Positions 1 to 64,000 of a DNA stretch of 64,000 nucleotides are shown piece after piece. A model generated the notes under the pieces. The model worked only from the letters and a program-made list of their open reading frames with translations, made no database searches and was not told the origin of the DNA. How positions within the stretch are numbered: the first letter of the stretch is position 1; every line of letters starts with the position of its first letter. A program made the translations under genes and the position numbers. This DNA comes from Amaricoccus solimangrovi (GTDB lineage Bacteria; Pseudomonadota; Alphaproteobacteria; Rhodobacterales; Rhodobacteraceae), in contig NZ_VFRP01000001.1 in the NCBI RefSeq assembly GCF_006385685.1, positions 434,001 to 498,000 on the forward strand, read 5' to 3'.

Positions 1-6
1 ACAGCC

Positions 7-447
7 ATGCGCGCCCTCGTCCAGCGCACCACCGGCGCCGAGGTGCGCGTCGGCGAGCGGGTAACCGGCCGGATCGGCCCGGGCCTCGTGATCCTCGTCT
101 GCGCGATGCGCGGCGACGGCGAGGCGCAGTCGGCCTGGCTCGCGCGGAAGATCGTCGCGCTCCGGATCTTCCGCGACGCCGAGGGACGGATGAACCGCTC
201 GCTCCTCGACACGGGCGGCGCGGCGCTCGTCGTGAGCCAGTTCACCCTCGCCGCCGAGACCAAGGGCAACCGCCCGGGTTTCTCCACCGCCGCGGCGCCG
301 GAGGAGGGACGGCGGCTCTACGAGCATTTCGCCGGGCAGTTGCGCGAGCAGGGCGTCGAGGTCGGCATGGGCGAGTTCGGCGCCGACATGGCGGTGTCGC
401 TCGTCAACGACGGGCCGGTGACCATCTGGCTCGACACCGAACGCTAG
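7..447 (+). CDS. dtd: D-aminoacyl-tRNA deacylase
   Basis: Encodes a 146-residue cytosolic deacylase that hydrolyses D-amino acids (and mischarged glycine) from tRNA. The length matches the DTD family (about 145 residues). The two family signatures are visible: a SQFTLAA stretch near residue 79, corresponding to the usual SQFTLxxD active-site motif, and NDGPVT near residue 134, corresponding to the Gly-Pro cross-subunit chirality motif (NxGPVT). The ATG at the window edge gives the expected N-terminus MRALVQR. The gene is convergent with the next gene; a GC-rich 7-bp hairpin lies between them. The identification is secure from full-length family resemblance. Confidence 0.95.
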
Positions 448-466
448 CGGGGCCGCGGCGCCCCGC
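447..466. terminator. GC-rich hairpin between convergent genes
   Basis: Perfect 7-bp inverted repeat GCGGGGC / GCCCCGC with a 6-nt loop, starting at the dtd stop and lying before the convergent J-domain gene. There is no T-run on either side, so intrinsic termination is only a possibility. Confidence 0.35.
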
Positions 467-474
467 CGCGCCGC

Positions 475-1176
475 TCACTCCGCCGGCTGCAACTCGCGCG
501 CGCGGCGCGAGATTTCCTCCCAGGCCCGGTTGATCGTGGCGAGCCGGGCATTGGCGAGGTTCACCGTCTCGACCGGCAGGCCGCGGGCGATCATCTTGTC
601 CGGGTGATGCGCGCGCACCAGTTCGCGCCAGCGCGAGCGGACCTCGGGCAGCGAGGCCTCGCGCGGGACGCCCAGCACCTTCCAGGGGTCGCGGGCCTCG
701 CTCGAGGTCATCCGCGCCTCGACGCAGGCGAAGACCGCCTCCGGAACGCCGAAGATCTCCGCGACGCGCGACAGGAAACCGGCCTCCTGCTCGTGATAGC
801 TCCCGTCCGCGAGCGCGATGTGGAAGAGCCCCTCCAGCAGATCCTCGAGAATGCGCGGCTGATCGGCGAACATGCGGGCGATCTGGCTGGCATAGGCCTC
901 GAACCCGGCGATGTCCTGCCGCGCGAGGTTGAAGACGCGCGCGGCCGCCGGCTCGTCGCGCGGGTCGATGTGGAAGACCTGGCGGAAGGCCGTGACCTCG
1001 GAGGCATTCACCCGCCCGTCCGCCTTCGCCATCTTCGCGGCGAGGCAGATGATCGCGATGGTGAAGGCGACGCTGCGTTCCGGCGGCGCGGCGCGCCGCT
1101 CGAACATCGAGAGCAGCGCCTCGCCCCTGGCGACGATGGCGGAGATGACTTCCGTGATGCGGGTCCAGATCGACAT
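475..1176 (-). CDS. TerB/DjlA-type J-domain co-chaperone
   Basis: A 233-residue protein with two parts. Residues about 30-150 resemble the TerB-like helical domain found in DjlA (IICLAAKMAKADG, then a second repeat-like ALADGSYHEQE). Residues about 163-233 form a C-terminal J-domain with the diagnostic HPDK loop (HHPDKMI), which stimulates DnaK ATPase. DjlA has an N-terminal membrane anchor; here the first 28 residues are only amphipathic, so the location is uncertain. The start at the ATG complementary to 1174-1176 gives a compact N-terminus. Function is inferred as a specialised DnaK partner; the client is unknown. Confidence 0.85.
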   Translation of the reverse strand: MSIWTRITEVISAIVARGEALLSMFERRAAPPERSVAFTIAIICLAAKMAKADGRVNASEVTAFRQVFHIDPRDEPAAARVFNLARQDIAGFEAYASQIARMFADQPRILEDLLEGLFHIALADGSYHEQEAGFLSRVAEIFGVPEAVFACVEARMTSSEARDPWKVLGVPREASLPEVRSRWRELVRAHHPDKMIARGLPVETVNLANARLATINRAWEEISRRARELQPAE

Positions 1177-1242
1177 CCCGCCACCTTAGCAAATGCGACG
1201 CCAAGGCGCATAGGGCATTCGGGACCGCGCGCGAAGACGTTC

Positions 1243-1725
1243 CTACGCGTCGAGCGTCTTCTGCATCAGCACGAGATCGTGCCAGCGGCCGAATTTCCAG
1301 CCGACCTCCGGCATGCGGCCGGTCACGACGAAGCCCCGCGCGAGGTGAAAGGCGAGGCCGGCCGCGTTCTCGCCCGAGACGCCGGCGACGAGCGTATGCG
1401 CGCCCGCGTCGCGCGCCGCCGCGCAGATCGCCGAGAGGAGCGCGCGCCCGACGCCCCGGCCGCGGGCCTCGGGCGCGAGCAGGATCGTGTGCTCCATCGT
1501 CCGCGCATAACCGGGGCCGCCCCGGAACTGGGCGAAGGTGGCGAAGCCGAGAAAGCCCCGCTCCTCCGCCACGAGAAAGGCGGGGCGGGTCGCGATCGCC
1601 TCCGCCACCTCGGCCAGGCTTTTCTCCGCCGGGTTGAAGGTAACGATCGTGTCGCGGATGATGTGGTTCCAGAGCGCGGCGATGGCGCTTGCATCCCCCT
1701 CGGTGGCGTGCCTGATTGTGACCAT
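1243..1725 (-). CDS. GNAT-family N-acetyltransferase (phosphinothricin acetyltransferase-like)
   Basis: A 160-residue single-domain GNAT enzyme that would transfer acetyl from acetyl-CoA to a small amine. The CoA-binding motif A is clear ([14 protein letters not shown], residues about 100-113), and the N-terminal [20 protein letters not shown] and the [14 protein letters not shown] end resemble the Pat/Bar and methionine-sulfoximine acetyltransferase branch. The reading frame extends further upstream, but the residues before MVTIRH are low-complexity antisense translation of the neighbouring oxoprolinase, so the start at 1725 is preferred. It is divergent from the oxoprolinase gene with a 67-bp gap. 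The real substrate cannot be told from sequence. Confidence 0.85.
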
Positions 1726-1792
1726 CGTGAAGCTCCGTCGAATAGTCCCGCATAGGCGCCCCGCGCGGGGCTGTCGAGGGTCGGGAGAGAGC

Positions 1793-5410
<3,618 letters not shown>

Positions 5411-5424
5411 GCGCGGAGGACAGG

Positions 5425-5718
5425 GTGGAAAACGGGAAGCCGGGCGTCTCGATCGCCTATTGCACGCAGTGCCACTGGCTGCTTCGCGCCGCCTGGATGG
5501 CGCAGGAACTGCTCTCGACCTTCTCGGAGGAACTGGGCTCGGTCACGCTGATTCCCGGCACGGGCGGGATCTTCGAGATCCGGGTCGGCGACGACCTGAT
5601 CTGGGAACGCAAGCGCGACGGCGGCTTTCCCGATGTCCGGACGCTGAAGCGGTTGGTGCGCGACCGGATCGATCCGGAGCGCGATCTCGGCCATGTCGAC
5701 CGTGCCAATCCGGCATGA
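5425..5718 (+). CDS. Rdx-family (SelW/SelT/SelH-like) thioredoxin-fold protein
   Basis: A 97-residue protein with the Rdx hallmark near its start: a beta-strand followed by C13-T-Q-C16 (IAYCTQCHW), then GGIFEIRVG and GGFPDVRTLKRLVRD, which fit the second half of the SelW/SelT-type thioredoxin-like fold. It is the cysteine version; no selenocysteine codon is present. The start is a GTG at 5425 with a GGAGGA ribosome site five bases upstream, so it is missed by ATG-only calling. It lies 14 bp after 5-oxoprolinase and is probably cotranscribed. SelW-type proteins are linked to glutathione-dependent redox chemistry, which agrees with the neighbour, but the partner here is inferred. Confidence 0.85.
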   Translation: MENGKPGVSIAYCTQCHWLLRAAWMAQELLSTFSEELGSVTLIPGTGGIFEIRVGDDLIWERKRDGGFPDVRTLKRLVRDRIDPERDLGHVDRANPA

Positions 5719-5760
5719 GCCGGGCGACTGTTTCCATATCGGCATAGCTCTATTGCGCGC

Positions 5761-5776
5761 GAAACCACTTGGTTTC
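5761..5776. promoter_or_regulatory. Palindromic operator candidate upstream of nitroreductase
   Basis: Perfect 7-bp inverted repeat GAAACCA-CT-TGGTTTC, 63 bp before the nitroreductase start, in a short AT-richer promoter-like stretch (a possible TTGGTT/TAGATG pair overlaps it). Size and position suit a dimeric repressor such as an HxlR or TetR protein, but no regulator gene adjoins it. Confidence 0.45.
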
Positions 5777-5839
5777 GGTCCGTGACGCGATAGATGTGTT
5801 CCGTGAGCGGCGGGAAGGCCGCGGAAAGGAACGAGTGCC

Positions 5840-6442
5840 ATGAACCAGATCACCCCCATCACCCGCACCTCGGAACACGATGTCGATCCGCTGTTTCTCG
5901 ACCGCTGGTCGCCGCGCGCCTATGACGGGCAGCCGCTGACCGAGGCGGAACTGCTGAGGATCCTCGAGGCCGCGCACTGGGCGCCCTCGGCCTACAACTT
6001 TCAGCCCTGGCGCTTCGTCTACGCGCTGAAGGGCACGCCGGAATTCGACAAGCTCCTCGGCCTTCTGGTCGAGTTCAACCAGAGCTGGGCGAAGGACGCC
6101 GGCGCGCTGGTCTTCATCGTCTCGAAGACGCACAGCCTCGCGCCGGGCGCCGAGAAGGAGACCGAGCTCTACAGCCATTCCTTCGACGCCGGCGCCGCCT
6201 GGGGCCTGCTGTCGCTGCAGGCGCGTCTGTCGGGCTTCTACGCCCACGGCATGACCGGGCTGAAATTCGACGCGCTGAACGAGGGACTTGGCGTGCCAGA
6301 AGGCTACCGCGTCGAGGCCGCGACCGCGATCGGCCGGATCGCCGATCCCTCGGTCCTGCCGGAGGGCCTGCGCGGCGGCGAGGTGCCGAGCAAGCGCAAG
6401 CCGCTCGCGGAAGTCGTCTTCAAGGGCGAACTCACCGCCTGA
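5840..6442 (+). CDS. Nitroreductase-family FMN oxidoreductase
   Basis: A 200-residue single-domain nitroreductase, an FMN- and NAD(P)H-dependent homodimeric enzyme class acting on nitroaromatics, quinones or flavins. The N-terminal SPRAYDGQPLTEAELLRILEAAHWAPSAYN pattern (residues about 24-55; Arg then the APSAYNxQPW segment) is the FMN-phosphate and ring binding signature, and the C-terminal PEGYRVEAATAIGRI segment is also typical. The AGGAACGAG ribosome site supports the ATG at 5840. It stands alone, with a palindrome in its promoter region and a strong terminator directly after. The physiological substrate is unknown. Confidence 0.9.
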   Translation: MNQITPITRTSEHDVDPLFLDRWSPRAYDGQPLTEAELLRILEAAHWAPSAYNFQPWRFVYALKGTPEFDKLLGLLVEFNQSWAKDAGALVFIVSKTHSLAPGAEKETELYSHSFDAGAAWGLLSLQARLSGFYAHGMTGLKFDALNEGLGVPEGYRVEAATAIGRIADPSVLPEGLRGGEVPSKRKPLAEVVFKGELTA

Positions 6443-6457
6443 ACTGGCTGAAGCACC

Positions 6458-6487
6458 AAGGCCGCGCCCCGGGCGCGGCCTTTTTCT
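6458..6487 (+). terminator. Rho-independent terminator after nitroreductase
   Basis: Twelve-base complementary arms AAGGCCGCGCCC and GGGCGCGGCCTT, almost without a loop, run into TTTTTCTTT. It begins 15 bp after the nitroreductase stop. Confidence 0.85.
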
Positions 6488-6490
6488 TTG

Positions 6491-6586
6491 GCGTAGGGCG
6501 GACCTCGGTCCGCCATCCGGCGCGGCGGGGAAGGCGGACAGATGTCCGCCCTACTTCGCTCCGTGGGGCGGACCGCGGTCCGCCTC
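6491..6586. repeat. GTAGGGCGGAC palindromic repeat element, copy 1
   Basis: A cluster of related palindromes between the convergent nitroreductase and ilvH genes. GTAGGGCGGAC (6493-6503) is matched by its inverse GTCCGCCCTAC (6544-6554). Inside are GGCGGACC-TC-GGTCCGCC (6497-6514) and a third unit, GGCGGACCGCGGTCCGCC, near 6567-6584. A second copy of the same units occurs at 54661-54714, also between convergent genes, so this is a dispersed REP-like element. Confidence 0.8.
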
Positions 6587-6592
6587 CGCCGC

Positions 6593-7165
6593 TCAATCCG
6601 GCGCGAAGCCGCCGCGCGCGATCGCGGCGACGCCGGTGCGCGCCACCTCGACCACGCCGAGCGGGCGCATCAGCTCGATGAAGGCGTCGACCTTGGTCGG
6701 CGCGCCGGTCAGCTCGAAGACGAAGCTCTCGAGCGTCGTGTCCACCACCTTCGCGCGGAACACCTCGGCGAGGCGCATCGCCTCGACGCGGCGCTCGCCC
6801 GTGCCCGCGACCTTGATGAGCGCGAGCTCGCGCGAGACCGCAGGCCCCTCCACGGTCAGGTCGTTGACCTGATGCACCGGCACCAGCCGCGAGAGCTGCG
6901 CCTTGATCTGCTCGATCACCGCCGGGGTGCCGGTCGTGACGATCGTGATCCGCGAGCGGTGGCCGAGGTGGTCGGTCTCCGCCACGGTGAGGCTCTCGAT
7001 GTTGTAGCCCCGGCCGGAGAAGAGCCCGATCACGCGGGCGAGCACGCCCGCCTCGTTGTCGACAAGCACGCAGAGCGTATGCGTCTCCCGCTGGTCCCCG
7101 AGCGGGTTCCGGAGGTCATAGGCGCTGTGGCTCGAGGCGCCCTTCTTGATGTGCAGCGCGTTCAT
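6593..7165 (-). CDS. ilvH: Acetolactate synthase small (regulatory) subunit
   Basis: A 190-residue regulatory subunit of acetolactate synthase, which activates the IlvB catalytic subunit and confers valine feedback inhibition. An N-terminal ACT domain is visible (TLCVLVDNEAGVLARVIGLF, residues about 23-42, then GYNIESLTVAET), followed by a C-terminal ACT-like domain ending GVVEVARTGV. Frame continues upstream into ilvB, but MNALHIKKG at 7165 gives the family N-terminus after a GAGGGAGAG ribosome site. It starts 16 bp after the ilvB stop, so the two are one operon controlled by the leader at 8971-9073. It ends next to a palindromic repeat element. Confidence 0.95.
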   Translation of the reverse strand: MNALHIKKGASSHSAYDLRNPLGDQRETHTLCVLVDNEAGVLARVIGLFSGRGYNIESLTVAETDHLGHRSRITIVTTGTPAVIEQIKAQLSRLVPVHQVNDLTVEGPAVSRELALIKVAGTGERRVEAMRLAEVFRAKVVDTTLESFVFELTGAPTKVDAFIELMRPLGVVEVARTGVAAIARGGFAPD

Positions 7166-7181
7166 CTCGCTCTCCCTCGCC

Positions 7182-8936
<1,755 letters not shown>

Positions 8937-8970
8937 CTTCCGTCTCCGTCTCGCTTGGCTCCCAGGCCAT

Positions 8971-8994
8971 AAAAAAACCCCCTGCGAAGGGGGC
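8971..8994 (-). terminator. ilvBH attenuator terminator
   Basis: On the minus strand, CCCCCT-TCGC-AGGGGG (8993-8978) forms a 6-bp GC stem with a tetraloop followed by seven T residues (8977-8971), a textbook intrinsic terminator placed 35 nt before the ilvB start and after a short leader peptide. Its 5' arm also belongs to a competing antiterminator stem. Confidence 0.9.
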
Positions 8995-9029
8995 GATGGC
9001 ACGGTCTCGTCGGTCGAGGCTACCGCCCC
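8990..9029 (-). promoter_or_regulatory. ilvBH antiterminator stem
   Basis: GGGGCGGTAGC (9029-9019), which overlaps the last leader-peptide codons and stop, can pair with GCCATCGCCCC (9000-8990) at ten of eleven positions (one G-U, one mismatch). That pairing takes four of the five C residues of the terminator 5' arm, so the two structures exclude each other. A ribosome finishing the leader would cover the upstream arm and allow termination; a ribosome stalled about 21 nt earlier would leave it free. Confidence 0.75.
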
Positions 9030-9073
9030 GCCGAGTCCCCGCGCCTTCCTACGATTACTAGCCGTCCGGTCAT
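9020..9073 (-). CDS. ilvL: ilvBH leader peptide (attenuation)
   Basis: A 17-residue ORF on the minus strand, MTGRLVIVGRRGDSAGR, too short for usual gene calling. It has an excellent ribosome site, GGAGG five bases before its ATG. Residues 5-8 are Leu-Val-Ile-Val encoded by CTA-GTA-ATC-GTA; CTA and GTA are very rare codons in this roughly 70% GC genome, so they are natural sensors of branched-chain aminoacyl-tRNA supply. The ORF is followed by mutually exclusive antiterminator and terminator stems before ilvB. The peptide itself probably has no function apart from its translation. Confidence 0.85.
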   Translation of the reverse strand: MTGRLVIVGRRGDSAGR

Positions 9074-9092
9074 AGGATCCTCCGTGGGGTAG

Positions 9093-9121
9093 CTCTTATG
9101 TGGACGAAGGGCGAAGGTCAA
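9093..9121 (-). promoter_or_regulatory. Promoter candidate for ilvLBH
   Basis: Minus-strand TTGACC (9121-9116), 17-bp spacer, TAAGAG (9098-9093), or CATAAG with a shorter spacer. The -35 box is good and the -10 box weak. It lies about 20 bp before the leader start codon. Confidence 0.55.
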
Positions 9122-9448
9122 CACTTCCGGCCGCCGAAAGTTGCGCTGTCCGGGGAACATGTGTTCTTTTCTGTCGCGTGATCGTCGCTGTCCGACCGAT
9201 AGTGATCGGCGCTCCGGCGCCCGGCGGCGGCGGGCGAATCAGGACGCGGCTTTCCGGCCGGCGGGCGCCGGGGCGGGGCGAGCGGCGCCCGGCCCGGGGA
9301 CCAGACGATGGTCGGGGTTCCGCCCCGTCCCGAAGGTGCGTGGGTGTAAAGCTTCGGAAAGAGGATTGCGGTGATGATGTTCCGTCGTTACCCAGACTGG
9401 GACGGATCACACGCGGCCTGAAGATCGCGGTGCAAGGGGAGGAAATCG
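9122..9448. other. Intergenic region between ilv leader and TRAP operon
   Basis: About 330 bp divergent intergenic region. It holds a short palindrome GAACA-TG-TGTTC at 9155-9166 and a very GC-rich middle (9220-9330). I see no convincing ORF, and no plus-strand promoter for the TRAP genes that I can defend. The dctQ ribosome site (GGGGAGGAAA) closes it. Confidence 0.5.
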
Positions 9449-9988
9449 ATGAAGGGTCTGCTTCGGCTCTCGGGTGTCATCGACCGGATCAGCCTGTTCT
9501 TCGGCTGGATCTCGGCGGGGCTCGTGCTGCTCAGTTGCCTGACGAGCGCGCTGAACGCGCTGTCGCGCTATCTCTTCAACATCAGTTCCAATGCCTGGCT
9601 CGAGGTGCAGTGGCAGATGTTCGCCGGCATCTTCCTGCTCGGCGCGGCGCAGGTGCTGAAGATGAACGAGCATGTCCGGGTCGACCTGCTCTACGGTCCG
9701 CGGTCGCACCGGGGCAAGCTCTGGACCGACGTCTTCGGGATCATCGCCTTTCTCTTCCCCGCGATGCTCATCATGGGCTTCTACGCGTGGGAATTCTTCA
9801 TGACCGCCTATCTCAGCAACGAGCATTCCTCCAACGCCGGCGGAACCGTGCTCTGGCCGGTGAAGCTCCTGCTGCCGGTCGGGCTGTTCCTCGTGCTGCT
9901 CCAGGGGATCTCGGAGCTCATCAAGCGCGTCGCGGGCCTGCGCGGCGACTCGGACGAGACGCTCGAATACGAGCGCCCGGTGCAATGA
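9449..9988 (+). CDS. TRAP transporter small permease (DctQ / FcbT2-like)
   Basis: A 179-residue membrane protein with four predicted helices (residues about 15-40, 55-70, 90-115 and 130-155), the size and topology of the DctQ subunit of tripartite ATP-independent periplasmic transporters. The pattern WLEVQWQMFAGIFLLGAAQVLKMNEHVRVDLLYG is characteristic of the DctQ family. Together with the following DctM-like permease and DctP-like binding protein it forms a complete Na+-coupled uptake system for organic acids. A GGGGAGGAAA ribosome site precedes the ATG. It is first in the three-gene operon, divergent from ilvBH. Confidence 0.9.
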   Translation: MKGLLRLSGVIDRISLFFGWISAGLVLLSCLTSALNALSRYLFNISSNAWLEVQWQMFAGIFLLGAAQVLKMNEHVRVDLLYGPRSHRGKLWTDVFGIIAFLFPAMLIMGFYAWEFFMTAYLSNEHSSNAGGTVLWPVKLLLPVGLFLVLLQGISELIKRVAGLRGDSDETLEYERPVQ

Positions 9989-10019
9989 CGGCGCGGCTTC
10001 CCTTCGGAAAGGCCCTCTG

Positions 10020-11486
10020 ATGCTCGAATACGGCTACATGGCGCCGACGATGTTCGCCGGCCTCGTCTGCTTCCTGCTGTTCGGCTTCCCGGTCGCCTTC
10101 TCGCTCGCGGCGCTGGGGCTGTTCTTCGGCTTCCTCGCGATCCAGGTCGGCTATTTCGGGCCGGAGTTCCTGCAGGCGCTGCCCTACCGGACCTTCGGCA
10201 TCATGTCGAACGACCTGCTGCTCGCGATCCCGTTCTTCACCTTCCTCGGCGCGGTGCTGGAGCGAAGCGGGTTGGCCGAGGATCTGCTCGAGGGGGCGGG
10301 GCAGCTCTTCGGGCCGTTTCCGGGCGGCCTCGCCTTCGCCGTCGTGCTCGTCGGCGCGATCCTCGGCGCGGTCACCGGGACGGTCGCGGCCTCGGTCATC
10401 GCGATGGGGATGATCTCGCTCCCGGTGATGCTCAAGTACGGCTACGACATGCGGGTGGGCACCGGCGTCATCGCGGCCTCGGGCACGATCGCCCAGGTGA
10501 TCCCGCCCTCGCTCGTGCTCATCATCCTCGCCGACCAGCTCGGCGTCTCGGTCGGCGACATGTATCTCGGCGCGGTCGGACCCTCGATCCTGCAGATCTC
10601 GCTCTTCCTCGCCTTCATCCTCGTGCTCGCGCTCTTCCGGCCCGCGCTGGTGCCGCCGCTGCCGGCGGAGGCGCGCACGCTTCGCGGCTGGGCGCTGGCG
10701 CTCAAGGTCGCGAAGGGCATGGTCCCGTCGCTCGTGCTGATCTTCCTCGTGCTCGGCACCATCTTCCTTGGCCTGGCGACGCCGACGGAGGCCGGCGCGA
10801 TGGGGGCCTGCGGCGCGATCCTGCTCTCGATCCTGCATCGCCGCTTCTCGGTGCCGACGCTGTGGCAGGCGATGGTGACGACGGCGCGGATCACCTCGAT
10901 GGTGGTCTTCATCCTGATCGGCGCGACGGTGTTCAGCCTCGTCTTCCAGGGCGTGAACGGCGGCCGCTGGATCGAGCACATGCTCTCGAGCCTGCCGGGC
11001 GGGCGGACGGGGTTCCTGCTCTTCGTGATGGTCTTCGTCTTCTTCCTGGCCTTCTTCCTCGACTTCTTCGAGATCTGCTTCATCGTCGTGCCGCTCTTGC
11101 TGCCGGCCGCGCACGCGCTCGACATCAACATGATCTGGTTCGGGCTGCTGCTCTGCGCCAACATCCAGACCTCGTTCATGCACCCGCCCTTCGGCTTCGC
11201 GCTCTTCTACCTGCGCGGCATCGCGCCGCCCGAGGTGAAGAGCCGCGACATCTACTGGGGCTCGATCCCCTGGATCTGCCTGCAGCTCATCATGGTGGGG
11301 ATCCTCGTGTTCTTCCCCGGCGTGGTGACGGGGTTCATCGGCGAGCACGAGGAACTCGACCCGGCGGCGGTGCAGCAGCAGCTCGACAATCTCGTGGTGC
11401 CGGGGATCGAGGCGCCCGACACCGAAGGCGGCCTGCCCGGGCTCGACATCGCGCCGGCGCCGGACTTTTCCGAACCGGCCAAGTGA
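10020..11486 (+). CDS. TRAP transporter large permease (DctM / FcbT3-like)
   Basis: A 488-residue polytopic protein, the DctM subunit that carries the transport path. The family GTVAASVIAMG and SGTIAQVIPPSLVLIILADQLGVSVGDMYLGA segments, and the ATPTEAGAMGACGA-type re-entrant motif (LATPTEAGAMGACGA near residue 258), are present. At 488 residues it is longer than the common 425-residue DctM and ends in an acidic tail (about residues 440-488). That length is seen in the mannitol/chloroaromatic-type (FcbT3, TakM) branch. It follows dctQ after 31 bp and precedes the binding protein by 37 bp. Confidence 0.92.
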   Translation: MLEYGYMAPTMFAGLVCFLLFGFPVAFSLAALGLFFGFLAIQVGYFGPEFLQALPYRTFGIMSNDLLLAIPFFTFLGAVLERSGLAEDLLEGAGQLFGPFPGGLAFAVVLVGAILGAVTGTVAASVIAMGMISLPVMLKYGYDMRVGTGVIAASGTIAQVIPPSLVLIILADQLGVSVGDMYLGAVGPSILQISLFLAFILVLALFRPALVPPLPAEARTLRGWALALKVAKGMVPSLVLIFLVLGTIFLGLATPTEAGAMGACGAILLSILHRRFSVPTLWQAMVTTARITSMVVFILIGATVFSLVFQGVNGGRWIEHMLSSLPGGRTGFLLFVMVFVFFLAFFLDFFEICFIVVPLLLPAAHALDINMIWFGLLLCANIQTSFMHPPFGFALFYLRGIAPPEVKSRDIYWGSIPWICLQLIMVGILVFFPGVVTGFIGEHEELDPAAVQQQLDNLVVPGIEAPDTEGGLPGLDIAPAPDFSEPAK

Positions 11487-11523
11487 CGGCCGATCGCAAA
11501 CCATCAAGGGAGGAATGAACCAC

Positions 11524-12624
11524 ATGGAAAGACGCAAGTTCCTGAAGACCGCCGCGACCGGCGGCGCCGCCGCCGCGCTCGCGGCGCCGCTCGCCGCCCC
11601 GGCGATCGCGCAGGAGGCGCCGACGATACGCTGGCGCCTCACCTCGGGCTTCCCGCGCTCGCTCGACACGATCTACGGCGCGGCGGAGACCTTCGCCGAC
11701 CACGTGAAGGCGATGTCGGGCGGCAAGATCGAGATCCAGGTCTTCCCCGCGGGCGAGATCGTGCCGACCCCGCAGGCGGCCGAGGCCGTCGCCACCAACA
11801 CCGTCGAGATGGCGCATACCTGCTCCTACTACTACTGGGGCAAGGATCCGACCTTCGCGCTAGGCACCGCCGTGCCGTTCGGGCTCAATGCGCGGCTGAT
11901 GAACGGCTGGCTCTACCAGGGCGGCGGCAACGACATGCTGAACGCCTTCTACGCGAAGCAGAACCTCTACGGCATCGCCGGCGGCAATACCGGCGTGCAG
12001 ATGGGCGGCTGGTGGCGCAAGGAGATCACCTCCGCCGAGGATCTCAAGGGCGTCAAGATGCGCATCGCCGGCATCGCCGGCAAGGTGATGGAGAAGCTCG
12101 GCGTCGTGCCGCAGCAGATCCCGGGCGGCGACATCTATCCCTCGCTGGAGCGCGGCACGATCGACGCGGCGGAATGGATCGGGCCCTATGACGACCAGAA
12201 GCTCGGCTTCAACAAGGTCGCGCCCTACTACTACTATCCCGGCTTCTGGGAAGGCGGCCCGACGATCCACTTCTTCATCAACCTCGACAAGTGGAACGAG
12301 CTGCCCGAGGACTACAAGGCGATCATGATCAACGCGGGCGCCTATGCCAACACGGACATGATGGCGCGCTACGACACGCTGAACCCGGGCGCGCTGAAGA
12401 GCCTGATCGCCGGGGGCGCGAAGCTGAAGCCCTTCCCGCAGGACGTGCTCGAGGCGGCCTTCGCGGCGTCGCACGAGGTCTATGACGAGATCTCGGCCTC
12501 CAACGCCGATTTCAAGCAGATCTGGGACAGCATGAAGGCCTACCGCGGCGAGGGGTATCTCTGGTACCAGGTCGCCGAATACAGCTTCGACACCTTCCAG
12601 ATCCGCAACCGCACCAAGGGCTGA
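11524..12624 (+). CDS. TRAP solute-binding protein, TakP/FcbT1-like, Tat-exported
   Basis: A 366-residue periplasmic binding protein of the TRAP system. The N-terminus MERRKFLKTAATGG is a twin-arginine signal (RRKFLK), followed by an Ala-rich core and AIA-QE as the likely cleavage site near residue 31. The mature part has the aromatic runs CSYYYWGKDP and PYYYYPGFWEGGP and the AAEWIGPYDDQKLG segment typical of the dimeric 2-oxo-acid/mannitol-chloroaromatic branch, of which Rhodobacter TakP is the structural model. An ATG nine bases upstream sits almost on the GGGAGG ribosome site, so 11524 is preferred. A 2-oxo acid or related carboxylate ligand is inferred only from subfamily. Confidence 0.9.
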   Translation: MERRKFLKTAATGGAAAALAAPLAAPAIAQEAPTIRWRLTSGFPRSLDTIYGAAETFADHVKAMSGGKIEIQVFPAGEIVPTPQAAEAVATNTVEMAHTCSYYYWGKDPTFALGTAVPFGLNARLMNGWLYQGGGNDMLNAFYAKQNLYGIAGGNTGVQMGGWWRKEITSAEDLKGVKMRIAGIAGKVMEKLGVVPQQIPGGDIYPSLERGTIDAAEWIGPYDDQKLGFNKVAPYYYYPGFWEGGPTIHFFINLDKWNELPEDYKAIMINAGAYANTDMMARYDTLNPGALKSLIAGGAKLKPFPQDVLEAAFAASHEVYDEISASNADFKQIWDSMKAYRGEGYLWYQVAEYSFDTFQIRNRTKG

Positions 12625-12674
12625 TCGGGACGGGGATCCGCGCCGGGCTCCGGGCGGATCTCCTCCATCTCTCG

Positions 12675-12704
12675 CTGGCCGGGGCGCGCGCGCGCCTCGG
12701 CCAG
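12675..12704 (+). terminator. Hairpin downstream of TRAP operon
   Basis: CTGGCC (12675-12680) pairs with GGCCAG (12699-12704), with further GGGCGC/GCGCC pairing inside. There is no T-run, so its role as a terminator is uncertain. It lies 50 bp after the binding protein stop. Confidence 0.4.
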
Positions 12705-12848
12705 ACGCGTTTCCGGCCGCGTTTCCCGGGCCGGGCAAGGCCTTGATGGCGTTTACCGTTTCGACAATGCCGGTTGGAATGGCGGTCGCGGCGCAGTAAG
12801 GTCGCGACCGCGCCCGGGCATCGCGCGCGATCAGGAGACGGCACACGC

Positions 12849-14030
12849 ATGGCGGCGAACGCGCGACAGGAGCTCAGAACCCGGAACGCGCCGGCTCCCG
12901 GACCCCGCTTCTCGCAGCCGGTACGCCAGATCGTGATGATGCTGATCGTGCTCGGCCTCGTCGCCGCGCTCGCGGTGCTGCTGTTTCCGCAGGTGAAGCC
13001 GGTCTTTCTCGCCTCGCCCTGGCTCAACGGCTTCATCGGCTGCGTCTTCGTGATCGGCGTCGCCTCCTGCTTCTGGGAGGTCGGGACGCTCATCGCCTCG
13101 GTGAGCTGGATCGAGGGTTTCGCGCTCGACCGGCCGGGGCACGAATTCACCAAGGCGCCCGGCCTGCTCGCCCCGCTCGCCGCGATGCTGAGCGAGCGCC
13201 GCGCCCGGCGGGCGCTCACCTCGACCTCGAGCCGCTCGATCCTCGATTCCGTCGCCACCCGGCTCGACGAGCAGCGCGACCTGACGCGCTATCTCATCAA
13301 CCTGCTGATCTTCCTCGGCCTGCTCGGCACGTTCTACGGGCTCGCGACCGTGGTGCCGCAGGTGGTGAACACGATCCGCAGCCTCGCGCCCGAACCGGGG
13401 CAGGACGCGGTCAATGTCTTCGACCGGCTGATGTCGGGGCTCGAGGGACAGCTCGGCGGCATGGGAACCGCCTTCGCCTCGTCGCTGCTCGGCCTCGCGG
13501 GCTCGCTCGTCGTCGGCCTGCTCGACCTCTTCACCGGCCACGGGCAGGGCCGCTTCTACCGCGAGCTCGAGGAATGGCTCTCCTCGATCACCAAGGTCGG
13601 CCTGCCCGGAATGGAAGGGGACGAGGTCAACGCGGGCAACGTGCTCGCCGTGCTCGAACACACGGCCGGGCAGATCGAGAGCTTGCGCGAGATGATCGAG
13701 CGGATGGTGGCACGGGCGGAGGAGAGCGACGCGCGCGTGAGCGCGCTCGCCGAGGCGATGGCCGCGCCCGAGGCGCGCGCGGCGGACCGGGCGGTGATGG
13801 AGCGCATCGCCGCGGCGCAGGAGCGCGTCGCGAGCCTCCTGAGCGCGCGCGACGAGGATACCGGGCGGCTCGACGCCGAGACGCGGGCGCGGCTGCGCTC
13901 GATCGACACGCAGGTGCTGCGCATTCTCGAGGATCTCTCGGCCGGCCGGCAGGATCTCGTGACCGAGATGCGCCAGGAGCTCGCGACGCTGACCGAGGCG
14001 TTGCGCCACCTCGGGCCGCGGAGGCCCTGA
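12849..14030 (+). CDS. MotA/TolQ/ExbB-type proton channel protein
   Basis: A 393-residue inner-membrane protein. Helices are predicted near residues 34-54, 60-82, 140-165 (YLINLLIFLGLLGTFYGLAT) and 190-215 (GLEGQLGGMGTAFASSLLGLAGSLVVGLLDLF). The last two match the conserved channel-lining pair of MotA/ExbB/TolQ proteins (GLLGTFYGL and GMGTAFASSLLGL). The C-terminal 160 residues are an Ala/Glu/Arg-rich, probably coiled-coil cytoplasmic tail, longer than ExbB or TolQ has. It is followed 4 bp later by an OmpA/MotB-like partner. There are no tol, exb/tonB or flagellar genes nearby, so the machine it powers is not known. Confidence 0.88.
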   Translation: MAANARQELRTRNAPAPGPRFSQPVRQIVMMLIVLGLVAALAVLLFPQVKPVFLASPWLNGFIGCVFVIGVASCFWEVGTLIASVSWIEGFALDRPGHEFTKAPGLLAPLAAMLSERRARRALTSTSSRSILDSVATRLDEQRDLTRYLINLLIFLGLLGTFYGLATVVPQVVNTIRSLAPEPGQDAVNVFDRLMSGLEGQLGGMGTAFASSLLGLAGSLVVGLLDLFTGHGQGRFYRELEEWLSSITKVGLPGMEGDEVNAGNVLAVLEHTAGQIESLREMIERMVARAEESDARVSALAEAMAAPEARAADRAVMERIAAAQERVASLLSARDEDTGRLDAETRARLRSIDTQVLRILEDLSAGRQDLVTEMRQELATLTEALRHLGPRRP

Positions 14031-14034
14031 GGCG

Positions 14035-15339
14035 ATGGCGCTGCGGGTGCGTGCCAACAAGTTCCACGGGACGATCTGGCCCGGCTTCGTCGATGCGATG
14101 GGCGCGCTCCTGATGATCCTCTTCTTCGTGCTCTCGATCTTCATGATCGTGCAATACGTGCTGAAGGACACGATCACCGGCCAGAAGAACGACATCGAGA
14201 GCCTCTCCGCCCAGGTCGCGAGCCTCGGCGACGCGCTGGGGCTGGAACGCAGCCGGGCCGACACCCAGACCGCGCTCGTCGCCACGCTGCGCGCGCAGCG
14301 CGAGGCGGCCCAGGCGCGGATCGCCGAGCTGATGTCGAGCAACACCGACCTCGGCCAGCAACTCACCGCCGCCGAGCAGGCGCGCGACGCGCGTTCCGCC
14401 GAGGTGGCGGGGCTGCGGGACGAGCTCGCCGGCAATTCCGCCGCGCTGACCGCGATGAACATGAAGCTCGAGGAGGAGCGGCGGAAGGCGGAGGAGACGC
14501 TGACGCTGCTCGCCGCCGCCGAGGCGGCGCGCGACAAGCTCTCGGCGGAACAGGCGACGACGCTCGACGACGCGCGCAGGAAGGCCGCCGAACTCGCCCA
14601 GGCGCGCGCGCTCCTCGCCGACCAGAAGGATGTCTCGGCCGAGGGCCAGCGCCAGATCGCGCTGCTGAACCAGCAGACGGCGCAGCTTCGGGACCAGCTC
14701 GCGGCGTTGCAAGGGCTCCTCGACCAGGCCAGGGCCGAGGACGCGGCGAACCAGGTGCAGGTCGAGACGCTCGGGGCCAATCTCAACGCCGCCCTCGCCA
14801 AGGTCGCCTCCGAACAGGCCGCCCGCGCCGCGCTCGAGGAGAAGGAGCGCAGGCGGCTCGAGGCCGAGGCGAAGGATCTGGAGCATTACCGCTCCGAATT
14901 CTTCGGCCGGATGCGCGACATCCTCGGGTCGCAGGAGGGGGTCGAGGTGGTCGGGGACCGTTTCGTCTTCCCCTCGGAAGTGCTCTTCGCGCCGGGTTCG
15001 GCCACGCTCAACGCCGAGGGCCAGGCCCAGGTCGCCCGCGTCGCCGGGGTGATCCGGGGCATCATGAACGACATTCCCTCGGGGATCGACTGGATCCTGC
15101 GTGTCGACGGGCATACCGACCGCACTCCGGTCGGCCCCGGCAGCCCGTATCGCGACAACTGGGAGCTCAGCCAGGAACGCGCGCTCTCGGTCGTGCGCTA
15201 CATGATCGAGGCGGAGGGGATCCCGGCGAACCGGCTCGCCGCCACCGGCTTCGGGGAATTCCAGCCGATCGACACCGGCGACGGCCCGGAGGCGCTGGCG
15301 CGCAACCGCCGGATCGAGCTCAAGTTCACGGAGCGCTGA
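14035..15339 (+). CDS. MotB-like stator partner with coiled coil and OmpA peptidoglycan-binding domain
   Basis: A 434-residue protein with one N-terminal transmembrane helix containing an aspartate at its start (PGFVDAMGALLMILFFVLSI, residues 18-37), placed like the proton-carrying Asp of MotB. Residues about 50-290 are a long Ala/Glu/Gln-rich coiled coil. Residues about 300-434 form an OmpA-like peptidoglycan-binding domain (FAPGSATLNAEG, RVDGHTDRTPVG, NWELSQERALSVVRYM, NRRIELKF). With the preceding gene it forms a proton-driven, wall-anchored stator-like complex. The ZorA/ZorB pair of Zorya defence has similar parts, but no zorC, zorD or zorE is present. Confidence 0.88.
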   Translation: MALRVRANKFHGTIWPGFVDAMGALLMILFFVLSIFMIVQYVLKDTITGQKNDIESLSAQVASLGDALGLERSRADTQTALVATLRAQREAAQARIAELMSSNTDLGQQLTAAEQARDARSAEVAGLRDELAGNSAALTAMNMKLEEERRKAEETLTLLAAAEAARDKLSAEQATTLDDARRKAAELAQARALLADQKDVSAEGQRQIALLNQQTAQLRDQLAALQGLLDQARAEDAANQVQVETLGANLNAALAKVASEQAARAALEEKERRRLEAEAKDLEHYRSEFFGRMRDILGSQEGVEVVGDRFVFPSEVLFAPGSATLNAEGQAQVARVAGVIRGIMNDIPSGIDWILRVDGHTDRTPVGPGSPYRDNWELSQERALSVVRYMIEAEGIPANRLAATGFGEFQPIDTGDGPEALARNRRIELKFTER

Positions 15340-15390
15340 GCCGCGGTCGAGACCGAAGGCGTCTTCTCGCGCGCCGCCGCGAGGGCGACG

Positions 15391-15999
15391 TCAGGGGGGC
15401 GTCCCGGCGGGAGTCGGCGGACATGAAGTTGCGATGGTGACCTGCGTCGGGGCATCGTCGACGGCATCGCGGGATATCAGCGACGTTGCCGGGAGGATAA
15501 ATGCGACGACCACCAGAAACGATGCCAGCGTCCGGGAAGCGTAATCCGGCTTCACCCTGAATACATTCCTGATATTTTTCCAATGTCCAGAGATGGAGCC
15601 TTCATCATTCAGAATATTTGCAATCGCTTCACTTCTGTTCAAGGCTTCCTGAATAGCGCATGACCGATAGTATCGATATCTTTGAGGCTCCAGGACTCCG
15701 CCGGCGGCGACCATGTGCCAATCCGCTTCGCATTTGCCGCAGAAATATTTACACAGCATCTGCTCAGCTTGCAGAAAAATGTTAATAGAATATATAAGAA
15801 TGAAAACAAATGCCAAAAATAGAAATGGAAAAACAATATTGTTTTTCAATACGGATAATACCGTTAGAATCGTGAGGGATATCACGGCCGGCATATAAGA
15901 AACCGTAGCGCGAAGCGTTCCAAAATATCGGTAATTTTCCATGCCCACATTGTAAAGATTCTTACATATCTCGACATGGGCGGCTTTGTCGATGGGCAT
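15391..15999 (-). CDS. AT-rich hypothetical membrane protein, probably acquired
   Basis: A 202-residue protein that I do not recognise. It has two close hydrophobic helices (residues about 33-50 and 54-75), a middle soluble section with a CKYFCGKC cysteine cluster (about 80-90) followed by EPQRYRYYRSCAIQEALNRSE, and a third hydrophobic helix near residues 165-185. The coding sequence from 15541 to 15960 is about 41% GC by my count, with one 60-base line near 20%, against about 70% around it, which is a clear sign of transfer. The start MPIDKAAH follows AAAGGGGGG; longer in-frame sequence upstream is low-complexity and rejected. No function is assigned. Confidence 0.7.
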   Translation of the reverse strand: MPIDKAAHVEICKNLYNVGMENYRYFGTLRATVSYMPAVISLTILTVLSVLKNNIVFPFLFLAFVFILIYSINIFLQAEQMLCKYFCGKCEADWHMVAAGGVLEPQRYRYYRSCAIQEALNRSEAIANILNDEGSISGHWKNIRNVFRVKPDYASRTLASFLVVVAFILPATSLISRDAVDDAPTQVTIATSCPPTPAGTPP

Positions 16000-16132
16000 C
16001 CGACCCCCCTTTCGCTCGCGGTGACGCGGATGAAATGATACCAAGACGGCGCCTCTTCTTCCACCGGGCCGACCGCGCCCTCGGCGCATGCTCCGACGCG
16101 CGGCGGGCGAGGTGCGTTCGGGGCGCGAGGGG

Positions 16133-16150
16133 TAAGGATCCCAATCCTTA
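16133..16150. promoter_or_regulatory. Palindrome in divergent region ahead of pyc
   Basis: Perfect inverted repeat TAAGGAT-CCCA-ATCCTTA, 76 bp upstream of the pyc start and 134 bp upstream of the divergent AT-rich gene. It may be an operator; no adjacent regulator gene is present. Confidence 0.4.
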
Positions 16151-16225
16151 AGGCGCGATTGTGTGCTGCGCCGCGGTGGTCTACGACTTGTCCGTTGCAC
16201 CGGTCTGACGGGGGATTGTCCATCC

Positions 16226-19200
16226 ATGAAGAACTTCAACAAGATCCTCATCGCCAATCGCGGCGAGATCGCGATCCGCGTGATGCGCGCGGCCAACGAG
16301 ATGGGGAAGAAGACCGTCGCGGTCTTCGCGGAGGAGGACAAGCTCGGCCTGCACCGGTTCAAGGCGGACGAGGCCTACCGGATCGGCGAGGGGCTGGGTC
16401 CGGTCGCGGCCTATCTGTCGATCCCGGAGATCATCCGCGTGGCGAAGATGTCCGGCGCGGATGCGATCCATCCGGGCTACGGGCTGCTCTCGGAGAACCC
16501 CGATCTCGTCGATGCCTGCGTCGAGGCCGGGATCACCTTCATCGGGCCGAAGGCCGCGACGATGCGGATGCTGGGCGACAAGGCCAGCGCGCGCAAGGTG
16601 GCGATGGCCGCCGGCGTGCCGGTGGTGCCCGCGACCGAGGTGCTGCCCGACGACATGGAGGAAGTGCGCCGGATGGCCGAGGAGGTCGGCTATCCCTTCA
16701 TGCTCAAGGCCTCCTGGGGCGGCGGCGGCCGCGGCATGCGGCCAATCATGGCCGCCGATGAGCTCGAGGAAAAGGTGCTGGAGGGCCGGCGCGAGGCGCA
16801 GAACGCCTTCGGCAACGGCGAGGGCTATCTCGAGAAGCTGATCCAGAACGCGCGCCACGTCGAGGTGCAGATCCTCGGCGACCAGTACGGCCATCTCTAC
16901 CATCTCTGGGAGCGCGACTGCTCGGTGCAGCGGCGCAACCAGAAGGTCGTCGAGCGCGCCCCCGCGCCCTACCTGAATCAGGCGCAGCGCGAGGAGGTCT
17001 GCGGGCTCGCGCTCAAGATCTGCGCGGCGGCCAATTACGAATGCGCGGGCACGGTCGAGTTCCTGATGGACCGCGATTCGGGCAAATTCTACTTCATCGA
17101 GGTCAATCCGCGCGTCCAGGTCGAGCATACGGTGACCGAGGAAGTCACCGGAATCGATATCGTGCGCGCGCAGATCATGCTCGCCGAGGGCGCCACCATC
17201 GCCGAGGCGACCGGCGCGCCGTCCCAGGCCGACGTGCAACTGCACGGCCACGCGCTGCAGTGCCGCATCACCACCGAGGATCCGCAGAACAACTTCATCC
17301 CCGACTACGGCCGGATCACCGCCTATCGCGGCGCGACCGGCATGGGCATCCGGCTCGACGGCGGCACCGCCTATTCCGGCGCGGTGATCACGCGCTACTA
17401 CGATTCGCTGCTCGAGAAGGTGACGGCCTGGGCGCCGACGCCGGAGGCGGCGATTGCGCGGCTCGACCGGGCGCTCCGGGAGTTCCGGATCCGGGGCGTC
17501 TCGACCAACATCGCCTTCGTCGAGAATCTCCTGAAGCACCCGACCTTCCTCGACCTCAGCTACACGACGAAGTTCATCGACACGACACCCGAGCTCTTCC
17601 AGTTCGAGAGTCGGCGCGACCGGGCGACGAAGATCCTGACCTACATCGCCGACATCTCGGTCAACGGGCACCCGGAGACGTCGGGCCGGGCGAAGCCGCC
17701 GGCCGAGGCGCGGGTGCCGAAGCCGCCGGTGCTCTCGCTGGTGGACAAGCCGAAGGATGGCACGCGGCAGCTTCTGGAGGCGGAGGGTCCCCAGGCCGTC
17801 GCGGACTGGATGCTCGCGCAGAAGCGCGTCCTCGTCACCGACACCACGATGCGCGACGCGCACCAGAGCCTGCTCGCGACGCGGATGCGCTCCTACGACA
17901 TGATCAAGGTGGCGCCGGCCTACGCCGAGATGCTGCCGGAGCTCTTCAGCGTCGAATGCTGGGGGGGCGCGACTTTCGACGTCGCCTACCGCTTCCTGCA
18001 GGAATGTCCGTGGCAGCGGCTCAGGGACCTGCGCGCGGCGATGCCGAACCTGATGACGCAGATGCTGCTGCGCGCGTCGAACGGGGTCGGCTACACCAAC
18101 TATCCCGACAATGTCGTCGTGGCCTTCACGAAACAGGCGGCGGAATCGGGCGTGGACGTGTTCCGCGTCTTCGACTCGCTGAACTGGGTCGAGAACATGC
18201 GCGTCGCGATGGAGGCGGTGCTCGGGACCGGCAAGATCCTCGAGGCCTCGATCTGCTACACCGGCGACATCTTCGATCCGGACCGGGCGAAGTACGACCT
18301 GAAGTACTACGTCGCCATGGCGAAGGAGCTGAAGGCCGCCGGTACGCATGTGCTCGGGCTGAAGGACATGGCGGGGCTGCTGAAGCCCGCCGCCGCGCGG
18401 GTGCTCGTCAAGGCGCTGAAGGAGGAGACCGGGCTTCCGATCCATTTCCACACCCATGACACGAGCGGCGTCGCCGCGGCGACGATCCTCGCCGCCGCCG
18501 ACGCGGGGGTGGACGCGGTGGACGCGGCGATGGACGCCTTCTCGGGCAGCACCTCGCAGCCCTGCCTCGGCTCGATCGTCGAGGCGCTCCGGCACACCGA
18601 GCGCGACACCGGCCTCGACATCGAGGCGATCCGCCGGATCTCGGACTACTGGGAAGCGGTGCGGGGCCAGTATCTCGCCTTCGAGGCCGGGCTGCAGGCG
18701 CCGGCCTCGGAAGTCTATCTCCACGAGATGCCGGGCGGCCAGTTCACCAACCTCAAGGCGCAGGCGCGCTCGATGGGGCTCGAGGAACGCTGGCACGAGG
18801 TGGCGCATCGCTACGCCGAGGTGAACCGGATGTTCGGCGACATCGTGAAGGTGACGCCGTCCTCGAAGGTCGTGGGCGACATGGCGCTGATGATGGTGGC
18901 GCAGGGGCTGAGCCCGGAGGATGTCGAGAATCCCGCGGTGGAGGTGGTCTTCCCCGACAGCGTGGTCGACATGTTCAAGGGCAGCATCGGCCAGCCGCCG
19001 GGGGGCTGGCCCGAGGCGCTGCAGCGCAAGATCCTGAAGGGCGAGGCGCCCTCGACCGACCGCCCCGGCGCGGTGATGCCGCCCGCCGATCTCGACACGA
19101 TGCTCGCGGATCTCAAGGGTCAGGTCGCGGGCGAGGAGATCGACAACGAGGATTTCTGCGGCTACCTGATGTATCCGAAGGTCTTCCTCGACTACATGGC

Positions 19201-19678
19201 GCGGCACCGCGACTACGGCCCGGTGCGCACGCTGCCGACGCCGGTCTATCTCTACGGGATGGAGCCGAGCCAGGAAATCTCGGCCGAGATCGACCCCGGC
19301 AAGACGCTGGAGATCCGGCTGACCGCCTTCGGCGAGACCAACGAGGACGGTGAGGTGCGCGTCTTCTTCGAGCTGAACGGCCAGCCGCGCACGGTGCGGG
19401 TGCCGAACCGCAAGATGAAGTCCGCGGCGCCGAAGCGGCCGAAGGCGGAGACCGGCAATCCGGCGCATGTCGCGGCGCCGATGCCCGGCGTGATCGCCAC
19501 GGTGGCGGTCTCGGTCGGCCTCGCGGTGAAGCCGGGCGACCTGCTCTGCACCATCGAGGCGATGAAGATGGAGACGGGCCTGCACGCGGACAAGGCGGGC
19601 AAGGTCAAGGCGCTCCACGTTTCTCCCGGCGCCCAGGTCGATGCCAAGGACCTGCTGATCGAACTCGAACTCGACTGA
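16226..19678 (+). CDS. pyc: Pyruvate carboxylase
   Basis: A 1150-residue single-chain biotin enzyme that carboxylates pyruvate to oxaloacetate. In order: biotin carboxylase (residues 1 to about 455, starting FNKILIANRGEIAIRVMRAA, with the ATP-grasp stretch KASWGGGGRGMR), carboxyltransferase (about 540-810, starting TDTTMRDAHQSLLATRMRS, with metal ligand motif HFHTHDTSG), the pyruvate carboxylase linker domain, and a C-terminal biotinyl carrier with EAMKMET, where Lys1114 is the biotinylation site. The start at 16226 begins with the family sequence; an in-frame ATG upstream adds 21 unrelated residues. BirA, which would biotinylate it, is encoded at 48488-49249. Confidence 0.97.
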   Translation: MKNFNKILIANRGEIAIRVMRAANEMGKKTVAVFAEEDKLGLHRFKADEAYRIGEGLGPVAAYLSIPEIIRVAKMSGADAIHPGYGLLSENPDLVDACVEAGITFIGPKAATMRMLGDKASARKVAMAAGVPVVPATEVLPDDMEEVRRMAEEVGYPFMLKASWGGGGRGMRPIMAADELEEKVLEGRREAQNAFGNGEGYLEKLIQNARHVEVQILGDQYGHLYHLWERDCSVQRRNQKVVERAPAPYLNQAQREEVCGLALKICAAANYECAGTVEFLMDRDSGKFYFIEVNPRVQVEHTVTEEVTGIDIVRAQIMLAEGATIAEATGAPSQADVQLHGHALQCRITTEDPQNNFIPDYGRITAYRGATGMGIRLDGGTAYSGAVITRYYDSLLEKVTAWAPTPEAAIARLDRALREFRIRGVSTNIAFVENLLKHPTFLDLSYTTKFIDTTPELFQFESRRDRATKILTYIADISVNGHPETSGRAKPPAEARVPKPPVLSLVDKPKDGTRQLLEAEGPQAVADWMLAQKRVLVTDTTMRDAHQSLLATRMRSYDMIKVAPAYAEMLPELFSVECWGGATFDVAYRFLQECPWQRLRDLRAAMPNLMTQMLLRASNGVGYTNYPDNVVVAFTKQAAESGVDVFRVFDSLNWVENMRVAMEAVLGTGKILEASICYTGDIFDPDRAKYDLKYYVAMAKELKAAGTHVLGLKDMAGLLKPAAARVLVKALKEETGLPIHFHTHDTSGVAAATILAAADAGVDAVDAAMDAFSGSTSQPCLGSIVEALRHTERDTGLDIEAIRRISDYWEAVRGQYLAFEAGLQAPASEVYLHEMPGGQFTNLKAQARSMGLEERWHEVAHRYAEVNRMFGDIVKVTPSSKVVGDMALMMVAQGLSPEDVENPAVEVVFPDSVVDMFKGSIGQPPGGWPEALQRKILKGEAPSTDRPGAVMPPADLDTMLADLKGQVAGEEIDNEDFCGYLMYPKVFLDYMARHRDYGPVRTLPTPVYLYGMEPSQEISAEIDPGKTLEIRLTAFGETNEDGEVRVFFELNGQPRTVRVPNRKMKSAAPKRPKAETGNPAHVAAPMPGVIATVAVSVGLAVKPGDLLCTIEAMKMETGLHADKAGKVKALHVSPGAQVDAKDLLIELELD

Positions 19679-19685
19679 GTTCCTC

Positions 19686-19723
19686 TCTCCGCCGGGCGGC
19701 GCGCCGTCGCCGCCCGGCGGAGA
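19686..19723 (+). terminator. Strong hairpin after pyc
   Basis: Perfect 15-bp arms TCTCCGCCGGGCGGC and GCCGCCCGGCGGAGA with an 8-nt loop, starting 8 bp after the pyc stop. It is followed by CCGTTTCC rather than a T-run, so it may act as a 3'-end stabiliser or a weak terminator. Confidence 0.6.
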
Positions 19724-19746
19724 CCGTTTCCGAAAGGCCCCCTCCC

Positions 19747-21003
19747 ATGTCGGCTGCCACCACGCTTCCCGCCGGCGGCGGCGCGGCGTTTCCGCCGGAC
19801 CTCGAGCTCCGGAGCGGCCGGTCCGTGTGGTCCGCCTACCGCGCGCCGAAGGTTCCGGCGGAGCCGCTGTCGGGGGATATCGCGACCGATGTGCTGGTGG
19901 TCGGGATGGGGGTTTCCGGCGCGATGATCGCCGAGGCGCTGACCGACGAGGGCTGGGGCGTCGTGATGATCGACCGGCGCGGTCCGGTCGCGGGATCGAC
20001 CGCGGCGAGCACCGCGCTCGTCCGCTACGAGATCGACACGCCGCTGACCCGGCTCGCGCGGAGCATCGGGCTCGAGGCGGCGCGGCGGGCCTGGCGGCGG
20101 TCGCGGCTCGCGGTGGCGAATCTCGCCGCGCGGATCGACGAGCTCGGGATCCCCTGCGAGATGGCGGCGCGGCCCTCGCTCTATCTCGCCGGGTCGCTGC
20201 TCACCGGCTCGGGCCTCAGGACGGAGGCGGAGGCGCGGCGGGCGGCGGGGATCGAGGCGCGCTATCTGACGGCGGGCGAACTGCGCGAGCGTTTCGGGAT
20301 CGAGCGGGCAGGGGCGATCCTGAGCCCGGCCAACCTCGCGCTCGATCCGCGCAAGCTCGCCTCCGGTCTGATGCGCGCGGCGATCGTGCGGGGCGCGCGC
20401 GCCTACGCGCCGGTCGCGGCGGTGGGCTACCGGCAGGCGGTCGGCGGCGTCACCGTCGAGACGGCGGACGGACCGGTCATCTCGGCGAAACACGTCGTGC
20501 TCGCGACCGGCTCCGAACTCGACGCGCTGGTCCCCTCCGAGCGGCACGAGATCGTCGCGACCTGGGCGATGGCGACCAGGCCCCAGAAGGCGCGGCTCTG
20601 GCCCGGGGCCGCGCTGATCCGCGAGGCCTCCGATCCCTCTCTCCACCTGCGCGCGACGGCGGACGGCCGGGTGATCTGCGGCGGCGAGGAGGAGGCGCTG
20701 ACCGATCCGGAGGCGCGCGAGGCGCGGACCCTCGCGAAGGCGGCGAAGCTCTCGAGGAAGCTCGCGCGGCTCCTGCCGGGGATCGACCCGACGCCGGACT
20801 ACGCCTGGTCCGGTTTCCTCGGGGTGAGCGCGACGGGCCTGCCGATGATCTCGCGGCTGCGGGCGCGGCCCCGGATCTACGCGCTGCTCGGCCGCGGCCG
20901 CGACGGGATCACCTTCTCGCGCATCGCGGCGGAGCTGATCGCGACCGAGCTGCGCGGGGACCGCGACGCCGACGCCGGGCTGTTCCGCCTGGCCGAGGAC
21001 TGA
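19747..21003 (+). CDS. FAD-dependent oxidoreductase (DAO family)
   Basis: A 418-residue flavoprotein of the D-amino-acid oxidase/glycine oxidase superfamily. The ADP-binding Rossmann motif is at residues about 40-70 (TDVLVVGMGVSGAMIAEALT, with the acidic DRRGP at its end), followed by the SxAST segment that contacts FAD (AGSTAASTALVRYE). The C-terminal FAD-binding strand and loop (YAWSGFLGVSATGLPMISRL and GRGRDGITFSRIAAELIA) are intact. Enzymes of this class oxidise secondary or primary amines, so an amino acid or sarcosine-like substrate is possible but not shown. It lies alone between pyc and the patatin gene. Confidence 0.85.
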   Translation: MSAATTLPAGGGAAFPPDLELRSGRSVWSAYRAPKVPAEPLSGDIATDVLVVGMGVSGAMIAEALTDEGWGVVMIDRRGPVAGSTAASTALVRYEIDTPLTRLARSIGLEAARRAWRRSRLAVANLAARIDELGIPCEMAARPSLYLAGSLLTGSGLRTEAEARRAAGIEARYLTAGELRERFGIERAGAILSPANLALDPRKLASGLMRAAIVRGARAYAPVAAVGYRQAVGGVTVETADGPVISAKHVVLATGSELDALVPSERHEIVATWAMATRPQKARLWPGAALIREASDPSLHLRATADGRVICGGEEEALTDPEAREARTLAKAAKLSRKLARLLPGIDPTPDYAWSGFLGVSATGLPMISRLRARPRIYALLGRGRDGITFSRIAAELIATELRGDRDADAGLFRLAED

Positions 21004-21082
21004 TCCGCGCCGGAGCGCTTGCCCGGCGCGGGCGGCGTGGCTTACCAACGTGGCAGCACCTGCGAAAGGACCGCGCCGCGCC

Positions 21083-22186
21083 ATGACCACGTCGCCGAAA
21101 CCGATCAACCTGGCCCTGCAGGGAGGCGGCTCGCACGGCGCGCTGACCTGGGGGGTGCTCGACCGGCTGCTGGAGGATCCGCGGCTCGCGATCCGGGAGG
21201 TGAGCGGCACGAGCGCGGGCGCGATGAACGCGGTCGTTCTCGCCGACGGGTTCCAGCGCGCCGGCGCCGAGGGCGCGCGCGCGGCGCTCGGCCGCTTCTG
21301 GAAGGCGGTGAGCGACGCGGCGCGCTTCTCGCCGATGCGCCGGAGCCTGTGGGACCGGCTCTGGGGACGCCACAGTCTCGACCATTCGCCGGGCTATCTG
21401 ATGTTCGAGGGGCTGGGCCGGATCTTCTCGCCCTACGACCTGAACCCGCTCGGCATCAATCCGCTGCGCGACCTGCTGCTCGCGAATGTCGATTTCGGCC
21501 GGGTGAACGCCTGCGACCGGATCCGGGTGCATGTGACGGCGACCAACGTGCGGACCGGGCGGGCGCGGGTCTTCTCGCGCGGCGAGGTGACGGCCGATGC
21601 GGTGCTCGCCTCCGCCTGCCTGCCGCAGATGAGCCCGGCGGTGGAGATCGACGGCGAGGCCTACTGGGACGGCGGCTTCTCCGGCAATCCGGCGCTCCAG
21701 CCGCTGGTCGAGAGCGAACATCCCGACATCCTGCTCGTGCAGATCAACCCGATGATCCGCCACGCGGTGCCGCGCAGCGCGCGAGAGATCATCAACCGCG
21801 TGAACGAGATCAGCTTCAACGCGAGCCTGCTGAAGGAATTGCGCGCGCTGAACCTCGTCCAGCGGCTGATGGCGATGGAGGGCGTGGAGCCCGGGGCGAA
21901 ACGCTCCGCCTTCCTGCATCTCATCCATGTCGACGACGACGTGCAGGATCTCGCGGCGTCGAGCAAGCTGAACGCCGAATGGGATTATCTCGAACTGCTG
22001 TTTGACCGTGGCCGCCGCTGGGCCGACACCTGGCTCGCGGCGAATTTCGACGCGCTCGGCGCGCGGTCGACCTTCGATCTCGACGAGCTCTTCGAGGAGC
22101 CGAGGCTCCGCCCCGCCGGCACCGTCAGGCTGGTGGAGATGGGCGAGGACCCCGCGCTCAGGTCCGGCGGCCGTTCCGGTCGATGA
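21083..22186 (+). CDS. Patatin-like phospholipase / lipid acyl hydrolase
   Basis: A 367-residue serine lipase with all patatin elements: the oxyanion loop GGGSHG at residues 14-19, the nucleophile elbow G-T-S44-A-G, and the catalytic D196-G-G. The rest has the usual alpha/beta form and ends in an acidic tail. The gene could begin with a GTG at 21050, adding MAAPAKGPRRA, but the ATG at 21083 with an upstream GAAAGGA gives the normal short N-terminus. It converges on and overlaps the nnrD/E gene by 29 bp at the 3' ends. Bacterial patatins act on phospholipids or other acyl esters; the actual substrate is unknown. Confidence 0.9.
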   Translation: MTTSPKPINLALQGGGSHGALTWGVLDRLLEDPRLAIREVSGTSAGAMNAVVLADGFQRAGAEGARAALGRFWKAVSDAARFSPMRRSLWDRLWGRHSLDHSPGYLMFEGLGRIFSPYDLNPLGINPLRDLLLANVDFGRVNACDRIRVHVTATNVRTGRARVFSRGEVTADAVLASACLPQMSPAVEIDGEAYWDGGFSGNPALQPLVESEHPDILLVQINPMIRHAVPRSAREIINRVNEISFNASLLKELRALNLVQRLMAMEGVEPGAKRSAFLHLIHVDDDVQDLAASSKLNAEWDYLELLFDRGRRWADTWLAANFDALGARSTFDLDELFEEPRLRPAGTVRLVEMGEDPALRSGGRSGR

Positions 22187-23645
22187 GCGTGGCGAGCACG
22201 GGACGCAGCGCCGGGGCGAGATCCTCGGCGATGAGCCCGGGCCCGACCTCGTTCGCCGCCGCGCCGTGCATCCAGACCGCCGCCGCCGCCGCCTCGAGCG
22301 CGGGCATCCCCTGGCCGAGCAGCCCGCCGGCGATCCCGGCCAGCACGTCGCCCGATCCTGCGGTGGCGAGCCAGGGCGGGGCATTGGCATTGATCGCGAG
22401 CCGCCCGTCGGGGGCGGCGATCACCGTGTCGGCGCCCTTCAGCACCAGGACCGCGCCGGAGCGTTCCGCCGCCGCCCGCGCGCGTCCGGTCTTGAGCGGC
22501 AGCTTCGCGAGATCGGGGAAGAGCCGCGCGAATTCGCCGGCATGGGGCGTCAGCGCCACCGGCGCCGGCCGCGCGGCGATGGCGGAGAAGAGCCGGTCGG
22601 GGTCGTCTGCGAACTGGGTCAGCGCGTCGGCGTCGAGCACCAGCGCCGCGGGCGCGGCCAGCGCCGCCTCGGTCAGCGCGCGCGCCTCGGGGCCGAGCCC
22701 CATGCCGGGGCCGAGCACGGCGGCGGTGTAGCGGGGATCCGCGAGCAGGGCCGAGAGATCCCCCGGCCCGTCCATCCGCGCCAGCATCACCGCCGTCAGA
22801 TGCGCGGCGTTGACGAGGAGGGCGGAGCCGGGGCTCGCGAGCGTCACGAGCCCCGCCCCGGCGCGCAGCGCGGCGCCGGCCGCGAGCCGCGCGGCGCCGG
22901 TCCGGGTCGCGGGGCCGGAGACGACCGCGACATGGCCGCGCGTATACTTGTGCGCCGCGCCGGTCAGCCGGGGCAGGGCGCGCGCCCAGAGCGCGGGGAC
23001 GTTCTCGTGGCCGTCGATCCCGGTCTCGGCCAGCACCGCGTCGGCGATGCCGATCTGGGCGAGTTCGAGCGTGCCGCGCAGGCTCCGCCCCGGTTCGAGC
23101 AGATGGCCGGGCTTCTTGCGGAAGAAGGTCACGGTGGCCTCGGCCTCGATCACCGGCCCCGTCGGCTGGCCGCTGTCGGCGTCGAGCCCGCTCGGCACGT
23201 CGACGGCGAGGACGGGGGCCGGGGCCGCGTTCACCGCCGCGACGATCTCCGCCGCCAGCCCCTCGATCGGCCGGTCGAGCCCGACGCCGAAGAGCGCGTC
23301 GATCAGGAGCGCCGCGGCCGGCAGGTCCGGGCCCGCCGGATGGACCGGCCCGGTCCAGCGCGCCGCCGCCAGCGCCGCGTCGCCCCGGAGCCTGTCGCGC
23401 GCGCCGAGCAGCGAGAGGCTGACCGGCCGGCCCGCCTCCGCGAGCAGCCGCGCGGCGACGAATCCGTCGCCGCCGTTGTTGCCCGGTCCGCAGAGGACGT
23501 GGACGAGCCCGTCGGGGGCCATCGCCTTCGCCGCCTCCGCGACCGCGCGGCCGGCGGCTTCCATGAGCTCGATGCCGGGGATGCCGCCCGCGATCGTCGC
23601 CTGGTCGGCGGCGCGCATCCGGGCGGCGCTGAGAATCTCGTGCAT
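22158..23645 (-). CDS. nnrD: Bifunctional NAD(P)H-hydrate epimerase / ADP-dependent NAD(P)H-hydrate dehydratase
   Basis: A 495-residue metabolite-repair enzyme (fused NnrE-NnrD, YjeF type) that restores hydrated NADH and NADPH. The N-terminal epimerase domain (residues about 1-215) has MRAADQATI, MEAAGRAVAEA and the nucleotide-binding CGPGNNGGDGFVAARLL. The C-terminal ribokinase-like dehydratase (about 230-495) has HKYTRGHVAVVSGP, LGPGMGLGPEA and the signature ATAGSGDVLAGIAGGLL. The ATG at 23645 shares a base with the stop of the upstream protease gene (TGATG), so the two are translationally coupled. It overlaps the 3' end of the convergent patatin gene. Confidence 0.95.
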   Translation of the reverse strand: MHEILSAARMRAADQATIAGGIPGIELMEAAGRAVAEAAKAMAPDGLVHVLCGPGNNGGDGFVAARLLAEAGRPVSLSLLGARDRLRGDAALAAARWTGPVHPAGPDLPAAALLIDALFGVGLDRPIEGLAAEIVAAVNAAPAPVLAVDVPSGLDADSGQPTGPVIEAEATVTFFRKKPGHLLEPGRSLRGTLELAQIGIADAVLAETGIDGHENVPALWARALPRLTGAAHKYTRGHVAVVSGPATRTGAARLAAGAALRAGAGLVTLASPGSALLVNAAHLTAVMLARMDGPGDLSALLADPRYTAAVLGPGMGLGPEARALTEAALAAPAALVLDADALTQFADDPDRLFSAIAARPAPVALTPHAGEFARLFPDLAKLPLKTGRARAAAERSGAVLVLKGADTVIAAPDGRLAINANAPPWLATAGSGDVLAGIAGGLLGQGMPALEAAAAAVWMHGAAANEVGPGLIAEDLAPALRPVLATLIDRNGRRT

Positions 23646-24394
23646 CAGATGATCTCCGAACCCGGTGTCAGGCTGCCCGCGGCCCGGGCGCGGGCGGAGG
23701 CGTCGGCCTCGGCCCGGCGCAGCGCCGCGCGGCGTTCGCGCTCGGCGACCGCGCGGGCCTCGGCCCCGCCGGCGAACCAGACGAAGGCGGCGATCAGCGC
23801 GATGACCGGATTGCCGGTCGCGAGCCCGTAGGCCGCGAAGCCGACCGCGACCGCGCGCCCGACCCAGGCCGCGGCCCAGGTGGCGCGGGCGATCGGCAGC
23901 CGCGTCCAGATCAGCGCGCGCAGCACGCGTCCCCCGTCCATCGGAAAGGCCGGGATCAGGTTGAAGACCGCGAGCACCAGGTTCGCCTCGAGCATGGTCT
24001 GTGCGAAACCCGCCCCCGGGGGCAGGCCGAGCGCGAGCCAGGCATAGACCCCGCAGGCGATCGCCACGTTGACCGCCGGTCCCGCGAGCGCGACGAGGAT
24101 TTCCTCGCGCGGGCGGGAGGGCATCGCCTCGAGCAGCGCCAGCCCGCCGATGGGCAGCAGCGTGATGCGCCGCGTGCCGATGCCGAAGCGCCGCGCGGTC
24201 AGCGCGTGGCCGTATTCGTGCAGCACGACGCAGAGGAAGAGCCCGAGCACCAGCCCGACGCCGCCCAGCACGCCCGCGAGGCTCCCGGTCCGCTGCCAGG
24301 AGAGCCAGCCCACCCAGCCGATCAGCAGGGCGAAGGTCCAGTGCGCGTAGACGTCGATCCCCGCGAAGCGCCCGAGCCTCAGCGCCCTTTTCAT
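23645..24394 (-). CDS. Site-2 protease family (M50) intramembrane metalloprotease
   Basis: A 249-residue multi-pass membrane protease of the compact S2P/SpoIVFB group without PDZ or CBS domains. The zinc site is complete: H59-E-Y-G-H63 within the second hydrophobic segment and the distal [12 protein letters not shown] motif with Asp153. Around six hydrophobic stretches are visible, and the last 45 residues are a charged Arg/Glu/Ala cytoplasmic tail. The start [12 protein letters not shown] is typical of the family; longer upstream sequence in frame is unrelated. It is the first gene of a two-gene unit with nnrD/E, overlapping by one base. Its substrate is not evident; no anti-sigma factor gene is nearby. 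Confidence 0.92.
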
Positions 24395-24544
24395 CGCAGC
24401 TCTCCGATCCGGCCGTTCCCGAAGGGAACCGCTTAGCACACTCCGCCTCGGGAAGGAAAACCGGCCCTCGGGAAAATGTCGCCTCCCCTTCACGGTCGGG
24501 TGCTCTATCATGGCCCGCGTCCGCCACCGCGCATGGGGCCTGGA

Positions 24545-27232
24545 GTGACCGTCCGCAACCTCGAACCCGCCCTCAGACCGCGTTCGATCGCCGTGATCGG
24601 CGCGAGCGAGAAGCCGCTCTCCTTCGGGCGGGTCGTGCTCGACAACGTGATCAAGGGGGAATTCCCGGGCGGGATCTGGCCCGTCAGCCGGTCGCGGAGC
24701 GAGATCCTCGGGCTGCCCTGCTTTCCCGACGTCGCCTCGCTTCCCGGCGCGCCGGACATCACGGTGATCGCCACCCCGGCGGCGACCGTGCCGGGGCTGA
24801 TCGACGAGGTGGGCCGGCGCGGCGGGCGGATAGCGGTGGTGATGGGCGTCGGCTTCGACGCCGGGCTGCGCCAGCGGATGCTCGACGCGGCGCGGCCGCA
24901 TCTGCTGCGCGTCATCGGCCCGTCGAGCGCCGGGCTGATCGTGCCCTCCGCCAAGCTCAACGCGAGCGCGACGCACATGGGCGCGCCGCATGGCCAGATC
25001 GCGCTCCTGTCGCAATCCGCCTCGATCGCCTTCTCGCTCCAGGACTGGGCGGCGGCGCGGGGGATCGGCTTCTCCCAGATCGTCACGCTCGGCGAGATGG
25101 CCGACGTCGACGTGGGCGACTATCTCGACCTGCTCGCGAGCGACGGGCGCACGCGCGTCATCCTCGTCTATCTCGAGAGCATTCCCTCGCCCCGGAAATT
25201 CCTCTCCGCCGCCCGGGCGGTCTCCCGGCTGAAGCCGGTGATCGCGATCAAGGGCGGACGCTCGGCCGCGGCGGCGCGGGCGGCGGCGACGCATACGGGC
25301 GTGCTCTCCGGCGCGGATCAGGTGGTCGAGGCGGCGCTGCGCCGCTCGGGCATCCTGCGGGTGCGGGGGCTGTCCGAGATGTTCGCCGCGGCCGAGACCA
25401 TCGGGCGCTTCCGCCCGCTGCAGCGCGCGCGGCTCGCCATCGTCACCAACGGCGGCGCGGCGGGCGTGCTCGCCGTCGACCGGCTGAGCGAGGTGGCGGG
25501 CGAACTCGCCACCCTCGCGCCGGAGACGGTCGCGGCGATCGGGGAGCAGGTGAACGCGCGCTGGAGCGGCTCGAACCCGGCCGACATCAACGGCGACGCC
25601 TCGGCCGAGGACTACCTCGCGACGATGCGGGCGCTCGCCGCGGATCCGGGCGTCGACGTGGTGATGGCGATGAACACGCCCTCGGGCCTCGTCTCCTCCT
25701 CCGACGTGGCGCGCGCGCTGGCGCGGTCCGTCTCGCGCGGCATGATCGGCGGCAAGCCGGTGATCGCGAGCTGGCTCGGCGGGGCGATGGCGGCGGAGGG
25801 GCGCGGCGTCCTGCGCGGCGCGGGCGTCGCCTCCTACGACAATCCCGGCGCGGCGGCGGCGGCGGTGTCGCATCTGACCAACTGGGGCAGGGCCCAGGCC
25901 GCGGTCCTGCGCGTGCCCGACCGCGCGGCCGAGGAGGCGCAGCGCGCGACGCCCGAGGATGCCCGCGCCCGGGCCGCCGCGGTCTTCGCCCGGGCCGCCG
26001 CCGAGGGCCGGCGCATGCTGACCGAGCCCGAGGCGAAGGCCGTGCTCGCCGCCTACGGCGTGCCGACGCCGGCGACGCGGGTCGCCCGCGATCTCGCCGC
26101 CGTGCGCTCCGTCGCGGAGGCGATGCTGCGCGACGCGCCGAAGCTCGTCGTCAAGGTGATCTCGCATCAGGTGGGGCACAAGTCCGAGGTCGGCGGCGTC
26201 GTGCTCGGCGTCGTGACCGCCGACGAGGCGGTGGCGGCGGCCGAGGGGATCGCCGACCGGCTCGCCCGGGGCGTGGCGGGGGCCGAGCTCGCCGGGTTCG
26301 CGCTGCAGCCGATGATCGACCGGGAGGGCGCGCGGGAGCTGATCCTCGGCGTCTCGCACGACCCGGTCTTCGGCCCGGTGATCCTGTTCGGCGCCGGCGG
26401 CGTCGCGGTCGAGGTGGTGCGCGACACCGCCGTGGCGCTGCCGCCGCTCGACGCGGGCCTCGCGGCGGATCTCATCTCCCAGACGCGCGTCTCCCGGCTG
26501 CTCGAGGGTTATCGCGGGATGCCGCCCGCGAACGCGGTGGCGATCCAGGGCGCGCTCATCGCGCTCTCGCATCTGATCGAGGACTTTCCCTGCCTGCGCG
26601 CGCTCGACGTCAACCCGCTGCTCGCCGACGCGGAGGGGGTGCTGGCGCTCGACGCGCGCATCGAGATCGAACCCGCCGATCTCGACCGGAAGGGGCCGAA
26701 CCCGGCGCTCGCGATCCGGCCCTATCCGTCGGGCTGGCGGCGGGAGATCCGGCTGCGGGACGGCGGCCACTACCTGTTCCGGCCGATCCTGCCGGTAGAT
26801 GCGACGCTCTATCCCGAGTTCCACGCGCATCTCTCGGCCGAGGACATCCGCATGCGCTTCCTCGCGCCGAGGCGCTCCTTCAGCCAGACGCACGACCTGC
26901 GCCAGACCCAGCTCGACTACGACCGCGAGATGGCCTTCATCGCCATCGCCCCCTCCGGCGAGATGGCGGGCGTCTCGCGCATCAGCAGCGACCCGGACAA
27001 GCGCTCGGCCGAATACGCGCTTCTGGTGCGCAGCGACATGAACGGGCGCGGGCTCGGCCGGGCGCTGATGTCGATCCTGATCGAATATGCCCGGGCGGAG
27101 GGGCTGGAGCGGCTCGAGGGCATGGTGCTCGCCAACAACCGCGGCATGCGCCGGCTCGTCGAATCGCTCGGCTTCACCATCGAGACGATGCCCGAGGAAC
27201 CGGAGGTGACGATGACGGAGCTCCGGCTCTGA
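24545..27232 (+). CDS. Pat/YfiQ-type NDP-forming acyl-CoA ligase-like protein with C-terminal GNAT acetyltransferase
   Basis: An 895-residue fusion. In order: CoA-binding Rossmann domain (residues 1 to about 130, starting [17 protein letters not shown]), succinyl-CoA ligase-like flavodoxin domains (about 140-460), ATP-grasp domain (about 480-710, with [19 protein letters not shown]) and a GNAT domain (about 730-895, with the acetyl-CoA loop [17 protein letters not shown]). This is the protein lysine acetyltransferase Pat/PatZ layout, in which the ligase half usually senses acetyl-CoA and the GNAT half acetylates enzymes such as acetyl-CoA synthetase. The GTG at 24545 gives the family N-terminus VTVRNLE with GGGG six bases upstream; an ATG at 24533 is the alternative. 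Confidence 0.88.
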
Positions 27233-27245
27233 GCCGCTTTCGCGA

Positions 27246-27274
27246 TTGCGCCGCCCCGGCCTCGGGACTAAAGT
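27246..27274 (+). promoter_or_regulatory. Promoter candidate for glycine riboswitch-gcvTHP
   Basis: TTGCGC (27246-27251), 17-bp spacer, TAAAGT (27269-27274). Transcription would start close to 27281, directly at the first riboswitch aptamer, which supports the assignment. Confidence 0.5.
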
Positions 27275-27282
27275 CGTAGGCG

Positions 27283-27438
27283 CCGGACAGGGAGAACGGT
27301 CGCGAGACCGTGCCGAAGGAGCAACCGCCCCGGAAACTCTCAGGCCAGTGAACCGCCGGCACCGGAACTCTGGAGAGAGGCGCGGGAGCGTCCGCCGACG
27401 GGACAACGATCTCAGGCGAAAGGACAGAGGGGGCGCGA
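27283..27438 (+). ncRNA. Tandem glycine riboswitch
   Basis: Two consecutive glycine aptamers. The first contains CCGAAGGAGCAA (27313-27324) and GGAAACTCTCAGGC; a short linker with ACCGGAACTCTGGAGAG leads to the second, which contains GCCGACGGGACAA and ATCTCAGGCGAAAGGACAG. These are the conserved cores of the glycine riboswitch class, in the usual two-aptamer arrangement, directly ahead of gcvT. Downstream, CCGGAG-GAAA-CTCCGG (27444-27459) forms a stem with a GNRA-like loop but no U-run, so control may be at translation or by Rho rather than intrinsic termination. Glycine binding should switch on glycine cleavage. Confidence 0.93.
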
Positions 27439-27503
27439 AACCTCCGGAGGAAACTCCGGGCCAGGGGCGCGCCGCGACGCGCGCTCGACGACGAGGAGAC
27501 GCG

Positions 27504-28664
27504 ATGCCGGGCGACACGACGACTTCCCCCGAAGCCCCGACCTCCGATGCGCTGGCGCGCACGCCGCTTCACGGTCTGCACGTCGCACTCGGCGCGCGGA
27601 TGGTGCCCTTTGCCGGCTACGAGATGCCGGTCCAGTATCCGGCGGGGATCCTGAAGGAGCATCTCGCCACCCGCGAGGCGGCCGGCCTCTTCGACGTGAG
27701 CCACATGGGCCAGTTCTCGCTCCGGCCGAAATCGGGCGCGATGGCCGATCTCGCACGCGCCTTCGAGGCGCTGGTTCCGGTCGATGCGCTGGGGCTCCGG
27801 GAGGGGCGGCAGCGCTACGGTTTCCTCACCAACGCGGCGGGCGGGATCGAGGACGACCTGATGTTCGCCAACCGGGGCGACCATTTCCTCGTCGTCGTGA
27901 ACGCGGCCCGCCGGGCGGCCGACGCGGCGCTGATGGAGGCGGGGCTCGGCGGGGCCTGCGAGGTCGAACCGCTCGACCGCGGGCTCGTCGCGCTGCAGGG
28001 GCCGGCGGCGGAGGCGGCGCTCGCCGCGCTCGCGCCCGAGGTCGCGGCGATGCGGTTCACGGATGTCCGGGCGGTGACGCTCGCGGGGACGGAGGCGGTC
28101 GTCTCCCGCTCCGGCTATACCGGCGAGGACGGGTTCGAGATCTCCGTGCCCGCCGGGGCGACCGTCGCGCTGGCCGAGGCGCTGCTCGCGCGGCCGGGCG
28201 TGGCGCCGGTCGGGCTCGGGGCGCGCGACTCGCTCCGGCTCGAGGCGGGGCTCTGCCTCTACGGCCACGACATCGACGCGGAGACGACGCCGGTCGAGGC
28301 GGCGCTCGAATGGGCGATCCAGCCGGCGCGACGGCGCGGGGGCGCGCGCCCCGGCGGGTTCCCCGGCGCGGAGCGGATCCTCGCCGAGATCGAGGGCGGC
28401 GCGGCGCGGCGCCGCGTCGGGCTCCGCCCCGAGGGCCGGGCGCCGATGCGCGAGGGGGTGGAGATCACCGAGGGTGGCGCGGTCGTCGGCGCGATCACCT
28501 CCGGCGGCTTCGGCCCGAGCCTGAACGCGCCGGTCGCCATGGGCTACGTGCCGACGCGCCTCGCCGCGCCCGGCACGCGGCTCGGCGCGATCCTGCGCGG
28601 GAAGGACTTGCCAGTGACCGTTTCCTCGCTTCCTTTCGTCAGGCCCGGCCACAGGCGGGGCTAG
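27504..28664 (+). CDS. gcvT: Glycine cleavage system aminomethyltransferase (T protein)
   Basis: A 386-residue folate enzyme that releases ammonia from the aminomethyl-lipoyl intermediate and passes the methylene group to tetrahydrofolate. The N-terminal [24 protein letters not shown] pattern and DVSHMGQF are diagnostic; [13 protein letters not shown] and [20 protein letters not shown] complete the GcvT core, and the C-terminal barrel follows. The ATG at 27504 has a GAGGAG ribosome site; in-frame codons upstream lie in the riboswitch RNA and are not coding. It is the first gene of gcvT-gcvH-gcvP, under glycine riboswitch control. Confidence 0.96.
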
Positions 28665-28685
28665 TTCCGCGACATGGAGACTCGC

Positions 28686-29048
28686 ATGCTGAAATTCACC
28701 GAGGAGCACGAATGGCTGCGCCTGGACGGCGAGGAGGTGACGGTGGGGATCACCGAGCACGCCGCCGAGCAGCTTGGCGATCTCGTCTTCGTCGAACTGC
28801 CCGAGGAGGGCGCCACGGTGATCAAGGGCGACGAGGTGGTGACGATCGAGAGCGTGAAGGCCGCGAGCGACATCGCCGCCCCGCTCGACGGCGTGATCAC
28901 CGAGATCAATCCCGCGATCGTCGCCAATCCCGCCCTCGTCAACGACGATCCGATGGAGGACGGCTGGTTCTTCAAGATGACGCTGGCCGATGTGAGCGAT
29001 CTCGACTCGCTCATGGACGAGGAAGCCTATCGAGAATACATCGCCTGA
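28686..29048 (+). CDS. gcvH: Glycine cleavage system H protein
   Basis: A 120-residue lipoyl carrier that shuttles the aminomethyl group between GcvP, GcvT and lipoamide dehydrogenase. The N-terminal [13 protein letters not shown], the lipoylation site ESVKAASD (Lys58) and the C-terminal [13 protein letters not shown] are textbook GcvH. An ATG four codons upstream (28674) is less likely because GGAGA at 28677-28681 makes a good ribosome site for 28686. It lies 21 bp after gcvT and 9 bp before gcvP. Confidence 0.97.
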
Positions 29049-29057
29049 GGGGGCGCC

Positions 29058-31898
29058 ATGCCGTTTCGTGAATCCGGATACCACCCTTACGACTTCGCCA
29101 ACCGCCGCCACATCGGCCCGAGCCCGTCGGAGATGGCCGAGATGCTTCGGGCGGTGGGCGAGCCGAGCCTCGACGCGCTGATCGCCGAGACGGTGCCGGC
29201 GAGCATCCGCCAGCGCGAACCGCTCGACTGGGGCAAGCCGCTCAGCGAACAGGGCGTGCTGCGCCGGCTGCGCGAGGTGGCCGGGAAGAACAGGGTGCTG
29301 ACGAGCCTGATCGGGCAGGGCTACCACGGAACGGTGACGCCGCCGGTCATCCAGCGCAACATCCTCGAGAACCCGGCCTGGTACACCGCCTATACGCCCT
29401 ATCAGCCGGAGATCAGCCAGGGGCGGCTCGAGGCGCTGCTGAACTTCCAGACCATGGTCTGCGACCTGACCGGGCTCGACGTCGCCAATGCCTCGCTGCT
29501 CGACGAGGCGACGGCGGCGGCGGAGGCGATGGCGCTCTGCGAGCGCGGGGCGAAGTCGAAGGCGCGGGCGTTCTTCGTCGATCATCACTGCCATCCCCAG
29601 ACCATCGCCGTGATCCGGACGCGGGCCGAGCCGCTCGGCTGGGAGGTGATCGTCGGCGATCCCTTCGCCGATCTCGATCCGGAGGCGGTCTTCGGCGCGA
29701 TCTTCCAGTACCCCGGCACCTACGGCGACTGTCACGACTTCGGCGGGCCGATCGCGGCGCTCCACGACGCGAAGGCGCTCGCCTGCGTCGCGGCCGATCC
29801 GCTGGCGCTGACGCTGCTCCGGCCGCCGGGCGAGATGGGCGCGGACATCGCCATCGGCTCGACGCAGCGTTTCGGCGTACCGCTCGGCTTCGGCGGGCCG
29901 CACGCGGCCTACATGGCGGTGACGGACGCGCTGAAGCGGATGATGCCCGGACGCATCGTCGGCGTCTCGATCGACGCGCGCGGCAACCGCGCCTACCGCC
30001 TCGCGCTCCAGACCCGCGAGCAGCACATCCGGCGCGAGAAGGCGACCTCGAACATCTGCACCGCCCAGGCGCTGCTCGCGGTCATGGCCTCGATGTACGC
30101 GGTCTTTCACGGTCCCGACGGGCTCAGGGCGATCGCGCAGCGCGTCCACCGCAAGACCGTGCGCCTGGTGAAGGGGCTCGAGAGCCTCGGCTTCCGCGTC
30201 GATCAGGCGAGCTTCTTCGACACGGTCACGGTCGAGGTCGGGCCGCTCCGCGACGTGGCGCTGAGGGCCGCGGTCGCGGAGGGGATCAACCTGCGCGCCG
30301 TGGGCCGGACCAAGATCGGCATCGCCTGCGACGAGCGCACGCGGCCCGAGCATGCCGAGGCGATCTGGCGCGCCTTCGGCGGCGAGATGCGCGACTGGAG
30401 CCTGCTCCACGAATACCGGCTGCCGGAGAACCTGATCCGGACCAGCCCGTATCTGACGCATCCGATCTTCCACCTCAACCGCGCCGAGGCGGAGATGACG
30501 CGCTACATGCGCCGGCTCGCGGACCGCGACCTCGCGCTCGACCGGGCGATGATCCCGCTCGGCTCCTGCACGATGAAGCTCAACGCGACGGCGGAGATGA
30601 TGCCGCTCTCCTGGCCCGAATTCGCGGACATCCATCCCTTCGCCCCCGCGGACCAGACGCGGGGCTACGCCGAGATGATCGCGGACCTCTCCGCCAAGCT
30701 CGCCGCCATCACCGGCTACGATGCGATCTCGACGCAGCCCAATTCCGGCGCGCAGGGCGAATACGCGGGGCTGCTGACGATCCGCGCCTTCCACCGCGCC
30801 CGCGGCGAGGCGCATCGCGACATCTGCCTCATCCCGACCTCCGCGCATGGCACCAATCCGGCGAGCGCTCAGATGGCCGGGATGAAGGTCGTCGTCGTCG
30901 CCTCCGCGCCGAACGGCGACATCGACCTCGCGGATTTCCGCGCCAAGGCGGAGAAGCACGCGGACAGCCTCGCCTGCTGCATGATCACCTATCCCTCGAC
31001 CCATGGCGTCTTCGAGGAGACGGTGCGCGAGGTCTGCGAGATCACCCACGCGCTGGGCGGGCAGGTCTATCTCGACGGCGCGAACCTGAACGCGCTCGTC
31101 GGCCTCGCGCGGCCGGGCGACATCGGCTCGGACGTGAGCCATCTGAACCTGCACAAGACCTTCTGCGTCCCGCATGGCGGCGGCGGGCCGGGGATGGGGC
31201 CGATCGGGGTGAAGGCGCATCTCGCGCCCTATCTGCCGGGCGAGAAGGACGGGGCGGGCGCGGTCTCGGCCTGCGCCTTCGGCTCGCCCTCGCTGCTCAC
31301 CATCTCCTGGGCCTATTGCCTGATGATGGGCGGGGCGGGGCTCACCCAGGCGACGAAGGTCGCGATCCTCAACGCGAACTACATCGCCGCGCGGCTCTCC
31401 GACGCCTATCCGATCCTCTATTCGCGCGCGGGCCGCGTCGCGCATGAATGCATCGTGGACACCCGGCCGCTGCGGGACTCCGCCGGCGTCTCGGTCGACG
31501 ACGTGGCCAAGCGGCTGATCGACTGCGGCTTTCACGCGCCGACCATGAGCTGGCCTGTCGCCGGCACGCTGATGATCGAGCCGACCGAGAGCGAGCCGAA
31601 GGCGGAGCTCGACCGCTTCGTCGCCGCGATGCTCGGGATCCGGGCCGAGGCGCGGGCGATCGAGGAGGGGGCGATGGATCGCGCGGACAATCCGCTCCTG
31701 CGCGCGCCGCACACGGTCGAGGATCTGGTCGGCGACTGGGACCGGCCCTACAGCCGCGAACAGGCCTGTTTCCCCCCCGGCGCCTTCCGCGTCGACAAGT
31801 ACTGGCCGCCGGTCAACCGCGTCGACAACGTCTATGGCGACCGCAACCTCGTCTGCTCCTGCCCGCCCGTCGAGAGCTACGCCGAGGGGGAGGGCTAG
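29058..31898 (+). CDS. gcvP: Glycine dehydrogenase (decarboxylating), P protein
   Basis: A 946-residue single-chain PLP enzyme, the fused (P1-P2) form that decarboxylates glycine and loads the aminomethyl group on GcvH. The N-terminal [15 protein letters not shown] and the PLP site [16 protein letters not shown], with Lys700 as the Schiff-base lysine, are clear. The end is complete ([17 protein letters not shown]). The ATG at 29058 is nine bases after gcvH. It is the last gene of the glycine cleavage operon; an 11-bp inverted repeat follows at 31918-31958. Confidence 0.97.
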
Positions 31899-31917
31899 CG
31901 CCTCCGCCACCCTAGGC

Positions 31918-31958
31918 CGCTCCGGAGGCGGCCGCCCGCGGCGGCGCCCTCCGGAGCG
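31918..31958 (+). terminator. Inverted repeat after gcvP
   Basis: Perfect 11-bp arms CGCTCCGGAGG (31918-31928) and CCTCCGGAGCG (31948-31958) around a GC-rich loop, 20 bp after the gcvP stop. No T-run follows, so termination efficiency is uncertain. Confidence 0.5.
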
Positions 31959-32080
31959 CGGGGGCGCCTTCGCGCCACGCTCCCGCGGACGTGTAGAACC
32001 TGACGGTTTTTCTTGGGTTAAGCCGCGCAATTCCCCTGAAAACATGTCCCGTTTCGCCCCCGGACTCGCCCCGGGTCAGG

Positions 32081-32109
32081 TTGACGTTGTGCGGCGCGGC
32101 GGATAATCC
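32081..32109 (+). promoter_or_regulatory. nuo: Promoter candidate for the nuo operon
   Basis: TTGACG (32081-32086) followed by TAATCC after 17 bp (or GATAAT after 15 bp). It lies in the 267-bp gap after gcvP, about 57 bp before the nuoA start. It is the only good sigma70-like pair seen in that gap. Confidence 0.55.
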
Positions 32110-32165
32110 TCGGGTCAGGTCGGGAGCCGGGTGAGGCTCCGGCCCGGCACATCATGGAGGCACGC

Positions 32166-32531
32166 ATGGAAGATCTCTTGCGCGAGTATCTCCCCATTCT
32201 GATTTTCCTCGGCCTCGCGATCGCCCTCGGACTGGTCCTGCTGATCGCGGCGATCATCGTCGCGGTGAGTCATCCCGACCCCGAGAAGATCTCGGCCTAC
32301 GAATGCGGATTCAACGCCTTCGACGACGCGCGCATGAAGTTCGACGTCCGCTTCTATCTCGTGTCGATCCTGTTCATCATCTTCGACCTCGAGGTGGCCT
32401 TCCTGTTCCCCTGGGCGGTCAGCTTCCAGAATCTCGGTGACCTGGGCTTCTGGGCGATGATGGTGTTCCTCGGGGTGCTGACCATCGGTTTCGCCTATGA
32501 ATGGAAGAAGGGGGCGCTCGAATGGGAGTGA
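32166..32531 (+). CDS. nuoA: NADH:quinone oxidoreductase subunit A
   Basis: A 121-residue small membrane subunit of complex I with three helices (residues about 8-30, 62-85 and 92-112). The family core [34 protein letters not shown] is present, including the conserved Cys/Glu region in the quinone-site loop. An ATG 12 bases upstream is in frame, but GGAGG lies where it serves the ATG at 32166, giving the usual length. First gene of the nuo operon; its stop overlaps the nuoB start. Confidence 0.96.
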
Positions 32532-33067
32532 TGGATCCGAGTCCGGCGCTGAGCAACCAGGCCGGCCCCGACAGGGAGGTCACCACGCGGATGCTCTCGG
32601 ACGAGCTCGCGGACAAGGGCTTCCTCGTCACCTCGACCGCCGCCGCGATCAACTGGGCGCGCACCGGCTCGCTGCACTGGATGACCTTCGGCCTCGCCTG
32701 CTGCGCGGTCGAGATGATGCATACCTCGATGCCGCGCTACGATCTCGAACGCTTCGGCACCGCGCCGCGCGCGAGCCCGCGGCAGTCGGACCTGATGATC
32801 GTCGCCGGCACGCTCACGAACAAGATGGCGCCCGCGCTCCGCAAGGTCTACGACCAGATGCCGGAGCCGCGCTACGTGATCTCGATGGGCTCCTGCGCGA
32901 ACGGCGGCGGCTACTATCACTACAGCTATTCGGTGGTGCGCGGCTGCGACCGCGTCGTGCCGGTGGATGTCTACGTCCCCGGCTGCCCGCCGACGGCGGA
33001 GGCGCTGCTCTACGGCATCCTGCAGCTCCAGCGGAAGATTCGCCGCACGGGAACGATTGTGCGCTGA
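32522..33067 (+). CDS. nuoB: NADH:quinone oxidoreductase subunit B
   Basis: A 181-residue peripheral-arm subunit that carries the terminal iron-sulfur cluster N2 next to the quinone site. The N2 ligands are all visible: the tandem cysteines in [10 protein letters not shown], the Cys in MGSCANGGG and the Cys in VPGCPPTAE. The start at 32522 overlaps the last codons of nuoA and has a GAAGGGGG ribosome site; a second ATG at 32531 is possible. The N-terminal 30 residues are variable in the family. Confidence 0.96.
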
Positions 33068-33086
33068 GGCGCGACGGGAAGACGAC

Positions 33087-33689
33087 ATGGAAACCGCGCT
33101 GGACGAACTGAGGGAAACCATCGCCGCGGGCCGGCAGGCCGCGTCGCTGGTCGAGGTGATCACGCAGGTGGGCGAGCTCACGCTCGTCGTGCCGCTCGCC
33201 GATATTCCCGCCGTCGTGAACTATCTCCGGACCGATCAGAACTGCCGCTTCACGACGCTGATCGACATCACCGCCGTGGACTGGCCGGCGCGGGAGAAGC
33301 GGTTCGACCTCGTCTACCATTTCCTCTCGATGCATCTGAACCAGCGCGTCCGGGTGAAGGCGCAGGTCGGCGAGGGCGAGATCGCCCCCTCGATCCTGCC
33401 CGAATTCCCGAGCGCGAACTGGTACGAGCGCGAAGTCTTCGACATGTACGGGATCCTGTTCTCGGGCCACCCGGACCTGCGGCGGCTCCTGACCGACTAC
33501 GGCTTCTCCGGCTATCCGCTCAGGAAGGACTTCCCGACCACGGGCTATGTCGAGGTGCGCTACTCCGAGGAGCAGAAGCGCGTGGTCTACGAGCCGGTGA
33601 AGCTCACCCAGGAATACCGGCAGTTCGACTTCATGAGCCCCTGGGAGGGCGCGGACTACATCCTTCCGGGCGACGAGAAGAAGGGATGA
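33087..33689 (+). CDS. nuoC: NADH:quinone oxidoreductase subunit C
   Basis: A 200-residue peripheral-arm subunit (30 kDa type), separate from NuoD, unlike the fused NuoCD of enterics. The signature [22 protein letters not shown] (residues about 111-132) and LRKDFP are present. The ATG at 33087 follows GGGAAGACGAC. In-frame sequence further upstream overlaps nuoB and is not family-like. A small GTG-started gene follows after 4 bp. Confidence 0.96.
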
Positions 33690-33693
33690 GCCG

Positions 33694-33879
33694 GTGGAAG
33701 TGATCATCGGGCTCATCGTCAACGCGGTTCTCTGGTGCATTCCGCTCTACCGGCTGCTGCCGCGGGCGGGAATGAATCCGAACCTGGCCATTCTGGGCGT
33801 CGTCCCGATCCTCGGGACTGTTCTGCTGTGGATCCTCGCCTTCCGGCGGTGGCCCGGCGAAGGCGCGGCGGGAGTTTAG
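33694..33879 (+). CDS. Small two-helix membrane protein in nuo operon (first paralogue)
   Basis: A 61-residue hydrophobic protein between nuoC and nuoD, started by GTG with GGGATGAG upstream. Two helices (residues 2-22 and 31-50) are joined by a short basic loop. The pattern L-(L/W)-x-R-(A/T)-G followed by LLW(I/V)LAF(R/K)xWP recurs in the 76-residue protein at 38295-38525, so the two are probably paralogues. It fits tightly (4-bp gaps on both sides), so it is translated with complex I genes. I know no function; an assembly or accessory role in complex I is inference from position only. Confidence 0.75.
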
Positions 33880-33883
33880 CGGC

Positions 33884-35098
33884 ATGGACGCCAAATACGA
33901 CGTCGTCGACACGATCGGCGAGCAGAAGATCCGGAACTTCAACATCAACTTCGGCCCGCAGCATCCGGCGGCCCACGGCGTGCTGCGCCTGGTGCTGGAG
34001 CTCGACGGCGAGATCGTGGAGCGCTGCGACCCGCATATCGGCCTGCTGCACCGCGGCACCGAGAAGCTGATGGAGAGCCGGACCTATCTCCAGAACCTGC
34101 CGTATCTCGACCGGCTCGACTACGTGGCGCCGATGAACCAGGAACATGCCTGGTGCCTCGCGATCGAGCGGCTGACCGGCACGCCGGTGCCGCGGCGCGG
34201 CCAGCTCATCCGCGTGCTCTATTCCGAGATCGGCCGGATCCTGAACCACCTGCTCAACGTCACGACGCAGGCGATGGACGTGGGCGCGCTGACGCCGCCG
34301 CTCTGGGGCTTCGAGGAACGCGAGAAGCTCATGATCTTCTACGAGCGGGCCTGCGGCGCGCGGCTCCACGCGGCCTATTTCCGGCCGGGCGGCGTGCATC
34401 AGGACCTGCCGCGCGACCTGATCGACGACATCGGCGCCTGGGCGGCGGCCTTCCCGGCCGTGCTCGACGACATCCACGCGCTGCTGACCGAGAACCGGAT
34501 CTTCAAGCAGCGCAACGTCGACATCGCCGTGGTGAGCCAGGAGGAATGCCAGGCGCTCGGTTTCTCCGGCGTGATGGTGCGCGGCTCCGGCATCACCTGG
34601 GACCTGCGGCGCGCGCAGCCCTACGAATGCTACGACGAGTTCGACTTCAAGATTCCGGTCGGCCGGAACGGGGACTGCTACGACCGCTATCTCTGCCGGA
34701 TGGCGGAGATGTACGAGAGCACGAAGATCATCGTCCAGGCCATCGCCAAGCTCAACGAATGCGAGGGCGAGGAGGTGATGACCCGGGGCAAGATCAGCCC
34801 GCCGCGGCGCGGGGTGATGAAATCCTCGATGGAAGCCCTGATCCATCACTTCAAGCTCTATACCGAGGGCTTCCACGTGCCCGCGGGCGAGGTCTACGCC
34901 GCCGTCGAGGCGCCGAAGGGCGAATTCGGCGTCTATCTGGTCGCCGATGGCACCAACAAGCCCTGGCGGGTGAAGCTGCGCGCCCCCGGTTTCGCGCATC
35001 TGCAGGCGATGGACCACATCTGCCGCGGCCACATGGTCGCGGACGTCGCCGCCGCGCTCGGCTCCCTTGATATCGTGTTTGGCGAGGTTGATCGCTGA
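33884..35098 (+). CDS. nuoD: NADH:quinone oxidoreductase subunit D
   Basis: A 404-residue subunit (49 kDa type) that forms the quinone-binding pocket with NuoB and descends from the large subunit of NiFe hydrogenase. The [22 protein letters not shown] stretch and [18 protein letters not shown] are typical, as is the C-terminal [11 protein letters not shown] end. Its stop overlaps the nuoE start by one base (TGATG), implying translational coupling. It starts 4 bp after the small membrane gene. Confidence 0.97.
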
Positions 35099-36063
35099 TG
35101 CTGCGCCGTCTTTCCCCCCATCAGCCCGAGAGCTTCGAGTTCACGCCCGCCAATCTGGACTGGGCGAAGGCCTGGATCGCGAAATATCCCGAAGGCCGGC
35201 AGGCCTCGGCGGTGATCCCGCTGCTCTGGCGGGCGCAGGAGCAGGAAGGCTGGGTCACGCGGCCGGCGATCGAGTACATCGCCAACATGCTCGGCATGGC
35301 GGAGATCCGCGTGCTCGAAGTCGCGACATTCTACTTCATGTTCCAGCTGCAACCGATTGGAAAGGTCGCGCATTTCCAGATCTGCGGCACGACCTCCTGC
35401 ATGATCTGCGGCGCGGAGGACCTGATCGCGGTCTGCAAGCGCCGGATCGCGGCGAACCCGCACGAGATCTCGGCCGACGGCCGGTTCTCCTGGGAGGAGG
35501 TCGAATGCCTCGGGGCCTGCGCCAACGCGCCGATGGCCCAGATCGGCAAGGATTACTACGAGGATCTGACGGCGGAGGGGTTCGAGACCCTGCTCGACGA
35601 ATTCGAGGGCGGCGCCGTGCCGCGGCCCGGGTCGCAGATCGGCCGCTTCTCCTCGGAGCCGCTGGACGGCCTCTCGTCGCTGACGGAGGGCGAGCGGATC
35701 GAGAAGGCGAACGGCTCGGTGACGCGGGCGATGGAGCATGGCGACACGATCGCCTCGATCACCGGCGAGCCGGTGACCGAGCGCGCCTCCTTCGCGGCGC
35801 CGATCCCGAAGCAGCCGGAAACGTTGCCCGCGCCCCGGGCGGAGGGGCCGGACGATCTGAAGATCATCAAGGGGATCGGCCCGGTGCTGGAGGAGAAGCT
35901 CCACGGGCTCGGCTACTACCATTTCGACCAGATCGCCGGCTGGACCGACGCGGAGATCGCCTGGGTCGATACGCATCTCGATTTCCACGGCCGCGTGATC
36001 CGCGAGCGGTGGGTCGAGCAGGCCCGGGTCATCGTCGCGGAGACGGCGGCGCAGGATGCGTGA
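35098..36063 (+). CDS. nuoE: NADH:quinone oxidoreductase subunit E with C-terminal helix-hairpin-helix extension
   Basis: A 321-residue protein, about twice the usual size. Residues 1 to about 170 are canonical NuoE, the 24 kDa subunit with a thioredoxin-like [2Fe-2S] cluster N1a ([10 protein letters not shown] and [10 protein letters not shown] supply four cysteines). After a Gly/Pro/Glu-rich linker (about 175-250), residues about 252-318 form a helix-hairpin-helix-like domain with [17 protein letters not shown] and [12 protein letters not shown]. The same domain ends the next gene product. Such extensions occur in this bacterial order; their role is not known to me. The frame is intact and the extension is not a frameshift product. 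Confidence 0.95.
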
Positions 36064-36079
36064 GAGGGGAGGCCAAGGC

Positions 36080-36904
36080 ATGAGCGAGAAGGACTTCCGC
36101 AAGGACTTTCCGGGACCGGCCTTCTGGCTGGCCGCCGGTGTCGGCTCGGCGATGCTGGCGAGCCAGCTGGCGCTGCGCGTGATGCGTGCGATGCATCAGG
36201 CGAGCGCGCCGTCACGGGTGATGATGAAGGGGCCGTTCGGCGCCGCCGGCTGGATGTTCGGCGCGCCGGAGGAGGCGCCGAAACCCGCCGCCGAGGCGCC
36301 GGGGAAGGCGCCGTCCCGCGCCAGGGCCGACGTGAGCGACGCCGAGGTGGTCGAACGGACGCGCGACGTCGTGCCGACGCCGGCCGAGGTGGTCGCGGAC
36401 GCCGCGGCGGTGATGGAGCCGCTCGTCGAGGCCACGCGCGAGACGCTCGACATCGTGAGCGAGACGCTCGGGAGCGTGACCCCCGAGGCGCCGACGGGCG
36501 GGATCGTGGCGGGCGAGCCGGCCGCGCTCGCCGAGGCGCTGGAACCGGAGACGCCGGAGCCCGAGACGCTGGAACCGGAGGCGCCGGTGGCGGAAGCTCC
36601 CGCGCCCGAAGCCGCCCCGGAGGCCGAGGCGGCGCCCGTCCATCCCGAGCGGCCGACGGCGCTCGCGGCGCCCGAGGGCGCGGCGGACGACCTGAAGAAG
36701 ATCAAGGGCGTGGGTCCGAAGCTCGAGGGCGTCCTGAACGGCCTCGGCTATTTCCATTTCGCGCAGATCGCGGCCTGGGGGCCGGAGGAACTGCGCGCCG
36801 TGGACGAGAGCCTCGGCGGCTTCTCGGGCCGGGCGACGCGGGACGACTGGATCGCCCAGGCCAGGCTGCTCGGATCGGACGCCGGGGACGGCGCGGGAGA
36901 TTGA
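36080..36904 (+). CDS. Membrane-anchored protein with NuoE-type helix-hairpin-helix C-terminus
   Basis: A 274-residue protein between nuoE and nuoF. It has one N-terminal hydrophobic helix (residues about 12-35, PAFWLAAGVGSAMLASQLAL), a long acidic Ala/Pro/Glu-rich linker (about 60-200) and a C-terminal domain (about 205-270) with DDLKKIKGVGPKLEGVL and GYFHFAQIAAWGPEEL that closely matches the end of NuoE. The ATG at 36080 follows GAGGGGAGG. The shared domain and location imply a link with complex I, perhaps as an anchor or assembly factor, but this is inference. Confidence 0.8.
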   Translation: MSEKDFRKDFPGPAFWLAAGVGSAMLASQLALRVMRAMHQASAPSRVMMKGPFGAAGWMFGAPEEAPKPAAEAPGKAPSRARADVSDAEVVERTRDVVPTPAEVVADAAAVMEPLVEATRETLDIVSETLGSVTPEAPTGGIVAGEPAALAEALEPETPEPETLEPEAPVAEAPAPEAAPEAEAAPVHPERPTALAAPEGAADDLKKIKGVGPKLEGVLNGLGYFHFAQIAAWGPEELRAVDESLGGFSGRATRDDWIAQARLLGSDAGDGAGD

Positions 36905-36992
36905 CGCGCGCGCGTTCCGGGCAAGGGCGCGGGACGTGCGAAGGTGATGGAGCGCCCCGCGCGGGCCGCTCCGGAAGTATGAGGGCTGAGGC

Positions 36993-38288
36993 ATGCTGGC
37001 GGACACGGACCGGATCTTCACCAATATCTACGGCATGTACGACCGCTCGCTCGCCGGCGCGCGGAAGCGCGGCCTGTGGGACGACACCGCCGGGATCCTC
37101 GGCCGGGGCCGCGACAAGATCATCGAGGAGATGAAGGCGTCGGGCCTGCGCGGCCGGGGCGGCGCGGGCTTTCCGACCGGGCTCAAGTGGTCCTTCATGC
37201 CGAAGGGCAGCGACGGGCGCCCGCATTACCTCGTCGTCAACGCCGACGAATCCGAGCCCGGAACCTGCAAGGACCGGGAGATCATGCGCCACGATCCGCA
37301 TACGCTGATCGAGGGCTGCCTGGTCGCCGGTTTCGCGATGGGGGCGCATACCGCCTATATCTACCTCCGGGGCGAATACATCCGCGAGCGCGAGGCGCTG
37401 CAGATCGCGATCGACGAGGCCTATGACGCGGGGCTGATCGGTCCGAACGCCTGCGGCTCGGGCTGGGATTTCGACATCTACCTGCACCACGGCGCGGGCG
37501 CCTATATCTGCGGCGAGGAAACCGCGCTGCTCGAGAGCCTCGAGGGCCGCAAGGGCATGCCGCGGCTGAAGCCGCCGTTCCCGGCCAATACCGGCCTCTA
37601 CGGCTGCCCGACCACGGTCAACAACGTGGAATCGATCGCCGTCGCGCCGACCATCCTGCGCCGGGGCGCCGGCTGGTTCGCCGGCATCGGCCGGCCGAAC
37701 AACGTCGGCACCAAGCTCTTCGCGATGTCGGGCCATGTGAACCGGCCCTGCGTCGTCGAGGAAGCCATGGGCATCACGATGCGCGAGCTGATCGACAAGC
37801 ACGGCGGCGGCGTCCGGGGCGGCTGGGACAATCTGAAGGCGATCATCCCGGGCGGCGCCTCCTGCCCGGTGCTGCCGGCCGAGCAATGCGCCGACGCGAT
37901 CATGGATTTCGACGGGATGCGCGAGCTCAAATCCTCGCTCGGCACCGCCTGCATGATCGTGATGGACAAGAACACCGACGTCGTGAAGGCGATCTGGCGG
38001 CTCTCGAAGTTCTTCAAGCACGAGAGCTGCGGCCAGTGCACCCCCTGTCGCGAGGGCACCGGCTGGATGATGCGGGTGATGGACCGGCTGGTGACGGGAG
38101 AGGCGGAGGTCGAGGAGATCGACATGCTGCTCTCGGTCACGAAGCAGGTCGAGGGCCACACGATCTGCGCGCTCGGCGACGCGGCGGCCTGGCCGATCCA
38201 GGGCCTGATCCGGCATTTCCGGAACGAGATCGAGGACCGGATCAAGTACAAGAAGACCGGCCGCGTCAGCGCCGTCGCGGCGGAGTAG
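36993..38288 (+). CDS. nuoF: NADH:quinone oxidoreductase subunit F
   Basis: A 431-residue subunit (51 kDa type) that binds NADH, FMN and the [4Fe-4S] cluster N3. The NADH/FMN loop [20 protein letters not shown] (residues about 51-70) and [16 protein letters not shown] are present; the cluster ligands are in [15 protein letters not shown] and the more distal Cys of [12 protein letters not shown]. An 88-bp gap without a plausible gene separates it from the preceding ORF. Length and ends are normal. Confidence 0.97.
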
Positions 38289-38294
38289 GCGGCG

Positions 38295-38525
38295 ATGGAA
38301 CCGCATATGGAGACCTTCGACTACCACGCCTATACCGGCGGCTTCGGGTTGATCCCGCTGCTCATCCTGCTCGCGGTCCTGATCGTGCCCTACTGGAAGC
38401 TCTGGTCGCGCACCGGGCATTCCGGCGCCTGGGCGCTGCTGATGCTGATCCCGCTCGCCAACATCATTTCGCTCTGGGTGCTGGCCTTCAAGGAATGGCC
38501 GGCGCTCCGGGGCGGGGGGCGCTGA
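38295..38525 (+). CDS. Small two-helix membrane protein in nuo operon (second paralogue)
   Basis: A 76-residue protein between nuoF and nuoG. A short N-terminal tail with MEPHMETFDYHAYTGGFG precedes two hydrophobic helices (residues about 19-34 and 44-66) joined by WSRTGHSGAW, ending SLWVLAFKEWP. Its second half resembles the protein at 33694-33879. The ATG at 38295 has GGAG ten bases upstream; an ATG at 38307 is possible. The stop overlaps the next start (TGATG). Function unknown; the duplicated presence in the operon is notable. Confidence 0.75.
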   Translation: MEPHMETFDYHAYTGGFGLIPLLILLAVLIVPYWKLWSRTGHSGAWALLMLIPLANIISLWVLAFKEWPALRGGGR

Positions 38526-38773
38526 TGGCGGAGGAGGACGACATCGTTTTGCGCCTGCTTAGAGAGATCCGGACCGATCAACTGGACCAGGGCAGGCGGC
38601 TGATCAAGGTCGAGCGTCGCCTTGACGAAATGCATGAGGGAATGACCACCGCGCTTGGTATGGCGGCGCATTCCAATCTCGTGGCGGAACAGTTCGGACA
38701 GCGGTTCGACGAGGTCGAGGACCAACTGAACGCGCTTCGGCGGCGGGTCAGCGAATTGGAGTCGAGAAAGTGA
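38525..38773 (+). CDS. Small coiled-coil protein in nuo operon
   Basis: An 82-residue, highly charged soluble protein. Heptad-like spacing runs from [20 protein letters not shown] (residues 12-31) and again from [26 protein letters not shown] (about 57-82), with a less charged middle. It is joined to its neighbours by stop-start overlaps at both ends (TGATG with the upstream gene, GTGA with nuoG), good evidence that it is translated. I do not recognise a family; an oligomeric accessory role is only a guess. Confidence 0.65.
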
Positions 38774-40788
38774 CAGACCTTCGCAAGCTCATCATCGACG
38801 ACATGGAGGTGGAGGTTCCGCCGACCATGACGCTCCTGCAGGCCTGCGAGGTCGCCGGGATCGAAATTCCGCGGTTCTGCTATCACGAGCGGCTGTCGAT
38901 CGCCGGCAACTGCCGGATGTGCCTCGTGGAGGTCGTCGGCGGCCCGCCGAAGCCCTCGGCTTCCTGCGCGATGCAGGTGAAGGACCTGCGCCCGGGGCCG
39001 GAGGGGGCGCCGCCGCAGATCAGGACCACCTCGCCGATGGTGAAGAAGGCGCGCGAGGGGGTGATGGAGTTCCTGCTCATCAACCATCCGCTCGACTGTC
39101 CGATCTGCGACCAGGGCGGCGAATGCGACCTGCAGGACCAGGCGATGGCCTACGGGGTCGACTTCAGCCGCTACCGCGAGCCGAAGCGGGCGGCGCTCGA
39201 CCTCAATCTCGGGCCGCTCGTCAAGACCTCGATGACGCGCTGCATCTCCTGCACCCGCTGCGTGCGCTTCATCACCGAGGTGGCGGGCGTGCCGGAGATG
39301 GGTCAGGTCGGCCGCGGCGAGGACAGCGAGATCACGAACTACCTCGGCCAGATGCTGACCTCTGAACTCCAGGGCAACGTGATCGACCTCTGCCCGGTCG
39401 GCGCGCTGACCTCGAAGCCCTATGCCTTCACGGCGCGGCCATGGGAATTGAAGAAGACCGAGTCGATCGACGTGATGGACGCGCTCGGCGCCAACATCCG
39501 CGTCGACGTGAAGGGCCGGGAGGTGATGCGGATCCTGCCGCGCAACCATGACGGCGTGAACGAGGAATGGCTCTCCGACCGCTCCCGCTTCATCTGGGAC
39601 GGTCTGCGGCGCCAGCGGCTCGACCGGCCCTATGTCCGCGAGAACGGCCGGCTGCGGCCCGCGAGCTGGGGCGAGGCCTTCGCGGCGGTCGCGGAGGCAA
39701 TGAAGGGCCGGAAGGTCGCGGCGCTCGCCGGCGACCTCGCGCCGACGGAGGCGATCTTCGCGCTGAAAGGGCTGGTCGAGGGGCTCGGCGGCAAGGTGGA
39801 GTGCCGGACCTCCGGCGCCATGCTGCCGGCGGGCAACCGTTCGGCCTATGTCGGCACCGCGCGGATCGAGGATATCGACACGGCGGGCTTCGTCCATCTG
39901 ATCGGCGTCAACCCCCGCGCCGAGGCGCCGGTACTGAACGCGCGCATCCGCAAGGCCTGGCTGCACGGCGCCCGCGTGACGCTGATCGGCGAGGCGGTGG
40001 ACCTGACCTTCCCCTATTCCTATCTCGGCTCGGGCCCGACGGAACTCGGCAAGCTCGTCGACGCCGCGACCGCGCCCGAGGAAGGCGCGGGGCCGGGCGT
40101 CGTGATCGTCGGCCAGCCGGCGCTCGCGCGTGCCGACGGGACGGCGGTGCTGGCCGCGGCGATGGCGCTCGCGGAGAAGTCGGGGGCGAAGCTGCTCGTG
40201 CTGCACGACGCGGCGGCCCGCGTCGGCGCGATGGACCTCGGCTTTGTGACCGAGGGCGGGATCGACGCGGCGCTCGACGGCGCGGAGGTGGTCTACAACC
40301 TCGGCGCGGACGAGATCGACGTGCCGGCGGGACCCTTCGTGATCTACCAGGGCAGCCATGGCGACCGCGGCGCGCATCGCGCCGACGTGATCCTGCCCGG
40401 CGCCGCCTGGACCGAGGAGGCCGGGATCTTCGTCAATACCGAGGGCCGGCCGCAGCTGGCGAACCGCGCGGGCTTCCCCCCGGGCGAGGCGCGCGAGAAC
40501 TGGGCGATCATCCGCGCGCTCTCCGCGGTGCTCGGCCAGACGCTGCCGTTCAATTCGCTGCCCGAGCTGCGGGCGCGGATGTTCGAGGCCGCGCCGCATC
40601 TCGCGGCGATCGACCTCGTGCCGGAAAACGCATGGACGCCCCTCGAACGGGGCGATATGGACGGGGCGGAATTCACCGGTCCGACCCGGGTTCACTATCT
40701 GACCAATCCGATCGCGCGGGCCAGCCAGGTGATGGCCGAGCTCGCCAGAATGGCCAGCGAAGGGGTGCGTCCCCTGGCGGCGGAGTAA
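38770..40788 (+). CDS. nuoG: NADH:quinone oxidoreductase subunit G
   Basis: A 672-residue subunit (75 kDa type) started by GTG overlapping the previous stop. The N-terminal ferredoxin-like domain holds the [2Fe-2S] cluster N1b ([19 protein letters not shown] and the later Cys of SCAMQ), then [21 protein letters not shown] for N5 and [10 protein letters not shown] with [12 protein letters not shown] for N4. The molybdopterin-oxidoreductase-like part follows without a cofactor site being obvious. The length is that of the mitochondrial-type short NuoG, not the 900-residue enteric form. Confidence 0.96.
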
Positions 40789-40791
40789 GGC

Positions 40792-41829
40792 ATGGAAGGC
40801 TTTTTCTCGAGCGGCTTCGGCCTGTTTCTCCTGATCCTCGGGCAGTGCCTTCTGGTGACGGTCGTCATTCTCGTCTGCCTGGCGTTCCTGATGTACGCCG
40901 ACCGCAAGGTCTGGGCGGCGGTGCAGCTGCGCCGGGGGCCGAACGTCGTCGGTCCCTGGGGGCTGATGCAGAGCTTCGCCGACTTCCTCAAGTACATCGT
41001 CAAGGAAGTGGTGGTCCCGGCGGGCGCCGACAAGATCCTGTTCTTCCTCGCGCCGATGGTGAGCTTCGTGCTGCCGGTGATCGTCTGGGCGGTGATCCCC
41101 TGGGCGCCGGGCTGGGTGATCTCGGACATGAACGTGGGCATCCTGTTCATCTTCGCGATCTCGTCCCTGCACGTCTATGCGATCATCATCGGCGGCTGGG
41201 CCTCGAACTCGAAATACCCGTTCATGGGCGCGCTCAGGTCGGCGGCGCAGATGATCTCCTACGAGGTTTCGCTCGGTCTCATCATCGTGGGCGTGCTGAT
41301 CTCGACCGGCTCGCTCAACCTCAGCCACATCGTGCTGGCGCAGGAGGGCGGTCTCGGGCTCCTGAACTGGTACTGGCTGCCGCATCTGCCGATGGTCGCG
41401 CTCTTCTTCATCTCCTCGCTGGCGGAGACGAACCGGCCGCCCTTCGACCTTCCGGAGGCTGAATCGGAGCTCGTCGCGGGCTATCAGGTCGAGTATTCCT
41501 CGACCCCCTTCCTGCTCTTCATGATCGGCGAGCTGATGAGCGTCTTCTTCATGTGCGCGCTCATCTCGATCCTGTTCTTCGGAGGCTGGCTGTCGCCGGT
41601 GCCGTTCCTGCCGGACGGGGCGCTGTGGCTCTTCCTGAAGATGGTGTTCTTCTTCTTCATCTTCGCGATGGTGAAGGCGATCGTGCCGCGCTACCGCTAT
41701 GACCAGCTGATGCGGATCGGCTGGAAGGTGTTCCTGCCGCTCAGCCTGGGCTGGGTGGTGCTGGTCGGGCTCTTCGCCCACTACGGATGGTTCTGGGGCG
41801 CCTACCAGCGCTGGATGATTGGGGGCTGA
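40792..41829 (+). CDS. nuoH: NADH:quinone oxidoreductase subunit H
   Basis: A 345-residue membrane subunit (ND1 type) with about eight helices that joins the quinone site to the proton channels. Family landmarks include [23 protein letters not shown] near residue 37, [24 protein letters not shown] near residue 207 (the acidic loop of the E-channel), and the [14 protein letters not shown] end. It follows nuoG by 3 bp and nuoI starts 4 bp later. Confidence 0.97.
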
Positions 41830-41833
41830 GGCG

Positions 41834-42325
41834 ATGGGGATCCCGTTCGACCGCGCCGCGCGCTATTTCCTGCTCGCCGACTTTCTCGGCGGCTTCAAGC
41901 TCGGCCTGAAGTACTTCATGAAGCCGAAGGCGACGCTCAACTACCCGCACGAGAAGGGGCCGCTCTCGCCCCGCTTCCGCGGCGAGCACGCGCTGCGCCG
42001 CTACGCCAACGGCGAGGAACGCTGCATCGCCTGCAAGCTCTGCGAGGCGATCTGCCCGGCGCAGGCGATCACGATCGACGCCGAGCCGCGCGAGGACGGC
42101 TCGCGCCGGACGACGCGCTACGACATCGACATGACGAAATGCATCTACTGCGGCTTCTGCCAGGAGGCCTGCCCGGTCGATGCGATCGTCGAGGGGCCGA
42201 ATTTCGAGTTCTCGACCGAGACGCGCGAGGAGCTGCTCTACAACAAGGAGCGGCTGCTTGCGAACGGCGACCGCTGGGAGCCGGAGATCGCGCGCAACCT
42301 CGAACTCGACGCGCCTTACCGGTGA
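41834..42325 (+). CDS. nuoI: NADH:quinone oxidoreductase subunit I
   Basis: A 163-residue subunit (TYKY type) with two [4Fe-4S] clusters, N6a and N6b, on the path to N2. The ligand motifs [16 protein letters not shown] and [16 protein letters not shown] are complete. The start [12 protein letters not shown] is preferred to an in-frame ATG 15 bases upstream that overlaps nuoH. The length equals other alphaproteobacterial NuoI proteins. Confidence 0.97.
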
Positions 42326-42335
42326 GGAGCTGAGC

Positions 42336-42950
42336 ATGGGTTTCGCAGTCTTCGCCTTCTATCTCTTCGCCATCGTCGCCGTCGTCTCGGGCGTGCTCGT
42401 CATCTCGTCGCGCAATCCGGTGCATTCGGTGCTCTGGCTGATCCTCGCCTTCTTCTCGGCGGCCGGGCTCTTCGTGCTGCTCGGCGCGGAATTCGTCGCC
42501 ATGCTGATGCTGATCGTCTATGTCGGCGCGGTCGCGGTGCTGTTCCTCTTCGTCGTGATGATGCTCGACGTCGATTTCACCGCGCTCAGGGCCGGCATGG
42601 CGCGCTATCTGCCGATCGGCCTCCTGATCGGCGTCGTGCTGCTGGTCCAGCTCGGCTTCATGTTCGCCTCCTGGCAGCTCTCCGACCAGGCGCTGAGCCT
42701 GCGCGCCGCCGTGACGCCGCCGCCGGACCAGATCCACAACACCGCCGCGCTCGGCGACCTGCTCTACACGCGCTACGTGCTCCTGTTCCAGCTCGCCGGC
42801 CTCGTGCTGCTCGTGGCGATGATCGGGGCGATCGTGCTGACGCTCAGGAAGCGGGCCTATGTGAAGCGGCAGAACGTGCTCGATCAGATGTACCGCGATC
42901 CGGCGACCGCGATCGAGCTCCTGGATATCAAGCCGGGGCAGGGAGCATGA
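42336..42950 (+). CDS. nuoJ: NADH:quinone oxidoreductase subunit J
   Basis: A 204-residue membrane subunit (ND6 type) with five predicted helices. The [40 protein letters not shown] region is the conserved TM2-TM3 pi-bulge segment. The start MGFAVFAFY follows GAGGAGC. Its stop overlaps (ATGA) the start of a 24-residue ORF that fills the gap to nuoK. Confidence 0.96.
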
Positions 42951-43021
42951 TCGTCGCGTCCTGGGCCGCGGCGCTGATAGGAATTGCGACGATCACGCTC
43001 GTCGCGAACGGGTGGGGGTGA
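42947..43021 (+). CDS. 24-residue hydrophobic ORF between nuoJ and nuoK
   Basis: A mini-ORF that exactly spans the nuoJ-nuoK gap. Its ATG overlaps the nuoJ stop (ATGA) and its stop lies 4 bp before the nuoK GTG. The product, [20 protein letters not shown] plus NGWG, could form a single membrane helix. It may be a real micro-protein or merely a translational-coupling device that brings ribosomes to the GTG start of nuoK; the sequence cannot distinguish these. Confidence 0.5.
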
Positions 43022-43025
43022 GACG

Positions 43026-43331
43026 GTGGTTGGTCTCGGACATTATCTGACGGTCGCGGCGCTCCTGTTCGTGACCGGCATCTTCGGCATCTTCCTGAAC
43101 CGGAAGAACGTCATCATCATCCTGATGTCGATCGAGCTCATCCTGCTCGCGGTCAACATCAACCTCGTCTCCTTCTCGGCCTATCTCGGCGATCTGGTGG
43201 GGCAGGTCTTCACCCTCTTCGTGCTCACGGTCGCGGCGGCGGAAGCCGCGATCGGCCTTGCCATCCTCGTCTGCTTCTTCCGCAACCGCGGCACCATCGC
43301 GGTGGACGACATCAATGTGATGAAGGGCTGA
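43026..43331 (+). CDS. nuoK: NADH:quinone oxidoreductase subunit K
   Basis: A 101-residue membrane subunit (ND4L type) with three helices. The conserved glutamates needed for proton translocation are in [15 protein letters not shown] (first) and [15 protein letters not shown] (second). A GTG start at 43026 yields the standard length; GGGGG lies eight bases upstream. ATG-only calling would choose a different or upstream start in the wrong context. Confidence 0.95.
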
Positions 43332-43335
43332 GGGC

Positions 43336-45477
43336 ATGACGACGATCATCCTCTTCGCGCCGCTCCTCGGCGCCCTGCTCTGCGGTTTTGGCTACAAGTG
43401 GTTCGGCGAGAAGGGCGCGACCTATATCGCCACGGGCCTGCTCTTCGTCGCGGCCTTCTTCTCCTGGATCGTGTTCCTGACCTTCGGCGGCGAGACGGCG
43501 CATGTTCCGCTGTTCCGCTGGATCGTCTCGGGCACGCTCGCCGCCGACTGGGGCATCCGGCTCGACCGGCTGACCGCGATCATGCTGATCGTCGTCACCA
43601 CCGTCTCCTCACTCGTGCATCTCTACAGCGTCGGCTACATGGCGCATGACGAGAACTGGAAGAACAGCGAGAGCTACCGGCCGCGCTTCTTCGCCTACCT
43701 CTCGTTCTTCACCTTCGCGATGCTGATGCTCGTGACGGCGGACAACCTGCTCCAGCTCTTCTTCGGCTGGGAGGGCGTCGGCGTCGCCTCCTACCTGCTG
43801 ATCGGCTTCTACTACCGCAAGTCGAGCGCGAACGCGGCGGCGATCAAGGCCTTCGTCGTGAACCGGGTCGGCGACTTCGGCTTCCTGATGGGGATCTTCC
43901 TCACCTATGTCGCGGTCGATTCGATCGCCTTCGACGACATCTTCGCCGCCGGGCCCGGCCTGGCGCAGTCGACGCTGCACTTCCTCTGGCGCGACTGGAC
44001 GGCGTCGGAAGTCATCGCGACGATGCTCTTCATCGGCGCCATGGGCAAGTCGGCGCAGCTCTTCCTGCACACCTGGCTGCCGGACGCGATGGAAGGCCCG
44101 ACCCCGGTCTCCGCGCTCATCCACGCCGCGACCATGGTGACGGCGGGCGTGTTCCTCGTCTGCCGCATGTCGCCGATCATCGAATACGCACCGCATGCCA
44201 AGACCTTCATCGTCTACATCGGCGCCACCACCGCCTTCTTCGCGGCGACGGTCGGTCTCGTGCAGAACGACATCAAGCGGGTGATCGCCTATTCGACCTG
44301 CTCGCAGCTCGGCTACATGTTCGTGGCCGCGGGCGTCGGCGTCTATTCGGCGGCGATGTTCCACCTGCTGACCCACGCCTTCTTCAAGGCGCTGCTCTTC
44401 CTCTGCGCCGGCTCGGTTATCCATGCGATGCACCACGAGCAGGACATGCGCAACTACGGCGGGTTGAGGAAGAAGGTGCCGATCACCTTCTGGACCATGG
44501 TGCTCGGCACGCTCGCGATCACCGGCGTCGGCATTCCGCAGACCACGATCGGCTTCGCGGGCTTCCTCTCCAAGGACGCGATCCTCGAAAGCGCCTGGGC
44601 CGGCGGCACGGCGGCGTCGAGCTATGCCTTCTGGATGCTGGTGATCGCCGCCGCCTTCACCTCCTTCTATTCCTGGCGCCTGATCTTCATGACCTTCTTC
44701 GGGGAGCCGAGGGGCGATCATCACGCGCATGACCACGCGCACGAGAGCCCGCGGGTGATGACGATCCCGCTGATGGTGCTCGCGCTCGGCGCGGTCTTCT
44801 CGGGCATGATCTGGTACAACTCCTTCTTCGGCGATCACGCGCGGGTGCTGAGCTTCTTCGGGATGCCGGCCCACGAGGCCGAGGCGGTTCTCTCGGAGGG
44901 CGAGGGAGGCCACGCCGCGCCGATGCAGGCGGCGGGGGAGCATGCCGCGCCCGCCGAGGGCGAGGCGGCGCCGACGGCCGAGGCGCCGGGGGCGGCCGCG
45001 GTCGTCGCGCATGGCGCGGCCGAGGGTCCGATCGGCGCGATCTACATGGCCCCGGACAACCACGTGCTGGAGGAGGCGCACCAGGCGCCGTTCCTGATCA
45101 AGTCCTCGCCCTTCATCGCGATGCTGATCGGTTTCGGCGTGGCCTACATGTTCTACATCTCGAACACCACGCTGCCCCGCCGCCTCGCGGAGGCGCAGCG
45201 GCCGCTCTACCTCTTCCTGCTCAACAAGTGGTATTTCGACGAGCTCTACGACTTCCTCTTCGTGCGCCCCGCGATGTGGCTCGGCCGCTTCCTCTGGAAG
45301 AAGGGCGACGGGGAGACGATCGACGGCACGATCAACGGCGTCGCGATGGGTTTCGTGCCCTTCGTGACCCGGCTCGCCGGCCGGGCGCAGTCCGGCTACC
45401 TCTTCCACTACGCATTCGCCATGGTGCTCGGCCTCGTCGTGCTCCTCGCCTGGATCAGCCTCACGAGCGTGGGTTAA
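43336..45477 (+). CDS. nuoL: NADH:quinone oxidoreductase subunit L
   Basis: A 713-residue antiporter-like membrane subunit (ND5 type) that ends in the lateral amphipathic helix. [20 protein letters not shown] and [24 protein letters not shown] are diagnostic. Residues about 512-568 form an Ala/Glu/His/Pro-rich insertion (for example [20 protein letters not shown]), between the [11 protein letters not shown] segment and the C-terminal helices, which is low-complexity and absent from short NuoL proteins. The frame through it is open. It is directly followed by nuoM, one base after the stop. Confidence 0.96.
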
Positions 45478-45478
45478 G

Positions 45479-47014
45479 ATGAACAGCCTCCTCTCCCTCG
45501 TCACCTTCCTGCCGCTGATCGGCGCGGTCGTCCTGCTTCTCTTCCTGAAGGGGGATGACTCGGCGGCGCGCAAGAACGCGAAGCTGCTCGCGCTCTTCAC
45601 CACGACGGCCACCTTCCTGCTGTCGCTCTTCGTGCTCTTCGGCTTCGACGCGTCGAACCCGGGCTTCCAGTTCGTCGAGGAGCGGGCCTGGCTCGGCGGG
45701 CTCACCTACAAGATGGGCGTCGACGGGATCTCGGTCCTGTTCGTGATGCTGACGACGGTGCTGATGCCGATCGTGATCCTCGCCTGCTGGCAGGTGAACG
45801 ATCGCGTCAAGGAGTACATGGTCGCCTTCCTCGTGCTCGAGACGCTGATGATCGGCGTCTTCTGCGCCCTCGACCTCGTGCTCTTCTACATCTTCTTCGA
45901 GGCGGGCCTCATCCCGATGTTCCTGATCATCGGCATCTGGGGCGGCAAGGACCGGATCTACGCGGCGTTCAAGTTCTTCCTCTACACGCTGCTGGGCTCC
46001 GTGCTGATGCTGATCGCGATGATCGCGATGTACGCCCAGGCCGGCACGACGGACATTCCGACGCTGCTCACCTATTCCTTCAGCTCCGAACCGATCCGGG
46101 TGCTCGGCTTCACCGTCGTCGGCGGGGCGCAGACGCTGATGTGGCTCGCCTTCTTCGCCTCCTTCGCGGTGAAGATGCCGATGTGGCCGGTCCATACCTG
46201 GCTTCCGGACGCCCATGTGCAGGCGCCGACCGCCGGATCGGTCGTGCTGGCGGCGATCCTGCTGAAGATGGGCGGCTACGGCTTCCTGCGCTTCAGCCTG
46301 CCGATGTTCCCGGTCGCCTCCGACGTGATGCAGAACTTCGTCTTCACGCTCTCGGTCATCGCGATCGTCTACACGAGCCTCGTCGCGCTGATGCAGGAGG
46401 ACATCAAGAAGCTGATCGCCTATTCCTCGGTCGCGCACATGGGCTTCGTCACGATGGGGATCTTCGCGCTGAACCGGCAGGGGCTCGACGGCGCGATCTT
46501 CCAGATGCTGAGCCACGGCTTCATCTCCGGCGCGCTCTTCCTCCTCGTCGGCGTGGTCTACGACCGGATGCACACGCGCGAGATCGCCGCCTATGGCGGG
46601 CTCGTGATCCGGATGCCGGTCTACGCGCTGCTCTTCATGCTCTTCACGATGGGCAATGTCGGCCTGCCGGGGACGAGTGGCTTCGTGGGCGAGTTCCTGA
46701 CCATGGCGGGCGCCTTCCAGGCCAACAGCTGGGTCGCCTTCTTCGCCGCCTTCGGCGTGATCCTCTCGGCCGCCTACGCGCTCTGGCTCTACCGGCGCGT
46801 CGTCTTCGGCGACCTGATCAAGGAGAGCCTGAAGACGATCCAGGACATGACCTCGCGCGAGAAGCTCCTCTTCGCGCCGCTGGTGGCGGCGACGATCCTG
46901 CTCGGCGTCTATCCGGCGCTGGTGCTCGACGTGATCGGCCCCTCGGTCGACGCGCTCATCAACCATACCGAGGCGGCCGTGGCGGCGAGCCACACCAGCC
47001 TCGCGCAGAACTGA
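45479..47014 (+). CDS. nuoM: NADH:quinone oxidoreductase subunit M
   Basis: A 511-residue antiporter-like proton-pumping subunit (ND4 type) with fourteen expected helices. Key segments are [36 protein letters not shown] (with the conserved Glu of TM5) and [20 protein letters not shown] (with the channel Lys). The C-terminus is normal. The ATG lies one base after the nuoL stop. Confidence 0.97.
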
Positions 47015-47044
47015 CCTGCGCCGCATACCTTCGAGGAACCGCAG

Positions 47045-48484
47045 ATGTTGAACCAGGACCTTAGCGTAGTCGCCCCCGAGCTGGTGCTGGCGCTGCTTGC
47101 CATGGCTGGCCTGATGTGGGGCGCCTATGCCCGGTCGGACGTGAGCCGGATGGTGCACTGGGCGACGGTGTTCGTGCTGGTGGCGGTCGGCTTCTGGGTC
47201 GGCTTCCAGCCGTCGGAGACCACGACCGCCTTCGGCGACTCCTTCATCAACGACGGCTTCGCCCGGTTCTCGAAGGTGATGGTCCTCTGGGGCGCCGCCG
47301 CGGCGCTCGCCATGAGCCTCGAATACCTGATCCGCACCGAACTCCTGAAATACGAATTCCCGGTGCTGATCCTGCTCGCGACCGTGGGCATGATGGTGAT
47401 GGTCTCCGCGAACGACCTGATCGTGCTCTATCTCGGGCTCGAACTGCAGAGCCTCGCGCTCTACGTCGTCGCCGCCTTCCGCCGCGACTCCGTGCGCTCG
47501 ACCGAGGCGGGGCTGAAGTATTTCGTGCTCGGCTCGCTCTCCTCGGGCCTGCTGCTCTACGGCGCGAGCCTCGTCTACGGCTACGGCGGCACCACCGCCT
47601 TCGCGGGCATCGCGCTCGTCGTCGCCCAGCCGGGTCCGCTCCCGCTCGGCCTCGTCTTCGGCCTCGTCTTCCTCTCGGCGGGCATCGCCTTCAAGGTCTC
47701 GGCCGCGCCGTTCCACATGTGGACGCCCGATGTCTACGAGGGCTCGCCCACGCCGGTCACCGCCTTCTTCGCGACCGCCCCCAAGGTCGCGGCCTCGGCG
47801 ATGTTCGCGCGCGTGCTCTTCTCCGCCTTCGGCGGCGCGGTGCCGGAATGGCAGCAGATCCTCGCCTTCCTGTCGCTCGCCTCGATGGCGCTCGGCTCGG
47901 TCGCGGCGATCGGCCAGACCAACATCAAGCGTCTGATGGCCTATTCCTCGATCGGCCACATGGGCTACGCGCTGATGGGCCTCGCCTCGGGAACGGTGCT
48001 CGGGGTCGAGTCGCTGCTCATCTACCTCGCGATCTACGTGGTGATGAGCGTCGGCGTCTTCGCCTTCATCCTGAACATGGAGAAGGACGGCCAGCCGGTG
48101 ACCGAGATCGCCTCGCTCGGCCTCTACTCGCGGGTGGAGCCGGCGCGCGCCGCGGCGCTCGCGGTGCTGATGTTCAGCCTCGCGGGCATCCCGCCGCTGG
48201 TCGGCTTCTTCGGGAAGTTCTACGTGCTGAAGGCCGCGATCGACGCCGGGCTGGTCTGGCTCGCCGTCGCGGGCATGATCGCGAGCGTGGTCGGCGCCTA
48301 CTACTACCTGCGCATCGTCTATCTGATGTATTTCGGCCAGCCGGTCGACGGGCTGAACGGCCGGATGCCGACGCTGCACTGGGGTCTGCTCGGGCTCTCC
48401 GCGATCATCATGGTGGTCGGGATCGTGAACCTCTTCGGGGTCGAGACGCTCGCCGCCTCCGCGGCCGCGACGCTCGTTCCCTGA
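47045..48484 (+). CDS. nuoN: NADH:quinone oxidoreductase subunit N
   Basis: A 479-residue antiporter-like subunit (ND2 type), the third proton-pumping homologue. Conserved elements include [20 protein letters not shown] (TM5 Glu), [20 protein letters not shown] and [20 protein letters not shown]. It follows nuoM after 30 bp and ends the complex I set. birA begins 3 bp after the stop, so the operon continues into non-respiratory genes, as is common in alphaproteobacteria. Confidence 0.97.
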
Positions 48485-48487
48485 GCG

Positions 48488-49249
48488 ATGACGCGCTGGC
48501 CCGAGGGCGTCGGCCGGGAGATCCTCGCCGAGATCGACAGCACCAACGCGGAGGCGCTGCGGCGGGGCCGGGCCGGGCGGCCCGATCCCGCCTGGATCCT
48601 GTCGCGGAACCAGACCGCGGGCCGGGGGCGCCGGGGCCGGGTCTGGCAGCAGGATCCCGGGAACTTCGCCGCGAGCCTCTTCATGCTGGTCGAGGGCGGG
48701 CCGACCGCCGCCGCGCAGCGCTCCTTCGTGGCGGCGCTCGCGCTCTTCGACGCGCTCGTCGCGGTGACCGGGCGGCCCGAGCTCTTCGCGCTCAAATGGC
48801 CGAACGACGTGCTGCTGACCGGCGGCAAGCTCGCGGGGATCCTGCTCGAGAGCGAGATGGCACCGCGCGGCGGCGTCGCGCTCGCGGTCGGCATCGGGGT
48901 CAACCTGCGCTCGGCGCCCGAGGCGCGCGCGCTCGGGCCCGGGGCGACGCGGCCGGTCAGCCTCGGCGAGAGCCTCGGCGGCGCGCCGACGCCGGAGGAA
49001 TTCCTCGACCTGCTCGCCCCCGCCTTCGCCCATTGGGATGCCCGGTTGCGGGGTGAGGGCTTCGCGCCGCTGCGCGCCGCCTGGCTCGCCCGCGCCGCCC
49101 GGATCGGGGAGCCGATCGTCGCGCGCCTGCCGGGGCGCGAGCTCTCCGGCCTCTTCGAGACGATCGACGCCGACGGCGCGCTGGTCCTCGCCGCGGCGGA
49201 GGGCCGGATCACGCTGCCCGCCGCCGACGTGTTCTTCCTGCCGGTCTGA
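48488..49249 (+). CDS. birA: Biotin--[biotin carboxyl-carrier protein] ligase
   Basis: A 253-residue biotin protein ligase lacking an N-terminal DNA-binding domain, so it is a pure enzyme without repressor activity. The biotinyl-AMP loop is GRGRRGR (residues 45-51) and the lysine-bearing core KWPNDVLLTGGKLAGILLES is present; a C-terminal SH3-like domain ends at residue 253. It would biotinylate carriers such as Pyc (16226-19678). It sits in the nuo transcript between nuoN and coaX. Confidence 0.94.
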   Translation: MTRWPEGVGREILAEIDSTNAEALRRGRAGRPDPAWILSRNQTAGRGRRGRVWQQDPGNFAASLFMLVEGGPTAAAQRSFVAALALFDALVAVTGRPELFALKWPNDVLLTGGKLAGILLESEMAPRGGVALAVGIGVNLRSAPEARALGPGATRPVSLGESLGGAPTPEEFLDLLAPAFAHWDARLRGEGFAPLRAAWLARAARIGEPIVARLPGRELSGLFETIDADGALVLAAAEGRITLPAADVFFLPV

Positions 49250-49267
49250 GCGGAGGATCGTTCGCGG

Positions 49268-50035
49268 ATGCTGCTCGCCATCGACGTCGGAAACACCAAC
49301 ACGGTCTTCGCGCTGCACGACGGCGCGGCCGTGATCGCGGAATGGCGGTGCAGCACCGACCGGCAGCGGACGGCGGACGAGTATTTCGTCTGGCTGCGGC
49401 AGCTCTTCGACCATCACGGGCTCCATCCCGCCGTGCGCTCGGTCGTCATCTCCTCCGTCGTGCCGCAGGTCGTGTTCAACCTGCGCGTCCTTTCCGACCG
49501 CTATTTCCACACCCGGCCGAAGGTCGTCGGCAAGCCCGAGGTGAAGCTCGGCGTGCCGGTCCGCGTCGATCCGACGACGCATGTCGGCGCCGACCGGCTC
49601 GTGAACACGGTCGGCGCCTTCGACCGCTACGGCGGCGATCTCATCGTCGTCGATTTCGGCACCGCGACCACCTTCGACGTGGTCGGCCACGACGGCGCCT
49701 ACGAGGGGGGCGTGATCGCTCCCGGCGTGAACCTGTCGCTGAAGGCGCTGCACGACGCGGCCGCGGCGCTGCCCTTCATCGACGTGACGCGTCCCGACCA
49801 CGTCGTCGGGACGAATACGGTTGCCTGCATGCAGTCGGGCATCTACTGGGGCTATGTCGGCCTCATCGAGGGTCTCTGCGCGCGCATCCGCGCCGAACGC
49901 GGGACGCCGATGACGGTCATCGGAACCGGGGGGCTGTCCACCCTCTTCGCTCAAGGGACAGATGTGCTGGAAAAGGTCGATACCGGGCTCACGATTCACG
50001 GGCTGGTGCTGATCGACCGTTTGAACGAGGAGTAG
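49268..50035 (+). CDS. coaX: Type III pantothenate kinase
   Basis: A 255-residue CoaX enzyme that phosphorylates pantothenate in the first step of coenzyme A synthesis; it belongs to the ASKHA fold and resists CoA feedback, unlike CoaA. The N-terminal phosphate loop DVGNTNTVFAL (residues 5-15), the SSVVPQVVFNLR segment, THVGADRLVNTVGAF and DFGTATTFDVV (with the catalytic Asp) are all visible. It lies 18 bp after birA and 10 bp before RNase J. Confidence 0.96.
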   Translation: MLLAIDVGNTNTVFALHDGAAVIAEWRCSTDRQRTADEYFVWLRQLFDHHGLHPAVRSVVISSVVPQVVFNLRVLSDRYFHTRPKVVGKPEVKLGVPVRVDPTTHVGADRLVNTVGAFDRYGGDLIVVDFGTATTFDVVGHDGAYEGGVIAPGVNLSLKALHDAAAALPFIDVTRPDHVVGTNTVACMQSGIYWGYVGLIEGLCARIRAERGTPMTVIGTGGLSTLFAQGTDVLEKVDTGLTIHGLVLIDRLNEE

Positions 50036-50045
50036 CACCGGGACC

Positions 50046-51719
50046 ATGGCAGGCAAGGAACGGCTGATCTATCTCGCGCTCGGCGGCGCGGGAGAGATCG
50101 GCATGAACATGTACGTATACGGCTACGGGCCGAAGGACGCCGAGCGCCTGATCCTCGTCGATGTCGGCGTGACCTTTCCCGACATGGAGACGACGCCGGG
50201 GGTCGATCTGATCATGGCCGATCCCGCCTGGGTGCAGGCGCGGGCCGACCGGCTCGAGGGGATCTTCATCACCCACGCGCACGAGGATCACGTCGGCGGG
50301 CTCGGCATGCTCTGGTCGCGCCTCGGCGCGCCGGTCTATGCCCGCCGCTTCACCGCCGCGATCGCCCAGAACAAGATGGACCGCGCCGGCCAGCCCGCGA
50401 GCGAGGTGCGCCAGGTCGACGCCTGGCCGCACATGGTCGAGGCGGGGCCTTTCCGCGTCGGCTTCGTCCCCGTGTCGCATTCGATCCCCGAGAGCTCCAG
50501 CCTCGTGATCGAGACGCCGGCGGGGCGGATCCTGCATTCGGCCGATTTCAAGACCGATCCGACCCCGGTGGTGGGCGATCCCTTCGACGCGGACATCTTC
50601 CGCGCGATCGGGGACCAGGGCGTCAAGGTGATGACCTGCGATTCGACGAATGTCTTCTCGCAGCATCCCGGCCGGTCGGAGGCGACGCTGACCGAGCCGA
50701 TCCGCGCGCTGATGCGCGAGGCGGAGGGCATGGTGGTCGCGACCACCTTCGCCTCCAACGTCGCGCGGCTCCGGACGCTCGCGGAGGCGGGCCACGCGGC
50801 CGGCCGCCAGATCGTCGTGCTCGGCCGCGCGATGAACACGATGCTGAAGACCGCCCGCGCGACCGAGGTGCTGGACGGCTTCCCGCCCACGGTCGACGTG
50901 ACGGAGGCGGATTCGGTGCCGCGCAGCCAGCTTCTGGTGCTCGCGACCGGCAGCCAGGGCGAACGCCGCGCGGCCTCGGCGCAGCTTGCCAGCGGCAAGT
51001 ACATGGGGCTGGAGCTGCGGCGGGGCGACACCTTCCTCTTCTCCTCGAAGACCATCCCGGGCAACGAGATCAGCGTCGGGCGGATCATGAACGCGCTGAG
51101 CGAGAAGGGGGTCCGGATCGTCGACGACGCGGACGGGCGCTACCATGTCTCGGGCCATGCGAACCGGCCCGATCTCGCGGTGATGCAGGACCTGCTGCGT
51201 CCCTCGGTGATCGTGCCGATGCATGGCGAGCATCGCCATCTGACCACCCACGCGGAATACGCGGAATCGCGCGGCTATGTCGGCGTGGTGGCGCCGAACG
51301 GGGCGATGCTCGATCTGACCGGGCCGGTGCCGAAATTCGCCGAGAAGGTCGAGACCGGGCGGGTCTATCTCGACGGGACCGAGATCATCGGCGCGCTGGA
51401 CGGCGTCGTGCGGGAGCGGATCCGGATGGCGATCCGGGGCCATGTGATCGTCTCGATCCTGATCGACGAGGGCGGCAAGCCCATCGGCGGCGCCTGGGTC
51501 GAGACGGTGGGCCTGCCCGAGGTCGCCCGCCTGCGCGACGGTCTGGCCGGCGCGCTCGAGGACGACATCGGCCGGGAGCTCGCGCGGGCGCGCAAGGCCG
51601 ATTTCGACGATGACGACGCGATCGAGCAGATCGTGGCGCGCACCGTCTCGCGCCGCTGCAACGACCTGATCGGCAAGAAGCCGGTCTGCACGGTGATGAT
51701 CAGCCGGCTGGAAGCCTGA
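50046..51719 (+). CDS. rnj: Ribonuclease J
   Basis: A 557-residue beta-CASP metallo-beta-lactamase RNase with 5'-3' exonuclease and endonuclease activity in RNA maturation and decay. The zinc motif H77-A-H79-E-D81-H82 is complete, then HSIPESSSLVIETP, CDSTNVF and the beta-CASP segments ASNVARLRTLAEAG and VPMHGEHRHL. The C-terminal domain (about residues 460-557) is present. It ends the nuo-linked gene string, followed by a shared terminator. Confidence 0.95.
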   Translation: MAGKERLIYLALGGAGEIGMNMYVYGYGPKDAERLILVDVGVTFPDMETTPGVDLIMADPAWVQARADRLEGIFITHAHEDHVGGLGMLWSRLGAPVYARRFTAAIAQNKMDRAGQPASEVRQVDAWPHMVEAGPFRVGFVPVSHSIPESSSLVIETPAGRILHSADFKTDPTPVVGDPFDADIFRAIGDQGVKVMTCDSTNVFSQHPGRSEATLTEPIRALMREAEGMVVATTFASNVARLRTLAEAGHAAGRQIVVLGRAMNTMLKTARATEVLDGFPPTVDVTEADSVPRSQLLVLATGSQGERRAASAQLASGKYMGLELRRGDTFLFSSKTIPGNEISVGRIMNALSEKGVRIVDDADGRYHVSGHANRPDLAVMQDLLRPSVIVPMHGEHRHLTTHAEYAESRGYVGVVAPNGAMLDLTGPVPKFAEKVETGRVYLDGTEIIGALDGVVRERIRMAIRGHVIVSILIDEGGKPIGGAWVETVGLPEVARLRDGLAGALEDDIGRELARARKADFDDDDAIEQIVARTVSRRCNDLIGKKPVCTVMISRLEA

Positions 51720-51760
51720 GCCCGGGCGGCGGCCGCGCGCCGCGATCGGCCCGAAAACGA

Positions 51761-51799
51761 AAGGAGCCTCCGGCGAGACGCGCGGAGGCTCCTTCTTTC
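51761..51799. terminator. Bidirectional terminator between rnj and DEAD-box helicase
   Basis: Perfect 12-bp arms AAGGAGCCTCCG (51761-51772) and CGGAGGCTCCTT (51783-51794) with a 10-nt loop, then CTTTCT on the plus strand and an A-rich run (AAAACGAAAGG) that reads as TTTCGTTTT on the minus strand. It lies between convergent genes and should end both transcripts. Confidence 0.88.
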
Positions 51800-51816
51800 T
51801 GTGCGCGGTCGGCGGC

Positions 51817-53520
51817 TCAGGCGGCCGGCGCGGTTTCCTCCGCCGCGGCGGCTTTCGCGCGCGAGGTGGCGCGACGGCGCGGCGCGCGCGGCTTCTTGGC
51901 CGGCGGCGCATCCTCGGCCTTCACTTCGGGCGCCTCGGCCGCGGCCTCGGGAGCGGCGGCTTCGGGAGCGGCGTTCTCGGGCGTGGTGGCCTCCACCGGG
52001 CTTTCGCTGGCCGTCACCTCGGGCGCGGAGATCTCGGCCGGGGCGGCTTCCCCGGCGGATTCCGGCTCGGAAGCCTTCGTCTCGGCGGGCGCGGTGTCGA
52101 AGCGGAATTCGCGCAGCAGGAAGGCGGGCACGTGATCGCCCATGCCGACGACGGCGCGGTCGTCACGCCGCCGGCCGCCCCTGTCGCTCCGGGAATCGCC
52201 GCGGGGCTGGGCCGCCTCGGCGGCGGGTTGCGCCGCCGGAGCGCGCGTATCGCCCCGATCCTCGGCCTTGCGCGGCTCCGCGCGGCGCGACTCCGAGCGG
52301 CGGGCGCGCTCGGACCGGCGCGGCGCGCGGGCGCCCGCCTCGGCCTCGGCCTCGGTCTCGGCCGGGGCGGAGCCGAGCGGGCTCGTCAGGACCGGGATGG
52401 TCTTCTTCACCAGTTCCTCGATCTTGGCGAGATACTTTTCCTCATGCGGCAGGCAGAGCGTGATCGCCTTGCCCGTGCGCCCGGCGCGGCCGGTCCGCCC
52501 GATCCGGTGCACGTAATCCTCGGAATGGATCGGCACGTCGAAGTTGAAGACATGGCTGACAGAGGGAATGTCGAGCCCCCGCGCCGCGACGTCCGAGGCG
52601 ACGAGAAGCTTCAACGCGCCATCGCGGAAGTCGCCGAGGATCTTCATCCGCATCGACTGTTCGAGATCGCCATGCAGCGGGGCCGCGTCGAACCCGTGCT
52701 TCTTGAGCGACTTGGCGACCACGTCCACGTCGCGCTTGCGGTTGCAGAAGATGATGCCGTTCGTCAGCGTCTCGCCCTCGGCCCGGATGAGCCGGCGCAG
52801 CACCTCGCGCTTGTCGGAATCGGCGCTGTCGCGCCGCTTCGGCGTGTGCTTGCAGACATGCTGGTCGATGGTCTCGGAGGTCGTGGCCTGACGCGCCACC
52901 TCGACCCGGACCGGATTGTGCAGGAATTCCTCGGTGATGCGCGTGATCTCGGGCGCCATCGTCGCCGAGAAGAACAGCGTCTGCCGGGTGAAGGGGACGA
53001 GCTTGAAGATCCGCTCGATGTCCGGGATGAAGCCCATGTCGAGCATCCGGTCCGCCTCGTCGACGACCATGATCTGCACGCCGGTCAGCATCAGCTTGCC
53101 GCGCTCGAAATGGTCGAGCAGGCGCCCCGGCGTCGCGATCAGCACGTCGACGCCCCGGTCGATGAGCTTGTCCTGGTCCTTGAAGCTGACGCCGCCGATC
53201 AGGAGCGCCATCGAGAGCTTCACGTGGCGAGAATACTTCTCGAAATTCTCCGCCACCTGCGCCGCGAGTTCGCGCGTCGGCGCGAGGACGAGGCTCCTCG
53301 GCATCCGGGCGCGGGCGCGGCCCTTCGAGAGATGCGTGATCATCGGCAGCACGAAGGAGGCGGTCTTGCCGGTTCCCGTCTGCGCGATCCCGAGCACGTC
53401 GCGCCCTTCGAGCGCGTGCGGAATGGCCTGAACCTGGATCGGGGTGGGGGTCTCGTACCCGGATTCGGATACGGCTTTGAGAACCTTGGGGTCCAAGGCG
53501 AGGTCGTCAAATCTGGTCAT
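51817..53520 (-). CDS. DEAD-box RNA helicase, RhlE-like
   Basis: A 567-residue ATP-dependent RNA helicase. The Q motif is at residues about 23-29, the Walker A loop AQTGTGKT at 46-53, then PTRELAAQV, VDEADRMLDMGF and SATMAPE, with the second RecA-like domain ending in HRIGRTGRAGRTG. After residue about 385 comes a long tail, first Arg-rich then Ala/Glu/Pro repeats, and finally a basic RRRATSRAKAAAAEE end, typical of RhlE-type proteins. The start MTRFDDLALD at 53520 is family-like. A strong promoter (53608-53636) and a hairpin leader precede it, as often seen for cold-regulated helicases. Confidence 0.92.
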   Translation of the reverse strand: MTRFDDLALDPKVLKAVSESGYETPTPIQVQAIPHALEGRDVLGIAQTGTGKTASFVLPMITHLSKGRARARMPRSLVLAPTRELAAQVAENFEKYSRHVKLSMALLIGGVSFKDQDKLIDRGVDVLIATPGRLLDHFERGKLMLTGVQIMVVDEADRMLDMGFIPDIERIFKLVPFTRQTLFFSATMAPEITRITEEFLHNPVRVEVARQATTSETIDQHVCKHTPKRRDSADSDKREVLRRLIRAEGETLTNGIIFCNRKRDVDVVAKSLKKHGFDAAPLHGDLEQSMRMKILGDFRDGALKLLVASDVAARGLDIPSVSHVFNFDVPIHSEDYVHRIGRTGRAGRTGKAITLCLPHEEKYLAKIEELVKKTIPVLTSPLGSAPAETEAEAEAGARAPRRSERARRSESRRAEPRKAEDRGDTRAPAAQPAAEAAQPRGDSRSDRGGRRRDDRAVVGMGDHVPAFLLREFRFDTAPAETKASEPESAGEAAPAEISAPEVTASESPVEATTPENAAPEAAAPEAAAEAPEVKAEDAPPAKKPRAPRRRATSRAKAAAAEETAPAA

Positions 53521-53574
53521 GTAGCCCGTTCGCTGTTGTCGCGGCATGAATGGCCGCACAGGTCACGCGGCCCC

Positions 53575-53594
53575 GAGCTTCCGGATTGAAGCTC
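53575..53594 (-). promoter_or_regulatory. 5' leader hairpin of the DEAD-box helicase
   Basis: Perfect 7-bp inverted repeat GAGCTTC / GAAGCTC with a 6-nt loop, inside the roughly 80-nt leader between the predicted start of transcription and the helicase ATG. It is not followed by a T-run, so regulation of stability or translation is more likely than termination. Confidence 0.5.
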
Positions 53595-53607
53595 ACTTCC
53601 TGAGGCA

Positions 53608-53636
53608 CATATATGCGCCGCGGGACCCGAGGTCAA
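53608..53636 (-). promoter_or_regulatory. Sigma70-type promoter of the DEAD-box helicase
   Basis: Minus-strand TTGACC (53636-53631), exactly 17 bp spacer, TATATG (53613-53608). It is the best promoter match I found in the window. Transcription would start near 53601, leaving an approximately 80-nt leader. Confidence 0.75.
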
Positions 53637-53798
53637 TCTGGGCGCGCGTTTTCCGGGCCGGAAGCGCCGAAAAAGCCGCGGATCCGCCGTGAAATAGGGC
53701 GTTTTTACCACGATCGCCGGGGCTGGACGCGGTTCCCCGCCTTTCCGCCGCCGCGAAGGCGGTGTAAGGGATGCGAGATTCGAGGGAGTTTGTCAGGT

Positions 53799-54590
53799 AT
53801 GAACGAGGTTGTGGACAAGGCCCTGCGGGGCATGGCCCTGCTCAAGGTCAGCAACATCCGTCACTGGACGGACCGTACTTTTTCGTTCGCGGCGGAGCGT
53901 CCGGCCGGGTTCCGGTTCCGCTCGGGCGAATTCGCGATGATCGGGCTCATGGTCGAGGGCAAGCCGCTCCTGCGCGCCTATTCGATCGCCTCGCCCGCCT
54001 GGGCCGATCATCTGGAGTTCTATTCGATCAAGGTCGACGACGGTCCGCTGACCTCGCGGCTGCAGAAGATCGCGGAGGGCGACGAGATCGTGATGCGGCC
54101 GAAGCCGGTCGGCACGCTCGTCCATGACGCGCTCCTGCCGGCGAAGCGGCTCTTCCTGTTCTCGACCGGCACCGGCATCGCCCCCTTCGCGAGCGTGATC
54201 CGCGAGCCCGAGACCTACGAGCGGTTCGACGAGGTGATCCTCACCCAGACCTGCCGCGACGCGGGCGAACTCGACTACGGCCACGCGCTGGTGAGGGAGA
54301 TCCGCGAGGACGAGCTTCTCTCCGAGGTCGTGGGCGACAAGCTGCGCTTCCTCGCCACGACGACGCGCGAGCCGAGCGAGGTGATGGGCCGGATGACCGA
54401 CTGGATCCGTGACGGGCGCCTCGCCGAGGCGACCGGCGCGCCGCTCTCGCCCGAGACCGACCGCGTGATGATCTGCGGCTCCATGGCGATGCTGCAGGAG
54501 CACAAGGCGCTCTGCGAGGAAGCGGGCATGATCGAGGGCTCGAACTCCGAGCCCGGCCATTTCGTGATCGAGAAGGCCTTCGTGGACTGA
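53799..54590 (+). CDS. fpr: Ferredoxin/flavodoxin--NADP+ reductase
   Basis: A 263-residue FAD enzyme that moves electrons between NADPH and ferredoxin or flavodoxin. FAD-binding RAYSIASPAW (residues about 62-71), the NADP-binding FSTGTGIAPFASVIREPETYE and the late CGSMAML segment match the bacterial short-chain FPR class. The C-terminus EKAFVD is the typical alphaproteobacterial ending in Asp/Asn-containing extension beyond the usual aromatic residue. The start at 53799 gives MNEVVDKALRGM; frames further upstream are low complexity. Divergent from the DEAD-box helicase. Confidence 0.94.
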   Translation: MNEVVDKALRGMALLKVSNIRHWTDRTFSFAAERPAGFRFRSGEFAMIGLMVEGKPLLRAYSIASPAWADHLEFYSIKVDDGPLTSRLQKIAEGDEIVMRPKPVGTLVHDALLPAKRLFLFSTGTGIAPFASVIREPETYERFDEVILTQTCRDAGELDYGHALVREIREDELLSEVVGDKLRFLATTTREPSEVMGRMTDWIRDGRLAEATGAPLSPETDRVMICGSMAMLQEHKALCEEAGMIEGSNSEPGHFVIEKAFVD

Positions 54591-54616
54591 GGGCCTCGGA
54601 AAACGCGGAAGCATGT

Positions 54617-54645
54617 GAAGGGCGGGGCCGGGGGCGCCGCCCTTT
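54617..54645 (+). terminator. Terminator after fpr
   Basis: AAGGGCGG pairs with CCGCCCTT around a GC-rich loop and is followed by TCTGTT. It lies about 27 bp after the fpr stop. Confidence 0.65.
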
Positions 54646-54660
54646 CTGTTCGGAGGCGGG

Positions 54661-54714
54661 GAAGGCGGACCGAGGTCCGCCCTACGGTCGCGTAGGGCGG
54701 ACATTTGTCCGCCA
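54661..54714. repeat. GTAGGGCGGAC palindromic repeat element, copy 2
   Basis: AAGGCGGACCGAGGTCCGCCCTAC (54662-54685) is followed by its reverse-oriented partner starting GTAGGGCGGAC (54692-54702) and ending GTCCGCC (54707-54713). The same units occur at 6491-6586 with swapped order, and again between convergent genes (fpr and prfC). The motif is broken here into halves for brevity: the conserved half is GTAGGGCGGAC and its inverse. Confidence 0.8.
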
Positions 54715-54719
54715 TTCCC

Positions 54720-56327
54720 TCAGACCATCATCTCCTTCGTCGCCGAAAGGCGCAGCTCCGGGAAATCGCGCTCCACGCGGTCGATGTCCCATTGCAGGCG
54801 CGTCATGTAGACCGGGTCGCCGTCGTGATCCTCGGCCATGTGGCCCTTGTTGGCCTTCACGAAAGCCTCGATCTTGTCCTTCGGCCCCGAGATCCAGCGC
54901 GCCGAGGTGAACTGCGTCGGCTCGAACCGGACCGGGAGCCCGTATTCCTGCTCGATCCGGCTCGCCAGCACGTCGAACTGCAGCGGCCCGACGACGCCGA
55001 CGATGAAGCCCGAGCCGATATTGGGCTTGAAGACCTTCGACGCGCCTTCCTCGGCGAATTGCAGCAGCGCCTTCTCGAGATGCTTCGCCTTCATCGGATC
55101 TCCCGAGCGCACGGTCTGCAGGAGTTCCGGCGCGAAGGAGGGGATGCCGGTGAAGCGCAGCGCCTCTCCCTCGGTCAGCGCGTCGCCGATCCGGAGCTGG
55201 CCATGGTTCGGGATGCCGATGATGTCGCCCGCCCAGGCGTCCTCGGCGATCTCGCGGTCGGCGGCGAGGAAGAGCACCGGATTGGAAATCGCCATCGGCT
55301 TGCCGGAGCGCACGTGCAGGAGCTTCATTCCGCGCTCGAAATGGCCTGAGCAGAGGCGCACGAAGGCGACGCGGTCCCGGTGCTTCGGGTCCATGTTGGC
55401 CTGCACCTTGAAGACGAAGCCCGTCACCGGCGCTTCCCAGGCGCCGACCTCGCGGCTCGCGGCGGGCCGGATCTCGGGCTCCGGGCCATAGGCGCCGATT
55501 CCCGCCATCAGTTCCTGCACGCCGAAGGAGTTGATCGCAGAGCCGAACCAGATCGGCGAGAGGTTTCCATCGAGCATCGCCTGGTGGTCGAAGGCGGGCA
55601 GGAGCTCGCGCGCCATCTCGACCTCCTCGCGGAGCTTTTCGAGCAGGTCGGCCGGCACATGATCGGCCATGCGCGGATCGTCGAGCCCCTCCATCTTCAC
55701 GCTCTCCGCCCGCCTGTTGCGGTCGGCGCGGTCCATGAGCTCGAGCCGGTCGTTCAGCATGTCGTAGCAGCCGAGGAAGTCGCGCCCCATGCCGATCGGC
55801 CAAGAGGCGGGGCAGACGTCGAGCTGGAGCTCCTGCTGGATCTCGTCGATTATCTCAAAGGTATCGCGGGCTTCCCGGTCCATCTTGTTGCAGAAGGTGA
55901 GGATAGGAAGGTCGCGCAGCCGGCAGACCTCGAAGAGCTTGCGCGTCTGGCTCTCGACGCCCTTCGCGCCATCGATCACCATCACCGCGGCGTCGACGGC
56001 GGTCAGCGTGCGATAGGTGTCCTCGGAGAAATCCGAGTGGCCGGGCGTGTCGACGAGGTTGAACCACCAGTCGCGGAACGGGAAGGACATCGCGGAGGCG
56101 GAAACGGAGATCCCGCGGTCCTGCTCCATCTTCATGAAGTCCGAGCGCGTGCGCCGCGCCTCGCCCTTGGCGCGCACCTGTCCCGCCATCTGGATCGCGC
56201 CGCCGTAGAGCAGGAACTTCTCTGTGAGCGTGGTCTTGCCCGCGTCCGGATGCGAGATGATGGCGAAGGTGCGGCGCCGGGCGATCTCGGGCGGCAGCGG
56301 CGGATGATTTGTCGAACGGTCCAGCAT
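54720..56327 (-). CDS. prfC: Peptide chain release factor 3
   Basis: A 535-residue translational GTPase that recycles release factors RF1 and RF2 from terminated ribosomes. The G1 loop is SHPDAGKTT (residues 25-33), then DTPGHSDFSEDTYR and FCNKMDREARD, and the RF3-specific PINWPIGMG region appears as PASWPIGMGRDF. Domains II and III follow at normal length. The start MLDRSTNHP is preferred because upstream in-frame sequence overlaps the divergent gene. It converges on fpr with a palindromic repeat element between. Confidence 0.96.
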   Translation of the reverse strand: MLDRSTNHPPLPPEIARRRTFAIISHPDAGKTTLTEKFLLYGGAIQMAGQVRAKGEARRTRSDFMKMEQDRGISVSASAMSFPFRDWWFNLVDTPGHSDFSEDTYRTLTAVDAAVMVIDGAKGVESQTRKLFEVCRLRDLPILTFCNKMDREARDTFEIIDEIQQELQLDVCPASWPIGMGRDFLGCYDMLNDRLELMDRADRNRRAESVKMEGLDDPRMADHVPADLLEKLREEVEMARELLPAFDHQAMLDGNLSPIWFGSAINSFGVQELMAGIGAYGPEPEIRPAASREVGAWEAPVTGFVFKVQANMDPKHRDRVAFVRLCSGHFERGMKLLHVRSGKPMAISNPVLFLAADREIAEDAWAGDIIGIPNHGQLRIGDALTEGEALRFTGIPSFAPELLQTVRSGDPMKAKHLEKALLQFAEEGASKVFKPNIGSGFIVGVVGPLQFDVLASRIEQEYGLPVRFEPTQFTSARWISGPKDKIEAFVKANKGHMAEDHDGDPVYMTRLQWDIDRVERDFPELRLSATKEMMV

Positions 56328-56446
56328 GGGCGGTCATATAGCGGCGGGCCGGGCAGGGCGGAAGTCCCCGCGACGGCCGTCGGGATAGATGGCGCCGCGG
56401 CCCGCGTGCTAGCCAGAGGCGGGGACATCGATTCGGGGGATGGCGC

Positions 56447-58114
56447 ATGGCGGTCGCGGAGCGGGAATGGGCGGAGGATCCGGCCTGGCCGCGTATATCG
56501 CCGATCGGCCTCGTCCTCGCGGCGGCCTGTTTCGGGGCTTCGCTCACGCCGTCGCTCGCGCCGCGCGATCCGCTGCTGCTCGGCCTGCTCGGCGGCCTCG
56601 CCGCCGCCATCGGGCACGAGATCGGCGGGCTCCTGCAATGGATCTGGCGCTTCCTGGGCCTGCCGGTCGGGCCGCGCGCCTGGCGCGGGCCGGTCCGCCT
56701 CGGCGCGGCGGTGATCGCGCTCGCCATCGCCGCCTTCTGCCTCACCCGGGTCACCGGCTGGCAGAACGCGGTCCGGGCGGTGACCGGCGTGGCGCCGGTC
56801 GAATCCTCCTATCCGCTGGAGGTGGCGGCGATCGGCCTCGCGGTCTTCGCGGCGTTCTGGCTCGTCTTCCGGGCCATCGGCGAGGCGATCCGGCGGGTGA
56901 GCCGGCTCCTCGAGCGGGTGCTGCCGCCGAGGGTCAGCGCGATGCTCGGCACCGCGCTGGCGCTGCTCCTGGTCTGGATCGCGGTGGAGCGGACCGCGCT
57001 CGATCAGGCGATGCGCGCGGCCAACGCCTCCTTCGCCGCCGCCGACGCGCGGATCGAGCCGGACATTCCCCGGCCGAGCCGTCCGGACAGGGCCGGCGGC
57101 CCGGGCTCGCTGGTCGAATGGAACGAGATGGGCCGCTGGGGCCGCTCCTTCGTCGCGACCGCGCCGACCCGGGACGAGATCGCCGGCTTCTTCGGCGCGG
57201 GGGCGAAGGATTCGGTGCGCGTCTATGTCGGCCTCGGCGCGGCGCCGACCGCGCGGGAGCGCGCCGAGATCGCGCTGAGGGAGCTGATCCGGCTCGGCGG
57301 GTTCGAGCGTTCCGCGCTGATCGTCACCGTGCCGGTCGGGACCGGCTGGATGGACCCGGGCGGGCATGACACCGTCGAATTCATGCTCGGCGGCGACGTG
57401 GCGACGGTCGCGGTCCAGTATTCCTATCTCACCAGCGTGCTCTCGCTGATCGACGACCGCTCGGCGGGGGTGGAGCAGGCGCGCGAACTCTTCAACCTCG
57501 TCTACGAGCACTGGCGGAGCCTGCCGCGCGACCATCGCCCGAAGTTCTATGTCCACGGGCTGAGCCAGGGCGCCTACAATACCGAGACGACGCTGCCGAT
57601 CCTCGACATGCTCGGCGATCCGATCCAGGGCGCGCTCTGGGCGGGCTCGCCCTTCTTCAGCCCGCTGTGGGCGCGGGTCCGCGACGGGCGCCATCGGGAC
57701 AGCCCGGTCTGGCGGCCGCGCTGGGGCAACGGCTCGCTGGTCCGCGCGATGAACCAGCAGGGCGGGCTCGCGGCGGACTTCACCCCCTGGGGGCCGACCC
57801 GGCTGGTCTTTCTCAACTACGGCAGCGACCCGATCGTGCTCTTCACCTTCGACAGCGCCTTCCGCCCGCCCGCCTTCCTCGCGGCGCCACGCGCGCCCGA
57901 CGTGGCGCCGGAACTGCGCTGGTTCCCGGTGGTGACGATGCTCCAGCTCGCCGTCGATTCCGCGATCTCGCTCAAGACGCCGCGCTTCGGGCATTTCTAC
58001 GTCGCGCCCGACTATATCGACGGCTGGGCGGCGGTCACGGATCCGCCCGGCTGGTCGCCCGCGCGCGCGGAGGCGCTCAAGGCGCTGTTCGCGGCGCGGC
58101 CCGCGCCGTTCTGA
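56447..58114 (+). CDS. Membrane-anchored alpha/beta hydrolase (Abhydrolase_9 type)
   Basis: A 555-residue protein with an N-terminal membrane domain of about four helices (residues about 17-35, 40-60, 85-105, 125-150, and possibly 170-185) and a C-terminal alpha/beta hydrolase from about residue 225. The nucleophile elbow is YVHGLSQGAY (Gly-X-Ser-X-Gly, Ser near residue 369), and GSDPIVLFTF plus the late GHFYVAPDY segment would provide the Asp and His. This fits the two-part family with a conserved membrane N-terminus (PF10081-type). No substrate is known from the sequence. Confidence 0.82.
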   Translation: MAVAEREWAEDPAWPRISPIGLVLAAACFGASLTPSLAPRDPLLLGLLGGLAAAIGHEIGGLLQWIWRFLGLPVGPRAWRGPVRLGAAVIALAIAAFCLTRVTGWQNAVRAVTGVAPVESSYPLEVAAIGLAVFAAFWLVFRAIGEAIRRVSRLLERVLPPRVSAMLGTALALLLVWIAVERTALDQAMRAANASFAAADARIEPDIPRPSRPDRAGGPGSLVEWNEMGRWGRSFVATAPTRDEIAGFFGAGAKDSVRVYVGLGAAPTARERAEIALRELIRLGGFERSALIVTVPVGTGWMDPGGHDTVEFMLGGDVATVAVQYSYLTSVLSLIDDRSAGVEQARELFNLVYEHWRSLPRDHRPKFYVHGLSQGAYNTETTLPILDMLGDPIQGALWAGSPFFSPLWARVRDGRHRDSPVWRPRWGNGSLVRAMNQQGGLAADFTPWGPTRLVFLNYGSDPIVLFTFDSAFRPPAFLAAPRAPDVAPELRWFPVVTMLQLAVDSAISLKTPRFGHFYVAPDYIDGWAAVTDPPGWSPARAEALKALFAARPAPF

Positions 58115-58130
58115 GCGGGCCGCGCGGGGC

Positions 58131-58763
<633 letters not shown>

Positions 58764-58805
58764 GACTGGTCCTTTCAGATAGGTGATTGAAATGTAGGGA
58801 GAGGT

Positions 58806-59321
58806 TCAGCGGATCGGCGCGCCGACCACCTCGATGCCATGGCGCGCGCAGGCGCGGCCGAGCGCGAAAACCTGCTCGGGCGTGGGCGCGACATGGGGCG
58901 GCAGGCCCGGGCCGCTGGCCGGGCGGGAGAGTTCGCGCACCAGCCCTTCGAAATCGGTCCCGGAGGTGATCGTCAGGCAATGCGCGCCGCCGGGGCTCAG
59001 CACCGCGTAGGTATGCGCGACGCCCTTCGGCCCGAGCAGGCACTGGCCCGCCTCGATCACGCGGTCCTCGCCGCCGACCCGGAACCACATCCGGCCCTCG
59101 ACGAGGTAGAAGAATTCCTCCTCGTCGCGGTGGATGTGCAGCGGCGGCCCCTCGCCATAGGGCAGCCAGTGCTCCATCACGCAGATGTCGTCGCCGGCGA
59201 GGCGGGAGGCCTGGATCTCGACCCGGCCATTGCCGAAGAAGAGCGCGGCCTCCCCGGCGCCGGCGGGCGCCGCGGCCGGCCGGGCCGGCTCCAGCGCGGC
59301 GGGGGAAAGGGGCAGGTTCAT
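58806..59321 (-). CDS. Cupin-domain protein
   Basis: A 171-residue single-domain cupin. The first motif is PPLHIHRDEEEFFYLVEGRMW (His, His and Glu metal ligands plus the conserved Gly), with the second motif at GPKGVAHTYAVLSP. After the barrel, a C-terminal helical section LVRELSRPASGPGLPPHVAP follows, as in quercetin-dioxygenase-like or sensor cupins. The start MNLPLSPAALE is chosen at the ATG complementary to 59319-59321. It is divergent from the PPOX genes; four TTCYTAA-type heptamers lie in the gap between. The ligand is unknown. Confidence 0.85.
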   Translation of the reverse strand: MNLPLSPAALEPARPAAAPAGAGEAALFFGNGRVEIQASRLAGDDICVMEHWLPYGEGPPLHIHRDEEEFFYLVEGRMWFRVGGEDRVIEAGQCLLGPKGVAHTYAVLSPGGAHCLTITSGTDFEGLVRELSRPASGPGLPPHVAPTPEQVFALGRACARHGIEVVGAPIR

Positions 59322-59379
59322 CGTTTCGCTCCGTGCTTTGTTGACTGACGGATCAATACCCGAAGCGGGCGCGGAGCGG

Positions 59380-59429
59380 TTCTTAATTGCTTCCTAAGCC
59401 ATGTTCGCGCATTCCTAAAAGTCTCTTAA
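59380..59429. promoter_or_regulatory. Heptamer direct repeats, OmpR/PhoB-type operator candidate
   Basis: Four copies of a TTCYTAA-type heptamer: TTCTTAA (59380), TTCCTAA (59391), TTCCTAA (59412) and CTCTTAA (59423). The start-to-start distances are 11, 21 and 11 bp, so all sites lie on the same face of the helix. This is the spacing bound by OmpR/PhoB-type winged-helix dimers. The region separates the cupin/YceI genes (minus) from a PPOX gene pair (plus), the second of which encodes a protein with such a winged helix. Confidence 0.65.
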
Positions 59430-59459
59430 GATTCTCTCCTTTCTCCGGGGACCTGCCGC

Positions 59460-59921
59460 TTGCGCGTGACCGAGGAACTCGCGGCCTTCGTATCGGGGCC
59501 GGTGCTGATGACGATCGGAACGCGGGACGCGGCCAACCGGCCGATGATCGCGCGCGGGACCGGCGGACGGGCCTGGGACGACCGGGGCGGGATCAGCCTC
59601 GCGATCTCCGGCTGGCTCTGGCCCGAGACGGTGGCGAATCTGCGCGCGAACGGGATGATCTCGGCCACCTTCGTGCGGCCCGACACCTACGAGGCCTTCC
59701 AGCTCAAGGGCCGTGCCCGGCTGCGCGACCCCGAGCCATCCGAGCGCGAGGCGGGCGGGCGCTACGTGCGCGAGGCGGCGGCGATGCTGAACCGGCTCGA
59801 GATCCCGCTCGCGCTCATCGCCTGCTGGCTGACCGACCGCGATCTGGTGATCGCCGATTTCACCGTCGACCGCGTGTTCGAGCAGACGCCGGGTCCCCGG
59901 GCGGGGCGGGTGGTGGCGTGA
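59460..59921 (+). CDS. Pyridoxamine 5'-phosphate oxidase-like (PPOX fold) protein
   Basis: A 153-residue split-barrel protein of the flavin-binding PPOX superfamily: GPVLMTIGTRDAANRPMIARG is the usual first strand pair, followed by ISLAISGWLWPETVANLRANG and VRPDTYEAFQLKGRARLRDP. A TTG start at 59460 is taken because GGGGA lies eight bases upstream; a GTG at 59466 is the alternative. Its stop overlaps the GTG start of the next gene (GTGA), and the two share the PPOX fold, so they may work as partners. Whether the ligand is FMN, F420 or heme cannot be told. Confidence 0.75.
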   Translation: MRVTEELAAFVSGPVLMTIGTRDAANRPMIARGTGGRAWDDRGGISLAISGWLWPETVANLRANGMISATFVRPDTYEAFQLKGRARLRDPEPSEREAGGRYVREAAAMLNRLEIPLALIACWLTDRDLVIADFTVDRVFEQTPGPRAGRVVA

Positions 59922-61243
59922 GCCTGGTTCCGCCGCTGGCCGAACTCGAGGATTGCTTCGAGGGCGTGGTGCCGTCGATCATCGCCACCTCCTCGGCCGA
60001 CGGCGTGCCCAACATCTCCTACCTCAGCCACGTCGATCTGGTCGATGACCGCCATGTCGCGCTCTCGAACCAGTTCTTCGGCAAGACGGTCGACAATCTG
60101 CGCGCCAATCCGAGCGCCTGCCTGATGCTCGTCGACGGGGCGACCGGGCAGCAGTACCGGCTCGACGTGACCTGGCTGCGGAACGAGCGCGAAGGGCCGC
60201 TCTTTCGCGACATGGCGGCGAGCCTCCGGGCGAGCAGCGCGCAGATCGGCATGGCGGGCGTGATGCGGCTCGACAGCGTCGATCTCTTCCGGGTCGAGGC
60301 GGTGCGCGCGCTGCCGGTGCCCGATCCGCCGCCGGCCCCGGCGCGGCGGCGCGACTGGGCGGGGATCGCGGCGGAGATCGGGCAGGATCTCGCGCGCGAG
60401 ACCGAGGTCGCGGGGCTGACGGCGGCGCTGCTCGACGGGCTGACGGGGAAGCTCGGCTGTCCGGCCGCGATCCTCTTCCAGTACGATCCGGCGGGCGAGC
60501 GGCTGGTGACGGTGGCGAGCCGGGGCTATCCGAGTTCCGGCGCCGGGTCGGAGGTTCCGCTCGGCGAAGGCATCGCGGGCGGGGCGGCGGCCGGGCGCTG
60601 CGTCGTGAAGGTGAGCGACATGAGCCGCGTCGCACGCTTCGGCGCCGCGATCCGTGCCAGTTCGTCGGAGGACATCCGCGAGATCCCGCTGCCGCGCCTG
60701 CCGGACGCCAACAGCCAGATCGCGGTGCCGCTGATCGCGCGGGGCGACCTCATCGGCGTCATCTTCGCCGAGAGCCCGCGCCGCCTCGCCTTCGGCCGCC
60801 GCGCGGCGGCGGCGCTGACGCTCCTCGCCGGGCAGATGGCGGCCGCCTCGCAGCTTGCCGAGCGCATGGCGGAGGAGGCGCCGGCGCCGGCGGAGGCGCT
60901 GCCCGCGCCGGGCGCGGGCCCCGCCTTCCGCGTCGCCCATCACCGCTACGACGACAGCGTCTTCATCGACAACGCCTATGTGATCAAGGGCGTGGCGGGC
61001 CGGCTGCTCGTCTATCTGCTGCGCCGCCATCTCGAGGAGGGGCGGGTCGAGTTCACCAACCGCGAGATCCGCCTCGCCCCCGACCTCCGGCTTCCCGATT
61101 TCCGCGACAATCTCGAGACCCGCCTGCTGCTCCTGCGCCAGCGGCTCGAGGAGCGGGGATGCCCCGCGCGGCTCACCCGGCCTGGCCGGGGGCGGATCCG
61201 GCTCGACCTCGCCGGCCTGCCGGTGATCGAGACGCACGCCTGA
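59918..61243 (+). CDS. PPOX-GAF-winged-helix protein, probable one-component regulator
   Basis: A 441-residue three-domain protein started by GTG overlapping the preceding stop. Residues 1-132 are a PPOX-type split barrel (PSIIATSSADGVPNISYLSH, then HVALSNQFFGKTVDNLRANP). Residues about 148-312 form a GAF domain (EIGQDLARETEVAGLTAALL through PLIARGDLIGVIFAE). After a Pro/Ala linker, residues about 335-436 resemble an OmpR/PhoB-type DNA-binding domain: YVIKGVAGRLLVYLLRRH, then ETRLLLLRQRLEERG in the recognition-helix position and PGRGRIRLDL for the hairpin wing. The idea that a flavin or other small molecule controls DNA binding is inference. An operator candidate lies just upstream of its operon. 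Confidence 0.75.
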   Translation: MSLVPPLAELEDCFEGVVPSIIATSSADGVPNISYLSHVDLVDDRHVALSNQFFGKTVDNLRANPSACLMLVDGATGQQYRLDVTWLRNEREGPLFRDMAASLRASSAQIGMAGVMRLDSVDLFRVEAVRALPVPDPPPAPARRRDWAGIAAEIGQDLARETEVAGLTAALLDGLTGKLGCPAAILFQYDPAGERLVTVASRGYPSSGAGSEVPLGEGIAGGAAAGRCVVKVSDMSRVARFGAAIRASSSEDIREIPLPRLPDANSQIAVPLIARGDLIGVIFAESPRRLAFGRRAAAALTLLAGQMAAASQLAERMAEEAPAPAEALPAPGAGPAFRVAHHRYDDSVFIDNAYVIKGVAGRLLVYLLRRHLEEGRVEFTNREIRLAPDLRLPDFRDNLETRLLLLRQRLEERGCPARLTRPGRGRIRLDLAGLPVIETHA

Positions 61244-61392
61244 TCGGGCGACGCGCGGGGTTGCACCCGTCCCGCGGAACCCTAAGGTGGCGCGGCGAAC
61301 CGCCAGGGGAGCGCGGGAAGAGGGACAGCACGCCCGGATACGGGCGGGTCGCGGGGGCGGAGCGCGCCGAGCCCCCGCGCGAAGGGGGAAGG

Positions 61393-62016
61393 ATGCGCAC
61401 GGTTCTCATCGCCAATCGCAAGGGCGGGGTCGGCAAGACCACGGTCGCGATCACCATCGCCTCGGCGCTCGCGGCGCGGGGGGGCGCGGTCGCGCTCGCC
61501 GACGCCGATCCGCAGAAATCGGCGCTGCGCTGGCTGAAGGCGCGGCCGGCCGGGGCGGCGAGCCTGCGTGGGCTCGACTGGACCGACGCGGGCGAGATCG
61601 GCGACGCGCCGAAGGGGCTCGACTGGCTGGTGATCGACGCGCCCGGCGCGCTGAAGGGAAACCGCGCGGCGAAGCTCGTCGCCGAGACCGAGGAACTGAT
61701 CGTGCCGGTCATGCCGTCGTTCTTCGACATCGACTCGACGCGGCGCTTCCTGAAGGAACTCGAGGAGATGAAGCGGGTGCGCAAGGGCAAGGTCGGGCTG
61801 CGCGTTCTCGCCAATCGCGCGCAGGCGCGGAGCCGCCTCAGCGAGCGGCTGCGCGTCACGCTGGCCGATCTCGGCCAGGAGCCGCTCGGCTGGATCACCG
61901 AGCGCGCGGCCTACGCCGAGCTTGCCGAACGGGGGCTCGGGATCTTCGACGACCGCAGGCGCGCGCTCGCGCCGCTTCGGGAACAATGGGCGCCGGTCAT
62001 GGCGGCGCTGGACTGA
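61393..62016 (+). CDS. Orphan ParA-family ATPase
   Basis: A 207-residue ParA/MinD-type ATPase with the deviant Walker A motif KGGVGKTT (residues 10-17, both signature lysines), ADADPQKSALRWL (switch I region) and DWLVIDAPG (Walker B). It has no N-terminal DNA-binding helix and no parB-like gene follows, so it is not a standard chromosome or plasmid partition system; small orphan ParAs position protein complexes or polar structures in alphaproteobacteria. The ATG follows GAAGGGGGAAGG. The SDR gene starts 10 bp after its stop, so they may be cotranscribed, without any functional link I can name. Confidence 0.88.
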   Translation: MRTVLIANRKGGVGKTTVAITIASALAARGGAVALADADPQKSALRWLKARPAGAASLRGLDWTDAGEIGDAPKGLDWLVIDAPGALKGNRAAKLVAETEELIVPVMPSFFDIDSTRRFLKELEEMKRVRKGKVGLRVLANRAQARSRLSERLRVTLADLGQEPLGWITERAAYAELAERGLGIFDDRRRALAPLREQWAPVMAALD

Positions 62017-62026
62017 GGAGAAGGCA

Positions 62027-62806
62027 ATGGATCTCGGAATCAGGGGACGCGGGGGCATCGTCACGGCCGCGTCGAAGGGGCTCGGGCGCGGCTGCGCCGA
62101 GGCGCTGGCGGAGGCGGGCGTCGATCTCACGCTGAACGCGCGCGGCGCCGAGGCGCTCGAGGAGACCGCCGCGGCGATCCGGGAGAAATACGGCGTCGCG
62201 GTCACGACGGTGGCGGGCGACATCACGACCGAGGCGGTCCGGGCGGAGGTCATGGCCGCCTGTCCCGCGCCCGACATCCTCGTCACCAACGCCGGCGGCC
62301 CGCCCCCGGGCCTCTGGTCTGACTGGAGCCGCGACGACTTCGTCAAGGCGCTCGACGCGAACATGCTGACCCCGATCGCGCTGATGCAGGCGGCGCTGCC
62401 CGGGATGATCGAACGCGGCTGGGGCCGCGTCGTGAACATCACCTCGCAATCGGTGAAGTCGCCGATCGCCGCCCTCGGCCTCTCGAACAGCGCGCGCGCC
62501 GGGCTGACCGGCTTCGTCGCCGGGACGAGCCGGCAGGTGGCCTCGAAGGGGGTGGTCATCAACAACCTGCTGCCGGGCATCCACGACACCGACCGCGCCA
62601 CCTCGCTCGACGGCGGCGTGATGAAGGCCGAGGGGATCAGCCGGGAGGAGGCGCGCGCGCGCCGGGCGGCGACGATCCCCGCCGGCCGCTACGGCAGGCC
62701 GGAGGAATTCGGCGCCGTCTGCGCCTTCCTCTGCTCCCGGCATTCCGGCTTCATGATCGGCCAGAACGTCCTGCTCGACGGCGGCGCCTTCAACAGCACG
62801 CTCTGA
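62027..62806 (+). CDS. SDR-family oxidoreductase lacking the usual Tyr/Lys catalytic pair
   Basis: A 259-residue short-chain dehydrogenase-like protein. The N-terminal cofactor loop TAASKGLGRG, the NAGGPPPG motif (for the NNAG position) and VVNITSQSV (the catalytic-Ser strand) are present. At the position of Tyr-x-x-x-Lys it has LSNSARAG, so Tyr is replaced by Ser or Leu and Lys by Arg. The same LSN-R pattern is known in one FabG-like branch (NN-LPG follows), so this is a real subfamily rather than a mutation. The enzyme may use another mechanism or may not be a reductase. The ATG follows GAGGAGAAGG. Confidence 0.85.
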   Translation: MDLGIRGRGGIVTAASKGLGRGCAEALAEAGVDLTLNARGAEALEETAAAIREKYGVAVTTVAGDITTEAVRAEVMAACPAPDILVTNAGGPPPGLWSDWSRDDFVKALDANMLTPIALMQAALPGMIERGWGRVVNITSQSVKSPIAALGLSNSARAGLTGFVAGTSRQVASKGVVINNLLPGIHDTDRATSLDGGVMKAEGISREEARARRAATIPAGRYGRPEEFGAVCAFLCSRHSGFMIGQNVLLDGGAFNSTL

Positions 62807-62873
62807 ACGGGGCGGCGGGCCGCGGCACCGCCGGCGGTTCACTTCTTAGTGCGCCCGCGGCGACGTTTGGGGT

Positions 62874-62902
62874 TTGAACGCGGCCCGCAATCGCCATATG
62901 TC
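62874..62902 (+). promoter_or_regulatory. Promoter candidate ahead of tatABC
   Basis: TTGAAC (62874-62879) and TATGTC (62897-62902), or CATATG with a 15-bp spacer. It lies 48 bp before the tatA start; a GGGGCC-TCGC-GGCCCC hairpin (about 62918-62933) is between. Evidence is weak but the position is suitable. Confidence 0.35.
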
Positions 62903-62949
62903 TGACGCTCCGGGGCCTCGCGGCCCCGCACGCTCGATGGAGGCGAGAC

Positions 62950-63171
62950 ATGTTCAACAATATCGGTCCGGCCGGCCTGCTCCTGATCGCCGTGGTCGTG
63001 CTGGTGCTCTTCGGACGCGGCAAGGTGTCGGGGCTGATGGGCGAGGTGGGCAAGGGCATCACCAGCTTCAAGCGCGGGATGAAGGAAGGCTCCGAGGAGC
63101 TCGACAACGAGCGCAAGGTGACCGCCGCCGAACAGGCGCGCGACATCACGCCCGAAAAGGAAAAAGTCTGA
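62950..63171 (+). CDS. tatA: Sec-independent protein translocase subunit TatA
   Basis: A 73-residue pore-forming subunit of the twin-arginine translocase. The N-terminal helix [20 protein letters not shown] is followed by the amphipathic helix with [17 protein letters not shown], the TatA pattern with the conserved FG and the Phe-Lys pair. A charged tail ends the protein. tatB starts 6 bp later. The TRAP binding protein encoded at 11524-12624 carries a twin-arginine signal and is a likely client. Confidence 0.95.
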
Positions 63172-63177
63172 TCCGCC

Positions 63178-63609
63178 ATGTTGGATATCGGCTGGGGTGA
63201 GATGTTCCTGATCGGGCTGGTGGCGCTGATCGTCGTCGGGCCGAAGGACCTGCCGGCGCTGTTCCGCACCGCCGGCAACTTCATGGGCAAGGCGCGCGGC
63301 ATGGCGCGCGAGTTCCAGCGCTCGATGGAGCAGGCGGCGAACGAGGCGGGCGTGTCCGAGATGTCGGAGAGCCTGCGCGCGATCGATCGCGGGCTCGACA
63401 ATGCCACGGGCAACGCGCGCAAGTTCGCCCAGTCGATGACCTCGCCGAAACCCGCCGCCGTGCCGGATCCGGCCGCCCCGGCCCCGGCGCCGGCCAGAGC
63501 GGAAGGCGCGCCGACACCCGATCCCTCCGCGCCCGAGACGACGGTCGCGCCGAGGGAGGCGACGGCCGCGGCCGGTGAGCAGGAGGCTGGCCGGGGTCCG
63601 GCGGCGTGA
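63178..63609 (+). CDS. tatB: Sec-independent protein translocase subunit TatB
   Basis: A 143-residue TatB that with TatC recognises twin-arginine signals. The N-terminus MLDIGWGEMFLIGLVALIVV is the typical hydrophobic helix with the early Glu, then GPKDLPALFRTAG and a long amphipathic helix. The C-terminal 60 residues are Pro/Ala-rich and poorly conserved in this family. It lies 4 bp before tatC. Confidence 0.93.
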   Translation: MLDIGWGEMFLIGLVALIVVGPKDLPALFRTAGNFMGKARGMAREFQRSMEQAANEAGVSEMSESLRAIDRGLDNATGNARKFAQSMTSPKPAAVPDPAAPAPAPARAEGAPTPDPSAPETTVAPREATAAAGEQEAGRGPAA

Positions 63610-63613
63610 GGCG

Positions 63614-64000
63614 ATGAGCGACAAGGATATCGACGACACCACCGCGCCGCTGATCGAGCATCTGGCGGAGCTCCGGACGCGGCTCGTGCGCTGCGTCATC
63701 GCCTTCTGCGTCGCGATGGTCGCCGCCTATACCGTGGCGGGACCGATCTTCAATTTCCTCGCCGCGCCGCTCTACGAACTGCTCGTCGAGCACGGCCAGA
63801 AGCCGGAACTGATCTTCACCGGGCTGCAGCAGGGGTTCATGACCCAGGTCCGCATCTCGGTCTTCGGCGGCTTCGTCGTCGCCTTCCCCTACATCGCCTT
63901 CCAGCTCTGGCGCTTCGTGGCGCCGGGGCTTTACCGGCAGGAGAAGCGCGCCTTCCTGCCGTTCCTGATCGCCTCGCCGGTCCTCTTCATCCTCGGCGGC
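63614..64000 (+). CDS. tatC: Sec-independent protein translocase subunit TatC (5' part)
   Basis: The first 129 codons of TatC, cut by the window end. The conserved N-terminal PLIEHLAELRTRLVRCVIAF (with the Glu-Leu-Arg motif that binds the twin-arginine signal), the first periplasmic loop, and FPYIAFQLWRFVAPGLYRQEKR of the second cytoplasmic loop are visible. The ATG at 63614 is 4 bp after the tatB stop. No frameshift or stop appears in the part shown. Confidence 0.95.
   Translation, partial: MSDKDIDDTTAPLIEHLAELRTRLVRCVIAFCVAMVAAYTVAGPIFNFLAAPLYELLVEHGQKPELIFTGLQQGFMTQVRISVFGGFVVAFPYIAFQLWRFVAPGLYRQEKRAFLPFLIASPVLFILGG

Follow-up and report, generated by a model that had tools for sequence, protein, structure and literature searches.

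A predicted PPOX–GAF–winged-helix regulator of Pseudomonadota and the conserved repeat box of its divergent promoter

The locus, its regulator and the regulator's relatives

The window, by which we mean the whole 64,000-nucleotide stretch of the Amaricoccus solimangrovi genome analysed here, contains a pair of overlapping genes, P2 and P1, and two further genes, for a cupin and a YceI-family protein, which diverge from the pair on the opposite strand and are both recognised by Pfam, as the initial annotation had described them (Table 1). P1 is, as had also been proposed from the sequence, a single open frame of 441 residues with a PPOX and a GAF domain, each of which exceeds its Pfam cut-off (PNPOx_N, 45.5 bits against 28.1; GAF_2, 45.2 bits against 28.6). 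NCBIfam models applied to the whole protein returned two PPOX matches, both far below cut-off. A chance frame is unlikely, given that 19 relatives align along its length at 38-56% identity, one of them (L014) truncated near its end by a contig edge, and the GAF_2 match recurs in all 20 aligned members of the family. PPOX domain, GAF domain and winged helix stand in one chain, with neither a receiver nor a kinase in the Pfam matches or the predicted fold, which is the plan of a one-component regulator.

Table 1. Genes, protein domains and promoter features of the locus, in positions of the window
Feature	Position	Strand	Basis
YceI-family gene, presumably the second in the target unit	58131..58763	-	Pfam YceI, E 1.1e-28; 42 bp behind the cupin gene
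Cupin gene, presumed target	58806..59321	-	Pfam Cupin_2, E 5.9e-14
-10-like TATTGA, toward the cupin gene	59353..59358	-	21 bp from the proximal repeat; locus comparison
Operator-like pair 1, TTCTTAA-N4-TTCCTAA, 11-bp spacing	59380..59397	+	Sequence comparison
Operator-like pair 2, TTCCTAA-N4-CTCTTAA, 11-bp spacing	59412..59429	+	First repeat starts 21 bp from the start of the last repeat of pair 1
P2, small partner PPOX protein, 153 aa	59460..59921	+	Stop overlaps P1 start; homologues beside P1
P1, PPOX-GAF-winged-helix regulator, 441 aa, GTG start	59918..61243	+	Open frame, Pfam, relatives
PPOX split-barrel domain, P1 residues 9-129	59942..60304	+	Pfam PNPOx_N, E 1.1e-11
GAF domain, P1 residues 163-310	60404..60847	+	Pfam GAF_2, E 1.4e-11
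Winged-helix domain (predicted), P1 residues 335-441	60920..61240	+	AlphaFold2, Foldseek PDB
Predicted recognition helix, P1 residues 396-412	61103..61153	+	DSSP on model

The overlap of the two forward-strand genes was likewise borne out, the TGA stop of the 153-residue P2 lying within the GTGA at 59918-59921. P2 itself scores 28.0 bits against PNPOx_N, marginally below the cut-off of 28.1. A homologue of P2 adjoins P1 in 30 of 31 distinct loci, being missing in L041, and in 19 of the 21 loci of a second set that overlaps the first, where it is missing in L063 and in L069, the latter with a broken P1. ATGA or GTGA stands at the start codon of P1 in 22 of 25 loci, of which at most 21 have a true overlap, because the P2 stop comes earlier in L011. 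Across 17 P2 sequences, Q81, K83 and residues of a QTPGxxAG stretch are invariant.

The C-terminal tail had been assigned to the OmpR/PhoB type of winged helix, and of this assignment the fold stood while the sequence family did not. A structure prediction of full-length P1, run as the initial annotation had suggested, reached a pLDDT of 85.7 (AlphaFold2, 20-row alignment); the tail modelled alone reached 93.2, with a pTM of 0.87, its elements following in the order three strands, helix, strand, short helix, long helix and hairpin. When this tail model was compared with the PDB by Foldseek, BaeR, SaeR, DNA-bound AdeR and VanR came out on top, with PhoB at rank 23, and OmpR-family DNA-binding domains were the best matches over the first nine rows, with probabilities of 0.94-1.00 and query TM scores of 0.49-0.61. 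Even the best E-values are only 0.01-0.1 (the lowest is 0.012, and 0.001 is not reached), and unrelated winged helices, among them ESCRT-II Vps25 and ScpB, are interspersed among the OmpR-type matches. The profile search against Trans_reg_C (PF00486), which had been the proposed check, gave no match in any of 20 P1 members at E-values up to 10, and the last 107 residues of P1 matched nothing in Pfam or NCBIfam. P1 is not among the 13 Trans_reg_C matches of its own genome, and hhalign of the tail with 12 of those 13 OmpR-type domains returned a probability of 1.5%, over a short stretch that puts recognition helix onto recognition helix.

The tail of P1, then, has the predicted fold of an OmpR-type winged helix without belonging to that family by sequence. 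With BaeR, SaeR, AdeR, VanR and PhoB it shares a predicted topology of N-terminal strands, recognition helix and C-terminal hairpin, but where the OmpR-type winged helix usually stands behind an N-terminal phosphoreceiver, P1 has PPOX and GAF domains instead, and no profile match. Two other ways of classing the tail were set aside: chance resemblance is disfavoured by predicted fold and conservation, and filing P1 as a member of Trans_reg_C found no support in the Pfam, own-genome and hhalign comparisons.

The P1 family is scattered in Pseudomonadota, since a profile of the tail detected it in only 12 out of 385 genomes at the level of the class and in 9 out of 398 at that of the phylum, the window's own counted. 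Relatives occur at 13 loci of named genomes, in Pelagerythrobacter, Dyella, Caballeronia, Microvirga (two), Rhizobium (two), Paracoccus, Asticcacaulis (three), Zavarzinia and Chthonobacter, genera which we take to be alpha-, beta- and gammaproteobacteria. The genome of the window itself holds a second near-full-length copy at 41% identity (C53, L002) and, on contig C82, the broken remains of a third (L054, about 41639-42187). An end-to-end alignment of 20 sequences gave a mean column identity of 57% for the whole of P1 and 63% for the tail, and the PPOX domain reached 62% over 19 sequences. In all 20, the predicted recognition helix keeps N398, L399, R402, L403, L405, L406, L410 and E412, and the PPOX domain keeps P31, N32, K56, T57 and N60. 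The PPOX–GAF–tail plan was found in all relatives whose frames were read, except in L041, the same genome place as L063, where a short form (G484:C4, 2772-3614 of L063) has a partial GAF domain and the tail, without the PPOX domain and P2.

The repeat box and the geometry of the divergent promoter

The divergent promoter of the P1 family carries direct repeats of TTSCTAA at 11-bp spacing, usually as two pairs. The window's repeats are TTCTTAA at 59380, TTCCTAA at 59391, TTCCTAA at 59412 and CTCTTAA at 59423, with start-to-start distances of 11, 21 and 11, and they coincide with 59380-59429, the stretch that had earlier been suggested for DNA binding. By a simple rule, all four repeats with spacings of 11, 20-22 and 11 are found in 9 of 16 stretches, two or three being found in the rest; the first spacing in the three Asticcacaulis loci is 9. 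Counted as YTAA pairs at a spacing of 11, there are 21 in 14 intergenic stretches (2151 bp), against a single one on that strand and none on the other in the surrounding 198,144 bp (the rest of the window and 13 loci); dinucleotide shuffles of the 14 stretches gave a mean of 0.18 pairs and a maximum of 3 in 500. The sole surrounding pair, L012:4216, is perhaps a real second site. In Paracoccus limosus and a relative, a second repeat pair is found downstream of the regulator gene, at a distance of about 700 bp (L012:4213 and L070:5218); in L070 the gene that follows this pair is OsmC-like and adjoins one for a cytochrome c.

Over the 36 loci read, a YTAA pair was present near the regulator or target in 30; an 11-bp pair was not found in L061, L062, L064, L066, L069 and L092, with variant repeats in L066 and L092. 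L061, L062 and L064 belong to one genus and have both regulator and P2, the pair being absent from the 6 kb read, and L061 has a Rieske-domain gene upstream. In L063, four CTAA repeats at 11-bp spacing lie directly 3' of the P1 relative, between two gene ends and with no target gene visible.

The evidence for the box is its conserved place and not its rarity, because pattern counts are not below those of a reversed control. With two mismatches allowed, the pattern has 8 sites in the window's own genome against 14 for the control; the exact pattern TNSCTAAN4TNSCTAA, which misses the window's own sites, has 11 in 27 genomes against 13. Exact sites occur in 9 of the 27 genomes, namely in 8 of 17 regulator carriers and in 1 of 10 non-carriers (G157). 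A wide regulon was not borne out: seven of the 11 sites are at the regulator's own locus (G484, G187, G405:C4, G180, G189 and two in G411) and four elsewhere (G408:C2, G310:C25, G157 and G405:C1). Regulation would thus be mainly local, since most exact-pattern sites in carrier genomes lie where the regulator does. A pair with one mismatch on contig C83 of the window's genome (L053:1859-1876), without a -10-like TA at 20-21 bp, may be chance; the start of the gene downstream presumably resembles that of a formyltetrahydrofolate deformylase.

In the direction of the target gene, the box reads TTAGSAA-N4-TTAGSAA, and the TA of a -10-like hexamer follows 20 or 21 bp on. Of 18 aligned loci, 16 have this distance at 20 or 21, whereas in 5000 shuffles of the downstream bases no two adjacent distances together accounted for more than 9. 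The 18 come from 26 compared loci, less L013, L015 and L017, which have an extra repeat 9 bp nearer the gene, and L052, L065, L066, L067 and L068. It is comparison between loci that marks the hexamer as -10-like, because a scan of 59300-59500 for a consensus sigma-70 promoter found none. A scan for TTAGSAA with one mismatch, N20-21 and TA was made over 36 loci and 352,316 bp (the window, L006-L018, L052, L055-L070 and L088-L092, with the near-copies L059/L060 and L015/L017 kept, and with L019, the same genome place as L070, and L020, nearly identical, left out). It gave 31 matches, 27 of them at the target promoters of 27 different loci and four elsewhere (L006:8321, L012:4188, L069:4109 and L090:5367), the arrangement being missing in nine loci (L012, L061, L062, L063, L064, L065, L068, L069 and L070). 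The five loci L088-L092, fetched once the rule was seen, have the repeat-plus-TA arrangement in 5 of 5 and an exact YTAA pair in 4 of 5, the mismatch rule of the scan having been written after they had been viewed. The partner repeat is not always exactly 11 bp upstream: the distance is 22 and 33 in L091 and L092 and 33 in L066 and L067, and in L016, L052 and L090 the partner is more degenerate or is found only farther away.

Direct repeats about 11 bp apart at target promoters point to an OmpR/PhoB-like mode of binding, PhoB boxes being direct repeats at 11 bp as well; at pstS, however, the PhoB box is nearer to the -10 element than the 20-21 bp that separate the P1 repeat from its -10-like element. 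If the hexamer is a -10 element, an N20 box would span about -50 to -33 with its centre at -41.5, and that of the window (N21) would lie one base further. A centre near -41.5 is the position of a class II activator, and it is because box and -10-like element sit as in class II activation that P1 most likely turns on the divergent gene. That P1 might instead repress from these repeats, blocking the divergent promoter and its own until a ligand releases it, we consider unlikely. Divergent regulator–enzyme pairs are often under repressor control, and many loci have the second pair near the start codon of the P2-P1 unit, where it would fit autorepression too; yet a repressor site would require neither a fixed distance nor a fixed orientation, and an activator's geometry is seen in the almost invariable 20-21 bp between repeat and -10-like TA, in the constant orientation to the target and in the centre near -41.5.

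Target genes behind the box

What lies behind the box varies from locus to locus. The genes of the window had been taken together as a small stress-like module, a description that holds for the P2-P1 pair and the box, which are conserved, but not for the cupin and YceI genes, which were seen there in this genome only, the gene in relatives being mostly that of a flavin monooxygenase or of a hemerythrin-like protein. An FMO-like flavin monooxygenase is divergent in 9 of the 13 named loci (one BLAST cluster, with Pfam run on L007 only) and also in L070 and L088; in L016, a YceI gene stands behind the FMO gene. A hemerythrin-like gene is divergent in the three Asticcacaulis loci and Zavarzinia (a BLAST cluster) and in L055, L089, L090 and L092. 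When Pfam was run on the hemerythrin-like proteins of L013, L014, L055, L089, L090 and L092, only those of L089 and L090 were over the cut-off, the other four matches being slightly to clearly below it. The targets of L056-L060 are called hemerythrin-like by the likeness of their first residues, as is that of L065, by its first residues alone and with no Pfam match. The hemerythrin-like proteins of L055, L065 (4585-5253), L089, L090 and L092 share a common opening, Y-D/N-x-Y-x-x-IHK, and perhaps form their own subfamily. In L091, the box precedes the gene of a small protein that matches DUF2871 below cut-off.

In a second subfamily of the regulator, the box is found on the 3' side of the regulator gene, before an FAD_binding_4 gene (L052, L066 and L067) or a sulfotransferase gene (L068), so that the box is kept despite a changed target and, in L052, L066 and L067, despite the 3' position. 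In a tree of 34 rows (L063, L069 and L092 left out), the window's regulator falls inside the FMO clade with support of 100/98, and because it belongs to this clade, the cupin–YceI unit is read as an exchanged target behind a kept box. These changes of target and side also bear on whether the repeats might serve another regulator altogether, P1 and P2 being an enzyme pair and the P1 tail a winged helix for protein contacts. Many PPOX proteins are enzymes or carriers, the contact between P1 and DNA is read from sequence, and three loci with the regulator (L061, L062 and L064) are without the pair. Against this, P1 is the only predicted DNA-binding protein seen to be common to the loci, and the box follows P1 through changes of target and side and is present at L063, where P2 and the PPOX domain are missing; we regard a second regulator as very improbable.

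Mode of action and candidate signals

The operator-like repeats, by their conservation, support the earlier reading of P1 as a transcription factor. From sequence and model together, we consider it probable that P1 is a one-component, local activator of transcription that binds the 11-bp TTSCTAA repeats through its OmpR-type winged helix and takes its signal through the PPOX and GAF domains with P2. The PPOX and GAF domains would receive a small-molecule or flavin/redox signal jointly with the translationally coupled P2, with which P1 may form a shared PPOX complex. Head-to-tail pairs of P1 would then sit on the repeats of the divergent promoter, a site marked by its conservation, and would most likely turn on the divergent gene, here cupin–YceI, and probably tune the P2-P1 unit itself.

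Sensor domains joined to a winged helix are known, and it is the combination of PPOX, GAF and tail with the box and the partner that seems undescribed; text searches of the literature turned up no paper apparently devoted to the PPOX–GAF–winged-helix architecture, as judged from listings whose coverage excludes most of the subscription literature. The P1 family is likely a new kind of single-protein gene switch, because its members mostly adjoin the same DNA repeats before a gene of oxygen or flavin chemistry. For an apparently undescribed regulator family of Pseudomonadota, this gives the domain architecture, partner and precise DNA site, together with a predicted promoter geometry and named candidate target genes in oxygen and flavin chemistry, and the proposal, if true, would place an OmpR-type winged helix under metabolite- or flavin-type sensor domains. 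More speculatively, and with considerable doubt on our part, the two proteins could act as one sensor, in which a flavin-loaded P1-P2 complex reads flavin/oxygen chemistry, binds the OmpR-type box of four 11-bp repeats without phosphorylation and activates whichever gene for an enzyme that uses oxygen or flavin stands behind it. The regulator would then travel with its partner and the box as a cassette with an exchanged target slot, filled by flavin monooxygenase, hemerythrin-like protein, FAD oxidase, sulfotransferase or cupin–YceI.

That P1 is under ligand or redox control, as was first suggested for it, we infer from its domains, which offer several candidate signals. Compared with the PDB, the PPOX profile of P1 matches FMN-binding 3in6 best, followed by HutZ and HupZ, and a KT-x-x-NL stretch is common to P1 and 3in6; HupZ is also the closest solved relative of P2. 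The 20 aligned P1 sequences have no invariant Cys or His, so that heme or thiol sensing through fixed ligands was rejected and heme, iron-sulfur and thiol switches with such ligands are disfavoured. On these grounds, the missing invariant Cys/His and the stretch shared with 3in6, heme is by sequence a slightly less likely signal than one of FMN type or another small ligand. A signal of heme, O2 or NO, perceived through a heme-bound PPOX domain like that of HutZ or HupZ, would suit the kinship of both proteins with these structures and the hemerythrin-like nature of some targets, but P1 lacks the fixed His or Cys, reaches 17.2 of the 225 bits of the HutZ equivalog cut-off and has its top PDB match in an FMN-binding protein whose KT-x-x-NL it shares; we think such a signal improbable. 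A small organic compound bound in the GAF domain, with the PPOX domains serving dimerisation only, is a possibility to be taken seriously, if at less than even weight. GAF domains commonly bind small ligands and L063 retains a partial GAF domain and tail without PPOX domain and P2, whereas the five invariant PPOX residues speak for a kept pocket and P2 is kept as well.

Three kinds of known protein set the proposed activator in context. The PPOX/FMN-binding split-barrel proteins 3in6, HutZ, HupZ and Rv1155 share the PNPOx_N domain with P1, whose PPOX domain is, unlike theirs, fused to a GAF domain and a winged helix and without an invariant His. PaiB-type regulators also tie a flavin-type split barrel to gene control, but are not known to have a fused GAF domain or winged helix. 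NifA (9qq6) and Nlh were among the matches in the comparison with P1, and NifA/NorR-type regulators likewise place a GAF sensor in a transcription factor; they use an AAA+ domain and sigma-54, whereas P1 shows neither of these by Pfam, has no invariant Cys, and has its GAF domain in one chain with the predicted winged helix.
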